The notes beneath the pieces were generated by a model. The model made no database searches, had not been told where the DNA came from, and was given only the letters and a program-made list of their open reading frames with translations. From the NCBI GenBank assembly GCA_023807065.1, contig JAJJLU010000377.1:1-61719 (forward strand): a stretch of 61,719 nt of DNA, in the 5' to 3' direction. The stretch is from Isotricha intestinalis (Eukaryota; Ciliophora; Litostomatea; Vestibuliferida; Isotrichidae). Below, piece by piece: positions 1 through 61,719 of the stretch; position 1 is the stretch's first letter, and the number at the start of each line of letters is the position of its first letter. The translations under genes were made by a program, and so were the position numbers.

Positions 1-35
1 CCCCAATCCCCAATCCCCAATCCCCAATCCCCAAT
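1..35. repeat. Terminal telomere, (CCCCAAT)5
   Basis: Five uninterrupted copies of the heptamer CCCCAAT stand at the very start of the window, with the C-rich strand running 5'->3' inward as expected for a left chromosome end (G-strand unit ATTGGGG). The unit is one base longer than the CCCCAA hexamer of Tetrahymena. It marks a physical chromosome end, and the first gene starts only about 230 bp inward. Confidence 0.93.
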
Positions 36-266
36 TTTATTATTTTTTTTTCATCAAAATTTTTTAAATATGACCATTTTACATAATTTCATTTAATATC
101 TAAAAATTTTATAAAATTAATTAAAAAACACTTTAATGGTCCGGATCCTCCAAATAAACAAAAATGTCAAATAAAAAAAAGATAAAGAACATCAAAAGAG
201 AAAATGCAAATTTTTAAAAAAATATAATTTTATTTGAAATATTGTTTAAAAAATAAAAAATAAAAA
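36..266. other. Short subtelomeric spacer
   Basis: This A+T-rich spacer lies between the telomere and the first gene. It has no subtelomeric repeat. The only unusual piece is a small G+C-rich island at about 136-150 (GGTCCGGATCCTCC), which stands out in otherwise nearly pure A/T sequence. The A-rich run just before 267 is the leader of the first gene and resembles the A-rich context in front of most start codons in this window. Confidence 0.6.
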
Positions 267-1868
267 ATGTCAAGTATATCTTCCCAACAACACCAAGATT
301 ATTTAATATTAACGCATAATATAGAACTTTTAAATACAATAAGTCAAACAAATAAAATGGCTTCAAAAATAAAAGAAACAGGAATAGATACAACAGATTT
401 TAATGATTTATATGATAATTCATTTAATTTTAAAGAAATAAAGAGAAAATATATAAATAATTTAATTTCATATTCTTTTTTAAAAAAAATATCTTCTTTA
501 TATCAATGGCCAATAGGTTGTATAGGAAATTTAATTGATAATAGTATATTTCATGGTAAATCAAATATAATTAAAATAGATGTTAAATGTTATAATAAAG
601 AAGTTTTCCAAATATTACATTTAGCTGATAAAGATATTGACATATCTAAAATAACAAAACCAAATTCAAATTTAAGTTTTTACTCAGATTTTAATAACAA
701 AAAAATAGTTTTAAGTATTATTGATAATGGAATAGGAATTTCATCAGAAATTTTTAATAAAATGATGTTTTCTTTTGGAGATAAAAGTGAAAAAAATTTA
801 AATAATACTTTACATAATTATTATAATTTTGGTATAACTTTAAAAAGTTCTTGTATGAGATTATCTGATTCCTTATTAATTATATCAAAAACCAAAAATG
901 AATTTAGTATTGGTTTAATTTCTAATTCAATGCAAATGAAAATTAATAATGATTTAATTGTTACTCCTATTGTTAATTATATTCATAAAGATAATATATT
1001 TGAATTTAAAAGTCAATATGCTTTACAAAGTTTGAATTTAATTTTAAATGAAGTTAGATTTCTTTTTTGGAATGAAGAAGAATTATTTTCTTATATTAAA
1101 ACTTTCCAAACTGGAACTCATATTTTTTTGTTTGATTTTAAACAATTTAGTCCAAAAAAAGAAAATTTAGGAAATTTAAATAATTTTGAATTATTATTTG
1201 ATTATAATGAAAAAGATATTTTATATAATATTTTTTATATATTTAATAATAATAGAGATTTAATTGATGTTTCTTTAAAGAAATATATTCAAAATTTATA
1301 TTTAAATAATAATTGTAATATTTATATTTTTGATGAATTAATTGATTTGAAAAATTCTGATATTAATCAATTAAGAAATTTTCATGATAGTTATAAAGAA
1401 AATAAAAATGAAATCAAAGATGATAAAATTGAAATTATAAATACTAATTTTAGTATTCAGTGTGATAAAAAAAATGAAATAAAATGCTTAATCTTTGATA
1501 ATGAATTATACAATGGAATTTTAATAAAAAAAAATGAAGAAACTTTTATGAATGAAATTTTAAAAAAAAAATATAATATTAAGTTTTCTACAATTGAACA
1601 AAATGAAATTTTACTTTTTTTAAAAGGGAGATTAATTTCAAGATTAAATCAAAAGAAATTAGGTGATTTATCATATTTCGAAAAAAATAAAAATAAAAAA
1701 GAAAATCAATTAAAAAAAAATTATACAAATAATTGGTTTGGTTATATAGAACTTCCAGATAATTCTCTTTATGAAACGGTTAGTACAAAAACAGAATTTA
1801 AAGACAAAATATTATTTTCATATTTTTATAGTAAATTATTTAATTTATTAAAAAAAATTCAGGAATAA
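267..1868 (+). CDS. MORC-like GHKL ATPase
   Basis: A 533-residue protein with an N-terminal GHKL (Hsp90/MutL/MORC-type) ATPase fold. Visible motifs are the Mg/ATP-binding helix with GNLIDNSIFHG around residues 85-97, the DNGIGIS loop near 152 followed by FSFGDKSE (MORC proteins have a similar SFGFSDK block), and a glycine loop region NFGITLKSSCMRLSD near 188-203, which matches the MORC pattern of a phenylalanine/glycine stretch before a serine- and arginine-rich helix. MORC proteins are chromatin-compacting ATPases acting with DNA or modified histones. No CW zinc finger or C-terminal coiled coil is evident, so the exact subfamily is uncertain. The start is preceded by an A-rich run, and the stop is TAA. 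It is the telomere-proximal gene of the chromosome. Confidence 0.72.
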   Translation: MSSISSQQHQDYLILTHNIELLNTISQTNKMASKIKETGIDTTDFNDLYDNSFNFKEIKRKYINNLISYSFLKKISSLYQWPIGCIGNLIDNSIFHGKSNIIKIDVKCYNKEVFQILHLADKDIDISKITKPNSNLSFYSDFNNKKIVLSIIDNGIGISSEIFNKMMFSFGDKSEKNLNNTLHNYYNFGITLKSSCMRLSDSLLIISKTKNEFSIGLISNSMQMKINNDLIVTPIVNYIHKDNIFEFKSQYALQSLNLILNEVRFLFWNEEELFSYIKTFQTGTHIFLFDFKQFSPKKENLGNLNNFELLFDYNEKDILYNIFYIFNNNRDLIDVSLKKYIQNLYLNNNCNIYIFDELIDLKNSDINQLRNFHDSYKENKNEIKDDKIEIINTNFSIQCDKKNEIKCLIFDNELYNGILIKKNEETFMNEILKKKYNIKFSTIEQNEILLFLKGRLISRLNQKKLGDLSYFEKNKNKKENQLKKNYTNNWFGYIELPDNSLYETVSTKTEFKDKILFSYFYSKLFNLLKKIQE

Positions 1869-1964
1869 AAAAATAATATAATTAATTAAATATAATACAT
1901 AAAATACATTTAAAGACAAAATAAACATATAAAAATAAGTATAAAAAATTGAAATTCAATATAA

Positions 1965-4064
1965 TTATAAAAACCAATCATCATTTAAAATATTCTCAGT
2001 AGAAATTCTTTTAGAAGGTTCAAAAACCAACATTTTTTTAATTAAATTACAAGAATTATCACTTAGAAAATTAGGTAAATCAAAATTACCTTTATTGATT
2101 TTTCTACATAAAACTTCTTCAGTATTAGCTTTAAAAGGGAAATATCCAGTTAACATAATATATAATAAAACACCAAGAGACCAAATATCAGAATATTCAG
2201 GAATATATTGATATTTATTTATTATTTCTGGTGACATATATGTTGGAGTTCCACATAAAAATTTTTGATATGTATTTTTAGGACATTTTATACTAAAACC
2301 AAAATCTATTAATTTTACTTTTTTTTCTTCTATTAATAATATATTTTCTAATTTTATATCTCTATGATATATATTTTTTGATTTACAATAATTTATTGCT
2401 TTTATTATTTGAAAATATATTTCTTTACATTTTTCTTCTTTAATTCTTAATTCTGGACATTTTTTTATATAATCTGATAATGATATTCCATTTATATATT
2501 CTAATATTAAATATATATTTTTTGGAGAATCTATTACTTCATATAATTTCATTATATTTTCATGGTTTAATTGTTTTAATACTGATATTTCATTTTTTAC
2601 TGAATTTCTCTTTTCTAAATCTAATAAATTTAATTTTGGATATATTTTAATTGCAAATTTTTGTTTTGTTATTTTATTTATTCCTAATCTTACTAAAGCA
2701 AAAGAACCTTTTCCTAATTCTTTTCCTAAAATATAATTTTCTATTTTTCCTTGTAAATTTCTATTTGTATTTAATGAATTATTATTTGTATTTATTTTAT
2801 TTGATACTAATAAAGTATTATTATGTATTTTAAATATCCCCGTTTTATTTCTTATCATTTTATTTTCATATTTATTTAATTTATGGAAATTTTCTTCTAA
2901 TTTTTTTTCTTTTGTTTTTTTAGAAATAGGAAATTTATTTTTAGAAATATTTTTCTTAATTGGATTTTTACTTAAATTATTTTTTTTTTCACAAAAACTC
3001 ATTCTATTAGAATTATTCATATAACTGGTTTTATTGAAATTACTTATAGAAAAAGCATTACTGTCTTTGATTGATGTATCATTCAAAACTTTTTGATCGC
3101 TAAAAGAAGTAAAATTTCTAATTGGGTTTTTTTTTTTAATTTTATTATCATTCATTGCTATATTATATGATAATTTCATTAATTGATTTATTCCAAAATT
3201 TCTAACAGATTTTCTAGAAGAAAAATAAATTTTATCTTTTTCATTTAAACCTTTAAAACTATTTCTATTATTATTAATTATATTACAAGTAATAGTATTA
3301 TTAGCATTACTAATATTAATACTATCTAAATTATTGTTTTTTATAAAATCACTTTCTTCAAATTGTTTTGAATCTAAACAATAATCTGTTATTAATATAT
3401 TATCTTCATTTTCATTTGAATATTCTTCTTTTATTTTATTTTCTTCTGTATTATTTCTTATACAATCTGTTTTAAAAAAACTTGTTTCAATAGAAGAATT
3501 ATTTGATTTTTTATTTTTTTGAATTGGAGAAGTAAAACTTAATTCAAAACCCTTTTTTTTCTTTATAAAATTTAATATTTTTACTATACTCTCTTTTGAA
3601 TTTTTTTGTGTTTGATTTTTATTATTATTAATTTCTTTAATATCATTTTTATTATTTATTTTTTTTTTTATTAATGTTGAATACTGATAAGTAATTTTTT
3701 TACTTTTTTTAGGTGTGAAATAATTATTTATTTTTCTTATCTTATTTACTTGATTATTCTTTAATTTATTATTTGATATTATTGGACTTTTTAAAGAAAA
3801 AGGAGAAAGAGGAGTTTTATTAATTGAATTTTTTTCTCTACTCGTTGAAGTATTTGAAGTTGTATTTGTTTCTATATTTGGTTTTTTTTTTAAAACATCT
3901 ATTTTGTTTTTTGATAAAGTAAATATTTTTTTGTTAACATATATTTTATGAGATGATATATTATCATTATTATTTTTGTTATTATTTATTTCTTCTATTC
4001 CCTTTTTTAAATTATTTTGAATGTTTCCTAAAGAATTTTCACTATATGAATTTGATTTAATCAT
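1965..4064 (-). CDS. Ser/Thr protein kinase, CAMK/AMPK-like, long disordered N-terminus
   Basis: A 699-residue protein. Roughly the first 440 residues are Asn/Lys/Ser-rich and probably disordered. A complete protein kinase domain follows (about 443-699): glycine loop LGKGSFALVRLG, catalytic lysine in FAIKIYPK, HRDIKLENILL near 568, DFGFS, and SPEI as the APE-equivalent. The HRDIKLEN form and the DIWSLGVLLYIMLTGYFPF block are characteristic of the CAMK-like/SNF1 group. The protein ends right after the domain, with no obvious UBA or regulatory tail. It faces the MORC gene tail-to-tail with under 100 bp between stops. The substrate is unknown. Confidence 0.88.
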   Translation of the reverse strand: MIKSNSYSENSLGNIQNNLKKGIEEINNNKNNNDNISSHKIYVNKKIFTLSKNKIDVLKKKPNIETNTTSNTSTSREKNSINKTPLSPFSLKSPIISNNKLKNNQVNKIRKINNYFTPKKSKKITYQYSTLIKKKINNKNDIKEINNNKNQTQKNSKESIVKILNFIKKKKGFELSFTSPIQKNKKSNNSSIETSFFKTDCIRNNTEENKIKEEYSNENEDNILITDYCLDSKQFEESDFIKNNNLDSINISNANNTITCNIINNNRNSFKGLNEKDKIYFSSRKSVRNFGINQLMKLSYNIAMNDNKIKKKNPIRNFTSFSDQKVLNDTSIKDSNAFSISNFNKTSYMNNSNRMSFCEKKNNLSKNPIKKNISKNKFPISKKTKEKKLEENFHKLNKYENKMIRNKTGIFKIHNNTLLVSNKINTNNNSLNTNRNLQGKIENYILGKELGKGSFALVRLGINKITKQKFAIKIYPKLNLLDLEKRNSVKNEISVLKQLNHENIMKLYEVIDSPKNIYLILEYINGISLSDYIKKCPELRIKEEKCKEIYFQIIKAINYCKSKNIYHRDIKLENILLIEEKKVKLIDFGFSIKCPKNTYQKFLCGTPTYMSPEIINKYQYIPEYSDIWSLGVLLYIMLTGYFPFKANTEEVLCRKINKGNFDLPNFLSDNSCNLIKKMLVFEPSKRISTENILNDDWFL

Positions 4065-5122
4065 TTTTCAATTTTTTATAAAAAAAAATTATATATTACA
4101 ATTATTATAATTATAATAAAAAGTCTTTAAATTTTATATTTCATTTAAAAAATCTTGAATATATATAATAAAAAAAATAGATTTCTATCTTACTTAATAT
4201 TTGTTTTTTCCAATTTTTTCTTAGTACAAGTTTTATCAATATGAATATTTAATTTTCGTTATCTAAAAATATAGTTCTTATTTGAGAATACATGTTGTTT
4301 TTTATTAATTAATAAAATTTTTTTGAAATATTAAAATTTTTTGGAGTTAATAAGAAAAAATTAATGTTCTAATTAGTTACTTAAAAAAATTAGGAGAATA
4401 ATTTACTATATAATATATATTAACTGTAATTTTTAAAATAATTTCTGTTAATTTTTTCTATTTTTTATATATAAATTTTGTATTATTATTTTTTATATTA
4501 TGTTTTTTTTTTCTTGGTGATTAAATATTAAGATAAAAAATTTTAATGTATTTTTTAATTTATTTAGAGAATTATTTGAATTATCTCAATTACTTTTTTG
4601 CATTTTCATTTTTAATTATTAAAAAACTATAAATATTTAAAATATATTATTTTTTAATGTTTTTTTATTAATAATTTATTTCATAATTTTTTTCAAAGTT
4701 ATTCATTATTATTTTTTTTTATTAATGTATTTTTGAAGAAACTTTTGTTTTTTGGTTTTAAAGTTTTTTTTTCAATAAAAGTTATTTCTATTGAAATTAA
4801 TTTCATTTACTCTTTAAGGAAAGAATGAATAATTTCAAATATATAAGATTTTATTCTAAAAGAAGAATAATTTAAAAAAAAATCCCAAAACAAATTCCCA
4901 TAAAATTTAAAGTAAAATTATATTTTTAAACATTCTGAAAATATATATTAGTCTTCCAAAATAAAAAAAATCAAAAACTTTACGAAAAAACAAAAGTAAA
5001 AAAGGCCTAAATTAAACATAAAAATATTTATAACTTAGAAAAAAAATCATCAAAAAAAATTAATAAAAAGCCAATATATAAAGAAGAAGAAAGAAATTAA
5101 AAAATAAATAAAAAATAAAAGA
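4065..5122. other. Intergenic region, nothing recognised
   Basis: About 1.06 kb of A/T-rich sequence with long T and A homopolymers lies between the divergently transcribed kinase and HMG-box genes. No open frame longer than a few dozen codons, tRNA-like fold or repeat was seen. It presumably contains both promoters. Confidence 0.5.
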
Positions 5123-5578
5123 ATGGAAAAAAGTAAAAAAGATCGTCAAAAGAGTAAAGACAAAGAAAAGGAGAAGAAGGAAGTAAAAAAGGAAAGAAAA
5201 TCATCAAAGCCAAAAGATAAAGAAAAAATAAAAAAAGAAAAAAATGAAGAATCAAAAGTAAAAAGAGCAAAATCAGCATATTTATTTTTTTGCGGAGATA
5301 AAAGAGAACAAATAACAAAAGAAAACCCAGATAAAAAAGCAAAAGATATATTAAAATTATTAGGTGAAGCTTGGTCTAAATTATCTGAAACTGAGAAAAA
5401 AAAATATCAAGAAATGGCTGATAAAGATAAAGAAAGATATGAAAGAGAATGTAAAGAAAAAGGTATTGAACATAAAAAAGGAAAAAAGAAAGCAGCAAAA
5501 AGTGAAAAAAATAAAAAATCTAAAAAAAAAAGTGAAGAAGATAAAAAATCAGATGATGATGATGATGATGATGATTAA
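5123..5578 (+). CDS. HMG-box chromatin protein (HMGB/NHP6-like) with acidic tail
   Basis: A 151-residue protein with a very basic Lys/Glu-rich N-terminus (1-48). A single HMG box spans about 49-118 (KRAKSAYLFF, then EAWSKLSETEKKKYQEMADK), followed by a Lys-rich linker and a C-terminal run of eight Asp. HMGB proteins bend DNA without sequence specificity, and the acidic tail typically folds back on the box or binds histones. The Asp tail is encoded by a pure (GAT)8 tract at about 5552-5575, a microsatellite that could vary in length. A macronuclear chromatin role is likely. Confidence 0.92.
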   Translation: MEKSKKDRQKSKDKEKEKKEVKKERKSSKPKDKEKIKKEKNEESKVKRAKSAYLFFCGDKREQITKENPDKKAKDILKLLGEAWSKLSETEKKKYQEMADKDKERYERECKEKGIEHKKGKKKAAKSEKNKKSKKKSEEDKKSDDDDDDDD

Positions 5579-5898
5579 GGTTTTTTATTTTTTTGCTTTA
5601 GCTTTTTTTTCTTTGTTTTTTTATGCTCTTTTAGGGTAATTTTTTTTAGTTTTTTTATTGTATTTAAATTTAAATTTTTTTTTTAAAAAAATTTGAAAAT
5701 AAAAATATTTTTATTTAAATAACATAAAGATTTTTACAAATTTAAATTAAAAAATATATATGTTATAAATGTAATACATTAAGTTTCCTCTAATATTATA
5801 AAAAATTTTAATGTTTTAAAAAATTATTTAAGAAAAAATTCCAAAATTTGTGCAAAAAAAAGAATTTAAAAATTATAAATAAACTATTCTTAGAAATT
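5579..5898. other. Intergenic region, nothing recognised
   Basis: About 320 bp between two genes that converge on their stop codons. It is T-rich, then A-rich, with no coding signal and no structured element noted. Confidence 0.5.
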
Positions 5899-7926
5899 TT
5901 ATTTGATAATTTTTCTTTGATGAGAAGATTTATTAAAAGATTTATGAAAACAACAATTTATATTTTTTAATTTTAACTCTTCAATTTTTTCATTTTTTTC
6001 AACATACTTTTCTAAAGTAATAAACTGATTTCCAAACTGAACAAAAATATTATTATTATAATCAATATTTAAAATAACACTTTGACTTCCATATTTATAT
6101 TCAAAAGGAGAAATTTTTTTAAATTTAATTTTCCTATTTTTTCTACTTTCAAATTCTTTAATAAAATTATCGATTTTTTCTTCTTTTGAATAATTATAAT
6201 TTTCACTTTCAGAATCTTCTTCTTTTTCTTCATCAACTTCTTTAATAGCTTTAATTTTATCAATATTTAATTTTCCCATATTAATATTTCCCATTTCAAT
6301 CATTGGTTGATTTATTTGAAAACCATTATAATTATTTTCTTCTGTTTCTTTTATATTATATCTAAATAAAAGAGCTTTTAATCTTATTTTTGAATCTTCA
6401 TCATCATCATATATTTGAGATATATTTCCATATAATTTTATTAATGTTTTTATTGAAGATAATAGTAATCTTTTTACTTCTTCCTTATTTATTTCTTTTG
6501 TTATTTGGGATTCTTTATATTTTTGAATATCCAAATCAAAGTAAAATATATTAAAGATATTTTGATATATTATATATTCACTCTTTTTATTATATGTTTG
6601 TTGCTTTAATATTTTGTTGTTTATATTTTTGTTTAAATTTATTTTTATTAATTTTGTTTCTCTGTTTATTTGATTTTCATTTAATTTATTTATTTGTTTT
6701 TTTATATAATTTACTCTTTCTATATTTGAAGTGAAAATTGAGATTAATTTATTCTTTTTTTCTTTTAAAAAAGAAAATTTATCCATAATTAAAGAATAAT
6801 ATTTAATCAAAGTTTCTATATTATCTTTAATATTTTGATAAGCTTCATTTAAATTATTTCCCTCATAATTATTTTTTTCAAAAACAGAATAATTAAATTT
6901 AAAAGTATTAAAAATAGAATAAATATCATTATCTATTTTTTCATTTAAATTTTCATTTTCAATATTATTAATAAGTAATTGATCAATAGTAGATAATTCA
7001 CTAAAATTTTTTTCTTGTTCATAAAGATTTAATTTTTTTTCTAAATGAGAACAACTATTATTATTTTCACAATTCATATTATAATAATCATCTTTAAAAG
7101 GTTCATAAGTAATAGATTTACTTTTATTATGTTTATTACCAACACTTTCATTTTGTCTACTTTTAATTTTATTATTTTTATTAATATTTAAACCAAAAAA
7201 TTCTTTTCTTAAACTATTTGGGCTTTTTTTTTTATTAATAGTTCTATTTGAATGATTTAAAAGATTATATATTTTATTTTCAAATTGTTCAATTGTTTTT
7301 GTTTTACTATGTTTATTAGGAGGAGTTGACATCAATTTATTTTCATTTTTTAATTCATTTTCTAAGGTTTTTTTTCCTTGAGTATTCAAAGCAGTTTTTG
7401 AACTTATATTATTATGAAAAAAACTTTTGTTATTTTGAATTGAAGAAGGCATTGTTGGAAATGAAGCATTATTTTTTATAATAAAACTATTGGTTTTATT
7501 TTTATTCAATATTTTTACATTTGCAAAAATTTCAATTGTAAAATTGCTTTCTTTTGAAAATGCACCAAATAATATTCTTTTTGTTGATTCTATCATTATT
7601 AATGAACATTTTTTTTTAATTTCAAAAGATGAATTTTTATTTGTTTTTTTTATTAATGATAAAGGAATTATATAATCACTTATTCCAATTAAAGAATTTG
7701 ATTTTGAATTTATTAATCGAATATTATATTTCAAATCTTTTTTTATATTTTTTATTATATGATTTATTGTTTGAAATGAAATTTCACTTAAATTAATTTC
7801 TCCTTCAAAATTATCTAATTTAAATAAACATACTAAGTCTGTAAGGTCTATTTTTGATAAATTATTTGGTTCATAATTTATTATTTGAATTGATATATTG
7901 CAGTTAGTCATTTTATTCAAATTCAA
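5899..7926 (-). CDS. Conserved-looking protein with N-terminal C2-like region and coiled coil; function unknown
   Basis: A 675-residue protein I cannot name. Residues 1-135 alternate hydrophobic strands and short loops, resembling a C2-type beta sandwich such as the N-terminal C2 domains of several basal-body proteins. Residues about 140-290 are Asn/Ser/Lys-rich and probably disordered. Residues 290-560 are helical with coiled-coil character. An acidic patch (EEKEEDSESE) precedes a short, possibly folded C-terminus from about 590. A basal-body or ciliary role is only a guess from the C2-plus-coil layout. The stop is TAA. Confidence 0.75.
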   Translation of the reverse strand: MNLNKMTNCNISIQIINYEPNNLSKIDLTDLVCLFKLDNFEGEINLSEISFQTINHIIKNIKKDLKYNIRLINSKSNSLIGISDYIIPLSLIKKTNKNSSFEIKKKCSLIMIESTKRILFGAFSKESNFTIEIFANVKILNKNKTNSFIIKNNASFPTMPSSIQNNKSFFHNNISSKTALNTQGKKTLENELKNENKLMSTPPNKHSKTKTIEQFENKIYNLLNHSNRTINKKKSPNSLRKEFFGLNINKNNKIKSRQNESVGNKHNKSKSITYEPFKDDYYNMNCENNNSCSHLEKKLNLYEQEKNFSELSTIDQLLINNIENENLNEKIDNDIYSIFNTFKFNYSVFEKNNYEGNNLNEAYQNIKDNIETLIKYYSLIMDKFSFLKEKKNKLISIFTSNIERVNYIKKQINKLNENQINRETKLIKINLNKNINNKILKQQTYNKKSEYIIYQNIFNIFYFDLDIQKYKESQITKEINKEEVKRLLLSSIKTLIKLYGNISQIYDDDEDSKIRLKALLFRYNIKETEENNYNGFQINQPMIEMGNINMGKLNIDKIKAIKEVDEEKEEDSESENYNYSKEEKIDNFIKEFESRKNRKIKFKKISPFEYKYGSQSVILNIDYNNNIFVQFGNQFITLEKYVEKNEKIEELKLKNINCCFHKSFNKSSHQRKIIK

Positions 7927-8194
7927 TTATTTTCAAAAAAATTAAAAAAATTAGAAAAACAAATAATATTAATTATTTATGAAATAAATACATTATTTAA
8001 TGATAATTATAAAAATAAATTTATAAATTACATATTAAACTAATTAAAAACGATTAAAGATAAAAAATAAACAAAGAATAATTATGAATAAATAAAATAA
8101 TTTAAATGAAAATAATAGATACAAAAAAATGAAAAAATTTAGGAATAAATTTATAATTATTAATTAATAAAAAATTTTAATAAAAAAATTCCAA

Positions 8195-11100
8195 ATGAAA
8201 TTATATAGACATGTCCGAGGAAAAAGTGACACAGACTTTTTTATAGATAAAATATATTTAGATAACATTCATTATAATATGAAATCATATAAAAATTCTT
8301 TATCTGAAAATTTATCAGATTCAGATTTAGAAATAAAATCATATAATCCAGGAAGAAATAAAAAAAAATTAGGAGTTAAAAGATATTCTATTGAATATGT
8401 TCCCAATATTCAAATTTCAGATATTAAAGATGAATTCAATCAATTTATTATTCATGCTCTTCTCTTTAAAAAACATTTTGATGATGATGTAATTGAAGGA
8501 TTTATTTTATCACAGAAAACTTATTTAGATATTATTTTAAAAATTATGAGAGAATTAATTAGAAGATTCAAATTAAATTATGATAAAGGAGATAATTTAA
8601 TTTTAACTTCTTTATTGAATGATAAAAAAGATCAAGATTCTGAATTAATTGAAAAAATAGATAAATTTGATAATGTTCTTCAAATAATGATTGAAACACA
8701 ACCAAAAGATTATTATAGAGAAGTTAAAAATATGATATTAAATGAATTTGAGAAAAGTAGATATCAAATAGCACAATTTTTAGATAATTATCAAGGAAAA
8801 AAAAAGATTTTAATGGCTGATCAAGCATCGAAATTTTTTTCAAATCATAGACAAAATAGTAATAATATTTTAGAAGATAATTTTGATTCAATGAATAATG
8901 AAGAAATTACTGCATTTATTGTTTCAATATCACAAATTGTTTTATTTTCAATGAGTACAATTTCTTTTAAATTAGATTATTATTCTTTAACTATGAATTG
9001 TTTAATGGAAAAAATAAAAACATATATATCAACTTTTATAGAATCTTCAAGAAAAGAATATGCAATAATTCAAAAATTAAAAGGTAATCAAATGAAAACA
9101 TTATATTTTATTGATAGAATAATTTTTCTTTCAAGAACTTTTACTACTTTATTATATGGAGACAATGAAAGATTAAATTTAAATATTTTTTCCTCAAGTG
9201 GAAAATATATATTAAATAATTTTATAGAAATAATTTCGAAATGTGAAAATTTAGTTTTAACTTCAGATGAAAAATTAGAAAAAAGAAGAGCAATGTTAAA
9301 TAATACAATATTTTATTCAAATAAAAAAGAAATTTCTCAATATAAACAATATCTTCAAATTTTTTTTTTTAATAATTCAAATATGAATTCTGAATTAGAA
9401 CAACAATTTAAATTTTATTTTAATACAAAATTAATTGTTTGGAAAGATGTAACTTTAACAGTTGATTCAAAAAAATCTTTTGAAGTATGTAGAATATGTG
9501 AACAACAAGTTCCAATAAATGAATTTATATTACATGTAAATTATTGTAAAGAACAAAAAATATTTTATAATCAAATGAAATTAGTAAAAACAAATTTAAT
9601 GAAATATATTCAAATGTTAGAATATTTTAAAGATTCTTTCTCAATAAAAGATAACAATATATTTTCTCCAAATAATAATTTAATGAAATTTTTTAATAAA
9701 AAAAGTGGAAGTTCATTTTTAGGAACTCCAGATTTTCTTTTATTAAATAAAAAATCATCAAATTCAAATAAAAAATCAGATTTGAAATTTTTAGATAACT
9801 TAATAAAAATATATGAATATGAAAGTGGATTACCATTTGATAATTATGAAAGAAATCCAAAAGAAATATCTCATTTACAATCAATGTTATATTTTACATT
9901 ATTTTTATTTATAGAAAATCAGAAAGAAATAAACTTTTCAAAAGAAGTAAATGAAATATTAGGAGGAATATTTCAAGTATTAAGTAAGAAAATAACAAGT
10001 ATAGAATATATATTAACAGTAATGGAAAGTAAAGCAAAGAGTAATATTTATAATTTAAATAGTACAACAATGTTAACTAAATCTTGTAGTAGAGATAATT
10101 ATATTAAATTTATTGAAAATAAAAATAGTTTACCTTTATCAAATTCTTTTTCAATATTAAGTCGATCTAATACTAAATTACCAGTTAGAAATAAAAGTTT
10201 TATTATTTCTGATGAAGGAAATTTTTCTTCTACTGTTAATACTGTTAAAAATATTTTAAGTGTTAATAGTACTATTTCTTCCCCTGCTATGAGTAATTTT
10301 TGGAAAACTAAAAATGCTACTAACATTCATCGAAATGATGAAATTAATATCTCCAATTTTTTTGATAAAAGATCACAAACTTTAGAAAAAGGAAAATGTA
10401 ATTTAATGAGGAAAAAATTTAATGAAAAAGATTTCTTTGATGATAGTTTTAGAAAGGATAGTTCTAGAAATTCTAAAAATAATGTTAAAAGTTCTTTTAA
10501 TCCTGATAATTCAAATGGTGGATTTATTTTAAGTCAAGGAAAGAAAGAATCTAAATTTTTAAATTTAAAACCAATTAAAAAAAAATCTACTGATGAATAT
10601 TGTAAATCTAATATAATAAAAAATAATTTAAATGAAAATAATAAAAAAAAAACATTTCAATTATTTCATAAAGGTAATAATAAATCTAAAGATGAAGATA
10701 AAGAAAATAAAGATGATAGTGAAGAAGAAAAAGGAAAATTAAATATAATTAATACTAAAGAAGATAGTGACAGTGATGATAATGATACTATGAATTATTT
10801 AAAGTTTTTAAAAGGAGATATTTCTAATATTTCTAATAATTCTAATCCTAACCATAATGAAATTACTAATTCACCAAGTAAAAAGAGTTTATTTCATAGA
10901 AATGATAGTGATATAAATAATAGTAATAATAATATTCGTAAAGTTAATTTTGGAAAAAAAGATGAAAATAATGATAATATAAAAGAAAATGAAAATAAAG
11001 GAAAAAAAGAAAATATTCCTTTCTTTAATATGTTAAAACATAATGTAGATACAAATTCTTCAGACAATGAAAAAACATCATTTCATAAAAAAAGTAGTTT

Positions 11101-13078
11101 AAATTTTGGTGGTTTTTTTTCAAAAAAACCACATGTTTCATTTAAAGATTTAGAAGAAGAAAAAGATGAAAAAACAGTAATTAAATTAGAATCAAATGAA
11201 GAAGAAGAAGAAGAAAATGAAGATAATCTATTTTTTTCAAAATCAAAAAATAAGAATAACCAATTTTTACAAAGTTCAAATGATGATGATATGGAAAATT
11301 CAGAATCTATTGAAAATGAAGAAGAAATCATTTACTATATTGGATGCTGTGATTCAAAAACTGAAAAAAAAAAAAAATTTAGCGAAATGACTGAAATTTA
11401 TTTGGAATTATTAGATTATGGTCAAATCAATTCTTCTGATCCTGGGTTTTTCTTACAAAGTTCTAGTAATCAATGCTTTGATAGTGATGCAGATAGTAAT
11501 ACTGATTCTGGAATTTTAACTTCAGGGAAAAAAGGAGGATTTGAATTGAAAAATATTAGATTAAAAAATCAAGATTATAATTTAACTAATAAAACAAAAA
11601 ATATTAATAATAATAAATCAAATCAAAATATGAATAAATTAATGAATTTAAATAATAATAATAATAATACAAATAATAATAATAATTTAAATAATAATAA
11701 TATATCTAAAAGCTTTTTTTCAAAGAATAAAAATCAAAATTCAGAAAATAAAGAATCTATAAGTAATATAACAGAGAAAAAACAAAGTTCAAATAATTTA
11801 AGAAATTCAACAAGTTCAAAATTATCTCAATCAACAAACCGTCATTTATCTTATCAATCATTAACAGAATCTCCAAATTATTCAAGTATGAATGGAATAA
11901 ATAATTTTCATTTAATATTAGAATTAGCAAAAGGAGGATACGGAAGAGTAGATTTATATAAAAAGAATACAACAGGAGATATGTATGCAATAAAAACTGT
12001 TGATATTCAAAATATGAAAAAAAAGAAATTATCATCCACTTTAAAAACAGAAACTTCAATATTAAATGAAATAAATAATGATTATTTAGTTAATTGTTAT
12101 TTTATTTGGAAAGATAAATTTAATTATTATTTCGCAATGGATTATATGCCAGGAGGAGATTTATTTGGTTTATTATCAAATATGATTATTCCACAAAAAA
12201 CAATTCAATTAATTTCAGCAGAAGTGATTTTAGGTCTACATTATTTACATAGTATAAATATTATTCATAAAGATTTAAAACCAGAAAATATATTAATATC
12301 AAAAGAAGGTCATTTTAAAATAACAGATTTTGGTTTGAGTCAAAATGAAAATAAAAATAAAGAATCAATATGTGACATTGATGGGTTGGATAAAAGTGAT
12401 TCTTCTTCACTTTCAAATGATAATGAAAATACTGTTGTAGGAACTTTGAATTATATGGCTCCTGAATTATTTACTAATGAATATGAAATTACTCCTTCAA
12501 TTGATTATTGGGCTTTTGGTGTTTTATTATTTGAATTATATACTTTTAAAGTCCCTTTTTATGACGAAAATCAAGAAAAAACCAAATTTAATATTATTAA
12601 TATGAAATTCAATTGGAGTGCTATGGATGATGAAGATGTTAAAAATAATTATAAAAATTTAAATGATGCTAAAGATCTTATTAATAAATTTATTGTTAAA
12701 AATCCTAAAGAAAGATGGTGTGATGAGGATATTGATAAAATTAAAAAACATAGTTTTTTTAAAGATTTTGATTGGGATAATATTAGAAATATTCATGATA
12801 AAGTTGTTATTGGATATTTAAAAAAAACTGTTGATAAAATAAATAAAAAAATTAAAGAAGCAAATAAAAAAAATCAAGAAAATAATAAAAGTATTATTTT
12901 AGAAAGAGTTAATAGTATTGCAAGTGTGAATGATAATAATGAAGGAGGATATTATGTTGCAAGAGTAGATAATTTGTCTAATAAAAATTATGAATTAATT
13001 AGAAGGAATTTTGTAAAAAAAGAGTTTAAAATTTCTGATAATGATGCTGTTGATTCTTTAATGTTAGACTTAAAATAA
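8195..13078 (+). CDS. AGC-family protein kinase, RIM15/IREH1/MAST-like
   Basis: A 1627-residue protein. A helical N-terminal region is followed near residues 429-455 by a CRIC-x-x-x-VP...H...C zinc-binding motif (EVCRICEQQVP, then HVNYC) like the one in yeast Rim15 and plant IREH1. A long low-complexity Asn/Ser/Lys region follows (about 680-1230). The kinase domain covers about 1235-1530: LAKGGYGRVDLY, YAIKTV, HKDLKPENIL near 1357, ITDFGLS near 1376, a roughly 30-residue acidic/serine insert before VGTLNYMAPEL. HKD replaces the usual HRD. The insertion between DFG and APE is typical of the RIM15/MAST/Greatwall group, which regulates PP2A in nutrient and cell-cycle control. Family assignment is firm; the pathway is inferred. 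Confidence 0.88.
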   Translation: MKLYRHVRGKSDTDFFIDKIYLDNIHYNMKSYKNSLSENLSDSDLEIKSYNPGRNKKKLGVKRYSIEYVPNIQISDIKDEFNQFIIHALLFKKHFDDDVIEGFILSQKTYLDIILKIMRELIRRFKLNYDKGDNLILTSLLNDKKDQDSELIEKIDKFDNVLQIMIETQPKDYYREVKNMILNEFEKSRYQIAQFLDNYQGKKKILMADQASKFFSNHRQNSNNILEDNFDSMNNEEITAFIVSISQIVLFSMSTISFKLDYYSLTMNCLMEKIKTYISTFIESSRKEYAIIQKLKGNQMKTLYFIDRIIFLSRTFTTLLYGDNERLNLNIFSSSGKYILNNFIEIISKCENLVLTSDEKLEKRRAMLNNTIFYSNKKEISQYKQYLQIFFFNNSNMNSELEQQFKFYFNTKLIVWKDVTLTVDSKKSFEVCRICEQQVPINEFILHVNYCKEQKIFYNQMKLVKTNLMKYIQMLEYFKDSFSIKDNNIFSPNNNLMKFFNKKSGSSFLGTPDFLLLNKKSSNSNKKSDLKFLDNLIKIYEYESGLPFDNYERNPKEISHLQSMLYFTLFLFIENQKEINFSKEVNEILGGIFQVLSKKITSIEYILTVMESKAKSNIYNLNSTTMLTKSCSRDNYIKFIENKNSLPLSNSFSILSRSNTKLPVRNKSFIISDEGNFSSTVNTVKNILSVNSTISSPAMSNFWKTKNATNIHRNDEINISNFFDKRSQTLEKGKCNLMRKKFNEKDFFDDSFRKDSSRNSKNNVKSSFNPDNSNGGFILSQGKKESKFLNLKPIKKKSTDEYCKSNIIKNNLNENNKKKTFQLFHKGNNKSKDEDKENKDDSEEEKGKLNIINTKEDSDSDDNDTMNYLKFLKGDISNISNNSNPNHNEITNSPSKKSLFHRNDSDINNSNNNIRKVNFGKKDENNDNIKENENKGKKENIPFFNMLKHNVDTNSSDNEKTSFHKKSSLNFGGFFSKKPHVSFKDLEEEKDEKTVIKLESNEEEEEENEDNLFFSKSKNKNNQFLQSSNDDDMENSESIENEEEIIYYIGCCDSKTEKKKKFSEMTEIYLELLDYGQINSSDPGFFLQSSSNQCFDSDADSNTDSGILTSGKKGGFELKNIRLKNQDYNLTNKTKNINNNKSNQNMNKLMNLNNNNNNTNNNNNLNNNNISKSFFSKNKNQNSENKESISNITEKKQSSNNLRNSTSSKLSQSTNRHLSYQSLTESPNYSSMNGINNFHLILELAKGGYGRVDLYKKNTTGDMYAIKTVDIQNMKKKKLSSTLKTETSILNEINNDYLVNCYFIWKDKFNYYFAMDYMPGGDLFGLLSNMIIPQKTIQLISAEVILGLHYLHSINIIHKDLKPENILISKEGHFKITDFGLSQNENKNKESICDIDGLDKSDSSSLSNDNENTVVGTLNYMAPELFTNEYEITPSIDYWAFGVLLFELYTFKVPFYDENQEKTKFNIINMKFNWSAMDDEDVKNNYKNLNDAKDLINKFIVKNPKERWCDEDIDKIKKHSFFKDFDWDNIRNIHDKVVIGYLKKTVDKINKKIKEANKKNQENNKSIILERVNSIASVNDNNEGGYYVARVDNLSNKNYELIRRNFVKKEFKISDNDAVDSLMLDLK

Positions 13079-13135
13079 ATTAATATATATACATATTTAT
13101 AATATAATATATAATATAAATTAATAAAAGTTGAT

Positions 13136-13852
13136 TTATTCTTTATATATTATTTGACGATAAATTTCATCTGATTCAAATATATTTTGTAAAGTTAATT
13201 TTATATTTTCATCATTTATATTTATTAAATATAATAAATTATATAAATCTTCACTTTCATTTGAATTTAACCAGGTTTTTATTTTATCTTTTAATTGAGT
13301 ATTTTTTATTTCTTTTTCACGTTCAACTTTTTTCTCATTATTTGAATTAGATAAAAGATTAATTCTTTTATTAACTAAAATTTCTCCGTTTTTCTGATTT
13401 ATATTAAAAAGTTTTAAAAGTATTATTTCAATTTTTTCCATTTCATTTTCAATTTGATCATTTGATTTTAAATTTTTCACAAAAAAATAAATATCTTTTT
13501 GAATAATATCATCATTATTATCAAAATATTTCAATTGTTTATTTTCATCATAAATATCATATTTCTTTTTTAATTTAATTAAAAATTTCTGAGCATGAGA
13601 TCTAATTTGAGTACTTGTTCTTGTTTTAACATATTTTTCAATTTTTTTCCAATCATTTCCATATAATAAACATCCTTTAATAAAACTAATGTGTTCTTCT
13701 TTAATCCAACGACCTTTGCTATTAATTTTATTGTTTTTTATTATATTTTTATTTTTGAATTGCTCATTCATTTTATTACATAAATTTATGTTTTGAGAAT
13801 TTATGTTTTGTATTTCTGAGTTTTGAGAATCTATTGATATATCATTTATCAT
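13136..13852 (-). CDS. Single-Myb SHAQKYF-type transcription factor
   Basis: A 238-residue protein with one SANT/Myb repeat at about 46-98. Tryptophans occur at KGRWIKEEH and GNDWKKIEKYV, and the third helix carries RSHAQKFLIKLKKK, the SHAQKYF-class signature known from plants, ciliates and amoebae. Such proteins bind I-box or similar A/T-containing DNA motifs as transcription factors. The remainder is acidic and Asn-rich with no other domain. The gene converges on the upstream AGC kinase, with under 60 bp between stops. Confidence 0.88.
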   Translation of the reverse strand: MINDISIDSQNSEIQNINSQNINLCNKMNEQFKNKNIIKNNKINSKGRWIKEEHISFIKGCLLYGNDWKKIEKYVKTRTSTQIRSHAQKFLIKLKKKYDIYDENKQLKYFDNNDDIIQKDIYFFVKNLKSNDQIENEMEKIEIILLKLFNINQKNGEILVNKRINLLSNSNNEKKVEREKEIKNTQLKDKIKTWLNSNESEDLYNLLYLININDENIKLTLQNIFESDEIYRQIIYKE

Positions 13853-14371
13853 TTTTATGATTGTTTAATTTTTTGATTTATTATTATATCTTGCAAAGTA
13901 TCTTTTGATTTTTTAATTATTTTTTTTTCAAAAATTATTTTAGAGTTCTTTTTTCAATTTATTAATTGGATAAATTAAAAAGAGTGTATTCGGAAAATTA
14001 AACAAAAATATAAATTTTATTTCTTCATTATAATTCAATTTATTCAAACATCATTTGATTCAAATTTTAAATATTTAATTAACCTAAATTCATTAATAAT
14101 ATGATTATAAAAATTATAATTAATTTTTCTCATTGTTGGAAAATAAGAATTTGAAAATTTTAATATTTCCAAAAAAACTTAATATCTCTATTTATTATAA
14201 ATATAAGATTTATATTATTATTTTTAATTATTTTCATTGAGAATAAGAAGGAATAAATTATTAAATAAATAATTAAATTGAAAAGAAATAATAATTTATT
14301 TTTAAATATTCCATAATTTCAAAAAAAATTAAATTCAAAATTTAATAAATTTCTTTTATTTATAACATAGA
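13853..14371. other. Intergenic region, nothing recognised
   Basis: About 520 bp of A/T-rich sequence between the Myb gene start and the 3' end of the UBX relic. No coding or RNA signal was seen. Confidence 0.45.
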
Positions 14372-15309
14372 TTAATAAAAGTATTTTATGATTTTTTCAA
14401 AATTTTTTTTAACATTTTTATTTCCATCAAGATATCTAAATAATATTATGCATTTATTTGTATTTGAATCTTTTGATTCTTGAGGTAAATTTTTTTTAAT
14501 AAATTCAATTATTTATTCTTCTTTTTTATTCTTTTTCTTCTAAAATTTTTCTTTGTTTTTCTTTTCTTTTATTTTCTGATTCTTCTAAATCTTTTTTTTA
14601 ATAACATCTCATAAAATTAAAAATATAATCTTCGCTACAATAATTTCATTCAATACCATTATTATTATTTTAACGATTTGATAAATTATTTAATTTGATT
14701 AAAGTTTCTTTTATTGAAACAATTTTAAATTTCTTTGGTTTTGTTTTCCCATTATTGCAAAAGTCTTTTTGTATTCTTTTTAAAAATTTAAAATTAGTAT
14801 AACTGGTAAATTAGGTAAATTAATTTGTTTTAATATTTCAATTCCAATTTATATTCATATAGGAAATAAAGTTTTATAATTTAATAATTTTATTCTCTAA
14901 ATTTCTTTTTATTGCTTCAATAATATTTTCATTGGATTTGCATTATTATAATTATAAATAAAAAGAATAAATTTTATCTTTCAAAATATTTATTTATAAT
15001 AAAAGATCCATAATTAAAATATATCCACTAAATTTTTTAAATTCTTAAACATTTTTTCCAGACAAGAAACTTTTAAAAGGGATAATAATAAGATCTTCTT
15101 CATATTTTGATAAATTTGAAGTATTTTAGTATTCTTTTATAATAATTTGAATTTTTTGAGGAATTATTCTATTTTCTTTATAAAACAATAATAGTGCTTT
15201 TGTTCATCCCAATTTAGTTTTTGTAAATAATTAACTACAAAATCATTACTATTTCTGTTGATAAATTAAAATATTTGATTTTTTCTACTTAATTAACATC
15301 ATCTTCCAT
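14372..15309 (-). pseudogene. Decayed UAS-UBX domain gene (UBXN7/FAF-like)
   Basis: Translating the minus strand in pieces gives the domain order of a p97/Cdc48 adaptor. A UBA-like helix comes first (FVVNYLQKLNWDEQK, then LLLFYKEN in the next frame), then a stretch ending PFKSFLSGK. A UAS/thioredoxin-like segment follows (ILKQINLPNLPVILILNF, then KEYKKTFAIMG), then a Glu/Lys/Arg helix (EESENKRKEKQRKILEEKE). A UBX start comes last (NLPQESKDSNT, ILFRYLDGNKN), ending in TAA at 14372. The frame is broken several times by single-base shifts (for example a short A-run between DEQK and LLLF) and by about ten TAA codons plus a few TGA. The 5' end is taken as the ATG at 15307-15309. It cannot make a full product under the standard code. 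Confidence 0.7.
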
Positions 15310-15391
15310 TTAAAGTAATATAATTGAAATTTAATTTTTGAATATTTAATATTTATTTATTTATTATAATGTAACTTAAATAAATTTAATA

Positions 15392-16579
15392 ATGGATAAA
15401 GAAGATAATTCATTAGAATATGATAATGAAGAAGACAGAGAAGAAAAAGAAGAAAATGAAAATGAAGAAAAAAATGAAAATGAAGAAAAAGAAGAAAATG
15501 AAAATGAAGAAAAAAATGAAAACGAAGAAAAAGAAGAAAATGAAGAGGAAGAAAAAAATGAAAATGAATTTGAACATGAAAATAAAGAGGAAGAAAATAA
15601 TGAAAATGAAAATGAAAAAGAAGAAGAAAAATTAAATGAAGAAAAAAATGAAAATGAAAAAGAAGAAGAAAAATTAAATGAAAAAAAAGAAGAAAATGAA
15701 AATGAAAAAAAAGAAGAAAAATTAAAAGAAGAAGAAGAAGAAAAAAAGGAAGAAGAAGAAAAAAAAGAAGAAGAGAAAATAGATACATCTGAATTAGAAT
15801 TAGAAAATAAAACATTAGAAGAAGAAAATTCAAGATTAGCAATTGAAAATGAAAAATTGACTCAAAAATTATCAAAATTAAAGCAAAGTGTATTATTAAT
15901 AAAATCAAAATTAGATAATGATATAACAAATCAATTAGAACAAAAAAAAAAGACAATAAAAAATTTAAATCAAATGATAAAAGAATCGAATCTAACAATT
16001 TCAAAATTAGAAAATAAAATAAAAAAAAAAAATGAATATCAAAATGATTTAAACATATTTCGATCAAGAATGGAAGTTGCTTTAAAAGAAAATTCAGATA
16101 TAGAAGAATTATTAAACATCCAAGAAGAAGAAATAAAAAATTTATCTTTAAATAATACGAAATATTCAAATGATATTTCTGGTAAAAGCATTAATATAGA
16201 AAATATTAATAAAGATATGATTACTTTTAATAAAATTTTAATTGAAAGTAAACAAAATATTCAAAAACTTAAACAAAAAATAAAAAAAAAGGATGAGGAA
16301 GAAATTAAAAGACAAAATTTAATTAGTGAAAAAATTAATGAAATTACTATGTTAAAAGAACTTATTGAATCTTTAAAATATCAAAAAGATCAAAGTAACA
16401 TGAATATAAATAACAATAATATTAATAATAATGATTTTACCAGTTTACTTAATCAATCTCCTTCAAAACTAAATATTGAAGAGGAAGTTTTAAATAATGT
16501 CAAACCTGGATTAAATGATATTGAAGAAGATAATTTAAAAGAAATTGCAGGATTAATGAAAAAAGTATTAGAAGAATAA
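15392..16579 (+). CDS. Acidic Glu/Asn-repeat, coiled-coil protein; function unknown
   Basis: A 395-residue protein. Residues 10-130 are an expanded low-complexity block built from Glu-Asn-Glu-Lys-type words, encoded by imperfect GAA/AAT repeats. Residues 135-360 form a long heptad-rich coiled coil (LELENKTLEEENSRLAIENE, EKLTQKLSKLKQS), and the C-terminus (LNDIEEDNLKEIAGLMKK) may be a short amphipathic helix. No catalytic domain is present. Such proteins are often cytoskeletal or basal-body scaffolds, but nothing here proves that. The coding strand is clear from the coiled coil; the opposite-strand open frame is a shadow of the repeat. Confidence 0.8.
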   Translation: MDKEDNSLEYDNEEDREEKEENENEEKNENEEKEENENEEKNENEEKEENEEEEKNENEFEHENKEEENNENENEKEEEKLNEEKNENEKEEEKLNEKKEENENEKKEEKLKEEEEEKKEEEEKKEEEKIDTSELELENKTLEEENSRLAIENEKLTQKLSKLKQSVLLIKSKLDNDITNQLEQKKKTIKNLNQMIKESNLTISKLENKIKKKNEYQNDLNIFRSRMEVALKENSDIEELLNIQEEEIKNLSLNNTKYSNDISGKSINIENINKDMITFNKILIESKQNIQKLKQKIKKKDEEEIKRQNLISEKINEITMLKELIESLKYQKDQSNMNINNNNINNNDFTSLLNQSPSKLNIEEEVLNNVKPGLNDIEEDNLKEIAGLMKKVLEE

Positions 16580-17505
16580 AATTATAATTAATTCAAAAAA
16601 TCATTTATTATAAATCTCCTTATTATTATATTAAAAAAGCATATAATTAAAATTTTTAAAAATTTAAATTAATTTTTATTTTAATTCAAAAGAAGAAAAA
16701 AAATGTTAAATTTATTTCTTTTAATTTAAAAAAGGATATATATTAGATTTAATTTTTTTCTAATAATTTTCATTTTAAATAATAAAGTCATATCTCTGTT
16801 AAAAAAAAAGTTATTTTTTCCTTTTTAGAAAATAAAATTTCAAAACTCAAAAAGAGTTTAAAAATATATTCAAAAACATTCTAATTTAATTAAAAAATAT
16901 ATAAATAATTGATGAAGAATTTAATAAATTTAAATACCAAGAAGTTGAGAAAAAATAAATATTCTATTTTTGTAAAATTTGAAAAGAGAAATTCCTTTTT
17001 AAACTCTTTTAATAAATTAGATTTAATTTTTAAAAACCATCAAAATAAATAAAAAAGAAAATTATATGAATGAAAAATTAACTAATTATTTATCAATTCA
17101 AAATATAATAATTCCATTATAATTTTCTTCTATTATAGAAAACAAATTTTTGTTTTAAATTAATTCTTGGATTTTTGGAATGAACTACTAACAAAAATTT
17201 GACTTTTTAAGAAATTTTATTGAATTCTTGAATAAATTAATTATTTTGTGGATAAGGATTATTTATTGTAAATTCTAATCTTAATTTATTTCAATCTGTT
17301 TTTATTTAATGCATTTATTTAAATTCAATTTATTTGTATTTCTTTTATGTAGAGGGAATTATTTTTTAGTTCAAATAATGTGTTTCTTTAATTCTATAGA
17401 AAAGTCTACATTTATTTTTTCTTTATTTTTAAATCACTTTTTAGATTAATATTTTTTATTAATTAAAATTTAATGATTATATATTAAATATAAAAAATAT
17501 AATTA
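16580..17505. other. Intergenic region, nothing recognised
   Basis: About 925 bp of A/T-rich sequence between two converging genes, longer than most 3'-3' gaps in this window. I looked for gene relics and structured RNA and saw nothing convincing. Confidence 0.4.
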
Positions 17506-20500
17506 TTAATTTTCCAAACTTTTTGCTTTTTTTATAGGGAAAAATTCAATTTTATGTTGCTTAATAGAATTGAAAACTTGAAAATCAATAGAATTTAAAT
17601 CATGTTCATCGGTTTTTCTAATTTTCAAAATATATTTAAAATAATTTTCAATATTATGTTCATGTTGTTGATGATAATCAAAATCAATTCCTTTAATTTG
17701 GAAATTACTTCTATGTAAGGAGCAAATAAAGCAAACATTAGTTTTTTCTTCATCAATGAGATTATTTTGTTCTCTTAAAGCTTGAAAAGTATCAACAATA
17801 ATACCATTAATAATATTTAATACAATTAAAATAATAATAAAATAAAAAACCCAACTAAAAATAAATTCACTCCAAAAACCATCTTGACTATCAATTTTAA
17901 TATTAAAAGGAACTCCTCCTGCTCTTATTCCATAATTAAATAAATATAAGAAGCATTCTAAATATGAGGAACATAATTCAGTTCCATCATCTAAAGTTCT
18001 AAAATAAAATAATGTTACTGAAGCATAAAATAATATTAATATTACTAATAAAAATGCTGTTGATAAAAATTGCTTATATCTTACTTGAATTGAAAATAAA
18101 ACACTTCTTATTGTGTCAAATATATTAAATATAGGGAATAATTGTAAAGAAAATAAAAATCTAAATTTTTTAAATAATATTGCAGGAATTCCAACTAATA
18201 AAGTTGCAACAAAGGGGAAAATTTCCATATTAAACATAGATGAAAAAATAAATGAAAAAAAATCCCAAAAATTTTCCTTTTCAGTAATTAATTGAAGATG
18301 CTTCATATAAGTAAAAGTATACCAATTTAATATTAAAGCCGATAAAAATATTAAATGAAGAAAAGCAAATGGTATCATTACAGTAGAAAAGAAATTATTA
18401 TTTTTACCATATATTAAACATATATTGGTAAATATTGCACATGCTGCATTTACTATTTCTAAATCTGGATATCTTATTTGAAAAAGGAATAATAATAATT
18501 TATTATTATTTAATGATTTTCTCATCATTATTAAATTATCTATTTCTGAATAATAATTTAATATTGAATTTAATTTAGCGTTAAAATTTGTATAATCTGC
18601 TTTTTGTAAAAAAGAAATTGTATCTCTTTGTTCTAAAAAGAGAGAATCTGGATGAACCATAAAAAATACATTTTCAAAATTTGTTTTTTTACTACAATTA
18701 CTATTTCTAAAATTAATGACTTTATTTTTGAAATTTTTACTAAAGAAATTATTATATCTATAAACTTCTTTTTCATCTTTTGATTTATCTTCAGTAAAAG
18801 AAATTTCATTTTTTTTAATAATTGTAGAACAAAAAGAATAATATTCTTTTCTAAGTAATTTCATAGAATTTTCTTCTTCTGCTTGAGGATCATAAATTAA
18901 TTCTTTTAAAGAATTTAAAATTTGATGAATTTGATCACCTAAAGCTTTATCTTTAAAAGAATTAATTCTTTGAATGTATAAAAATATTCCTGTTGAAATA
19001 TTAAATAAAGGATCATCAACTAATTTTTCATCATACTCAATAAATAATTCTAATAAATCATTTGAACATCCTGATTTTATTGTTTGATTTCCAGTTATTT
19101 TAATTATTAATTTTCTAAAAGCATTTATTGCCACACTTAATAATTTTTTAGGATTTAATTTTAAAATAACTGGAATTTTAATTCTAATTGGATTAGAATT
19201 TTCTTCAATGAAACAATTTAAATAAGTTATAAAGAAACTTATTATTCCTTCATATTCTGAATTTGAATCTACATAATCTAAAAATTGATAATGTTTTCTA
19301 AAATATAATTCTAAACCTGAATGACTAATTTCATCAGTTGATGTAGATAAATCTTCGAAATTTTCAGGATAAGTTCCTTGAATAATTTCAATTAAAAAAT
19401 CAGTAACTTTTTCTAATAAAGGATTAAAATATTCAAAATTAAAATTTCTAAAATTATCTAATAATTCAACTTTTTCTAATGAATGTTTCATATTTTCTAA
19501 AATTAAAATAGGAATTCTAAAAATAAAAGGAATAAAAATATCTTTTCCAAATACCTCTAAATCAACAGTTCCAATTGCTTTGTCATAATTAATATACATA
19601 GTTTGAAAAAGAGGATTATGATCTTCACAAAATAATCTTAAAAATTCAAGAACATTAATAAAAATATTATAATATCTTGAATAACCTGGATCTATTCTAT
19701 TAAATTCAATAAAAATAAATTGAATTAAAAAAGGTAATTGTTTATTGATTAATATATTAACTAATTCTTTTCCTTTATTAGATTCATCAACAACAATATC
19801 TTGCCAATGAGCAGGATTACTTTTAAAACACAAATCAATACTTTCAATAATAGTACTTTTATTTTCAACAAAAGTACTTATATATGGATTATAAAAAATT
19901 CCTAAATGATCTAATTTTTCCCTTTGTAATTTTAATTTTGTTGTTAAATCTTTTATTGATCTTCTATGATTTCCTATTAATAATGATGTTGATGATTGAG
20001 GTCTATTTGCTGGTTCTCTTATTGTTCCAAATTTTATCGCCTTTCTATTGAGATTTAATACATTTAAAGTAGATTGGTTATCTCTTGGATAAACAAAACG
20101 ATTTAATAAATCTAAAGCAATTATTCTTTGAAGGCTCTCTTTTTGCTCATCTATAAATATTGAATGAAATATATTGTTTTCTTCATAATTTGATTTCTTT
20201 TCATTATAATCCTCTATTACTGGAGGTACAATTACTAATAAATCTCTTTTGTTTGTATCTTTTATTTTTACGTGAGTTTTATCTATTTCTATTTTTTCTG
20301 GTTTAAATATCTTTTTATATATTTTGAAATTCTTTATATTATCACATAAATGCTTTAATATTAAATTTATATTTAATAATTGTGTGTTTCTACTTTCTAA
20401 ATATTCTACACTTTCAGAAACTATTGTTACTAAATTTTGAATATTATCTGTTTCTAAATCTTTCCTCCATATTTCTAATGTTTTTCCATTTTGAATGTCA

Positions 20501-23500
20501 AAAGCTGTCATTATGAAAATTAATATATATTTATAACATTGAAGATATAGATATACTATTCTATATATATTATATTTTAATATTGCTGAGTATTCAGATG
20601 CAAAATATGTCATTTTATATATTGAATATATTGTAGGGAGAAGAATTACATTTTTAAAAAAAGATAAATTAAATTTGAAATCTTCACTAAAAACTGATGA
20701 ATATTTAGTATGAAAATAACGAAAGTTTTCAAAATTATTTATTATAGGTTTTAATATTTTTTCCATTTTATCACCTTCTTGTAAATACATTTGTAATTCT
20801 GTTTGGTTCATAGATAAATTGAAATTTTCAATTAAATTCATTGTAAATGGTTTTTCATTGAAAAAATCTTTTATTGAATTTATTGAAAAATAAGATTTGA
20901 CAAAATAATTTGTATAAACTATAGAAAAAATCATTCTTAAATTCATTGGAAGAGTATCTTCTTGTAATTTTTCTATTATTGGAATAATTGGAATTGAAGG
21001 GTTTAATAAATATATATATTCATTTTGAAGGTGATTAAACAATTTAAAAGTATGAATTACAATATTTTGTTCCATTGGAGTTTGTAAGTTTGTTAATAGA
21101 TTTCTAAAATCTTGTGTTTCTATTAAATTTTTTATTTTTGTTGTTAATAAATTATTTACTTCCATTAAACATTTTTCAGATGATAATTTTAAAATTAATT
21201 TATATAATTTTAACATTGTTATCAATTTTTCTTCTTGATTTTTAAAGTTTCTCAATAAATCATAATTCTCACAAATATAAGTAGTTAAACCTAAAGTATT
21301 AATTTTATAATTTGAATCTTTCATATTTTTTAGGATTATTGTATAAAAATCAATATTATCAGTTTTTTTATCAAGTAATAAATCAATATTACAATCTTCG
21401 AAAACTAAAGGAGTAATAAAAGTATTATTCCTACAAAAATTTAGCATAATTTGTTTTAAATTATCATGAATTTTTTCTGAAATTTCTTCAATTTTTTTTT
21501 TTGGTTCACTTTTAAAATCTTCAATACTTAAACAATAATTTATAATTTTATGACTTAAAGTCATTATATTAAATAATTTATGAAAATGTAAATTTCTATA
21601 AAAACCAATTTGTTGAATATAAGTAAAAGTAAGAGTAATGTCAGAAAGAATTCTTAAAGATTTATTAAGTGTTTCTAAATATTCTTCTTCATTTATAATA
21701 TTATTTAACAGACTAGAAATATTTTTTGTAATTTCATTATATATATTATCAATATCTGATAAATCTATTTCAGGGCCTCCCATTAACATATCAATAATAT
21801 TTTCACAGTTTTTTCTTTCTTGAATTGATAAAGTAGATTCTGCTAAATTCTTCAAAGGTTCAATATAAGAATCATTAGAATTAATTAAATTATCATAAAA
21901 ATTATTAGCTCTAATATATAATGAAGTATCATTAATAGGAATTTCAAAACTAAATAAAGTTTCTATTATATCTTTAGTAAATTCATTATCAGACATAAAA
22001 CTATAAGGTTGACTTACATGACTACTTTCATATAAATCATTTACATGGAGTAAATTATTTAAAATAATATTATCATTAATATAAATAATAATTTTTTCAG
22101 AAATTTTTTCTAAAGTTCTAATTACTTCATTTAATCCATCTCTTTTTTCTTTAACACAACTTAATTTTTCTTGAATAAAACTAAATATATCTTTTAATTC
22201 TTCTATATTATTACAAAAGGCAGGAAGAACACTTTTAATTATTTTTAAACCTTCAGTGAAACATTCAGTAAACTCTTTTTGAGGAACACTTCCATTTTCT
22301 TCAAGTAATTCACATAATTCTAAAACTTTTTTTCCTATTTCTAAAGGTTCTTCGAATATTTGTTTATTTGAATAGTTAATTCTTAATAATAACCTATGTA
22401 AAGGTGATGTATTAGATTCAACAAAAAAATATTGAGAAAGAATTTTAAATTTTAAATTTCTTCGATACATTTTAATTGAAAAAACTTGAATCCTAAATAG
22501 TTTATCTTCTAAATTTGATTTAAATGATAATAATTTATTTAAAGTTTCAAAGGAAAAAAATTGGTTAAATTCTTCATTAAAAATTTCAACATCACATTTT
22601 TTATAATTTCTTAAAAAATAAGAAAACATATTAAATAATTTAGTTAATTGTAAATAGGCATCCCATTCCATTTTATCTTCTAATTCAATATTAATTTCTT
22701 CTTCATATTGTTTTTTGCTATTTTCAATACATTCAATAATTTTTTGATGAATAATCATAAAATCAGGAAGTAATTGATTAATAATTGAATTATTATGAAA
22801 TAGTTGAAAAGCAATTTTTTCAACATTAATTTTTTCAGTTAATTCATTAAAAAAAAATGTAGTTAAACTTTGAATATTTTCAGTAACAATTTCATGTTTA
22901 TGTAAATTATTCATACAAGTACAATTTAACTCTTGATCACCATGATATAAAACTTTTTCATATTTTTCATTAAATAAATCTTCTTCAGAAATATTTTCAA
23001 ATTTAATAATATCTTCTTGTTCTTGATAAATATTTTTAATCATATTTATGAAATTAGAACTTTCTTTTTTAGGTTCATTAATTTGGAAATTATACATACA
23101 AAAAGGACAATAAATATTTCCATTTGATTTTCTTTTATAATAATATTTAGGATTAGAAGATAAAAACAATGGTAAAAAAATACAATAACTATTTCTTAAT
23201 TCAGCTCCAGTTTCTTTTTTTTGTAAACTATTTTTATATTCTTGTGTAATAATATGATCATTCAAAGCACATTGACAAGGAGTTTTGTCAAAAAAAACAA
23301 AATTACCTTTTAATTTATCTATTTTAGTATTTCCTCTATGTGATTTATGACATTCTTCAATACAATATTTACATAATATTTTTTGAGAATCTGGACAATT
23401 TAAACATATATATGCTTGTTCTCTTTTTTCTTCTATTAATGTACGATTCATTCTACATTCTTTCTTCATTAATAATTGAATGTCATTTTCTGATGGTAAT

Positions 23501-23640
23501 GTTAAATCATTTATATCCATTTCATTTTGTATTTCTATTTCTTCTTTGTTTGTTTCTTCCTTGTTTTCTTCGGTTTTTTGCTTTTTATTTGTGTTTATTT
23601 CTTCTAATTTTTCTTCCTCTGGTATAAGGTTTTCATTCAT
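17506..23640 (-). CDS. IP3-receptor/ryanodine-receptor family Ca2+ release channel with N-terminal UBR-box-like zinc finger
   Basis: A 2044-residue protein. The C-terminus is diagnostic: several hydrophobic segments (about 1690-1890), a pore loop NYGIRAGGVPFNIK near 1902, a last membrane helix (YFIIILIVLNIINGIIVDTF), then the linker zinc motif CFICSLHRSNF...HQQHEHN and the end FFPIKKAKSLEN, all closely matching IP3 receptors. Residues 250-1650 are helical-repeat-like, consistent with RIH-type solenoids. The N-terminus is not the usual beta-trefoil IP3-binding core. Residues 62-130 hold a Cys/His cluster (YICLNCPDSQKILCKYC, EECHKSH, PCQC) resembling a UBR box, with further CPFC and CTC pairs near 180 and 240. 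It probably releases Ca2+ from ER or alveolar stores, but IP3 gating is doubtful. The start at 23640 is supported by the bidirectional spacer to the B-box gene. Confidence 0.9.
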   Translation of the reverse strand: MNENLIPEEEKLEEINTNKKQKTEENKEETNKEEIEIQNEMDINDLTLPSENDIQLLMKKECRMNRTLIEEKREQAYICLNCPDSQKILCKYCIEECHKSHRGNTKIDKLKGNFVFFDKTPCQCALNDHIITQEYKNSLQKKETGAELRNSYCIFLPLFLSSNPKYYYKRKSNGNIYCPFCMYNFQINEPKKESSNFINMIKNIYQEQEDIIKFENISEEDLFNEKYEKVLYHGDQELNCTCMNNLHKHEIVTENIQSLTTFFFNELTEKINVEKIAFQLFHNNSIINQLLPDFMIIHQKIIECIENSKKQYEEEINIELEDKMEWDAYLQLTKLFNMFSYFLRNYKKCDVEIFNEEFNQFFSFETLNKLLSFKSNLEDKLFRIQVFSIKMYRRNLKFKILSQYFFVESNTSPLHRLLLRINYSNKQIFEEPLEIGKKVLELCELLEENGSVPQKEFTECFTEGLKIIKSVLPAFCNNIEELKDIFSFIQEKLSCVKEKRDGLNEVIRTLEKISEKIIIYINDNIILNNLLHVNDLYESSHVSQPYSFMSDNEFTKDIIETLFSFEIPINDTSLYIRANNFYDNLINSNDSYIEPLKNLAESTLSIQERKNCENIIDMLMGGPEIDLSDIDNIYNEITKNISSLLNNIINEEEYLETLNKSLRILSDITLTFTYIQQIGFYRNLHFHKLFNIMTLSHKIINYCLSIEDFKSEPKKKIEEISEKIHDNLKQIMLNFCRNNTFITPLVFEDCNIDLLLDKKTDNIDFYTIILKNMKDSNYKINTLGLTTYICENYDLLRNFKNQEEKLITMLKLYKLILKLSSEKCLMEVNNLLTTKIKNLIETQDFRNLLTNLQTPMEQNIVIHTFKLFNHLQNEYIYLLNPSIPIIPIIEKLQEDTLPMNLRMIFSIVYTNYFVKSYFSINSIKDFFNEKPFTMNLIENFNLSMNQTELQMYLQEGDKMEKILKPIINNFENFRYFHTKYSSVFSEDFKFNLSFFKNVILLPTIYSIYKMTYFASEYSAILKYNIYRIVYLYLQCYKYILIFIMTAFDIQNGKTLEIWRKDLETDNIQNLVTIVSESVEYLESRNTQLLNINLILKHLCDNIKNFKIYKKIFKPEKIEIDKTHVKIKDTNKRDLLVIVPPVIEDYNEKKSNYEENNIFHSIFIDEQKESLQRIIALDLLNRFVYPRDNQSTLNVLNLNRKAIKFGTIREPANRPQSSTSLLIGNHRRSIKDLTTKLKLQREKLDHLGIFYNPYISTFVENKSTIIESIDLCFKSNPAHWQDIVVDESNKGKELVNILINKQLPFLIQFIFIEFNRIDPGYSRYYNIFINVLEFLRLFCEDHNPLFQTMYINYDKAIGTVDLEVFGKDIFIPFIFRIPILILENMKHSLEKVELLDNFRNFNFEYFNPLLEKVTDFLIEIIQGTYPENFEDLSTSTDEISHSGLELYFRKHYQFLDYVDSNSEYEGIISFFITYLNCFIEENSNPIRIKIPVILKLNPKKLLSVAINAFRKLIIKITGNQTIKSGCSNDLLELFIEYDEKLVDDPLFNISTGIFLYIQRINSFKDKALGDQIHQILNSLKELIYDPQAEEENSMKLLRKEYYSFCSTIIKKNEISFTEDKSKDEKEVYRYNNFFSKNFKNKVINFRNSNCSKKTNFENVFFMVHPDSLFLEQRDTISFLQKADYTNFNAKLNSILNYYSEIDNLIMMRKSLNNNKLLLFLFQIRYPDLEIVNAACAIFTNICLIYGKNNNFFSTVMIPFAFLHLIFLSALILNWYTFTYMKHLQLITEKENFWDFFSFIFSSMFNMEIFPFVATLLVGIPAILFKKFRFLFSLQLFPIFNIFDTIRSVLFSIQVRYKQFLSTAFLLVILILFYASVTLFYFRTLDDGTELCSSYLECFLYLFNYGIRAGGVPFNIKIDSQDGFWSEFIFSWVFYFIIILIVLNIINGIIVDTFQALREQNNLIDEEKTNVCFICSLHRSNFQIKGIDFDYHQQHEHNIENYFKYILKIRKTDEHDLNSIDFQVFNSIKQHKIEFFPIKKAKSLEN

Positions 23641-23738
23641 TTTTTTTAATTTTATTATATGAATTTTTTATTTGTTTTTTATTTAATTTAATATTTTTTT
23701 CATTTAATTCATTTTTTAATTTATTGGAAAAAAATTAA
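23641..23738. promoter_or_regulatory. Probable bidirectional promoter (98 bp)
   Basis: Only 98 bp separate the start codons of the Ca2+ channel gene (minus) and the B-box coiled-coil gene (plus). The spacer is almost all A/T, with T-runs on one side and A-runs on the other, so each start has an A-rich leader on its own strand. Any promoter elements must be shared or overlapping. No specific motif is claimed. Confidence 0.4.
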
Positions 23739-25244
23739 ATGGAAAAATGCCAGAGATGTCAAAATAAGGAAGCTTCTTTACAATGTATGAATTGTACTTC
23801 TTTTAGAAATTTATGTCAAACTTGTGATACTTTTGTTCATAGTCTTCCAACGAAAAAAAATCATAATAGATTATTAATAAATTCATTATTGACTGGTGAA
23901 AATACTAGATTACAATCTCAATTTTTATCTAATGAAAATACAGAAAGATTATTTAATGAACAAAAAGACGATTGTTGTAATGAACATGAAAAATATATTC
24001 CACAAAATTTTGACGATAAAAATGAAAATTTGTTATCTTCAAAAAACCCAAATGATAATTTAAATAAAAATAATAATATTTATAATCCTTGTGATGAAAT
24101 ATTAAAAAATAAAAATTATAATCCTTGTGATGAAATATTAAAAAATAAAAATTATAATCCTTGCGATGAAATATTAAAAAATTCGAATCCTAATGATAAT
24201 CAAAATTTAAATGACGAGAAATTAAAAGAAATAAAAATTGAGAAATTAAATTTACCAAATCAAAAAAATACTTTATCAACACAACCAAATTCAACCATAT
24301 TAAATTCTAAATTTTATTATGCTGATAATTATTCAAAAGATTATGTAAATGAGTTAAAACATTTATTTAAAAAAGAAAAAGATGAACTTGAATTTAAAAA
24401 TAAAACATTACAAAATAATCTAGATGCTTTAAAATATAAATTTTCAGAACAAATGAATGAATTAACAAAAGAATTAGAAGATATTCAAAGAAAAAATAAA
24501 ATTACTTTAGATACTTTAAAAAATAATTATGAACAAAAATTAAATCAATTAAATAATGAACATCAAATTGAAATTGAATCTTTAAAAAATGATATTGAAA
24601 ATTTAGAAGAAAGAGAAAAAGAATTAAAGAACAAATATGAAAATGATTTATCTGAGAAAAAAGATTTAATATTAAAATTAAATGATAAAATAGAAGATCT
24701 TCAAAATAATTTATCTCAAAAGACAGAAGAAAATTATAAAATGAAAAATTCTTTTGATTTAATGACTAAACAATATGAAGATAAATTTAATGATGATAAA
24801 AATAAATTAATTAAAGAATATGAAGATAAAATAAATAATATTGTTGATAATGTAGAATGTACAAAAAATAAATTATTAAAATTAATTGATGATAGAGAAT
24901 TTGATATTAAAAATATTTTAGAATCAAAAAAAACAGAAATAAATAAATTAATTGAAGAAAATAATAAATTAAAAGAAGAAGTTCAATGTCATAAATTAAA
25001 TGTTAATAAAATAAAAGAAGAAAGAGATTGTTTAGCAAATTTAAATGAACAATTAAAAAAAAATGAATGCCAATATCAATGTGATAATCAAATGAATAAT
25101 AATGAAATAAATAAATTAAATGAAGAAATTAGGAAATTATGTGAAGAAAATAATGATTTAAAATGCCAAATAACAAAATTAGATAAATTAATTTATGGGA
25201 AAATAAAACCTACATTCAAAATATATAATCAAAATAATTGTTAA
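23739..25244 (+). CDS. B-box zinc-finger, coiled-coil protein with tandem repeat
   Basis: A 501-residue protein. The N-terminus is a B-box-type zinc finger (CQRCQNKEASLQCMNC...LCQTCDTFVH, then HNRLL) at residues 4-47. A low-complexity stretch contains three near-perfect copies of a 12-residue unit, YNPCDEILKNKN, at about residues 115-150. From about 195 to 490 it is a continuous coiled coil. A B-box with no RING and a long coil is common among ciliary and cytoskeletal proteins of protists. It is divergent from the Ca2+ channel. Function is unknown; the domain calls are firm. Confidence 0.87.
   Translation: MEKCQRCQNKEASLQCMNCTSFRNLCQTCDTFVHSLPTKKNHNRLLINSLLTGENTRLQSQFLSNENTERLFNEQKDDCCNEHEKYIPQNFDDKNENLLSSKNPNDNLNKNNNIYNPCDEILKNKNYNPCDEILKNKNYNPCDEILKNSNPNDNQNLNDEKLKEIKIEKLNLPNQKNTLSTQPNSTILNSKFYYADNYSKDYVNELKHLFKKEKDELEFKNKTLQNNLDALKYKFSEQMNELTKELEDIQRKNKITLDTLKNNYEQKLNQLNNEHQIEIESLKNDIENLEEREKELKNKYENDLSEKKDLILKLNDKIEDLQNNLSQKTEENYKMKNSFDLMTKQYEDKFNDDKNKLIKEYEDKINNIVDNVECTKNKLLKLIDDREFDIKNILESKKTEINKLIEENNKLKEEVQCHKLNVNKIKEERDCLANLNEQLKKNECQYQCDNQMNNNEINKLNEEIRKLCEENNDLKCQITKLDKLIYGKIKPTFKIYNQNNC
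24081..24188 (+). repeat. Coding tandem repeat, 36 bp x 3
   Basis: Three adjacent 36-bp units starting TATAATCCTTGTGATGAAAT. Units one and two are identical; unit three differs by one silent T-to-C change in Cys and diverges at its 3' end. The near-identity at the nucleotide level implies recent duplication within the B-box protein gene, and copy number may vary between strains or macronuclear copies. Confidence 0.9.
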
Positions 25245-25715
25245 ATAAAATTTTTTATTAAAAATATTTTTTTTTAATGTAAAAACTAAAATAAAAAAAA
25301 CATTCAAAAGAAAATTACTAAATGAAATGAGGTTAGAAATAAAAGAGAATTTAAGTTTGACTAATATATTATAAAATTTGATAAAAAATTCAAATATGAA
25401 TACTGTATTATTCTTATGAAAACATTTATTTATAACAAGCAATCCCATTGATAGACTTTTTTGACTTTTATTTCAGCTTCACTTTTTAATGTTTATTACC
25501 AAAATGAATGTCTTGATATTTATTATTAATCATAATCTATGAATTTTACATTTTCTTTTTTTTCTTTGATGATTTATTGAATAAGTTATTTTCTTTTTAT
25601 TTTCAATTTTTATATAATGATAATTTAATTTTGAAAAATAAAATTTAAAAATTTCACATTATCAAAAAAAAATAAAAAATTAAATACAATAAAAATAAAT
25701 AATTTTTTAATAAAT
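25245..25715. other. Intergenic region, nothing recognised
   Basis: About 470 bp between two converging genes. A/T-rich, with no coding or structured-RNA signal noted. Confidence 0.45.
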
Positions 25716-28700
25716 TTAAGCAATAATTTCATCTAATTTATCCATAAATCCTTCTGAAATATGCCAATTATTTTGATGAATATCATCTAAAGCCTTTTGA
25801 ACAAAAGCTTTTAATTCTTTTTCTTTTCCTTTTCCAAATTTTGTAATTTCTTCATTAATACTTTCTTCTTTTATTTTAGATAATAAATTAAAAGCTTTAT
25901 CAATTAAATTAGAATGTAATCCAGTTTGAATAATTTCTTTATAAACTTCATAAGCACCATTAAAATCAAATTTATTTGTTTCTTTTTTTTTTTTATCTTT
26001 TTCTTCACTTTCATTATTATTTAAGTTTTCCATTTCATTAATTAAATTTTTTAATTTTTCTTCTGCTTCAATTTGAGCTAATAAATTACCTTTTATTTTT
26101 TCTCTTGATTTTAATATATCTTCTAAATTATTTCCTTTTTTTCTATTTTCTATTATTTCTTCATGTATTTTTTTACTTTCTTCAACTAAATCATTTTTTC
26201 TTTTTTCAATATCATCTTCATTTTCATTATTATTTTTTTCATTATCTTCAAATTGTTTTATAATATTTTCTTGTTTTTCATTTTTTATTTGAGTTGTATT
26301 CAATTGTTTATCTTCTTGTTGAATTGCATGATCAAAAGTAATAGTTCTTTTATCATAAGCATAATGTAAGAAATTTTTAATAAACAAAGAAGAATGTTGA
26401 TTTACTGTCGAAGTTTTTTTATTAAAATTAAGTTTAGTTCTTTCTTTTTCTTCATTTTTAACTTCTTCAACTTTTCCTTTTTTATTATCTTTCCCTTTAA
26501 CATTTTTATTATTATTAATATTATTATTATTTTCTTCATTTTCTATTTCATTTTTTCTTTTTCTAGGTTCACTTAAAAATTGTTCTTCTTCTTCATCTAA
26601 TTCTTCTCCATTTAATTTTTTTTGATATAATAAAAATCTTCTTCTTGAATTTTTTGCTTTTTCTTTTCTTCCAGGTTCATTTTCTTCCCAAGAATTAATA
26701 ATAGCTTTTTCTAAATCTTCTTTTGAAGTATCTTCACAAAAACCAATTGTATCAGAAGGATAAATTCTTATTATCCATTCTATTCCTTCTATATTTGTAA
26801 TATTAAAATCTTCTGGTAATTCAGTTTCATCTAAATAACATATTAATCTATATGGAGAATTTTCATTCTCTTGGTTTTCATTATTTTCTACTTTTGTTTT
26901 TTTATTTTTTTGATCTTGTATATTGGATGTTGTTGTCTCTAATATTATATTATGTAATGTTATTGAATTATAAAAATCTGATGTAAATATTATATTTTTC
27001 TCACGGTCTATTAATTCCAATTTCATTCTTATTGGTTTTTCAAAGGGAACTTCAATTAATTCATTTTTTTCATTTTCATTATTATTATTATTATTTTTAT
27101 TTTGTTTATCTTTTTGTTCATTTTGTTCATTTTCATTTTCATTTTCACCTTCTTCTTCTTCTTTTTTATTCATCAATCTTCTTAACTTAATATTTAAAGT
27201 AGCATATACAATATCACCAGTGAAAAGGAATTCTTTAAATAAAATAAAATGTTTATTAGGTTTATATTTATCAGTAATATTATAAGGAGAAATTTGTTCA
27301 ATTTGTTCAATTTTAGCATCAATTTTTTGATCTTCACCTGGAATAGCAGTATTAGTATTACTTACATCTAAAATTTTATCTTCATGAGTAGAACTTAAAA
27401 CATCGATAGTAAATTCATTTTGTTCTACATTATAAGGGGGAGTTAATACTAAAACCAAATAATATTGACGAGGTTCTAATTCAAATATATTATCAAATGA
27501 TATTTGTCTTTTAATGTTTGAATTTCCATTTTCACAAATAAATATTTCTATAAATTCATTTAAATACATATCTTTTGTATTGTTGTTTACTATCAAAAAA
27601 TCTGTCTTTGATTCTAAGGTAATGGATAATCTTAATAATACTGATATTTCATTTTTTTGTAAATTACCATGTTCTATGTTAAATGTATTTTTTGTGAATT
27701 TTTGATATTTTTCTAAATAATCTGTATAAGGTAGGTTTTCTATTTGAAAATCACATAAAAACTTCATATAAAAACCAGTTGGGAATAACCCTCCGGTAAA
27801 TATTAAAAAATATTCTTCATCAGTTTTTATATCATCAATATGTTTAACTCCGAAAAATGAATTTAAAGTAATTATTTTTCCTTCATCAATTTTATTATTT
27901 TTATCTAATAATTTAAAATGAATAGTAAAAGGAATATCTCTTAATTTATTATTTTTATCACTATTAACAGAAAATAAGAGTATAATATAAGTTTTAATAG
28001 TATTTTCATTAGGAATAAAATGTAAAACTTTATTTTTATTATTAACACTAAATAAATCATTGGTATCATAATATAAATTATCCCAATCAAATAAAGTTTG
28101 ATAATAAGTAGGATTGTAAAGCATAATAAAAGAATCAAAACATTTGAAAAAATCTTCTGGTTCAATCCAAGTTCCTTCTTCTCTTATTAAAGGTTGAACT
28201 TCATTTTCATATTGTTTAATATTATTTTTAATTAAATGCATATATACATCTTTACTCCAGGTATAATGTTTTCTTTTTTGTTTTTTTTCTTCTTCACCAT
28301 CTTCATTATTATTATTTTTATTATCATTTTCTTCTTCATTTGAATCTGTTTTTATTACTTGATGAGTTTCTTTATAAACATTTTCTAAATATTCTATTGG
28401 AGGATAAGACCAATTATTTAAAATACATTTTTTAGCCATTTCTATTTCTTCATCTTTATGTCTAATTAAAAAAGGATGAGCAAAAACAGATGAATTAGAA
28501 ATTTTAATTGAAAAATATGGTTTACCATTTTCTTTTAAAGCTTGTATTCTTTTATGTTTTTCTTCTTTTTGTTTCATTTTAATTTCCTTTAATTGATGAA
28601 TATATTCTCTTTTTTCTTCTCTTGATAATTGTTTGAAAACATTATGAACATGAAAATTTTTTATCATATTTCTCAAATCAGAAAAATCAATTGGAATTAA

Positions 28701-30650
28701 TCTTGTCATATTGTAATTGCAATTATTAAAAAATTCAATTATATCATAAATTACTCCAACATAAATTTTATCATCAAATAATTCAATTTTTTTTTCTTCT
28801 AATATTGCATTAAAATTTTGAATGTTACTTTTTCCAGAAGATGAATTTATAGAGTCTAATTTAGAATAATTTGTTTTTAAATTATTTATAGTTGTTATTT
28901 TATCACTTGAATCAATTCTCGTTATTTGCTTTTCAGATAATTTTAATTTTCCTTTTTCAGTATTTGATAAACTAATATCTTCTTCTTTTTCATTTATATC
29001 ATTTTCATCTTCTTGAACTACCAATAAATTTTTTTTTTTTTTTATTATTTCTTTTAAACTTAATTGAACTGATGAATGAGGGGATATTATTGATACTTTT
29101 TTTGTTTTCCTTGGATCATTTTCTGGATCATGTACTCTTTGAATTGGTATTTCATTATGTTCACTTTTTACTTCTTCGAAACTTCTTCTAAAACAAAAAA
29201 ACAAGCATTGATTATTTTTATAATTATTATCTGATAATACTTTCTGAAGAAAAATTAATCTATTATCATTTTCTATATTTTCCTTTGTTATATTATCTAC
29301 TTTATCATTTTCTGATGAAAAAGATTCATTGATATTATCAATATCACCTTCATTATCTATTTTTTTTTCTTCTTCTTTTTTTTCTTCTAAATTTTGTTTT
29401 TTTTTTTCTTCTTCTCTTTTCTTTTCTTCTTTTTCTTCTCCATCGAACATTTTATATAAATTAATATTTTTATTCAAAATGAAGCTTTCAGGAATAAAAC
29501 CAGTTAAAGCGTAAAAAGGTTCATAATCACCACATTCATGGAAAGAATAAGATACTATTTTATAAGAATATAACTTTAATAAAGCTTTAGTTAAAATACA
29601 TGGCCAAATTTCTTCTAAAGAATCACATTTTGGTAAATAAAATTTATCTCTTTTATTTGTTGGCATAGTATCATCAATTTCAATTTTTCTTAATTTACCT
29701 AAATGATATAATTTGACCCAATATTTTCCTTTTGGATTATATACTGGAACATTATGTTCTTGAGGATAAATTTTTTGCCAAATTGTTTGATTTGTATTAA
29801 TATCTTTTATATTTTTATCTTTTATTATTTGATATATTGAAGCTAACCATCTAAAATATAATGGATATCCATCTTTCATGTTTATGTTACTTGGTGAAGC
29901 ATCAAATATTTTTTTTTTCTCCATATTTACTTCTGTTATTAAAGGCTCTAATTTTGGATCTTTTTTCTTTTCTTTTTTAAAATTTTCTATATATTCACTT
30001 TCTTTTTTTATTCTCTCTTGATATTCATCTTCATTTTCTTCTCTTTCTATAAATTTAACAACACTTATATTTAAAGGAGTATCTAATATTTTAAAATATT
30101 CTTTATATAATGATTTTTCCTCTTTTTTATTTAAACCTAATAAATCATCTCCTTCTTCACTATTTTCAGCACTTTCATGCTCTTCTTCTTTTTCATGAAT
30201 TTTCATTTTTCTCAAAGCTAATTCTTCTTTATATTTTTCATGTATTTTTTCTCTAAATTTATAACTTGATTTTTTTGGCATATTTCTTTTTATCGCTTCA
30301 TCTAATTTTATTTCAGTTATATAATATGAAGGACGAGACCATTTAATTTCATTTGAAAGAAAATCATTATAAAACGAATCTGGAAGAAAAATTTTGTCTT
30401 TTTGAGGATCTGAAAAAATTTCTTCTGGATTTTCTAAAAGAGGTTTTTGAAATGAATTTATGTCTATTTCTTCATTTGGCCATTCTTCTGATAATTCATT
30501 TGGATAATTCTGAGGAGAAAATACTTTTTCTGTTTCTGAAGGAGAAATTATTTCTTTTGGTTCTCTTATATGCTGATAGTTACTTGGTATTATTGTGTTT
30601 AATGGTTTACCATCTTTTCCTTTTTTATTATCTTTTTGGTTTTTTTTCAT
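25716..30650 (-). CDS. Androglobin-like calpain-fold protein (probable ciliary component)
   Basis: A 1644-residue protein. Residues about 255-390 match the calpain-like region of androglobin-type proteins: GYPLYFRWLASIYQIIKD, KYWVKLYHLGKLRKIEIDD with MPTNKRD, then LPKCDSLEEIWPCILTKAL and LTGFIPESF. The acidic DD-x-MP and IWP-x-L-x-KAL blocks correspond to calpain VDD-x-LP and WPxLLEKA. Later segments contain beta-rich C2-like or domain-III-like regions (about 900-1140 and 1210-1360) between Glu/Asn/Lys low-complexity linkers, and a helical C-terminus. I see no catalytic Cys motif (GxCW) and no recognisable globin. Androglobin is linked to cilia and flagella in other eukaryotes, which would suit this cell. 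It could be a different calpain-like CFAP. Confidence 0.75.
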   Translation of the reverse strand: MKKNQKDNKKGKDGKPLNTIIPSNYQHIREPKEIISPSETEKVFSPQNYPNELSEEWPNEEIDINSFQKPLLENPEEIFSDPQKDKIFLPDSFYNDFLSNEIKWSRPSYYITEIKLDEAIKRNMPKKSSYKFREKIHEKYKEELALRKMKIHEKEEEHESAENSEEGDDLLGLNKKEEKSLYKEYFKILDTPLNISVVKFIEREENEDEYQERIKKESEYIENFKKEKKKDPKLEPLITEVNMEKKKIFDASPSNINMKDGYPLYFRWLASIYQIIKDKNIKDINTNQTIWQKIYPQEHNVPVYNPKGKYWVKLYHLGKLRKIEIDDTMPTNKRDKFYLPKCDSLEEIWPCILTKALLKLYSYKIVSYSFHECGDYEPFYALTGFIPESFILNKNINLYKMFDGEEKEEKKREEEKKKQNLEEKKEEEKKIDNEGDIDNINESFSSENDKVDNITKENIENDNRLIFLQKVLSDNNYKNNQCLFFCFRRSFEEVKSEHNEIPIQRVHDPENDPRKTKKVSIISPHSSVQLSLKEIIKKKKNLLVVQEDENDINEKEEDISLSNTEKGKLKLSEKQITRIDSSDKITTINNLKTNYSKLDSINSSSGKSNIQNFNAILEEKKIELFDDKIYVGVIYDIIEFFNNCNYNMTRLIPIDFSDLRNMIKNFHVHNVFKQLSREEKREYIHQLKEIKMKQKEEKHKRIQALKENGKPYFSIKISNSSVFAHPFLIRHKDEEIEMAKKCILNNWSYPPIEYLENVYKETHQVIKTDSNEEENDNKNNNNEDGEEEKKQKRKHYTWSKDVYMHLIKNNIKQYENEVQPLIREEGTWIEPEDFFKCFDSFIMLYNPTYYQTLFDWDNLYYDTNDLFSVNNKNKVLHFIPNENTIKTYIILLFSVNSDKNNKLRDIPFTIHFKLLDKNNKIDEGKIITLNSFFGVKHIDDIKTDEEYFLIFTGGLFPTGFYMKFLCDFQIENLPYTDYLEKYQKFTKNTFNIEHGNLQKNEISVLLRLSITLESKTDFLIVNNNTKDMYLNEFIEIFICENGNSNIKRQISFDNIFELEPRQYYLVLVLTPPYNVEQNEFTIDVLSSTHEDKILDVSNTNTAIPGEDQKIDAKIEQIEQISPYNITDKYKPNKHFILFKEFLFTGDIVYATLNIKLRRLMNKKEEEEGENENENEQNEQKDKQNKNNNNNNENEKNELIEVPFEKPIRMKLELIDREKNIIFTSDFYNSITLHNIILETTTSNIQDQKNKKTKVENNENQENENSPYRLICYLDETELPEDFNITNIEGIEWIIRIYPSDTIGFCEDTSKEDLEKAIINSWEENEPGRKEKAKNSRRRFLLYQKKLNGEELDEEEEQFLSEPRKRKNEIENEENNNNINNNKNVKGKDNKKGKVEEVKNEEKERTKLNFNKKTSTVNQHSSLFIKNFLHYAYDKRTITFDHAIQQEDKQLNTTQIKNEKQENIIKQFEDNEKNNNENEDDIEKRKNDLVEESKKIHEEIIENRKKGNNLEDILKSREKIKGNLLAQIEAEEKLKNLINEMENLNNNESEEKDKKKKETNKFDFNGAYEVYKEIIQTGLHSNLIDKAFNLLSKIKEESINEEITKFGKGKEKELKAFVQKALDDIHQNNWHISEGFMDKLDEIIA

Positions 30651-30806
30651 ATTGAGTTATTATTTTTTATTAAATTATTTATATAATAAAAAAATGAAAG
30701 TCAATTTGAAAAACATATAAATTAAAATATTTATTTCTAATTAAATAAAAATAAACAAATAAAAAATAAATTAATCCAATTAAAAAATTTTCAAAATTAA
30801 AAAAAT

Positions 30807-31439
30807 ATGACAAACGAAGATAACTACGATATGATATTAAAATTAGTATTAATAGGAGATTCCTTTGTGGGTAAAACAAACATAATGTCAAAATATTTAA
30901 AAAATGAATTTCATGAGGATTCAAAGGCAACAGTGGGAGTAGAATTTGGTTCAAAAAAATTTGAGATTGAAGGAGTATCAATAAAAGCTCAAATTTGGGA
31001 CACAGCAGGTCAAGAAAGATACAAATCAATAACAAATGCATATTATAAAGGATCAAAAGGGGCTTTTGTTGTTTATGATATTACTAGAAAAGAAACTTTT
31101 GATTCTGTAGATAAATGGATTTCTGATTTAAAACAAAGTGGAGATAAAAAAATTACTATTTTATTAATTGGAAATAAAAATGATTTAGATAATCAAAGAA
31201 AAATCAGTAAAGAACAAGGAGAAGAAAAAGCTAAAAGTTTTGGAGTTGCTTTTCTTGAAACTTCTGCTTTTAATGGATATAATTTAGATAAGGCTTTTGA
31301 TCTTATGATTAAAGAAGTTTATGATAAATGTCATGCTGAGTTAGATGAAGATGATGGATTTCAATCTTTTGGAAATGGAGAAGATATTAGTTTGGCTAAA
31401 AGCAATAATAATACTACTAAAAAAAAAGAATGTTGTTAA
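30807..31439 (+). CDS. Rab GTPase, Rab11/Rab2-like
   Basis: A 210-residue small GTPase with all nucleotide-binding boxes: P-loop GDSFVGKTN at about residues 17-25, the switch I ATVGVEF, WDTAGQERY, NKND, and ETSA near the C-terminus. It ends in a double cysteine (KKKECC) for geranylgeranylation. The switch regions and the -CC tail fit Rab11- or Rab2-type proteins, which act in recycling-endosome or Golgi traffic; the precise subfamily needs a tree. It is divergent from the androglobin-like gene, with 156 bp between starts. Confidence 0.93.
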   Translation: MTNEDNYDMILKLVLIGDSFVGKTNIMSKYLKNEFHEDSKATVGVEFGSKKFEIEGVSIKAQIWDTAGQERYKSITNAYYKGSKGAFVVYDITRKETFDSVDKWISDLKQSGDKKITILLIGNKNDLDNQRKISKEQGEEKAKSFGVAFLETSAFNGYNLDKAFDLMIKEVYDKCHAELDEDDGFQSFGNGEDISLAKSNNNTTKKKECC

Positions 31440-32787
31440 AAAAATTATTTTTTTTATTTATGAAATAAATAATTTTTTATGTAATTTTATTTATAGTAAT
31501 TGATTTTTGTAATATTTTTATACACTCTTATAATATTCTAATCAAGTTAAATTTTATATATATAAATTTTGTACACATTTTTATATTACTAAATTTATAA
31601 CAAATCAAAAATAAACCAACAAAAATATATTGAAATTATAATAACATAAAAAATGTATATCATTTATACATAAAATATATAGGTTTAGGATTAATTCAAT
31701 TATAAATATTTTTTCAAATATTTATATCTTATTGATATTAAAATTAAATTTCTGAATGAAAGTTTTTAAAATTTTACATTAAAGTTGATTATTGATTTTT
31801 GTGAAAAATATAGTGAATGATTGTTAGAATAATTGTTAATATATTATTTTTCAATTTATATTCTAATATTATTATTTATATTCATTTTCATATTTTTTCT
31901 TTATTTTCTTATTTCATTATTTTCCATATTCTTCATATAATATTTTGTTTTTTAATGATGTGGAAATAATAATATATTGTTCATTATTTTGATTATTTTT
32001 TTTCATCTTTGGACAAAAAAAATATAATATCAGAAGATTTAATTTTAATAAAAAATTTTCCATATTCTCTGAAATAAATAGTGATGATAAAAGTAAAAGA
32101 ATAGATAAATATGGAATAATAAAATTGGAATCAATTTTCAACCAAAAATTCTAAAAGGAATATCTAAATTATTGAAATGATATTATAATTTAGGATAAAA
32201 GTTTTTAATGTCTATTTATATTTAGTAATGTATTATATTCTTTATATTTCTAATGGATTTTTAAAATTCTCCATATTATTATTTTTTATATAATCTTTTA
32301 AGAATATATACCTTAAAATTTTTTTTTGGAAAAATTCTGGGTTTAAAAATAGGAATAATATGATGAAAATTTAATTTTAAATGATGTTTAGTTTTTTCCA
32401 GTAATAATCAAAAAATTCTTAAAAAAAATTATTTCTATTTAATGTTTTTTTTTAATTAATTATTTAAAATCAAACAACAAAAAAGAATTAATTATTAAAA
32501 TTATCTTTTTTGAAAATTTTAATGAATTGTAAATTGATATATATATTCTTTTATCTCTAATATATTCTTATACACAACAATAATATTATTAAGTAAAATA
32601 ATGTTTTTATATTTATGATATAAAAATTAATAAAGGTATTTTCTTGTAAAATCAAAAATAAAAAATTTTTAAATCTCATTCCATAATCCTTCTTATAAAA
32701 ACGTTAAGGAAAAAATATAAGATATAAAAATTAATTAATAAATCTCAAACTATATATCCAAAAAAAAGGAATAATTGTATTTTAAAA
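31440..32787. other. Intergenic region with a possible gene relic
   Basis: About 1.35 kb between two plus-strand genes. Most of it is A/T-rich with no clear signal. On the plus strand at roughly 31930-32155 one frame reads as a hydrophobic segment followed by a polar tail (KKFSIFSEINSDDKSKRIDK, ending at TAA 32152-32154), interrupted by one TGA. This may be the remnant or the end of a membrane-protein gene, but A/T-rich DNA yields such frames by chance, so I leave it uncalled. Confidence 0.3.
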
Positions 32788-35700
32788 ATGGAATCGAAAA
32801 TAAAATCAAAATTTGAAAATGTGGAGGAGCCAAACTTCCCAAAAATGGAGGAGAAAATATTAGAATTTTGGAAAAAAATAAAAGCATTTGAGACACAATT
32901 AGAAAAATCAAAAGGAAAGACTCCATATACTTTTCTAGATGGACCTCCCTTTGCAACAGGAAAACCTCATTATGGTCACTTGACAGCAGGTACATTGAAA
33001 GACGTAGTGACACGATACTGGACTCAAAGAGGTCATTATTGCAAAAGGATATTTGGTTGGGACACTCATGGTCTCCCCATTGAAGTCTTAATAAATAAAC
33101 AATTAGGAATTAATTCCAAAAAAGATTTAATGAAATTTGGTGTTGAAAAATATAATAATGAATGTAGAAATATTGTTATGAAATATGCTAATGATTGGAA
33201 ATATTATACTGAAAGATATGGAAGATGGATTGATTTCGAAAATGATTATAGAACTTGTTATGCTTCTTATATGGAAACTGGATGGTGGATTTTTAAACAA
33301 ATTTATGATAAAGGGAAAGTTTATAGAAAATGTAAAATTATGCCTTTTTCATGTGCTTGTAATACTCCACTTTCCAATTTTGAAGCTGGGGAAAATTATC
33401 AAAATGTTAGTGATCCTTCTATTGTTGTTACTTTCCCTGTTATTGGACAAGATAATCTTAAAATTCTCGCTTGGACAACTACTCCTTGGACTTTACCATC
33501 AAATGTTTTTCTTACTGTTAATGCTAATATGACTTATGTTCAAATAAAATTAAATTTCAGAGGTGAAGATACTCAATTTATTTTAGCAGAAACTCGATTG
33601 AAGGAAGTAATGAAAATGATAAAAGTAAAAGAAGGAGAATATGAAATAGTGAAAAAAATGAAAGGAAATGAATTAACATCATATGAATATGAACCATTAT
33701 TTAAAGATTTTTATGAAGAAAATAAGAAAAGAGGTTGTTTCAAAGTATATTGTGCAGATTATGTAACAGATGCTGATGGTACAGGAGTAGTACATAATGC
33801 ACCAGGTTTTGGTGAAGACGATTATCAAATTGGATGTCAATATAATTTATGTGATCCTGATCATCCTCTTTGTCCAGTTGATGATGATGGATGTTTTACT
33901 AAAGAATTCCCTTTCTGTGAAGGAATTTATTTCAAAGATGCTGATAAAAAAATAATAGAAAGATTAACTCAAGAAAAAAGACTTTTATGTCATGAAACAA
34001 TAATCCATAAATATCCTTTTTGTTATAGAACAAATACACCATTAATGTATAGAGCAATTCCATCTTGGTTTATTAAAGTTGAGGATTTAAGAGAAGAATT
34101 AGTTAAAATTAATAATACTACATATTGGGTCCCTAAATATGTACAAGAAAAAAGATTTGGTAGTTGGCTTGCTAATGCACGTGATTGGTGTGTTAGCCGT
34201 AATCGAGTTTGGGGAAATCCAATTCCTATTTGGGTAAGTGATGATATGGAAGAAAGAGTTTGTGTTGGTTCTATTAAGGAATTAGAAGAGTTAAGTGGAG
34301 TAAAAAATATTACTGATCTTCATAGAGATTTTATAGATAAAATTACAATTCCTTCTAAAAAAGGAAAAGGAGATTTACATAGAATTGAAGAAGTCTTTGA
34401 TTGTTGGTTCGAAAGTGGAAGTTCTCCTTTTGCTCAAAATCATTATCCTTTTGAAATGAATGACGAAGAATTAAATAAGCAATTTCCTTATGATTTTATC
34501 GCTGAAGGATTAGATCAAACAAGAGGATGGTTCTATACTTTAACTGTTATTTCTACTATTTTATTTCATAAGAGTCCTTACAAGAATTTAATAGTCAATG
34601 GTTTAGTACTTGATGAACATGGAGAAAAATACAGTAAATCGAAAGGAAATATTGAAGATCCTAAAATTTTATTTGATACTTATGGAGCTGATGTTGTTAG
34701 ATTATATTTAATGGATTCTCCTTTAGTTAAAGGGCAAAGTTTAAAATTTAGCAAAAATGGTTTAAAACAAAAATTAAAAGATGTATTTTTACCTTTATAT
34801 AACTCATATAAATTCCTTATTCAAAATATTCAAAGATATGAAAATGTTTTTGGTAAAAATTTCGTTTATAATCCTAATTTATTATTTGAACCAAATTTAA
34901 ATATTACTGATAAATGGATAGTAGCTTATGAACAAAGATTAATTAAATTTTTTAATCAAGAAATGGAAGCATATAGATTATATACTGTAACAGGAGAATT
35001 ATTATCTTTCTTAGATAAATTAACTAATTGGTATATAAGATTAAATAGAGGAAGAATAAAAGGTGATTTTGGAGAGGAAGAATGTACTAATTCACTTAAT
35101 ATACTTTTTGGAACTACTTTAAATTTATGTTTATTATTCTCTCCTTTTATTCCTTTTATTACTGAATCTATTTATCAAAATTTAAAAAATGGTTTACCTG
35201 AAGATTCTAAATTAATTGAAGGATCTATTCATTTTCTTCAAATTCCAGAATACAATGAAAAATTACTTGATGCTAAAATAGAAAAAATAATGGAAAATAT
35301 GATTACAGTAATTGAATTAGGAAGAAAATTAAGAGAAAGTAAAAAATTATCATTAAAAAGACCTATAGCAAAATTAATAGTAATAAATTATGATAAAAAT
35401 TTCTTAGATAATTTAAAAATAGTAGAAAATTATATTATTGATGAATTAAACACAAATGAAATAGAATATTTGGAAGACGAAGATAAATATATTAAATTAG
35501 GAATAAAACCAAATTATCAAATTTTATATCAAAAAACAAAAGAAATAAAAGATACAATGTTAACAGAAGGAAAAGAAGATGATCCTCAATTAAAAAAAGA
35601 AGAAGAAGAAGCTAAAAAAGAAGCAAATAAAATTGCAGATGAAATCAAAAAATTAAATGAAAGTCAAATAAGAGAATTGACTAAAAATAATGAAATAAAA

Positions 35701-36138
35701 GTTAATGATAATACAATATTATTTAATCAAGTATTAATAGAAAAAAAATTTTTACCAGAATATCAAAAAGATAAAGTTATTGTTTCATTATCAAATTCAG
35801 AATGTGGAATAAGAATAGATTCAACAACAAATGAAAAAATAATTGAAAGTTATTTATCAAGAGAAATAATAAATAGAATTCAAAAATTAAGAAAAGAAAC
35901 TGGAATTAAAATTTCTGATGTTATTAATATATGTTATGCTTTCGAAGGTGATGTTAAAAATTTAAAAAAAGTTAGTGAAAATTATAAAGATAATATTGAA
36001 AAAGTTATAAAAGCTCCTTTTAATCCTATTGAAAATAAACCTGGAGATGAATTTAAATTGCATAAATCTGAAAAATTCGAAATTGGAGAAGATAAAGAAA
36101 AAGAAGTGATTATAATTTCCATTTTTAAAAAAGATTAG
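32788..36138 (+). CDS. IARS1: Cytosolic isoleucyl-tRNA synthetase
   Basis: A 1116-residue class I aminoacyl-tRNA synthetase. The HIGH-type signature is HYGH at residues 61-64 within DGPPFATGKPHYGH, and the KMSKS-type signature is KYSKSKGN near 612-620. The editing (CP1) domain shows WTTTPWTLPSN and GTGVVHNAPGFGEDDY. The acceptor-binding blocks (DCWFESGSSPFAQ, FIAEGLDQTRGWFYTL) and the extended C-terminus match the eukaryotic cytosolic IleRS. It charges tRNA-Ile. No signal or mitochondrial presequence is seen. The stop is TAG, one of two TAG terminators here and evidence that TAG is not read as Gln. Confidence 0.97.
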   Translation: MESKIKSKFENVEEPNFPKMEEKILEFWKKIKAFETQLEKSKGKTPYTFLDGPPFATGKPHYGHLTAGTLKDVVTRYWTQRGHYCKRIFGWDTHGLPIEVLINKQLGINSKKDLMKFGVEKYNNECRNIVMKYANDWKYYTERYGRWIDFENDYRTCYASYMETGWWIFKQIYDKGKVYRKCKIMPFSCACNTPLSNFEAGENYQNVSDPSIVVTFPVIGQDNLKILAWTTTPWTLPSNVFLTVNANMTYVQIKLNFRGEDTQFILAETRLKEVMKMIKVKEGEYEIVKKMKGNELTSYEYEPLFKDFYEENKKRGCFKVYCADYVTDADGTGVVHNAPGFGEDDYQIGCQYNLCDPDHPLCPVDDDGCFTKEFPFCEGIYFKDADKKIIERLTQEKRLLCHETIIHKYPFCYRTNTPLMYRAIPSWFIKVEDLREELVKINNTTYWVPKYVQEKRFGSWLANARDWCVSRNRVWGNPIPIWVSDDMEERVCVGSIKELEELSGVKNITDLHRDFIDKITIPSKKGKGDLHRIEEVFDCWFESGSSPFAQNHYPFEMNDEELNKQFPYDFIAEGLDQTRGWFYTLTVISTILFHKSPYKNLIVNGLVLDEHGEKYSKSKGNIEDPKILFDTYGADVVRLYLMDSPLVKGQSLKFSKNGLKQKLKDVFLPLYNSYKFLIQNIQRYENVFGKNFVYNPNLLFEPNLNITDKWIVAYEQRLIKFFNQEMEAYRLYTVTGELLSFLDKLTNWYIRLNRGRIKGDFGEEECTNSLNILFGTTLNLCLLFSPFIPFITESIYQNLKNGLPEDSKLIEGSIHFLQIPEYNEKLLDAKIEKIMENMITVIELGRKLRESKKLSLKRPIAKLIVINYDKNFLDNLKIVENYIIDELNTNEIEYLEDEDKYIKLGIKPNYQILYQKTKEIKDTMLTEGKEDDPQLKKEEEEAKKEANKIADEIKKLNESQIRELTKNNEIKVNDNTILFNQVLIEKKFLPEYQKDKVIVSLSNSECGIRIDSTTNEKIIESYLSREIINRIQKLRKETGIKISDVINICYAFEGDVKNLKKVSENYKDNIEKVIKAPFNPIENKPGDEFKLHKSEKFEIGEDKEKEVIIISIFKKD

Positions 36139-36305
36139 AATTAGTTTTTAAATCAAAAATTTATTTTTAAAATTATAAAAAGAATTTCTTTATTATATAT
36201 ATTTCATTTAAATTTTTAAAAAGAGAAAATAAATAATAATAATAATTAAAATATAATAAAGTTTATCATTTTTTATAAAAGAAAAAACATATTTTAAAAA
36301 ATAAA

Positions 36306-37316
36306 ATGTCAACTCAAAATTTATATATAAGTGAAAAAGACCAAGATTATAAAAAAAGAAAAATAATAACTTTCCAAGGAGATGACATAGGATTTAAAAT
36401 AGTTCATGGAAATAGAAAAGATGTAATAGATATGAAATTAAATAGAGAGCATGTAATAGATAATATGGAAAAAAAAATGAGATTTAATGATATTGTAAAA
36501 CAATATAATCTTTTTTTTAATAAAAAATTAAAAGTATACGATAAAAAATATATTAATGATTTAGTTGATTTATTAGATAATAATGATTTTGATTATTCAA
36601 AAAAAAGAAAATTAATTGAATTCAATAAAAAAATTAGATTATTTCATAATAGTAATGAAAATTTAAGTAAAAATTATTTAAAAACAATTGAACCAAAAAA
36701 TAATATTAAAAATTATTTTAATCAAACTACAAAAAATTTTAAATTTAATTCAAAATTAAAAAAAAGTATAAGACTTATTAAAAGACAAGAAAGTTTTAAA
36801 AGAGTTTTAAGTGAAAATGAAATAAAAGAAGAAGAAATAAATTCTTTGGAAATTCAAAAAATAAAAAGTCATAATGATTTATTATATTCGCCAACAATAA
36901 ATAATAAATTAAATGAAAAAAAACTAGAAAGTAATAAAAAAGAAAAAAGATATTATGTAAGTAAAATATCAAAAAAAAAAACTTTGTCAAATTTAGATGC
37001 ACAAAATTTAATTATTTCTTTTGATAAAAAATCAGAAAGAATGGAAACCTTAGATTCATATAAAAGAAGATATTTATCTTATTTATCTGATTCTAATTTA
37101 AGAATGAATGTAAATAATAATAATAAATATAATAGTTCTTATTTTGATGAAAGTTTAAAAGAAAAATCTTACGTTTTAAAAAAATTCAGAAGAGAAAAAT
37201 TAATTCCTTTGGGTTGCCGAATAAGAACAATTGATATAATTAAAAGCAAACCTTTAATTTTTCAAAAACCTTTTAGTATGCTTGGAGAATTTTATAAGAG
37301 ATATAAATATTATTGA
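36306..37316 (+). CDS. Basic protein of unknown function
   Basis: A 336-residue, very basic Lys/Asn/Ser-rich protein with no recognised domain. The N-terminal 110 residues are the most structured, with a predicted helix at DNMEKKMRFNDIVKQYNLFF. The C-terminus contains KKFRREKLIPLGCRIRTID. It ends in TGA at 37314-37316. No signal peptide or membrane helix is present. It could be a cytoskeletal-associated or nuclear protein, but nothing in the sequence decides this. The open frame and codon use are like those of its neighbours. Confidence 0.7.
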   Translation: MSTQNLYISEKDQDYKKRKIITFQGDDIGFKIVHGNRKDVIDMKLNREHVIDNMEKKMRFNDIVKQYNLFFNKKLKVYDKKYINDLVDLLDNNDFDYSKKRKLIEFNKKIRLFHNSNENLSKNYLKTIEPKNNIKNYFNQTTKNFKFNSKLKKSIRLIKRQESFKRVLSENEIKEEEINSLEIQKIKSHNDLLYSPTINNKLNEKKLESNKKEKRYYVSKISKKKTLSNLDAQNLIISFDKKSERMETLDSYKRRYLSYLSDSNLRMNVNNNNKYNSSYFDESLKEKSYVLKKFRREKLIPLGCRIRTIDIIKSKPLIFQKPFSMLGEFYKRYKYY

Positions 37317-37498
37317 TTTTTTTTTATGTTTAGATGAAAAATATTAATTAATTGATTATATCATAATTTATTCATTTATATCATTATTATTTTTTGGATA
37401 AGTTATATAAAATTATATTATTATAAATTATTATATACCAGATAATTTATATTTAAAAAATGATTATATTATTTTTTAATATATTTACTAATTAAACA

Positions 37499-38788
37499 TT
37501 AAATTTCTCTGTTAGGTATATAATCATAATTTTCAATAACTTTATTTATTCTTTTTCCTTTATTTTTTCTTAAAAATTTATATAAATAAACTATCAATAA
37601 TATTGCAATAAATATCAAAAATACTAAAATAACAACGAATAATATATTATTAGAAGTTAAATTGCCTCTTTTTTTTGTATAAATTCCAATTATTTTTTTA
37701 TTTTGATCAATAACAATAGAATGTTTTTTAAAAAATGGTTCTCCAAAAACCCATTTTCTATCCATTACTTGGTTATTTTTATAATAAAATCCAATTAAAA
37801 AATAATATTTTTTTTCAAACATTTGAAAAAGCTCATTAAATCCAAGTTCAAAGTTAAATCTATCATAAATAAAAATAAGTTTTTTAAATTTTTCTACATT
37901 TATATCTTTATCACAATAAAAGAATAAAAATTGATTTTTTTCATCTAAAATATAACTTTCAATTATTTTTTGATGACATATATTATTATTTAAATATTCT
38001 TCAAAAAAATCATCAAAAATTTTATTATAAAACATTTTAGTACCAATAATAGCGTTAATTGAAGGTTCTAAAAATCCAAAATTAAAAGTAAACAAACTTT
38101 CATTATCATAAAAAATTTTTTGGCTTTTTAAATTCCATTTAACATAAGTAGTATCAATTTCATTAGTAACTTTAATTAAATCTTCATCATTATAATTATC
38201 ATCATAATCACTTAAATATCCTCCTAAAATTAAATTAAAATTATTAAAATCAAAACTAAAAGCATATGTATTAATATAATTATTAGCTTTTAATTGTTTT
38301 AATAAACTTGTATCCCCTAAATTTATGTGTCTAACAAAATTAGTATCTAGTCCTAAAACTCCTGTTTCATTTATTATTAATTTTGTAGCTAAAATAAATG
38401 TTATTTCTTGATGAGTTTTATTGTTTTTTTCAAAATAAAATTTATCAATTGATTTTATTCCATAAGAAAAATCTTGATAATCAAATTTTTCACTATTATT
38501 TTTTAATTTTCTATACGACGATGATTTCATTTCATCATATTTGATTATATTTGGATTTTTTATTTGAGAACTTGATATATAAGTTGGGTATTGATTTAAT
38601 TTTAATGTTAATGGAAGATTTTGATTTGGAGTTCCTATTTCTAGTTCACAGATTAATTTACTATTTAGTAAAGAATCAATATAATTATCTTCTGTTATTT
38701 TTTCTTTATATTTTTTTTCAAAGGGAATTTTTATATAATTCAAAGATAAATTTATATTTATGATTATGAAGAAGGAGAAAAAAAACAT
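37499..38788 (-). CDS. Aspartyl-protease-fold membrane protein lacking catalytic motifs
   Basis: A 429-residue protein with an N-terminal signal peptide (FFFSFFIIININLSL), a pepsin-like fold and a C-terminal transmembrane helix at about 385-408 followed by a basic tail. Fold markers are ELEIGTPNQNLPLTLKL, LGLDTNF and FGEPFFKKHSIVIDQNKKIIG, the typical end block of A1 peptidases. Where the first catalytic DTGS should follow GTPxQ, the sequence is KLNQYPTYISSS. At the second site (normally DTGT before AIIG) it reads LEPSINAIIGTKMF. Both catalytic Asp residues appear lost, so it is probably a pseudoenzyme or receptor-like surface/vacuolar protein. I am confident of the fold, less so of the absence of activity. 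Confidence 0.78.
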   Translation of the reverse strand: MFFFSFFIIININLSLNYIKIPFEKKYKEKITEDNYIDSLLNSKLICELEIGTPNQNLPLTLKLNQYPTYISSSQIKNPNIIKYDEMKSSSYRKLKNNSEKFDYQDFSYGIKSIDKFYFEKNNKTHQEITFILATKLIINETGVLGLDTNFVRHINLGDTSLLKQLKANNYINTYAFSFDFNNFNLILGGYLSDYDDNYNDEDLIKVTNEIDTTYVKWNLKSQKIFYDNESLFTFNFGFLEPSINAIIGTKMFYNKIFDDFFEEYLNNNICHQKIIESYILDEKNQFLFFYCDKDINVEKFKKLIFIYDRFNFELGFNELFQMFEKKYYFLIGFYYKNNQVMDRKWVFGEPFFKKHSIVIDQNKKIIGIYTKKRGNLTSNNILFVVILVFLIFIAILLIVYLYKFLRKNKGKRINKVIENYDYIPNREI

Positions 38789-38914
38789 ATTATATATTTT
38801 ATTTTATATTAAAAAACTTAGAAAAATAAAATATAAAATTAAAAAAATTTTTGAAAATAATATTTTATAAATATTAGATAGAACCGAAAACCCAAAGAAA
38901 AAAAAAATATTGTT

Positions 38915-40579
38915 TTAAAAAAGTTTTCCTCCTCCACTAGTACTTCCATCACTATGATGTTCAACTTGATGCTGAACACTATCACTGTGAATAGGATTTT
39001 GAGGAGGTGGTTGGTTAAAAACAGAAGGCCCACTACCTTGAGAAGGAGGTCCAAGAGGACCGTGAGAAGGTCCTTGAGAAGGTCCATGTGATTTTCTTCT
39101 AGATTCTCCTGGTCCAAATGTTTTATCTTCATTGTCTTCTATTAAATTTCTAATTTTATCATCATCTATTTCTTTTGTTATTAATTCTACTATTATCATT
39201 ACTATGTTTGTTATTATTGAGATTGAGATAAATACTAATATTATTATTAAATATGCCTTTATTGTATTAATTTTTTCTATAAATATTTTTATTAAACCAT
39301 TTGTAAGCTCATCTCCACATTCAAATTTTATATCTTTTAATTTATTTATGTTTATAATTGTTAGGATACTAGGGATTAATAATATTATTTCAAATACCAT
39401 TAAAGATAATTTTAGTTTTATTAAATTCTCAGAGCAAGAATTATAAATTTTATATGTTAAAACACCTAAGAAAAAAATTCCTGCAATTATTTTATTATCA
39501 ATAAAATAAGCCCAAAAAGTTATGAATCCAAATATTAAAAGTCCAAAAAATACTATAATTAAAATAATTAAACCTTGAATAACATTAATTTTAGAATTTA
39601 ATGAATTAAAATAATCAAAAGAAAAACCATTACTTTCCATACATTTCTTTTCTAATCCCAAGAAAGTTCTAGTATAAAATGTAACATTATCATTATTTAA
39701 ATTATAAAAAGGATAATTTGAGATATCTTTAATTTTATCATGAATATTATTATCTTTATATAAAATACTTTTATTAATAATGTCGATTTTTTCATATCTA
39801 TCATCTCTAGTTTTATCAGAAATATTAGTAGCACAAGTTCCATTATTAGGTTCTAAAGGATAATAATAATACCAACTAAATTCTCCAGGATAAATACAAG
39901 GAAAATCATTGCTTAATTTAAAATTAATTATTAGTTGTTTATTTATTGCTTGATTTGTATAATGTAAATATTTCTCATTATTTAATTTTATTGTTGTATA
40001 ATTTATTTTGCTATTTTCATTTATTGTATTATTATCATTATTGATGATTATATCATTTATTGGACATATTTCATTTGAATTCAAACAAAGTTTTTGCAAT
40101 TTTGTATCTAATATACCACATTGTTTTTTTCCTTCAGAACAATTTGATTCAGGTGGAACTGAATTTTCTAATAATTTAGCATAATTATTCCCTTTAATAG
40201 GACAAAATTTATAGCCTTCATAATTATTAATATTAATTGGATCAATTTTTTTAATTTCTTTACATCCTGCTAGAGTTTCATTTTTAGAACAAGAACCATT
40301 GAAAGCATGATTTCTATGTTCTGTTTTAATATCTAATGAATTAATTCCAATGCAATCACATCCTTTCCTCATTCCTCCCCAAAATCCTAATTTTATTGGA
40401 TCTTTACAAGACGTATTAAATGATATTATTGATGAATCCCCAAAATTTTGATTTATTTCTCGAAGAAATGATTTGGGAAATGAAGTTTTGTTAAAAAATA
40501 ATATTGAAAATGTTAATATTAAGCATAAACATATTAAGTTTGATAATATTGTTATTGTTAGATTTTTACAATAGTTCAT
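38915..40579 (-). CDS. Cys-rich ectodomain, multi-pass membrane protein, ciliate type
   Basis: A 554-residue protein. An N-terminal membrane segment (LTITILSNLICLCLILTFSI) precedes a 300-residue Cys-rich, N-glycosylation-site-rich ectodomain with motifs GFWGGMRKGCDCIG, NETLAGCKEI and CIYPGEFSWYYYYPLE. Four hydrophobic helices (about 335-475) and a 75-residue cytosolic tail rich in Pro, Gly, Ser and His (SHGPSQGPSHGPLGPP) follow. Architecture and cysteine pattern resemble lineage-specific surface proteins of ciliates. Function is unknown. The tail is the most G+C-rich coding stretch of the area. It shares the minus strand with the ITPase and UGT-like genes upstream. Confidence 0.8.
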   Translation of the reverse strand: MNYCKNLTITILSNLICLCLILTFSILFFNKTSFPKSFLREINQNFGDSSIISFNTSCKDPIKLGFWGGMRKGCDCIGINSLDIKTEHRNHAFNGSCSKNETLAGCKEIKKIDPININNYEGYKFCPIKGNNYAKLLENSVPPESNCSEGKKQCGILDTKLQKLCLNSNEICPINDIIINNDNNTINENSKINYTTIKLNNEKYLHYTNQAINKQLIINFKLSNDFPCIYPGEFSWYYYYPLEPNNGTCATNISDKTRDDRYEKIDIINKSILYKDNNIHDKIKDISNYPFYNLNNDNVTFYTRTFLGLEKKCMESNGFSFDYFNSLNSKINVIQGLIILIIVFFGLLIFGFITFWAYFIDNKIIAGIFFLGVLTYKIYNSCSENLIKLKLSLMVFEIILLIPSILTIININKLKDIKFECGDELTNGLIKIFIEKINTIKAYLIIILVFISISIITNIVMIIVELITKEIDDDKIRNLIEDNEDKTFGPGESRRKSHGPSQGPSHGPLGPPSQGSGPSVFNQPPPQNPIHSDSVQHQVEHHSDGSTSGGGKLF

Positions 40580-40712
40580 TTTTTAATTTTATTAAATTTA
40601 TATTATTAAATATTGATTTTTGATTTTATTAATAACAAAAAAAATTCATTATATCTGATTTATAAAAATTTATTTAAAAAAATTTGAAAAAAATAATTTA
40701 TTTAAAAAATCT

Positions 40713-41321
40713 TCAAACCCCATTTTCCTTGATATAATCAACTAAATCCTGAATTGCCTTTCCTCTATGACTGATTGAATTTTTTTCTTGAAGAGTTAAT
40801 TCAGCAACATGTCTACCATCACTTAAAACAACAATAGGATCATATCCGAAACCAAAGTTTCCTTTGGGTCCATTATTAGAAATTTTTCCTTCTAAATTTT
40901 CTTCAAAAAAGTGTTTTTCTCCATTTTTATCGATATAACATACACAACAAGTAAAACGACAATTCCTTTGATCATCTTTTACACCTTCCATTAATTTTAA
41001 AATTTTTTTCCATCTATCTTCATCACTTGCATTATCTCCTGCGAATCTATGAGAAAAAACTCCTGGTTGTCCATTTAAATAATCTACACATAATCCACTG
41101 TCATCTGCTATTACTGGACTTTTACTTTTTAAATATATTGATTCTGCTTTTATTAAGGAATTCTCTTTAAATGTCTTTCCTGTCTCTTCTATTTCTATAT
41201 CAAATCCTGCTTCTTTTTGACTTATTACTTTTATCCCTAATTTTGATAATTTTTCTGATATTTCTTTTATTTTATTTGGGTTTGTACTACAGAAAATTAA
41301 GGTTGAATTAGGAGATGACAT
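40713..41321 (-). CDS. rdgB: RdgB/HAM1-family ITP/XTP pyrophosphatase, bacterial type
   Basis: A 202-residue nucleotide-sanitising enzyme that hydrolyses ITP, dITP and XTP to monophosphates. Visible signatures are STNPNKIKEI at the N-terminus, EETGKTFKENSLIKAE, ADDSGLCVDYLNGQPGVFSHRFAG with the catalytic Asp pair, GPKGNFGFGYDPI and SHRGKAIQDL. The spacing ADDSGLxVD...PGVxSxRxAG and FGYDPI resembles bacterial RdgB more than eukaryotic ITPA, which usually reads DFGWDPCF. Length fits the family. The stop is TGA (40713-40715). Bacterial origin by transfer is inferred, not shown; base composition matches the host. Confidence 0.93.
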   Translation of the reverse strand: MSSPNSTLIFCSTNPNKIKEISEKLSKLGIKVISQKEAGFDIEIEETGKTFKENSLIKAESIYLKSKSPVIADDSGLCVDYLNGQPGVFSHRFAGDNASDEDRWKKILKLMEGVKDDQRNCRFTCCVCYIDKNGEKHFFEENLEGKISNNGPKGNFGFGYDPIVVLSDGRHVAELTLQEKNSISHRGKAIQDLVDYIKENGV

Positions 41322-41406
41322 TTTTTTTAAATGAATTTGTTAATTGTTTAAAATAATTAATTATTTGGATTATTTAATTTAATTTTTTAATTTCTTATTG
41401 AAGGAA

Positions 41407-42777
41407 TTATTCTCTTTTTATTCTTCTTTTTTTTCTACTACATGTTTGTAAAAATTTTCTTGTTACAAATATTACAAGGAAAATAAATATTAAACTAAAA
41501 ATTATAAAACCTAAAATAATATCTAATCCATCTAAAAATAAGAAATTTTTACGAGAAAAATGAACAAGTAATTTCCTAAATGAATGTCTAAATCCATATT
41601 CCATCCAATTTATATATTCTTCATAAGCATTATTATTTTCTTTTAATTTTTTTGATATTTTTTCAGCATTTAATCTATATTTGTTATTTAAGTTAATTTC
41701 TTTAATTAAATTATCTAAATTTTCAACATTATTTAAAATAATTCCAACTTCTAATTCTTTGATATATGCATTTATATTTTTTTGAATTGTTCCATTTCCA
41801 TATATAATAAGTGGAATTCCAAAATATAAACATTTACTTATTTCATTAATATCTGATTTAATTAAACAATATTTTATATTTCCATTATTCAATTCATTTT
41901 CATTTGAAGTATATTTCATATTTATTTTAATATTCTGAAAATGTAAATCTTGACTAACATATAAAATATTATCTGATTTTGTTTGATTAAAATTTTCTTT
42001 TTTGAATGAAAAACTATTTAAAAAAAGTAAATTTTTAGGATGATCAATTGGAAAAATAATATCTTTCGGACATTGGATTATATAAAGTGAATTTAAATAA
42101 ATAGAATTTTTGATTTTTTTAATTTTCTGAAAAGCTTTGTTTTTTTTTAAAATACTTAATGATTTCCTTTGAGCTTTATGAAAATAATAAACATCAATAA
42201 TATTATATAAATAATTCAAAACTTTTGAATATAAATGTTTTGGATATATATTACTTCCAATATAAGGAATAGTACTAAAATTTACTTCAAATCCTTCAAA
42301 AAAAAATTGTGGAAGTGGTAAATTACATATATATGAAAATAAAGGAATTTTAAAATATTCTTTTAAATATATTGAAATATAATTTGGAAAATTAGTATGA
42401 ATCATTGAGAAAAGCAATTTAACTTTTAATAATTGATCTAATATTTTTTCTTTTATAAATGATTCTGATAATAATTTAAGTCTATAATTAAAAATATCTT
42501 TATAAAAAGAAATTGATTGTGAAATTTCTTCATTTATTGGTTTTAAATTATCAGAATCTCCATAAGGATATAAAATATATTTTTTATTTGAATCATTCCA
42601 TTTATCAAATTCACTTTTATGAATTATTATATGATATGTATAATTTGTATTATCAAATAAAGTTTTAATATCTAAATTATTTCCTGTAGGGAAAAGAACA
42701 ACTAAAATATTTCTTTTTGTTCTTTGAGTGAAAATTACTTTTAATAAAAATAAAACAATAAAATATTTTAAATTCAT
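41407..42777 (-). CDS. UDP-glycosyltransferase-like membrane protein (GT1-type, divergent)
   Basis: A 456-residue protein with an N-terminal signal peptide (KYFIVLFLLKVIFTQ), a luminal body and a C-terminal transmembrane helix (about 424-445) ending in a basic tail. That is the topology of ER UDP-glucuronosyltransferases. The region CLYFGIPLIIYGNGTIQKN near 320-340 corresponds to the GVPMV...GDQ..N part of the UGT signature, and INWMEYGFRHSF with LDGLDIILGF resembles the UGT segment before the membrane anchor. The classic HxGxNS donor site is not intact, so activity is uncertain. It could act on lipids or xenobiotics. Confidence 0.68.
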   Translation of the reverse strand: MNLKYFIVLFLLKVIFTQRTKRNILVVLFPTGNNLDIKTLFDNTNYTYHIIIHKSEFDKWNDSNKKYILYPYGDSDNLKPINEEISQSISFYKDIFNYRLKLLSESFIKEKILDQLLKVKLLFSMIHTNFPNYISIYLKEYFKIPLFSYICNLPLPQFFFEGFEVNFSTIPYIGSNIYPKHLYSKVLNYLYNIIDVYYFHKAQRKSLSILKKNKAFQKIKKIKNSIYLNSLYIIQCPKDIIFPIDHPKNLLFLNSFSFKKENFNQTKSDNILYVSQDLHFQNIKINMKYTSNENELNNGNIKYCLIKSDINEISKCLYFGIPLIIYGNGTIQKNINAYIKELEVGIILNNVENLDNLIKEINLNNKYRLNAEKISKKLKENNNAYEEYINWMEYGFRHSFRKLLVHFSRKNFLFLDGLDIILGFIIFSLIFIFLVIFVTRKFLQTCSRKKRRIKRE

Positions 42778-43123
42778 TTTTTCAAATAACCCAAATATTT
42801 TTCAATAATTTAATATGAATAAAATTTTTAAAAAAATATAATTAAAAAAAATTAATGATTAAATGTGAATAATAATTTACAATTAATTACATTAATTATC
42901 TTTAATATATCTCATATATAAATTCTTAAAGTAAAAAAAATTATTTTGTTTTTTCTGATAAATTATAATTAATTCTTTTCTTTGAAGGCTTTTCTATTAA
43001 TGATATTTGAATTTTGAATTAAATTCATAATCTCTTTATTTTCTTTTTATTTTCTTTAATTATTATTATAATCAATTTTTTTTTTTGTAATATAATTATC
43101 ATATTTTTTTTTCTTTTCTTAAT
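42778..43123. other. Intergenic region, nothing recognised
   Basis: About 345 bp of A/T-rich sequence between two minus-strand genes, with long T-runs. No element identified. Confidence 0.45.
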
Positions 43124-44596
43124 TTATATTCTTTCTTTAATTTCTTCTTCATTTTTTTCAACTAAACCACATAATTCAATTTCATCTTTTAATTCTGCAG
43201 ATATATAATTATTATCTATTAAGATTTCTTCTTTTTTAAATGGAAGAATAATACTTTTATTTTGTTTATTTGTCTTTTTTAAGTTTTTATTTTTTGGTTT
43301 TATTAATTTATCCTTTTGAAAAATTTGTATTTTTGTTATTTCTTCATTTTCATTATATATAATTTGAACATTCGAATTTAAATCAAAAGATATATTTTTT
43401 GATTTTTTATTTTGTTTATTTTTATTTTCTTCAACTGATTTCATTATTTCATTTAAAATTTCATCCTCTAATTTTTCTTCATTTATTTCATTTTTTTCTT
43501 CATTTTCTAACATTTTATTTTTTTCTTTTTTGTTTTCTCTTTCCAAAAATTTTTCGATTTTTTTATTTTGAAAATCTTTAAATATTAAAATTTTATCTTT
43601 TTCAATTTTTTTTTTAGGAGTAAAGCAAAAATAATTATTATCAGAAATAATATTATTAATCATTCGTTCATTTTTTAATTTTTCAACATTACATTTATTC
43701 ATAAAATTATTTACTTTACTATTAAATTTAAAATTATTATTAAATTTTTTTTCAGAATTTTTTTCTTTAGAATTACTATCTAAATCAAAAGTTCTAATAA
43801 TATCATTTGCAAGTTGACTTAAATTTAATTCATTATCAATAGAATCTTTTTTTAAAGTTTTATTTCCATTAATTTGAATAGATAATTTTCCAATATCACA
43901 ATCATTAATTGAACTTTCGTTTAATTGAGGAGTAAAAGAAATTTTAGCAACATTAACTTCTTTTAAAAAAGAATTTTTAACTTCTTGATTATTTAAATTA
44001 TTATTTTTAATTTTATAAAAATCTAAATTATTTAAACTTCTATTATTATTTCTTTTATTTGTTTTATAATTTTCATTTTTAAAATTAGGAGTTTTAATAT
44101 TTATATTAATTTGATTGAAATTATCTGTTATAGGAAAATTATTATATTGACTTATTGTTTCATATTTAATTTGATTTATTGGAAAAACATTTCTACTTTT
44201 TTGAATATTATAAACATTATAATTAATATTATTATTTTTATTTTTTGAATTTGAATTTGAAACAACTTCTCTTATTTTATCTATTTTTCCTTCTAATGTT
44301 TTAAAATGTAATTTAATATTTTTTATTAATGGATCTTCATTTATTGTTTCATATATTTTTTTTTTTTTGTAATTAAAATATTTTTTGGACTCAACAGGAT
44401 TTTCATTTGATATTATATATGGTTTATTATATTGATTATTATTTATTCTTAGATTATTTTTCCTTTCTGTTGAAGAATAATATGTTATAAATTTTTGATT
44501 TGGTAAATTATTTGTTATTGGGAGATTAAGTAATATTTTATTATTATGAAATGAATTTATTTTTCTATTTACAATTTCAGAAAGATGATTATTCAT
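43124..44596 (-). CDS. Asn/Lys-rich protein of unknown function
   Basis: A 490-residue protein, largely low-complexity Asn/Lys/Ile with no recognised domain. Short predicted helices occur near residues 89-110 and 340-400 (Glu/Lys-rich). The C-terminus is acidic (LKDEIELCGLVEKNEEEIKE). No signal peptide or membrane segment. An uninterrupted frame of this length on one strand, with codon use like its neighbours, supports a real gene. Function cannot be assigned. Confidence 0.68.
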   Translation of the reverse strand: MNNHLSEIVNRKINSFHNNKILLNLPITNNLPNQKFITYYSSTERKNNLRINNNQYNKPYIISNENPVESKKYFNYKKKKIYETINEDPLIKNIKLHFKTLEGKIDKIREVVSNSNSKNKNNNINYNVYNIQKSRNVFPINQIKYETISQYNNFPITDNFNQININIKTPNFKNENYKTNKRNNNRSLNNLDFYKIKNNNLNNQEVKNSFLKEVNVAKISFTPQLNESSINDCDIGKLSIQINGNKTLKKDSIDNELNLSQLANDIIRTFDLDSNSKEKNSEKKFNNNFKFNSKVNNFMNKCNVEKLKNERMINNIISDNNYFCFTPKKKIEKDKILIFKDFQNKKIEKFLERENKKEKNKMLENEEKNEINEEKLEDEILNEIMKSVEENKNKQNKKSKNISFDLNSNVQIIYNENEEITKIQIFQKDKLIKPKNKNLKKTNKQNKSIILPFKKEEILIDNNYISAELKDEIELCGLVEKNEEEIKERI

Positions 44597-44707
44597 TAAT
44601 TCTTTTTAGAAAAATTATAAAAAAATATAATAATTATTTATATGAAAAATTTAAATACTTGTTTTTACTTATTTTTATTTATAAAAATTTATAAAATGTT
44701 TCTTTTT

Positions 44708-46399
44708 TTATTCTGTATTGTTAATTCCAAATTTTTGACATAATTTTTCGAATAAATTTTTTAATTTTTCATTTTGTTCATTTTCATTTTGTACTTTTTC
44801 ATTAAGCATATTTTTCATTCCTTCTAATAAAAATTGTTCAGGATTAGTTTCTAATTGATTATATCTTTTTTTGTTTTTCATCATATTTTGAATAAATTTT
44901 TCACTTTGTTCAAATTTTTTTATATCTAATTCTTCATATACTTGATGTTTCTTTTGAAATTTATTTAAATCAGTTAATTTAAATATATTTTCATTGGTAA
45001 TGGAATTTCTTCTTTTTGGATTTGCACTTTCTGGAAAATAATTTTGTTTAGAAGTTAAATTTTTTTTATTTAACTCTAATAATGTAGAATCTCTTTTTGG
45101 TTGAATTGTTTTTTCTTTTTTTATATTCTGATTTATAAAATTATTATTTTGAATAATTAAATTTACATTTATTAAATTATTATCTGCCTTCAATTCTTTA
45201 TAATCTTTTCTTGATAAAAAAATATTTTGTTTACTTTCATTCTTTTCTGCTTCATTGAATTCTATTTGATTTAAATGAAATATATTTAATTTTTCATCTT
45301 CCTTTTTTAATATAGAGTTTTTTAATAATTTTTCACTTTTAATACTTTTTTTATCAACACTAATATCATTTTTTTTTTGATCTTCTTTTTTCCATTTTTC
45401 AACTTCTTCTATAATTTTTCTTTTTTTTTTTTCTGCTAATTCTAATAAACTTTGATAATTATAATAACTAACAATTAAACTTTCACTTAATTCTTCAGGA
45501 AATTCTTCTTTGATATTATTAAAATCTTCTTTTTTCAAAACTAATAAATCACAAAATCTAGAAGAGACTTTAACATTAAAAGGACATCTTTCATTAATTT
45601 CAACTAATATATCACCAAAATATTCATTTTTTCTTAAATCCATTATTTTTTTTTCAAAATAATTTTCATCTAAAAGTATAGAAATTCTCCCTCTTCTAAT
45701 AAAATAAATTTCAACTAAATATTCTCCTTTATCAATTATTTTTTCTTTTTTCATAGCTTTAATTGGTTTCATTAAATAAACAACTTTAGAAGCATATTCT
45801 AAAGAATGTTCTTTGAAAAAAACAGAATTTTGAATCAAATCTCTATGCATATTTGCAAGTAATTGAATTCTAATTCTTGAAGGTAAATCATTAATAAAAG
45901 AATTTTTTTCAACTTTATTATATCTTAAATTATTTTTAAAATGTTTAACTAATTTATAATAAAAATCTTTTGGAATATTATTTTTAGTTCTTAATTCTTC
46001 CAAAAAATTTATATTTGCTTCATATTTTGTAGTTTCATCATCTCTATTAGTTAACATTGAACCAAGAGAAGATATTGTATATGAATAAACCAATATTCCA
46101 ATAAATAATAATATACAATTATATACTTTTTCATCTATATTTGATGCTAATATATCACCATATCCTATTGTAAATATACTTGTCCAATGAAAATATAATG
46201 AATTTAAATATTTTTCTCCATTTGAATAATCCTGAATTCCCTTTTTTATCATCCAATTTTCTCCTGGATTTATTACTGCTAAAAATATCCATAAACATGA
46301 TATTGAATGTGTTATTATTATAAATATAAAAAAAAATTTTATTATTCTTTGCATAGGATCACTTAATACAATGTATCCGTTTAAAAATAAAAAATTTAA
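44708..46399 (-). CDS. Cyclic-nucleotide-type cation channel, C-terminal half of an interrupted gene
   Basis: A 563-residue partial frame when read from the 11-bp repeat at 46389-46399. It starts inside the S4-S5 linker (LFLNGYIVLSDP), then S5 (IIKFFFIFIIITHSISCLWIF), the pore with filter TIGYGD, S6 (FIGILVYSYTISSLGSML), a C-linker and a cyclic-nucleotide-binding-like domain (GEYLVEIYFIRRGRISILLDE). A long disordered tail follows. The GYGD filter indicates K+ selectivity. In the phosphate-binding cassette the usual FGE...R-T/S-A is FGDILVEINERCPFNV, so ligand binding may be altered. The first internal Met is at 46354, but the frame is open upstream to the breakpoint. It has no start or voltage sensor of its own; the matching N-terminal half lies at 52457-53902. 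Confidence 0.88.
   Translation of the reverse strand, partial: LNFLFLNGYIVLSDPMQRIIKFFFIFIIITHSISCLWIFLAVINPGENWMIKKGIQDYSNGEKYLNSLYFHWTSIFTIGYGDILASNIDEKVYNCILLFIGILVYSYTISSLGSMLTNRDDETTKYEANINFLEELRTKNNIPKDFYYKLVKHFKNNLRYNKVEKNSFINDLPSRIRIQLLANMHRDLIQNSVFFKEHSLEYASKVVYLMKPIKAMKKEKIIDKGEYLVEIYFIRRGRISILLDENYFEKKIMDLRKNEYFGDILVEINERCPFNVKVSSRFCDLLVLKKEDFNNIKEEFPEELSESLIVSYYNYQSLLELAEKKKRKIIEEVEKWKKEDQKKNDISVDKKSIKSEKLLKNSILKKEDEKLNIFHLNQIEFNEAEKNESKQNIFLSRKDYKELKADNNLINVNLIIQNNNFINQNIKKEKTIQPKRDSTLLELNKKNLTSKQNYFPESANPKRRNSITNENIFKLTDLNKFQKKHQVYEELDIKKFEQSEKFIQNMMKNKKRYNQLETNPEQFLLEGMKNMLNEKVQNENEQNEKLKNLFEKLCQKFGINNTE
46389..46399. repeat. Left copy of 11-bp direct repeat (insertion boundary)
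   Basis: AAAAAATTTAA on the plus strand. To its left is host channel sequence (C-terminal half); to its right is insert sequence. On the minus strand it encodes Leu-Asn-Phe in the channel frame, the same residues encoded by the right copy. Confidence 0.75.
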
Positions 46400-46803
46400 T
46401 ATTGATATTAAATTGTTTGAATAAATTACTAAAGTAATTTATTAAATCCTTAACAGTGAAAATATTTTTATTATGTAATTCCATTAATAATTTATATACT
46501 TTGATAGATATAAAATATTTATGTTTCCTAAAATTAATAATTGAATTAATACCTTCTAAAAATATTTTTTGAATATATATAAATAAAATATTATTCATTT
46601 TTTGACAAAAAGCATTTTTTTTGTAAAAATCAATTAAAATATTATATAACTTTTTTCTAAAAAAATGCATTTTATAAAAAGATTGTATTAAAATAACTTT
46701 TTTTGAATCATAAATTCCTTTAATAGAATCTTCTTTCATATTTCTAACCTTTTCAATTAAAACTTTTTCTAAACTAATAACATTACCTCTCCATGATAAA
46801 CCT
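46400..46803 (-). pseudogene. Truncated open frame with IQ-like basic helix, cut at the insertion boundary
   Basis: An open frame of about 134 codons, bounded upstream by TAA and running into the left insertion boundary, where it loses its natural end. A Met occurs at 46739. The segment VILIQSFYKMHFFRKKLYNIL resembles an IQ or amphipathic calmodulin-binding helix, repeated more weakly downstream. No family can be assigned. It belongs to the inserted DNA and is probably the 5' part of a gene broken at the junction. Confidence 0.4.
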
Positions 46804-46862
46804 TATTTATTTTTTTATTTTTAATATTTACATTATTATATAATAATTTTTCATTTATTATT

Positions 46863-46900
46863 TATTTTCATTAATATTTTCATCAATATTAATGAAAATA
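46863..46900. repeat. Perfect inverted repeat, 16-bp arms, 6-bp loop
   Basis: Arms TATTTTCATTAATATT and AATATTAATGAAAATA are perfect reverse complements separated by TTCATC. It lies inside the insertion between two broken minus-strand genes. It could be a transcription-end hairpin, a cruciform-forming site or a chance A/T palindrome; the length and absence of mismatches make it worth noting. Confidence 0.7.
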
Positions 46901-46902
46901 TT

Positions 46903-47180
46903 TTATGAATTACAATTTGGTAGTAAATTTGTTTCATTTATTTTTTGCATAGAAATATTATTTCTAAAATCATTTTCTATTGAATTAGTAAATTTTTCAT
47001 AATTTGGTAAAAGTATTTGGCTTAAACTTCTTCTTTTATTACTTATTTTTTTTTATTTGAAATATCAAAAGAGTAAACTACTGTTGATGATGAAATTATT
47101 AATCTTTTTTTATTTTTATTTACTTTCTTAATTTGATTGACATCATTTACAAAAATATTTTTGTTAAGAGGATTAAACAT
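46903..47180 (-). pseudogene. Small broken ORF, one frameshift; family unknown
   Basis: From ATG at 47178-47180 the minus strand reads about 45 codons (NPLNKNIFVNDVNQIKKVNK, then IISSSTVVYSFDIS). It shifts frame in the T-run at 47047-47054, then reads about 47 more (NKRRSLSQILLPNYEKFTNS) to TAA at 46903-46905. Both pieces have protein-like composition. The single shift falls in a homopolymer, so a sequencing error could explain it. No homology is recognised. Confidence 0.35.
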
Positions 47181-47260
47181 AAAATTTATTTTTTTATTTT
47201 CCTATAAAAAAATAATAAAAATAATTATACTTTTTAAAACCATTTTGGAATTTTTAAAAA

Positions 47261-47937
47261 ATGGATTTACAAGAACAAAATTTATCACATATAAAAATTA
47301 AACAATCTGATGAAATATTCTATTTTGAACATAATGTTTATAATGAAAAATATTTAGGTGAATATATTTCTAAAGAAAGATTAGATTAGATAATTACAGA
47401 ATGTGAGAAAATTGTATGTATGTGTCATATTAAAAAGTCACAATATGAAAAACAAGACATTCAAAGATTTGTTTATATTTTATCATTAATATAAGTTTTT
47501 TCTTTTATTATTTATTTTATAATACTTTATTATTTTCCAAAAATAAAAAAAAGAAGAAAGATGTATTTATTTGAAATTTACTTTGGTGTTTTTGGATATA
47601 TAATCTTATTAATAATTATCATTTATAATGCTTTTAAAAAGAAAAATAATGAAAAATTTGTTGATGAATTTATTTATAATGATTTAACAAAATATTTTAC
47701 AAGTTTAAAAACCTTATTTAAAAACATTACTTTTAAATATAATAAAGAAAGGAAAAATAATTTTATATTATCCTAAACATAAAGATAATATTATTCAAAT
47801 AAAAATTGATAAAAAAAGTGAAATTATTTTAGAAAAAGAAAGAAATTATCTTCCTACTAAAGAAAGTGTAGAAAACTTTATACCAAATGAAGATAAAATT
47901 ACCTAATTAGAAAATCATTTTTTTTCCTCATTCTAAT
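47261..47937 (+). pseudogene. Broken ciliate-type membrane-protein gene
   Basis: From ATG 47261 the frame reads MDLQEQNLSHIKIKQSDE and onward, with TAG at 47387-47389 and TAA at 47492-47494. It then has two hydrophobic helices (FSFIIYFIILYYFP and GVFGYIILLIIIIYNAF) and a charged tail, shifts frame near 47755 (new frame LYYPKHKDNIIQIKIDKKSE), and passes one more TAA before ending. The two-helix hairpin with charged flanks suggests a small membrane protein. At least four lesions make it non-functional under the standard code. At each stop a Gln codon would fit, but this cannot be proven without a homologue. Confidence 0.5.
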
Positions 47938-48277
47938 TTCCAAATTAATTTAATTCAAAAATAAAGGTATGATTATTATTATTACTTTGGTAACATATTT
48001 TTATTTATTTCCTATTTTAAATTAATTATCAAAATATAAATAATATATAGTAAAATATATATTAAGTCATTTCATTTATCAAATATTATTTTTGGTTTTA
48101 ACCATAAACAAAAAACATATAATTAATTATTATATAAATTTTATAAAATAAATTATTTTAAGAGACATAAAAAATATTAAAAATAAAAAAAAAATTAAGA
48201 CTTAAATAGACATCTTCTAAATCCTTAAATAAAAATAATAAAATAATTATTCTACAAACCTCACTCATATTTTATAT
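47938..48277. other. Non-coding stretch within the insertion
   Basis: About 340 bp of A/T-rich sequence between two broken genes. No signal recognised. Confidence 0.4.
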
Positions 48278-49121
48278 TTATTTATCTTGTGATTCAACTT
48301 CATCTTTTTTATCATTATCACGTCTTGCTTCTTCAACAGCAGAGTGTTTACTTAAAGCATCAGGATCAACAGAACCAGCAATATCCTCTGCAACATTTTG
48401 AGTACCTCCTTCTTTTTTATCCAATAATTTACCTTTTTTAAATGTTGTAGCTCTAAGACAAATAAGAAGGAAAAAGAAAGGAATACAAGCAACATCACCT
48501 AACATGATACAAAGCATAGCAAGAGGTTTAAATATAAGTTTTATATTTATCATTAACATAACCATATAGAACAGGAGAAGGACCACTAGTAACTAACATA
48601 GTTACAATGTTAGTAAGTGAGAATCCAGTACTTTTTAATCTTGGTGGAATTGATGATACAATAACACCTTGTAATATTGAAAGCATTGCTGAATTGAATA
48701 CTAAATATAAACCACAGCATATTCAGAAAGGATAAAGTCCCATAAACAATGGGAATGCTACATCAAACACTCATTCAATTAAATGAACGAATAATAAAGC
48801 ATATGATGATTTTGATGATTCATAACTTCCCATCCATGGATTTATAATTGCATTACAAAGAATACCTCCTATTGGTCCTGCTAATGCAATAATTGTATAT
48901 GAGAAGAATATTGTTGATGGGGAATTTATATCTAATATTGTTCTCATTTAATGTGCAATCCAAGTACAAATCATAATTGCGACATGTGTAAACAAGATGA
49001 AAATGGTAATTATATATATCATTTCATTTATAATCAACCAGGTCAATGTATTACAGAGCAAGAAAAACCAGATAATACATATCAAATTTGTTTTAAAATA
49101 AAAGAAAAGTTAATAAAATAA
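48278..49121 (-). pseudogene. Broken MFS transporter (spinster-like), N-terminally truncated at a telomere junction
   Basis: The minus strand reads several transmembrane helices of a major-facilitator protein: WFFLLCNTLTWLIINEM, FILFTHVAIMICTWIAH, TIIALAGPIGGILCNAII, PLFMGLYPF..ICCGLYLVF, NIVTMLVTSGPSPVLYGYVN and AMLCIMLGDVACIPFFFL, ending in a charged tail (DKKEGGTQNVAEDIA). The repeated helix pattern and the Asp/Lys loop after the fourth segment resemble spinster-type lysosomal lipid transporters. Lesions: TAA at 48948-48950, TGA at 48771-48773 and 48723-48725 (both where Trp would fit), and a frameshift near 48540. The N-terminal helices are missing; the homology runs out within about 20-30 bp of the telomere-like junction at 49141. 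Confidence 0.6.
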
Positions 49122-49140
49122 AATTTTTTTAATTATAAAA

Positions 49141-49179
49141 GGGGATTGGGATTGGGATTAGGCCCAATCCCCAATCTCC
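49141..49179. repeat. Degenerate head-to-head telomere repeat junction
   Basis: The plus strand reads GGGGATTGGGATTGGGATTAGG (49141-49162), immediately followed by CCCAATCCCCAATCTCC (49163-49179). The first half is the G-rich telomere strand of a chromosome end coming from the left; the second is the C-rich strand of one starting to the right, like positions 1-35. Together they form an imperfect palindrome of the ATTGGGG/CCCCAAT unit with several point changes. This is the expected product of a telomere-telomere fusion. Such G/C density occurs nowhere else in the window except the true telomere. Confidence 0.85.
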
Positions 49180-49254
49180 AAAAATTTATTTAATTTTTAA
49201 AATAAAAAAAATAAAAATTAGTGTTAGTTTTTTACTTATTAAATATTTTATTTA

Positions 49255-50865
49255 TCATATAAAAAAATTTTTGAATTTATTATGTTGCATTAAATTATTT
49301 TGTAAAGATTTTAATAAATAATGTAATGAAAAAATTTCTTCTTCACTTATAATTTTTTTTTTATGATCAATTAAATTTTTCATTATTTTTATTTTTACAG
49401 TTTTTCTATAATGTAAAAACCCAATTAAATAACAAAAAATATCATAATTATTTAATTTAACTCTTTGAATTAAATTATCAAAGTGAGTGTTGTTTTTATA
49501 ATAATTATTATTACTTAATTTTGAACTGTTATTATTATCAATATTTTTATATTCTTGATTATTTATATAATTATTATAAGAAATAGACTTACATTCACTA
49601 AAATTTTCATTACTTTTTGGTTCTAAATTTAATTGTTTAAAAAAGTCTTTACTTATCTTAGTTTTTCCTATTCTACTTAATTTTTTTTTATTAAAATAAT
49701 TTACAGTTTTCATTTTCAATATTGATAATAATTCTGATTTATCAAATTTATTTTTTAAAAAAAAAAAATTATTATTGAAATCTTGATTAAAATCTTTTAT
49801 GATTTGAAATTTATAAAAAATATAATTTATTATAAATGCAAATATATTCATTATTTTTATTATTCCTCCAACACTTGCTGCAACATCTTCTAACTTTTTA
49901 TATTTTCTTGAATATATATTTTGCATATTTTGCATTGATAAAGAAATTGCTCCAAAAATATTATCATTTAAATTTTCAACAGATTTTTCACTTATTATTT
50001 TTTCATTTTCATCGTATTTATATGTATTAATTTTTGTTTGTGATTCAAAAATAATTCCTGCAATTGTTTGTATTTCTAAAGTTTGAAAATTTAAAACATT
50101 TATTGTATAAGATAATGTACTATATTTATTTAAAATTTGATGAAAAAAATATTTAAAAGGATGTTTATAATTTTCAATATCTATGATATGATCAAGAAAA
50201 AAAATAGAATAACTTATTGTTGAATAAATTATATTATCTATTGTTCTATTATCATAACAATCAGAATTAATTTCACTATTATTTTGACATCTTTGAATAA
50301 AAACTCCATAATAAATTTCATTTGTATTTGAAGCTCCATGCTCAACTGTTGGATAAACAAAATCAGATTCATTAAATAAAATAACTTTTCTTAATGTACT
50401 ATTATAAAATTTTTTAATACATAAACCATTTAGAAAATAAACTATTTTATCATTTAAAAATTGATAATATTCATCTATATCACTTTTATCACATTTATCA
50501 TAAATCCAGTGATCAAAATTTGATTCATTATTATTGGCAACATAAGTTGCTTCAATTGAATTTTGAACTCCAACTAAACTAAAAGCTTTTCTATCATATG
50601 CAGAATAATTATCAAAAGAAATAAAATGGAAAAAAGATGAATGATTTAAGTAAAATACTCCTATATCGTCCACAAATCTATTATAATAAAAGGATGTTGG
50701 ATTTCTATGTAAAAAAAAATCTAAAGAAAAAATTATTGATAATATCAGTAATATAATAAATGAAATTATAGAAATAATAATTGAAAAAATTGAAGTATGT
50801 TTAGTTCTTCCTTTATAATAAAGTTTAATATCAGGAGAAATAAAATCTAAATAATAAAAAAACAT
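49255..50865 (-). CDS. Ciliate-family membrane protein with large ectodomain (intact gene inside the insertion)
   Basis: A 536-residue intact protein. An N-terminal membrane helix (ISFIILLILSIIFSLDFFL near residues 33-52) is followed by a roughly 280-residue ectodomain with Cys and N-glycosylation sites (NNNESNFDHWIYDKCDKSD, QRCQNNSEINSDCYDNRT). A block SRKYKKLEDVAASVGGIIKI precedes a second membrane segment (MNIFAFIINYIFYKF), then a cytosolic tail. The K-L-x-D-x-x-A-x-x-G-G block before the second helix is the hallmark of a large two-helix membrane-protein family in ciliates, of unknown function. It ends TGA TAA. It is the only complete gene in the insertion and lies just right of the telomere junction, as a subtelomeric gene would. 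Confidence 0.78.
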   Translation of the reverse strand: MFFYYLDFISPDIKLYYKGRTKHTSIFSIIISIISFIILLILSIIFSLDFFLHRNPTSFYYNRFVDDIGVFYLNHSSFFHFISFDNYSAYDRKAFSLVGVQNSIEATYVANNNESNFDHWIYDKCDKSDIDEYYQFLNDKIVYFLNGLCIKKFYNSTLRKVILFNESDFVYPTVEHGASNTNEIYYGVFIQRCQNNSEINSDCYDNRTIDNIIYSTISYSIFFLDHIIDIENYKHPFKYFFHQILNKYSTLSYTINVLNFQTLEIQTIAGIIFESQTKINTYKYDENEKIISEKSVENLNDNIFGAISLSMQNMQNIYSRKYKKLEDVAASVGGIIKIMNIFAFIINYIFYKFQIIKDFNQDFNNNFFFLKNKFDKSELLSILKMKTVNYFNKKKLSRIGKTKISKDFFKQLNLEPKSNENFSECKSISYNNYINNQEYKNIDNNNSSKLSNNNYYKNNTHFDNLIQRVKLNNYDIFCYLIGFLHYRKTVKIKIMKNLIDHKKKIISEEEIFSLHYLLKSLQNNLMQHNKFKNFFI

Positions 50866-50973
50866 TTTTATTGTAAATTAATTAAAATAAATTATTGTAG
50901 ACTTCAAAAAAAAAAATATTATAATTATATAAAAAAAAACAAATAAAAAAAACAATATAATAAAAAAAAAAAA

Positions 50974-52445
50974 ATGAGTTATCCAAAAGGAAACTTAGAT
51001 GGAATCCAACTTCATTATTCAGTTCATAATATATCAAGAGAAATTCCAAAAGAAGAAATTAATGATGACGAAAAAAAAAAATCTCTACAAGATACTCATC
51101 ACACTCCTTCTCATAAAATAATTCCTCAAACTGAATCAGATGAATTAAGTCAAGGAAATTCCCAAAAAAAAATTTAAATCCAAAAGATATAGAATTAGAA
51201 GAAAAAAATAAAGAAGAGAAAGTAGATGAAATACATTAATGTTTGAACAAAAAAATATATCAGTCCCAAAATTATATTGTCACTTAGCAAGACAAACAGA
51301 AAAAATATTATTAATATTAGGAATTATTGGTTCACTCGGTTCAGGAGTTTCTGGTCCTTTAATGACTGAATTATTTGGAGGAACAATTGACGATGCTTCT
51401 TCATCACAAAATGTAAGTTTTACCACAAATGCAGAATTTGATCAATTTTTTGATGCTTTTCAAGAACAAATTGATAAAATGGCAAAGAAATTTATATATA
51501 TTGGTCTTGGGATGCTTGTTGCTAATTTTTTAGCTAATTTTTGTTGGACTTATGCTGGTTTGAGAATGGTTTTTCATTTAAAGGAAAATTACTTTTCAAC
51601 TATTTTAAAACAGGAACAAGGTTGGTTTGATGAGAATAATGCATATGAATTTGCTACTAAAGTCCAAACCCAAATTGAACAAGTTGATATGGGTGTTGGT
51701 GATAAATTAGGTTGAATTATACAATCTGTTGCACAGTTAATTGATGGATTAATTATTGCTTTTATTACTTCATGGAAATTGACTTTGGTTTGTGTTTCTC
51801 CTTGTATTGTTGGTTCTGTTATATATTGGTTACTGCTTTGAAAACTAGTATTGTTTTAGGGAGAAAAACTTATGAAAAAGCAGGTGATGTTGCAGAAGAA
51901 ATGTTATATAATATTAAGACTGTTTCTTCTTTTGGTAATTTTGATTTTGAAAATGAAAGATTTGGGAAATATATTGATAGATGTCATGAATTAGATAGAG
52001 ATAAAGCTCTTAAACTTGGAGGAAGTATTGGGTCTATTATTTTCTTTTTAAATTTTACTTTCTTTATTGCTGTTTTATATGGTAACAAATTAATTATTGA
52101 TGGTCATAATAAAAGTGGTGGAATTACTGCTGGTGATGTAATGACTGTTATCTTTTCTACTTTAATGGCTATTATGAGTATTGGTGGAATTGCACTTAAT
52201 TTAAAAGTTATTCAAGAAGCTTGTACTGCATCTTCTGATTATTTTACTTTAGTTGAAAGAAAACCTGAAATTGATACTTCACATTCTAATTATGAGCCTA
52301 TTAGAGAAAGTGTTCAAGGAAGAATTGAATTTAAGAATATTACTTTTATTTATCCTTCTGATGTTAATAAAAGGAAAATATTAGAAGGTTTAAATTTAGT
52401 TATTGAACCAGGTCAAAAAGTTGCTTTATTATCAGGATGTGGTAA
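50974..52445 (+). pseudogene. ABCB-type ABC transporter, decayed and truncated in Walker A
   Basis: Reads the first transmembrane domain and start of the first nucleotide-binding domain of a P-glycoprotein-like (ABCB) exporter: ILGIIGSLGSGVSGPLMTEL, LRMVFHLKENYFSTILKQEQ then GWFDENN, RKTYEKAGDVAEEMLYNIKT, GRIEFKNITFIYPSDVNKRK, and QKVALLSGCGKK where Walker A should continue as GKST. The frame is broken by one-base deletions in short homopolymers (A-run at 51164-51172, near 51237, near 51830) and a TGA at 51713-51715. The coding stops at the insertion's right boundary and the remaining two-thirds is absent. Only two short frames begin with ATG (50974 and 51239). Confidence 0.82.
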
Positions 52446-52456
52446 AAAAAATTTAA
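52446..52456. repeat. Right copy of 11-bp direct repeat (insertion boundary)
   Basis: AAAAAATTTAA on the plus strand. To its left the ABC transporter relic stops in Walker A; to its right the N-terminal half of the channel gene begins on the minus strand. The local A-run is two bases longer than at the left copy. Confidence 0.75.
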
Positions 52457-53902
52457 ATAATTTCTTTTTTCATTATCTTCTATTAAATTACCTATTTTCA
52501 TTAATTTTAAAAATAATAATAAATTTATTCTATCAAAAGCTTTATTATCACCGTATTTTCCAATGATAGTTCCTATAGGAATTGAAGTAAATAAATTAAT
52601 AATAAAAGTACCAGAATTAATATATTCTTTAAAAATTAAATAATTACTTTTAATTAATTCTTCTTCAAAAGTATAAAATCCAATAAAAAAATTTAAAACA
52701 AAATCAACAAGATAAGAAAAATCTAATATAATATTAATAATTAAAATGAATAAATATTCTTTTTGATAAAAAGCTAAAAAAATAGGGTAAACCATAATAT
52801 AATATAAAATAGTAAAAAGAATAAAATAATCCCAAAAAAATTTAAAAATTCCATCAGGATCAAGAGCATAATTTTTTTCATCTAAATCTAAATAAATATC
52901 TTTGTTTCCTTCAGAATAAGAAAGAGAATCTTCAACAATATTTTTATGAGTTAATTTTCTAAATTTTTCATGTTCTAAATCATTGGAAATTACACCAATA
53001 CTATTATTTAAAAAACTAGATTCATTTATTTTACTATCACTTAATTTATTTAATGAATTATTTTTGTTCTCTATATTTATTTGATTTTTTGATGATGATT
53101 TTGATATATCCGATGAATTATTTTCTGAATTAAAAACTTGATTTATTTCTTTTTCTTTTTTTATATTGTTGTAATTTGCTGTTAATTGCTTTAATTTTTC
53201 TACTGAACTTATTCCTTTATTTAATCCTATTGATAACATTTCTTTTTTATTTTCTTGAAATAAATTATGTAAATATTTTGATACTTTTTTTTCTGTTTTA
53301 TTTTTACCATTATCTTTCATTGATGACATATGATATATATTATTTTTCGATGATAAATCATTCATTGTTTTTTTTCTTATTAAATTATTATCTATTTGAA
53401 AATGAACTGATTTTTTTTTATATAATTTTCTAATTGGAATTTCAGTTAATTTCAGTTTTTTTTTTTTTTTTGTATTTTCCTCTTTTGAATTTTCAGTACG
53501 ATAATGAGTATTATTGATTATTGTAGAAAAATTAGTTTTTTTAAGAGGATTTTTTTTTATAATAGAAGTTGAAAATTTTTTTTTTTTATGATATTTTAAT
53601 TGTTCATCTATTTTACTATTAATACTTCTGTTTTTTATTTTTTGTAATTCTTCTATACTATTTATTCCTTCTCCACGAACCCCAATAAAGGAACTTATTT
53701 CTTGTCTTTCTTTCATTAAATTTCTTAATTTATTATTTAAATTTTGCTTTATTTTCTCATTTTCTTCATTTAGTTTATTCATTATTTCTATTTTTGGTTT
53801 TTCTTCTATTAATTCTTGTAAACCTAAATTTTTTGCAAATCCTGAAACTATTTGTTTTTTATCTAAATGCTTTAGTTTTTTAAAATAATTTAATTTTTCC
53901 AT
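52457..53902 (-). CDS. Cyclic-nucleotide-type cation channel, N-terminal half of an interrupted gene
   Basis: The start ATG at 53902 opens a frame whose first 482 codons are host sequence. A long basic, disordered cytosolic N-terminus (about 1-345) precedes S1 (FWDYFILFTILYYIMVYPIF), S2-S3 (FILIINIILDFSYLVDFVLN then FFIGFYTFEE) and the start of the S4 region (FIINLFTSIPIGTIIG, then RINLLLFLKLMKIGNLIE). At DNEKRNYLNF it meets the 11-bp repeat. The raw frame runs on into antisense ABC sequence to a stop at 52400, adding about 17 meaningless residues. Joined to 44708-46399 it would give a full channel of about 1045 residues, a normal length for ciliate CNG/HCN-like channels. S4 has few basic residues, so voltage sensing may be weak. 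Confidence 0.86.
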
Positions 53903-54534
53903 TTATTATTTTTTTTTTACTTTAAAAATAAATTTGAATGTATTATTATATTAAGAAAAAAAATATAACTTATATTGAAATTCTTTCATTTTTAAGTTTA
54001 AAGTTAATATTTTTAAAAGATTAAGGTGAAAAAAAAGTAATAAATTTCTATTTTTATTTTCATTGTTAATTATATGTTTGTTTGTTATTAGTAATTTAAT
54101 TTAAAAATATATTTTTTTCTTTTTTTGGAAATTAGAGCTTATTTGTTTATTATATATTCATCTTTACATTTTACGATTTTTTCAATTCTATCAAATTTAA
54201 TATATTTTTTTCTTTATTTAATCTAAAATGACTATTTTTTTTTCAATTTTATTTCTTGTATTTTTTATATAAAATTTATCTTTTATAATATTTTTTTTTA
54301 TTTAAAATTTTATTTCTTGAAGTGATTAAAATATTTTAAAAGAAGTTTATTTCAAGAAGCAATGGTATAAAATTGAGTAATAATCTGTATTATTGATTTC
54401 AGCTAATTTTTATATATAATTTTCAATTTTTTTTCTTTTCAAAAACATTAATCTATTTTTTCTTTTACAATAATAATGAAAAAACATGATTTTGTTTTTT
54501 AATTTATATAAAAAATATTATGATTTATAGGGAT
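53903..54534. other. Intergenic region, nothing recognised
   Basis: About 630 bp of strongly T-biased sequence between the channel gene start and the stop of the next minus-strand gene. No coding or structural element noted. Confidence 0.45.
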
Positions 54535-56259
54535 TTATTTATTTAATAATATATTATTTTTTTTTAAACGTTCTGAATGTAATAAAAAGTTTTCATTATT
54601 TTTTGTAATTATATTAATCTTTTCGAAATTTTTAATTTTAAATTTTTCTCCTAAATTAACATGTAAACTTGGAATTCTTCTAAAATTTATACTTAAAGAA
54701 TTACTATTATTTGGACTTAATACTCTTCTTTGATTTGGTCTTTTAATTCTTTGATTAATATTCTTATTATTATCTTTATTTTTTAATGAAATTTTTATTG
54801 TTTTAAAATTTTTTTTATTGTCTTCAACAGAAATTTTATTTATTTTAGAAGAAGAATTATTTTTATAATTTTTATTGAAATATTTTCCCATTCTTCCATA
54901 AAAATATGTTTTAATTGTTTTTCTATCTGTTGAAGATGATTTAGAATCAGGAAAATTATTAAAAAAAATTTTTCTTAAATTTAAATCAAATTTCATACTA
55001 TTATTTTTAGTAATTGATTTTTGAATTGAATTTTGTTTTAAATTGTTATTTAAAGATATATTTGAATTTGCATTTTGTGATTTTGGACTATTAAAAACAG
55101 AACCACTATTTAAAAAAACATTTTTTAATAATTCATTATTATTATATATATTATTACTTAAACCTTTATTGTTGATAATATTATTTTTTGATTTTTTATT
55201 AATATTTAAATCAAGTCCTTTATATAAATTTTTATATTTATATAAAAAATTTTTTGAATGAAAATTATTTTGAGAAATTCTTTCTATTTGTTTATTACTT
55301 TTTGAATGGGAAACCAATTTTTGAATTATTAAATTTTTTCCACTGTGATTCATACTCATAATTGGACTTAAACAATTTATTTTTTTTTTAATTATTTTTG
55401 GAGAAGATAAAATTTTCTTAGTTATAAATTTTGGAGAAGTATTATTTGATAATATTGTTTTTTCTAATTTTATTGAATCTGATATTTTGTTTAAAGAATT
55501 TTTATTAAGTTTTTCATTATTATTTGTTTTTGAATTTGTTAATAAAGAATATATAATATTATTATTAAAACCTTTATTATTTATAATTTGTTTTTTTTTT
55601 ATTCTAATGAAATTTCTACTACCATCATAATTAATATTTTTTTTAAATTTTTTAAATATTTCAGATTGTTTTTCAAATTCATTTATTTTAATAAGTAATT
55701 TATTTATGCTTAAATCACTTTTACTTGTATTATTATTAGCAGTATTATAATTTAAAGACATAGTAAAACTATTAATTGAATCCATAACTTCAGTGTTCAA
55801 AATATGAGAATCAAAAAAATCTTTTTCTTCATCAGATTCCTCTTCACTGTTTTTATATGATTTATCTTGCATTTGATCAATAACTTTTTGTTTTCTTCTT
55901 ATATTTTTATACATATATTTGTGTTCTGGAATTACAGTATAATTAGCATAAATTTTTGAATAGTTTTCATAAAATTTTAATATTTTTGGTAATTTTTTTT
56001 GTATTTCTTTTTTATTATACATTTTTCTTAAAAATTCATTTGGATCATCATATATTAAATATTCTTTAAATGTTTCTACAAAATGTGAATTTTCATTATT
56101 TAATATATCATCTATTAATTTTATATCATGAAAACTTAATGGAAGATTATATCTTTTAATTAATTTTTTGTTAATTCTTTCCTCCAATTTCATCCTTGCC
56201 AAAACAATTTTACTTAAATTTTTTACATAAACATCATCAAAACAATAAATTTTCTTCAT
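54535..56259 (-). CDS. Protein of unknown function with conserved-looking helical N-terminus
   Basis: A 574-residue protein. Residues 1-130 are helical with a motif-like stretch (YDDPNEFLRKMYNKKEIQKK then KILKFYENYSKIYANY) reminiscent of a short domain I have seen in uncharacterised protist proteins; this similarity is from memory and unverified. The remainder (130-574) is Asn/Ser/Lys-rich, probably disordered, with scattered basic motifs such as RIKRPNQRRVLSPNN. No membrane segment. It may be a scaffold or microtubule-associated protein. Confidence 0.7.
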   Translation of the reverse strand: MKKIYCFDDVYVKNLSKIVLARMKLEERINKKLIKRYNLPLSFHDIKLIDDILNNENSHFVETFKEYLIYDDPNEFLRKMYNKKEIQKKLPKILKFYENYSKIYANYTVIPEHKYMYKNIRRKQKVIDQMQDKSYKNSEEESDEEKDFFDSHILNTEVMDSINSFTMSLNYNTANNNTSKSDLSINKLLIKINEFEKQSEIFKKFKKNINYDGSRNFIRIKKKQIINNKGFNNNIIYSLLTNSKTNNNEKLNKNSLNKISDSIKLEKTILSNNTSPKFITKKILSSPKIIKKKINCLSPIMSMNHSGKNLIIQKLVSHSKSNKQIERISQNNFHSKNFLYKYKNLYKGLDLNINKKSKNNIINNKGLSNNIYNNNELLKNVFLNSGSVFNSPKSQNANSNISLNNNLKQNSIQKSITKNNSMKFDLNLRKIFFNNFPDSKSSSTDRKTIKTYFYGRMGKYFNKNYKNNSSSKINKISVEDNKKNFKTIKISLKNKDNNKNINQRIKRPNQRRVLSPNNSNSLSINFRRIPSLHVNLGEKFKIKNFEKINIITKNNENFLLHSERLKKNNILLNK

Positions 56260-56337
56260 TAAAAAATTTAAAAAATAAATTATAAATAAATATATTATTC
56301 ATATAAATTAAAAAAAAATAAAAAAAGTATAAATTTA

Positions 56338-59148
56338 TTAATTTATAGTTTTTAGAGCAAGAGAAACCTCATCAGGAGATTTAATAATACTTTTAATAGC
56401 AGCATCAAAATAAGTAAAAGTAATATAATTAGGAGCAATTAAATCTATTTTTTGATTAGTTAAAACAAGAGTAAAACTCACAAAATCATGTTTTATTAAA
56501 AATTTAGTATCTTTATCTAATTTAACTAATTTTCCTTCTTTAGCTTTTAATAATTTACTAGCACATTGACCTAAAAAAATGTCTTCAATATCAAATAAAT
56601 TAAAAGATTTTTCATAATGATTATTTTTTTTTTGTGAAATTTCTTTAATTTCTAAAGTTTCTTTTTTAGAATTAATTTTAAATAATCTTAATGTATATCC
56701 ACATTCTTCAGGAGGAAATTTATCTGCTTTTAAAGGTTCAAATTTTTTTCTATTTGTTAAAGTTAAATTAACATTATCAAATCTTTTAAATAAATTAATT
56801 CCAGAAATTAAAGGACGTAATTTTTGAAATAAAGAATTTTTTTTTTTTGATAATGAATCAACACTTTCATTTAAATTATTTAAATTATTTGTATTTAAAG
56901 TTAATAATTCAACACATCCTAATTTATTAAAATCATTTAAAGTTCGTTTTATTGTTTCATCTATACTCATTAAACTCCCTGTTTTTGGTTGAGATTTTTT
57001 TTTTATATTTTTTAATGTAATATTTTCGGAACTATTTCCTATTAATGTTTGATCATCATCTAAATTATTCATTGTTTGATTAGTGTTTTTTAACTCATTA
57101 TGTTCATATTGTAATTTATGCTCTCTGTCATTAAAATCCTTTGTAAATTTATCAAATTGTTCTAACAATTTTTTTTTTTCCTCTTCTAATTCATTTATTG
57201 ATTCATTTAATTCTTTTATTTTTTCTAAATAAAAATTTATATTATGTTTTAATTGTAATTGTGTTTTTTCTAGTTGTATTTCTTTCACTTGGTCATTTAA
57301 TATAAATTGCATTTTTGTTTTTAAATCTGATTTTGCTTCTTCTAAAATATTTTTTTCTTTTTTTTTTTCATCAATGATATTTAAACAAGATTCAAATTTC
57401 TGAATTAAAGACTTATAATTAGAATCTAAATTATCCATTTCTTTTTTATAAAATTCGCATTTTTCACTATATGTTCCCATAAAATATATATATTCATTTA
57501 TTTTTGCTTTTTTGAATGCATGATCTAAAATTACATTTTCTAAAAATTTTTCTTTTTGAACTTTAAATACTTTATTTAATATTTTTTTTCCATATATTTT
57601 TTTCATATTTTTTAAAGTTTCTTCATTTGCTTCTAAATAAGATTTAAATTGAACATCTCCTAATGTTTCTAAATTTGTTCTTAAATTTTTATCTCTTATA
57701 TTTATTGTTTCTTTTACTTCTTTTATTTCTTTTTCTATTTTTATATTTTCATTTGTTTTTTCTTTTATTTCATTTTCATTATTTATTATTTTATCATTTA
57801 TTAAATCTATATCTTTATTTAATGAATTTAATTGATTTACTATTTTGCTATTTATTTCTTTTAATTCTTTTAATTGTTTTTCTCTTATATTTAATTTTTT
57901 AAAATATTCTTCAATTAAATCTGAAATTGATTTTAATTCATTAATATTTAAATTAGATTTTTTTGTTATTAAAGATATAATTTCATTTTTAAATCTCATT
58001 TCAAAATTTTCATCATCATCAGGACTTTTATTTTTAATTAAATAAATATATTTATTAAATAATTGTTCTAATTCTTTTTCATCTTCATCAATTTCTTGAA
58101 GAATATTTATAATTTTTGAACTTTGCTCTTGAAGTGAAAGTATTTGATTATATTCATTTTTTTCTTCTTCTCTAGTATTTAATTTTTTATTTTTATTTCT
58201 TAAATTTTCTATTTCTTCATCAATTAAAGTTTTCTCTGAAATTTTTTCTTTTTTAAAATCTAATAATTCTTCTTTTACTATATTTAAATTTTCATTAAGT
58301 GCTAAAATTAAAGTTTCTGATTCTTTTGGAGTAGTACCAAAAAAATTTTTAATAATATTTTTTAAATTATTCCATAATAATAAATTACTTATATTTTTAG
58401 TTATTTCATTTTCTAAATCATTTAATTTTGTATCTGAATTTAATTTTTCTATTTCTTTATTGGAATTATCACTGTTTTGAATAAGTACAATTTGCTTTAA
58501 TAATTGTTCTCTATTATCTTCTAAATTTATATTTTCTTTTTTCATATTCTTAACTTTAATATTATTGTTATTTAAATTTGTTTTTAAATTTCTTAATTGA
58601 TTTTCTAATTGGAAATCTTCTTGAATAAATTTATATTCTTTTGGATAATCTTTTTCCAAAGTTTTTAAATTATCTAAATGAATTTGAACTTCTTCTCTTA
58701 ATAATGATAATTCATTAGTATATGATAAATAATCTTCTTTAATCATAAAAGTTTGATTATATAACAGTTCTTCTACTTGTTGACTTTGAATTAATTCATT
58801 TCCTAATGATTCTGCTTTTTCTTTTATTTCATTATATATATTTTCATATTTTAAAATTTCTTGTTTAAATTTCTCTAAATTTTTCTTTTGAATTTCATAT
58901 ATTATTTGTTCTTCTTTATTTAAATTTTTTATTGAATTTTTTAATTCATTTTGACAAGAATCTAATTCAGAATCTATTTTCTGTAATTTTTTTTCAAACA
59001 TTAATTGTTGTTGTTGCCTATTTTTTCTTTCTATTTTTAATAAATAATCAACATTTTCCATTCTCTTGGATGCTGTGTCTATTTTTCTCATTGTACTGAA
59101 ATTACTTCTATTTAATCTAGATACATTTGTCATATTCATTTTAATCAA
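56338..59148 (-). CDS. Long coiled-coil protein with C-terminal PH-like domain
   Basis: A 936-residue protein. Residues about 20-720 are almost continuous coiled coil, with short breaks. The C-terminal region (about 790-930) has the strand/loop pattern of a PH domain of the phospholipase C type: TLRLFKINSKKETLEIKEIS, FNLFDIEDIFLGQCASKLL, and FTLVLTNQKIDLIAPNYITF, where IEDI-x-LG and LDLIAP are typical PLC-PH blocks. PH domains bind phosphoinositides or proteins. No lipase domain follows. A membrane- or basal-body-tethered scaffold is a reasonable inference. The shorter opposite-strand frames are shadows of the coil. Confidence 0.78.
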   Translation of the reverse strand: MIKMNMTNVSRLNRSNFSTMRKIDTASKRMENVDYLLKIERKNRQQQQLMFEKKLQKIDSELDSCQNELKNSIKNLNKEEQIIYEIQKKNLEKFKQEILKYENIYNEIKEKAESLGNELIQSQQVEELLYNQTFMIKEDYLSYTNELSLLREEVQIHLDNLKTLEKDYPKEYKFIQEDFQLENQLRNLKTNLNNNNIKVKNMKKENINLEDNREQLLKQIVLIQNSDNSNKEIEKLNSDTKLNDLENEITKNISNLLLWNNLKNIIKNFFGTTPKESETLILALNENLNIVKEELLDFKKEKISEKTLIDEEIENLRNKNKKLNTREEEKNEYNQILSLQEQSSKIINILQEIDEDEKELEQLFNKYIYLIKNKSPDDDENFEMRFKNEIISLITKKSNLNINELKSISDLIEEYFKKLNIREKQLKELKEINSKIVNQLNSLNKDIDLINDKIINNENEIKEKTNENIKIEKEIKEVKETINIRDKNLRTNLETLGDVQFKSYLEANEETLKNMKKIYGKKILNKVFKVQKEKFLENVILDHAFKKAKINEYIYFMGTYSEKCEFYKKEMDNLDSNYKSLIQKFESCLNIIDEKKKEKNILEEAKSDLKTKMQFILNDQVKEIQLEKTQLQLKHNINFYLEKIKELNESINELEEEKKKLLEQFDKFTKDFNDREHKLQYEHNELKNTNQTMNNLDDDQTLIGNSSENITLKNIKKKSQPKTGSLMSIDETIKRTLNDFNKLGCVELLTLNTNNLNNLNESVDSLSKKKNSLFQKLRPLISGINLFKRFDNVNLTLTNRKKFEPLKADKFPPEECGYTLRLFKINSKKETLEIKEISQKKNNHYEKSFNLFDIEDIFLGQCASKLLKAKEGKLVKLDKDTKFLIKHDFVSFTLVLTNQKIDLIAPNYITFTYFDAAIKSIIKSPDEVSLALKTIN

Positions 59149-59361
59149 TTTATTTATTCATTCTTTGAAAAAATTATTAATAATTATTATATATAAATAT
59201 TTATTTTTTCTATTAAAAATATTTTTTAAAAATAAAATAAAAAATTAATCTATTTAAAAATATGGAGATAGAAAAAAAGTAGAAGAAAAAGTAAGAAAAA
59301 CAAAAGTTCAAAAATTTGAAATTTAATAAAAAAGGAAGAAATGGTTTAGTTAATTTTCAGC

Positions 59362-59715
59362 ATATAGTAAACTCCATCATTTAAAAGATCAAAAAGTGAA
59401 TTAATTAAATTAAAAAGAGAACCAAAAGTCTAAAGATAATCTATTTTAAGAGAAAAATCATTTGATAGATATTCTATTTTATTAAATCCTTGTTCCAGTG
59501 AAAGATTTTATAAAAAAATGGAAAAAGAAAATACGATTATTTTCTATATTTCTCAAAAAGCCAATAAGCAAGAAATTAAAAAAGCTTTTAAAGATGCTTT
59601 TGGTGTCTTAACTCAAGGAGTTAATACTATGAATACTATTTTAGGGAGAAAAAAAGCTTTTATTAAATTTACTCAAACTAATGAAGCTTCTGAAATTGCT
59701 AGTAAAATTGATTAA
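59362..59715 (+). pseudogene. RPL23A: Ribosomal protein uL23 (RPL23A) relic
   Basis: One continuous frame reads TPSFKRSKSELIKLKREPK, then RYSILLNPCSSERFYKKME, then NTIIFYISQKANKQEIKKAF and KKAFIKFTQTNEASEIASKI, ending in TAA. This is the core of eukaryotic uL23 (compare ANKxQIKxAxKxLYD and KKAYVRL...A..VANKI). It is broken by in-frame stops upstream (for example two TAA in the segment between KREPK and SILRE, and TAG TAA before TPSF) and lacks the final glycine-isoleucine tail. Only the last 65 codons, from ATG 59518, are open. With no frameshift but several stops it is an old relic; the functional uL23 must be elsewhere. Confidence 0.85.
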
Positions 59716-59883
59716 TTAAAATATAATGAAATATATATATTCTAAAAATAAAAGGAATTACTTTTTCTTTTTAAATATATTTATAGAATTGAATGTCTAT
59801 TTTTAGAATTATTTTTTCTTCCTACTCAAAAAAAAGAGAAATAAAATAGATTTAATTTAGGAATTAAATTAAAAATTTTTTTT

Positions 59884-61329
59884 CTAAATTATTTTATCAA
59901 TCTGTAATTTAATAAAAATTGCAGTAATTGAAGTTCCTAAAATCAAAAATAAAATAGCCATTAATTTTGGAATAGAATATAATTTTTCTTTTCCAAATTT
60001 TAAATAAAAAGTCGCAGGAGCTAAAAAAGTAACTATATTACAAGCAGTAGAACCTACAATATTATCAATAATAATAATTTTTTCAACAGTTATAGCTAAA
60101 ATTAACATTGAACTATAAATAATTATAATTATAATATTTTTACCAAAAGAAGATAATGAATTTCTCTTTTCTTTATTATCAATTAATCCAGAAGTTAATT
60201 TTTCTTTTTTTGAAAATTTTTTTTTAATAAATCTAACTAAATTAAAAAAATGGCTTTTACAAGCAAAAAATAAAAGTGGCATTGATAAACACGTAGAAAT
60301 AAAAAATCCAACTTCACAAATAATAAGAACACAAACCATAATTTTATTGGTTTTTAAATAGGTTAAAATATCATTAATGAAATATTTTAAGAGAAAATCA
60401 TTAATATTTTCTCTATAAATTAGAAATCCAAGAATACCAGTTAAAATATAAATAAAACTTGTAGTTACAGTAGCATAAGAAGTAGCTTTAATCATATTTA
60501 TTGTTGATCTTGGTTTTAAAGGTAAATATATTGGAAAAACATTTGAGTGAAAAGAAAAAGAATTTATTATTGCTGTTGAAGATTCAAATATTTCTTTAAA
60601 TGAACCATTTATTTCGAATTGAGATTCTTTTAAAGGAGCAATTTCATTATTATATAATTTAAAAAAGAAAATAATAATAAGGGAACAAATAAATATTATA
60701 ATACTAATAATTCCAATAAGAGCAAATTTACTTAAAGCTGAAATATCTTTTTTAAACATTAAAGGAAGTAAGATAAAAAATATAACAATTAATAAGAATT
60801 CTTCCTTTAAATAAATTTGCCCTTTATCTGGTATAAAAATAAGAAGAAGAGTTCTTAAAATATTTCCAAATAATTTGAAATAAATACAACATACAAAAAA
60901 ACAATTACAAATCATAGTAATCATCATAATCACAGTTCCTGAAGTTCCAAAAGATAATTTAGAATAAACAGAATAACCATATCTTTGAGTAGCATCTTTA
61001 GTTTTTAATAAAAAATAAATCGAAAAAATTAATAAAATTGCCCCAATACAAATTGATATTAAAGCATATTTGAAACCTAAAGTTTTAAAAGCAAATGGAT
61101 AATTTAATATTCCACATCCTATCATTCCTTTCATTATTGTTATCATTGTTGAAAATATTGATCTTCTTTCTTCTTCTTTTATGTTTCTATTTTCACCATC
61201 ATTGTCTTCTGATTCTTCTATAAAATTTTTTGATGCTAAATTTGATGTTCTTTCTGGATCTGTTTCCATATTTGATTCATCATTTGCTATTTTTCTTCCT
61301 TCTTTATCTAAATTTTGAAGTTCTGACAT
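59884..61329 (-). CDS. AAAP/SLC38-type amino acid transporter
   Basis: A 481-residue protein with a polar acidic N-terminus (1-55) and about eleven transmembrane helices. The first helix motif, GMIGCGILNYPFAFKTLGF, is the classic start of the amino acid/auxin permease fold (G-x-G-x-L-x-x-P-x-A). Other segments are FSIYFLLKTKDATQRYGYSV and, at the C-terminus, DNIVGSTACNIVTFLAPA, also typical for SLC38/AVT6-like vacuolar or plasma-membrane transporters. Substrate is probably neutral amino acids. The stop is TAG. Family length and topology are normal. Confidence 0.92.
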   Translation of the reverse strand: MSELQNLDKEGRKIANDESNMETDPERTSNLASKNFIEESEDNDGENRNIKEEERRSIFSTMITIMKGMIGCGILNYPFAFKTLGFKYALISICIGAILLIFSIYFLLKTKDATQRYGYSVYSKLSFGTSGTVIMMITMICNCFFVCCIYFKLFGNILRTLLLIFIPDKGQIYLKEEFLLIVIFFILLPLMFKKDISALSKFALIGIISIIIFICSLIIIFFFKLYNNEIAPLKESQFEINGSFKEIFESSTAIINSFSFHSNVFPIYLPLKPRSTINMIKATSYATVTTSFIYILTGILGFLIYRENINDFLLKYFINDILTYLKTNKIMVCVLIICEVGFFISTCLSMPLLFFACKSHFFNLVRFIKKKFSKKEKLTSGLIDNKEKRNSLSSFGKNIIIIIIYSSMLILAITVEKIIIIDNIVGSTACNIVTFLAPATFYLKFGKEKLYSIPKLMAILFLILGTSITAIFIKLQIDKII

Positions 61330-61719
61330 ATAATATTATTTTTTTAATATTTGAAAAAATTCTGGTATTAATTTTTATATTTTTTGTATCAGAAAGTAGA
61401 GTAAAATACAAAAGATCAAATAAATATAATAAAAAAATATTAATTTATTAATTAAAAAATAAATAAATATTAAATGATAAGATGATTTTTTATTAAAAAA
61501 TAGGATTCAAACAAAAATTAATGCATTTAATCATAAATATGAAAATAATCAAAATATAATAAATTATTTTGAACAAAAATTTTATAAAATAAATATTTAA
61601 AAAATGAAAATAATATATTGAAAAAGAAATATACTGTATTGGACGGACTCATTTGATCCCCTAAAAAAATTTTTTCAAAAATTTTGCTTGGAATCAAAAT
61701 TCCATCCCCATATTTTTTT
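61330..61719. other. Right window edge, upstream of the transporter gene
   Basis: About 390 bp of A/T-rich sequence, presumably the transporter promoter. A small G+C-richer patch at about 61640-61660 (TTGGACGGACTCATTTGATC) stands out. No telomere here, so the chromosome continues beyond the window. Confidence 0.45.

Follow-up and report, generated by a model that had tools for sequence, protein, structure and literature searches.

The window (the whole stretch of 61,719 nucleotides of Isotricha intestinalis DNA that was analysed) contains a cation-channel gene that is interrupted by a 6-kb insertion of decaying gene pieces. The insertion is exactly reversible, both halves of the channel are open, and the right junction is present in independent records. 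Our preferred reading, which we hold tentatively and with a little short of even confidence, is that the insertion is somatic, common or fixed rather than a retained internal eliminated sequence (IES), and that it split the gene into a voltage-sensor open reading frame (ORF) and a pore ORF.

The insertion is bounded by an 11-bp direct repeat

The interrupted gene is a single-copy gene for a potassium-channel-like cation channel of the cyclic-nucleotide-binding (CNBD) type. The features of the interruption are the following.

44708..46354, minus strand: 3' part of the channel gene with S5, pore, S6, C-linker and cyclic-nucleotide-binding domain, 548 codons and a stop (ORF, Pfam, alignment)
46389..46399, no strand: left copy of the 11-bp direct repeat AAAAAATTTAA (sequence comparison of the edges)
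46400..52445, no strand: inserted DNA (ORF coverage of the window)
52446..52456, no strand: right copy of the 11-bp direct repeat AAAAAATTTAA (sequence comparison of the edges)
52457..53902, minus strand: 5' part of the channel gene with the N-terminal region and S1-S4, 482 codons (ORF, orthologue alignment)

The insertion measures 6,057 bp with one copy of the repeat and 6,046 bp without it. The repeat is exact and maximal at 11 bp (no extension is possible), and two random junctions of this AT-rich window would share a repeat of 11 bp or more with a probability of 1.1e-4 (∼200,000 random position pairs). As the 11-mer is frequent in the window (9 on the plus strand, 10 on the minus strand), the sequence itself is little informative; the informative part is its placement at both edges. 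When the insert is removed together with one repeat copy, a single open minus-strand frame of 1,045 codons (1,045 aa) results, with the codons TTA AAT TTT TTA at the collapsed joint and the same residues there as in uninterrupted orthologues. The initial annotation had described a segment with an 11-bp direct repeat at both edges, the collapse of which restores the frame, and this description holds: the segment is a real insertion, and its exact reversal would restore the channel gene.

It had also assigned both halves to one channel rather than to two different channels, as is confirmed by the orthologues P0001-P0006, which are continuous over the joint. P0001-P0003 match at 82-87% over residues 345-800, and the 13 residues NEKRNYLNFLFLN are uninterrupted over the joint in all three of these nearest orthologues; P0004-P0006 (63%) have the same length as the window there. 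P0001 is an uninterrupted gene joined to a C-half nearly identical to that of the window (1/228 differences in the C-tail); it is taken as a chimeric contig, or it could be a genuine uninterrupted relative. Alignments of the joined core (468 residues) cover query positions 13-454 with KAT3, 2-439 with GORK and 10-441 with KCNH2, and the joined gene contains S1-S6, the pore, the C-linker and the CNBD of a six-transmembrane CNBD-type cation channel. By Pfam, the left (pore) half has Ion_trans_2, cNMP_binding and Ion_trans, and the right (sensor) half alone has no family. In the alignments with KAT3 and GORK, the break falls at their S4-S5 linker and the linker region of the window is 11 residues longer than theirs, so that the short-linker rule given for CNBD channels in the available text of PMC7576140 is not directly transferable.

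As it stands, the 5' part is a 500-codon ORF terminating inside the insert (stop at 52400-52402); it runs 18 codons past 52457, the first three of these in the repeat. The first in-frame ATG of the 3' part is at 46354-46352, immediately before S5. With a break in the S4-S5 linker, open halves and a start codon before S5, the gene has the layout of a split KCNH-like channel.

The right junction recurs in metagenome records

The right junction is recorded independently in both directions. The public metagenome proteins P0112 (500 aa, 95% over 100%, cluster of 43 members) and P0113 (498 aa, 94%, 5 members, longest contig 22 kb) both end in the insert-derived tail of the sensor half as in the window, and P0038 (262 aa, 97% over 90%, 49 members) has the ABC fragment of the insert fused to antisense channel. 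All three are cluster representatives only, and their differences from the window amount to 3-6%, which places the insertion before the split of these haplotypes. Because the right junction recurs in them, the records indicate that the insertion is real and not an assembly error. The AT-rich genome, the low-complexity edges and a left edge without an independent record would suit an assembly chimera at the insert edges, but its likelihood is next to nil, as these three records refute it for the right edge and the exact repeat is common to both edges.

The initial annotation had proposed an unexcised germline-limited segment or a polymorphic insertion. In the first case, the insert would be an IES or other germline-limited segment that is cut out at the 11-bp repeat in macronuclear development, and the records would be the germline form. 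Ciliate IESs have a short precise direct repeat, and their removal restores the sequence exactly. The insertion shares with them a short direct repeat at both ends (one copy is left on removal) and the precise restoration of frame and residues, and the channel halves remain open while the insert decays, which would suit excision. It differs from them in its telomere-capped contig, in the gene fragments at both edges and in that no excised form was found. The contig starts with a telomere resembling those of contigs capped at both ends, and the ORF list shows no other comparable interruption in the window. Macronuclear copies are expected to dominate over germline copies. Yet it is the interrupted form that makes up clusters (43 and 5 members), whereas the 37 protein hits, drawn from the 7,992 candidates with the most shared words, include no uninterrupted protein of the same lineage, and the assembly has yielded no empty site. 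As regards a polymorphic insertion, several haplotypes carry the interrupted form, and the empty form was seen only in other, more distantly related lineages. With no uninterrupted same-lineage copy among the 37 protein hits or in the genome, an unexcised IES is disfavoured as an account of the insert, and we consider it improbable. Thus, the precisely reversible insertion of the initial annotation stands, whereas its germline-limited segment is called into question by the telomere-starting contig, the interrupted metagenome proteins and the missing empty site.

Most gene pieces in the insert are dead

In the insert, 46% of the sequence lies in ORFs of 150 aa or longer, compared to 84% of window positions 1-46389. 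The insert is put together from several gene pieces, most of them dead, and is truncated at both edges; of the five pieces recognised, four are broken. The initial annotation mentioned neither the broken state of these pieces nor the telomere-repeat palindrome listed below.

46398..47168, minus strand: G1, decayed gene (paralogues L020, L024, L036)
47261..47972, plus strand: G2, decayed gene with two in-frame nonsense codons, homology gone after residue 167
48281..48962, minus strand: 3' part of an MFS transporter gene (residues 282-510 of 510) with one frameshift and three nonsense codons; contig C933 has an open relative (L012)
49141..49179, no strand: imperfect head-to-head telomere-repeat palindrome GGGGATTGGGATTGGGATTAGG/CCCAATCCCCAATCTCC, mid-insert
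49255..50877, minus strand: G3, 540-codon open frame with ATG at 50865, belonging to an unnamed multigene family
50974..52445, plus strand: ABC transporter fragment truncated within the Walker A motif at the right edge, with two frameshifts, one TGA and one in-frame 6-bp loss

The pieces are found on both strands. The G1 paralogue alignments end at or near the left edge (residue 293/324 at 46398, 261/304 at 46404, 261/276 at 46422); one G1 paralogue has a bare IQ-motif match, and in contig C239 (L020) G1-G2 is present as an open divergent pair. G3 matched no Pfam or NCBIfam family, and its relatives comprise 11 fetched loci at 64-67% DNA identity, besides some shorter matches. The in-frame stops correspond to paralogue residues Y and S (G2), Y, C and C (MFS) and M (ABC) and are therefore real nonsense changes; a reading of TAA/TAG as glutamine was ruled out by these non-glutamine positions. 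In P0038 the ABC frame is open where the window carries a frameshift and the 6-bp loss, indicating that decay of the insert went on after the insertion. A plasmid search with the MFS piece gave no match, none of the pattern matches in viral_contigs (5 and 11) and genome_contigs (36) encodes a relative, and a tRNA scan of the whole window found none.

Transposon or break-repair insertions with target-site duplication leave a short duplication flanking foreign DNA, and in this the insertion resembles them. In contrast to transposon insertions, no transposase was found in four insert ORFs (Pfam), one ORF (NCBIfam) or five paralogues of insert genes, no terminal inverted repeats linking both edges among the 25 inverted pairs listed of 40, and no full-length second insert copy among the 40 scored of 207 candidates. 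In that same set, pieces of the insert occur elsewhere at 64-81% identity in different contigs (longest matches at most 81%), with short matches up to 85%. A DNA transposon was ruled out by the absence of transposase, terminal inverted repeats and near-identical copies in the scans made, in agreement with the initial annotation, which had seen no transposase and thought the segment unlike a simple transposon. A spliceosomal intron was likewise ruled out, since neither GT nor AG is present in the ambiguous joint TTAAATTTTTT and the gene pieces of the insert are on both strands.

The palindrome at 49141-49179 could also mark two chromosomes joined at their telomeres, each broken channel end having been healed by a captured subtelomeric piece. 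One chromosome would then end with the pore half and the other begin with the sensor half, with the head-to-head telomere repeats between them. The window start is also a telomere, and all nine contigs examined (C2-C10, 68-90 kb) are telomere-capped at both ends. In Balantidium, according to the available text of PMC10978948, embedded telomeres (∼3% of contigs, ∼48% of corrected Nanopore reads) proved to be chimeras or artefacts. However, the palindrome is degenerate (two 3-G repeats, AGG, CTCC) and in this differs from most of the contig-end telomeres seen, similar altered scars are present elsewhere in the genome, and the 11-bp repeat common to both edges is simplest as a single insertion; a junction of two chromosomes is thus very unlikely. 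The registers of the contig ends are compatible with a palindrome that marks a fragmentation site and encodes telomere seeds, and also with ordinary telomere addition to AT-rich ends.

The channel halves remain open while the insert decays

The four broken genes of the insert carry at least 11 disabling lesions in ∼3.6 kb, compared to 0 in the 3.14 kb of the channel halves (Poisson 7e-5 at equal rates; some lesions may predate the insertion). Between the window and P0112, 17/341 amino acids differ in the N-terminal region and 1/139 in the S1-S4 domain (Fisher p 0.031), differences that are all post-insertion if there was a single insertion event. The contrast is weaker between the window and P0113 (19/339 versus 4/139), and P0112 and P0113 differ from each other without avoidance of S1-S4 (2/339 versus 3/140). 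With one significant comparison, the counts weakly suggest post-insertion constraint, on the sensor half only.

In S5-CNBD, the window and P0002 are equally distant from P0004 (101/329 each) and from P0006 (99/329 each), and thus the window is not accelerated there by distance. At sites where the other five sequences agree, unique changes in S5-CNBD number 8 in the window and 2, 2, 2, 4 and 15 in P0002-P0006; in S1-S4, by the same rule, they number 6 in the window and 0, 3, 0, 1 and 5, the close pairs P0002/P0003 and P0004/P0005 depressing their own counts. By these counts there is no clear acceleration of the window, yet no proof of constraint. Perhaps only about a tenth of the window's branch is post-insertion, since divergence of the N-terminal region is 5% versus 44%, and with so little of it a recently released C-half might show the same pattern.

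The main rival explanation is that the same real, old insertion killed the gene, the halves being a pseudogene that has gained no stops so far. We regard this as rather unlikely, although 6 kb interrupts the gene, the insert is full of dead genes, the sensor half is only about 4-6% diverged since the insertion, P0113 is changed right at the break (KRGFLNFF) and the P0112-P0113 differences show no avoidance of S1-S4. It is opposed by the lesion contrast, by the avoidance of S1-S4 between the window and P0112, and by the finding of no broken same-lineage sensor half among 4 hits (proteins of ∼275-875 aa, 7,997 candidates scored).

A possible natural split channel

Under the preferred reading of a somatic split, a subtelomeric-looking piece of ∼6.05 kb, with decaying gene copies and the scar of a telomere-telomere fusion, would have entered the S4-S5 linker codons of the channel gene, probably at a staggered break whose fill-in produced the 11-bp repeat, and would have become common or fixed in the somatic genome of the ciliate lineage. 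One product would be a voltage-sensor protein, consisting of the N-terminus and S1-S4 with an insert-coded tail, and the other a pore protein from the ATG just before S5, consisting of S5-pore-S6-C-linker-CNBD. We tentatively infer that the sensor and pore halves are both produced, join with no covalent bond between them and function. It is possible, with perhaps one chance in three by our reckoning, that this is a natural KCNH/CNBD channel from two genes, one for the sensor and one for the pore, which arose by one insertion of telomere-fused junk and is kept by selection in several haplotypes; against the split reading, the pore half would require a new promoter.

In the available text of PMC4389246, KCNH channels were divided within the S4-S5 linker and a start codon was placed where S5 begins; co-expression of the two halves produced voltage-gated currents, and the halves injected singly produced none. 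The artificially split Kv10.1 and Kv11.1 described there share with the window channel the S4-S5 linker cut and a sensor half plus a pore/CNBD half starting at S5, and by sequence they belong to the same CNBD-channel superfamily; they are laboratory constructs in oocytes, whereas here the insertion is natural, known from its sequence, and the linker region is longer than in KAT3 and GORK. The heterodimeric sodium channel of aphids, thought, as far as the available text of PMC4332693 goes, to have arisen by gene fission or duplication, is likewise a natural voltage-gated channel in two pieces. Here, in contrast to the aphid case, a visible insertion makes the split. The aphid channel is reportedly split between repeat domains, not between the sensor and pore of one domain.

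If DNA elimination removes the insert, it would be a candidate IES for the ciliate class Litostomatea; our search of the open-access literature found no paper that deals with eliminated sequences in connection with Litostomatea or Entodinium. A dead gene would still leave the window as a record of fused-telomere DNA entering a ciliate chromosome, in an event older than several haplotypes. If both halves are made, nature would have carried out the same split-channel experiment by which the lever model of voltage gating was challenged, and the window would show one insertion turning one channel gene into two.

Interruption of the channel gene

The CNBD-type cation-channel gene is broken by an insert; the two halves and the features within the insert lie as follows.

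44708..46354, minus strand: pore half (S5-pore-S6-C-linker-CNBD)
46400..52445: insert, with an 11-bp direct repeat at both edges
~48963-49120: coding-looking tail in the insert
49141-49179: head-to-head telomere scar in mid-insert, GGGGATTGGGATTGGGATTAGG then CCCAATCCCCAATCTCC
49255-50877: G3, a gene piece of the insert
52457..53902, minus strand: sensor half (N-terminal region and S1-S4)

The initial annotation had described the repeat, a frame restored on its collapse and continuity over the joint, and all three were confirmed. The repeat is exactly 11 bp long (the chance of at least 11 bp across two random junctions in the window is ~1.1e-4), and once 6,057 bp are taken out, the gene reads as a 1,045-codon frame that has both a start and a stop. 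Orthologues were sought with a protein query covering joined-channel residues 345-800 (7,992 candidates scored, 37 matches), and the joint was aligned with 19 of the 37 and six paralogue fragments. Because P0001-P0003 carry the identical 13 residues NEKRNYLNFLFLN through the joint and the nearest seven matches (P0001-P0007) span the whole queried region, the ancestral channel gene must have been uninterrupted. In its own genome the channel is present once: the next relatives of its 468-aa core are at most 35% identical over the core, and short separate CNBD stretches reach 49%. Among the 100 matches listed in the genome search with this core, internal stops were found only in those on C177, the window's contig, and C1964. 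The empty-site pattern, allowing up to two mismatches, had one match in the genome, with two mismatches in an AT-rich stretch of contig C544, which we take to be chance.

Independent sequences show that the interruption is real and no artefact, because P0112, P0113 and P0038 each carry the right junction, the one that these records cover. The query for the sensor half was a 500-codon ORF, the final 18 codons of which derive from the repeat and the insert (7,997 candidates scored, four matches); P0112 and P0113 (the latter with a longest contig of 22 kb) align with it along their entire lengths and finish in the same insert-derived tail, which shows small differences. The ABC ORF crossing the right junction into the antisense channel had 74 matches, and P0038 has the same fusion. 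The junction was read in the cluster representatives, so that the cluster sizes (43, 5 and 49 for P0112, P0113 and P0038) need not be junction counts. The junction-bearing haplotypes differ by ~3-6% in protein, which indicates that the insertion predates their split.

The initial annotation took the insert for an unexcised germline-limited segment (IES) or a polymorphic insertion; the IES reading accounts for the exact repeat and the open channel halves. However, ciliate macronuclear DNA is many-copy and excised copies should therefore dominate, while the protein collection and the assembly show the opposite; this reading is thus disfavoured. Caution against dismissing it comes from P0001, which is uninterrupted and whose last ~480 residues are nearly those of the window, its first ~550 resembling P0002 (near-identity to the window from residue ~560 on). 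P0001 comes from one 3.3-kb contig, has no other cluster members and is probably a metagenome chimera, with real recombination as the alternative. No report of eliminated or micronuclear sequences in Litostomatea or Entodinium was found in the mainly open-access literature.

Make-up and decay of the insert

Five gene pieces with relatives on other contigs were identified within the insert by BLASTN and translated searches. The divergent gene pair G1-G2 has an open counterpart in contig C239, and the first 142 residues of an MFS 3' part are 87% identical to a 510-aa ORF of contig C933. G3 is an open 540-codon frame within an otherwise decayed insert (ORF coverage 46%, versus 84% for window positions 1-46389); it has many family members in this genome, 11 relatives were fetched, and it has no Pfam or NCBIfam match. 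At the right edge the ABC transporter fragment is severed within Walker A, and at or near the left edge the G1 alignments stop; the insert thus seems to end in arbitrary gene fragments rather than in the termini of an element. P0038 has an open ABC frame that reads ALVGESGCGK, whereas the window has an upstream frameshift and ALLSGCGK, which shows that decay continued after insertion. Two entries filed as Mycoplasma sp. and Clostridia MAG (P0043, P0072) are 57-59% identical to the window's ABC fragment and are probably ciliate contigs put into bacterial MAG bins.

Telomere repeats at contig ends and within contigs

The genome comprises 57.3 Mb in 2,153 contigs; GC per kb of the window is 13-29%, and the standard code suits its long ORFs well. 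(CCCCAAT)n is present at many contig ends: at both ends in 9/9 contigs examined among C2-C10, and at one start (C901) and no end of the ten large contigs C896-C905. The window has it at its start and lacks it at its right end; C1 lacks it at its start, the end inspected. The same telomere repeat has been reported from Entodinium (PMC6211341) and Balantidium (PMC10978948), which makes a trichostome gut ciliate the likely source.

Head-to-head pairs like the one in mid-insert (GGGATT, 0-30 bases, AATCCC) number 185 in the genome versus 6 for a reversed control, a count in which some sites recur and others do not resemble telomeres. Opposite-orientation pairs number 15 versus 10, and the exact 18-mer 54 versus 0. 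Ten of 14 fetched head-to-head places were telomere-like, three with the exact core and seven altered; the core genome-wide is GGGGATTGGGCCCAATCCCC. Palindromes of this kind lie at window 49141-49179, in loci L039, L041-L044, L046 and L050-L053 and near base 1500 of L006, several of them less than 2 kb from contig ends. The fetched examples resemble old fusions of telomeres, or palindromes of telomere-like sequence, rather than active ends; genome-wide they may mark fusion scars or sites of fragmentation, or be a palindromic element of another kind. As embedded telomeres may be artefacts in such assemblies (PMC10978948), exact copies call for caution, degenerate ones like the window's for less. 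On C1964 a decayed channel relative (5311-6102; 4 TAG, 8 TAA) lies ~3.5 kb from a head-to-head pair at 9604-9640, and because of this pairing dead genes and telomere scars may be associated.

Fate of the two channel halves

Alignment to KAT3 and GORK places the break in the S4-S5 linker, a region 11 residues longer in the window than in either of these as aligned. The first in-frame ATG of the pore half (46354-46352) directly precedes S5, the layout of the artificial KCNH pore halves described in PMC4389246. Titles and abstract starts of the papers listed from mainly open-access literature (five for split potassium-channel genes, 10 of 1,001 for channel gene fission) report no natural sensor/pore split, and the word "split" is absent from PMC7576140.

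As to continued constraint, no lesion was found in the 3.14 kb of channel, versus at least 11 in ~3.6 kb of insert genes. Post-insertion differences between the window and P0112 number 17/341 in the N-terminal region versus 1/139 in S1-S4 (p 0.031); the counts are 19/339 versus 4/139 for window and P0113, and 2/339 versus 3/140 for P0112 and P0113. Over S5-CNBD the window and P0002 are equally distant from the outgroups (101/329 to P0004, 99/329 to P0006), while at sites where the other sequences agree the window has 8 changes of its own, against 2, 2, 2, 4 and 15 in P0002-P0006. For the pore half, this evidence does not tell old from recent constraint. On the whole we favour two working half-genes, a reading to which we would give nearly an even chance, over a dead gene, which seems less likely.
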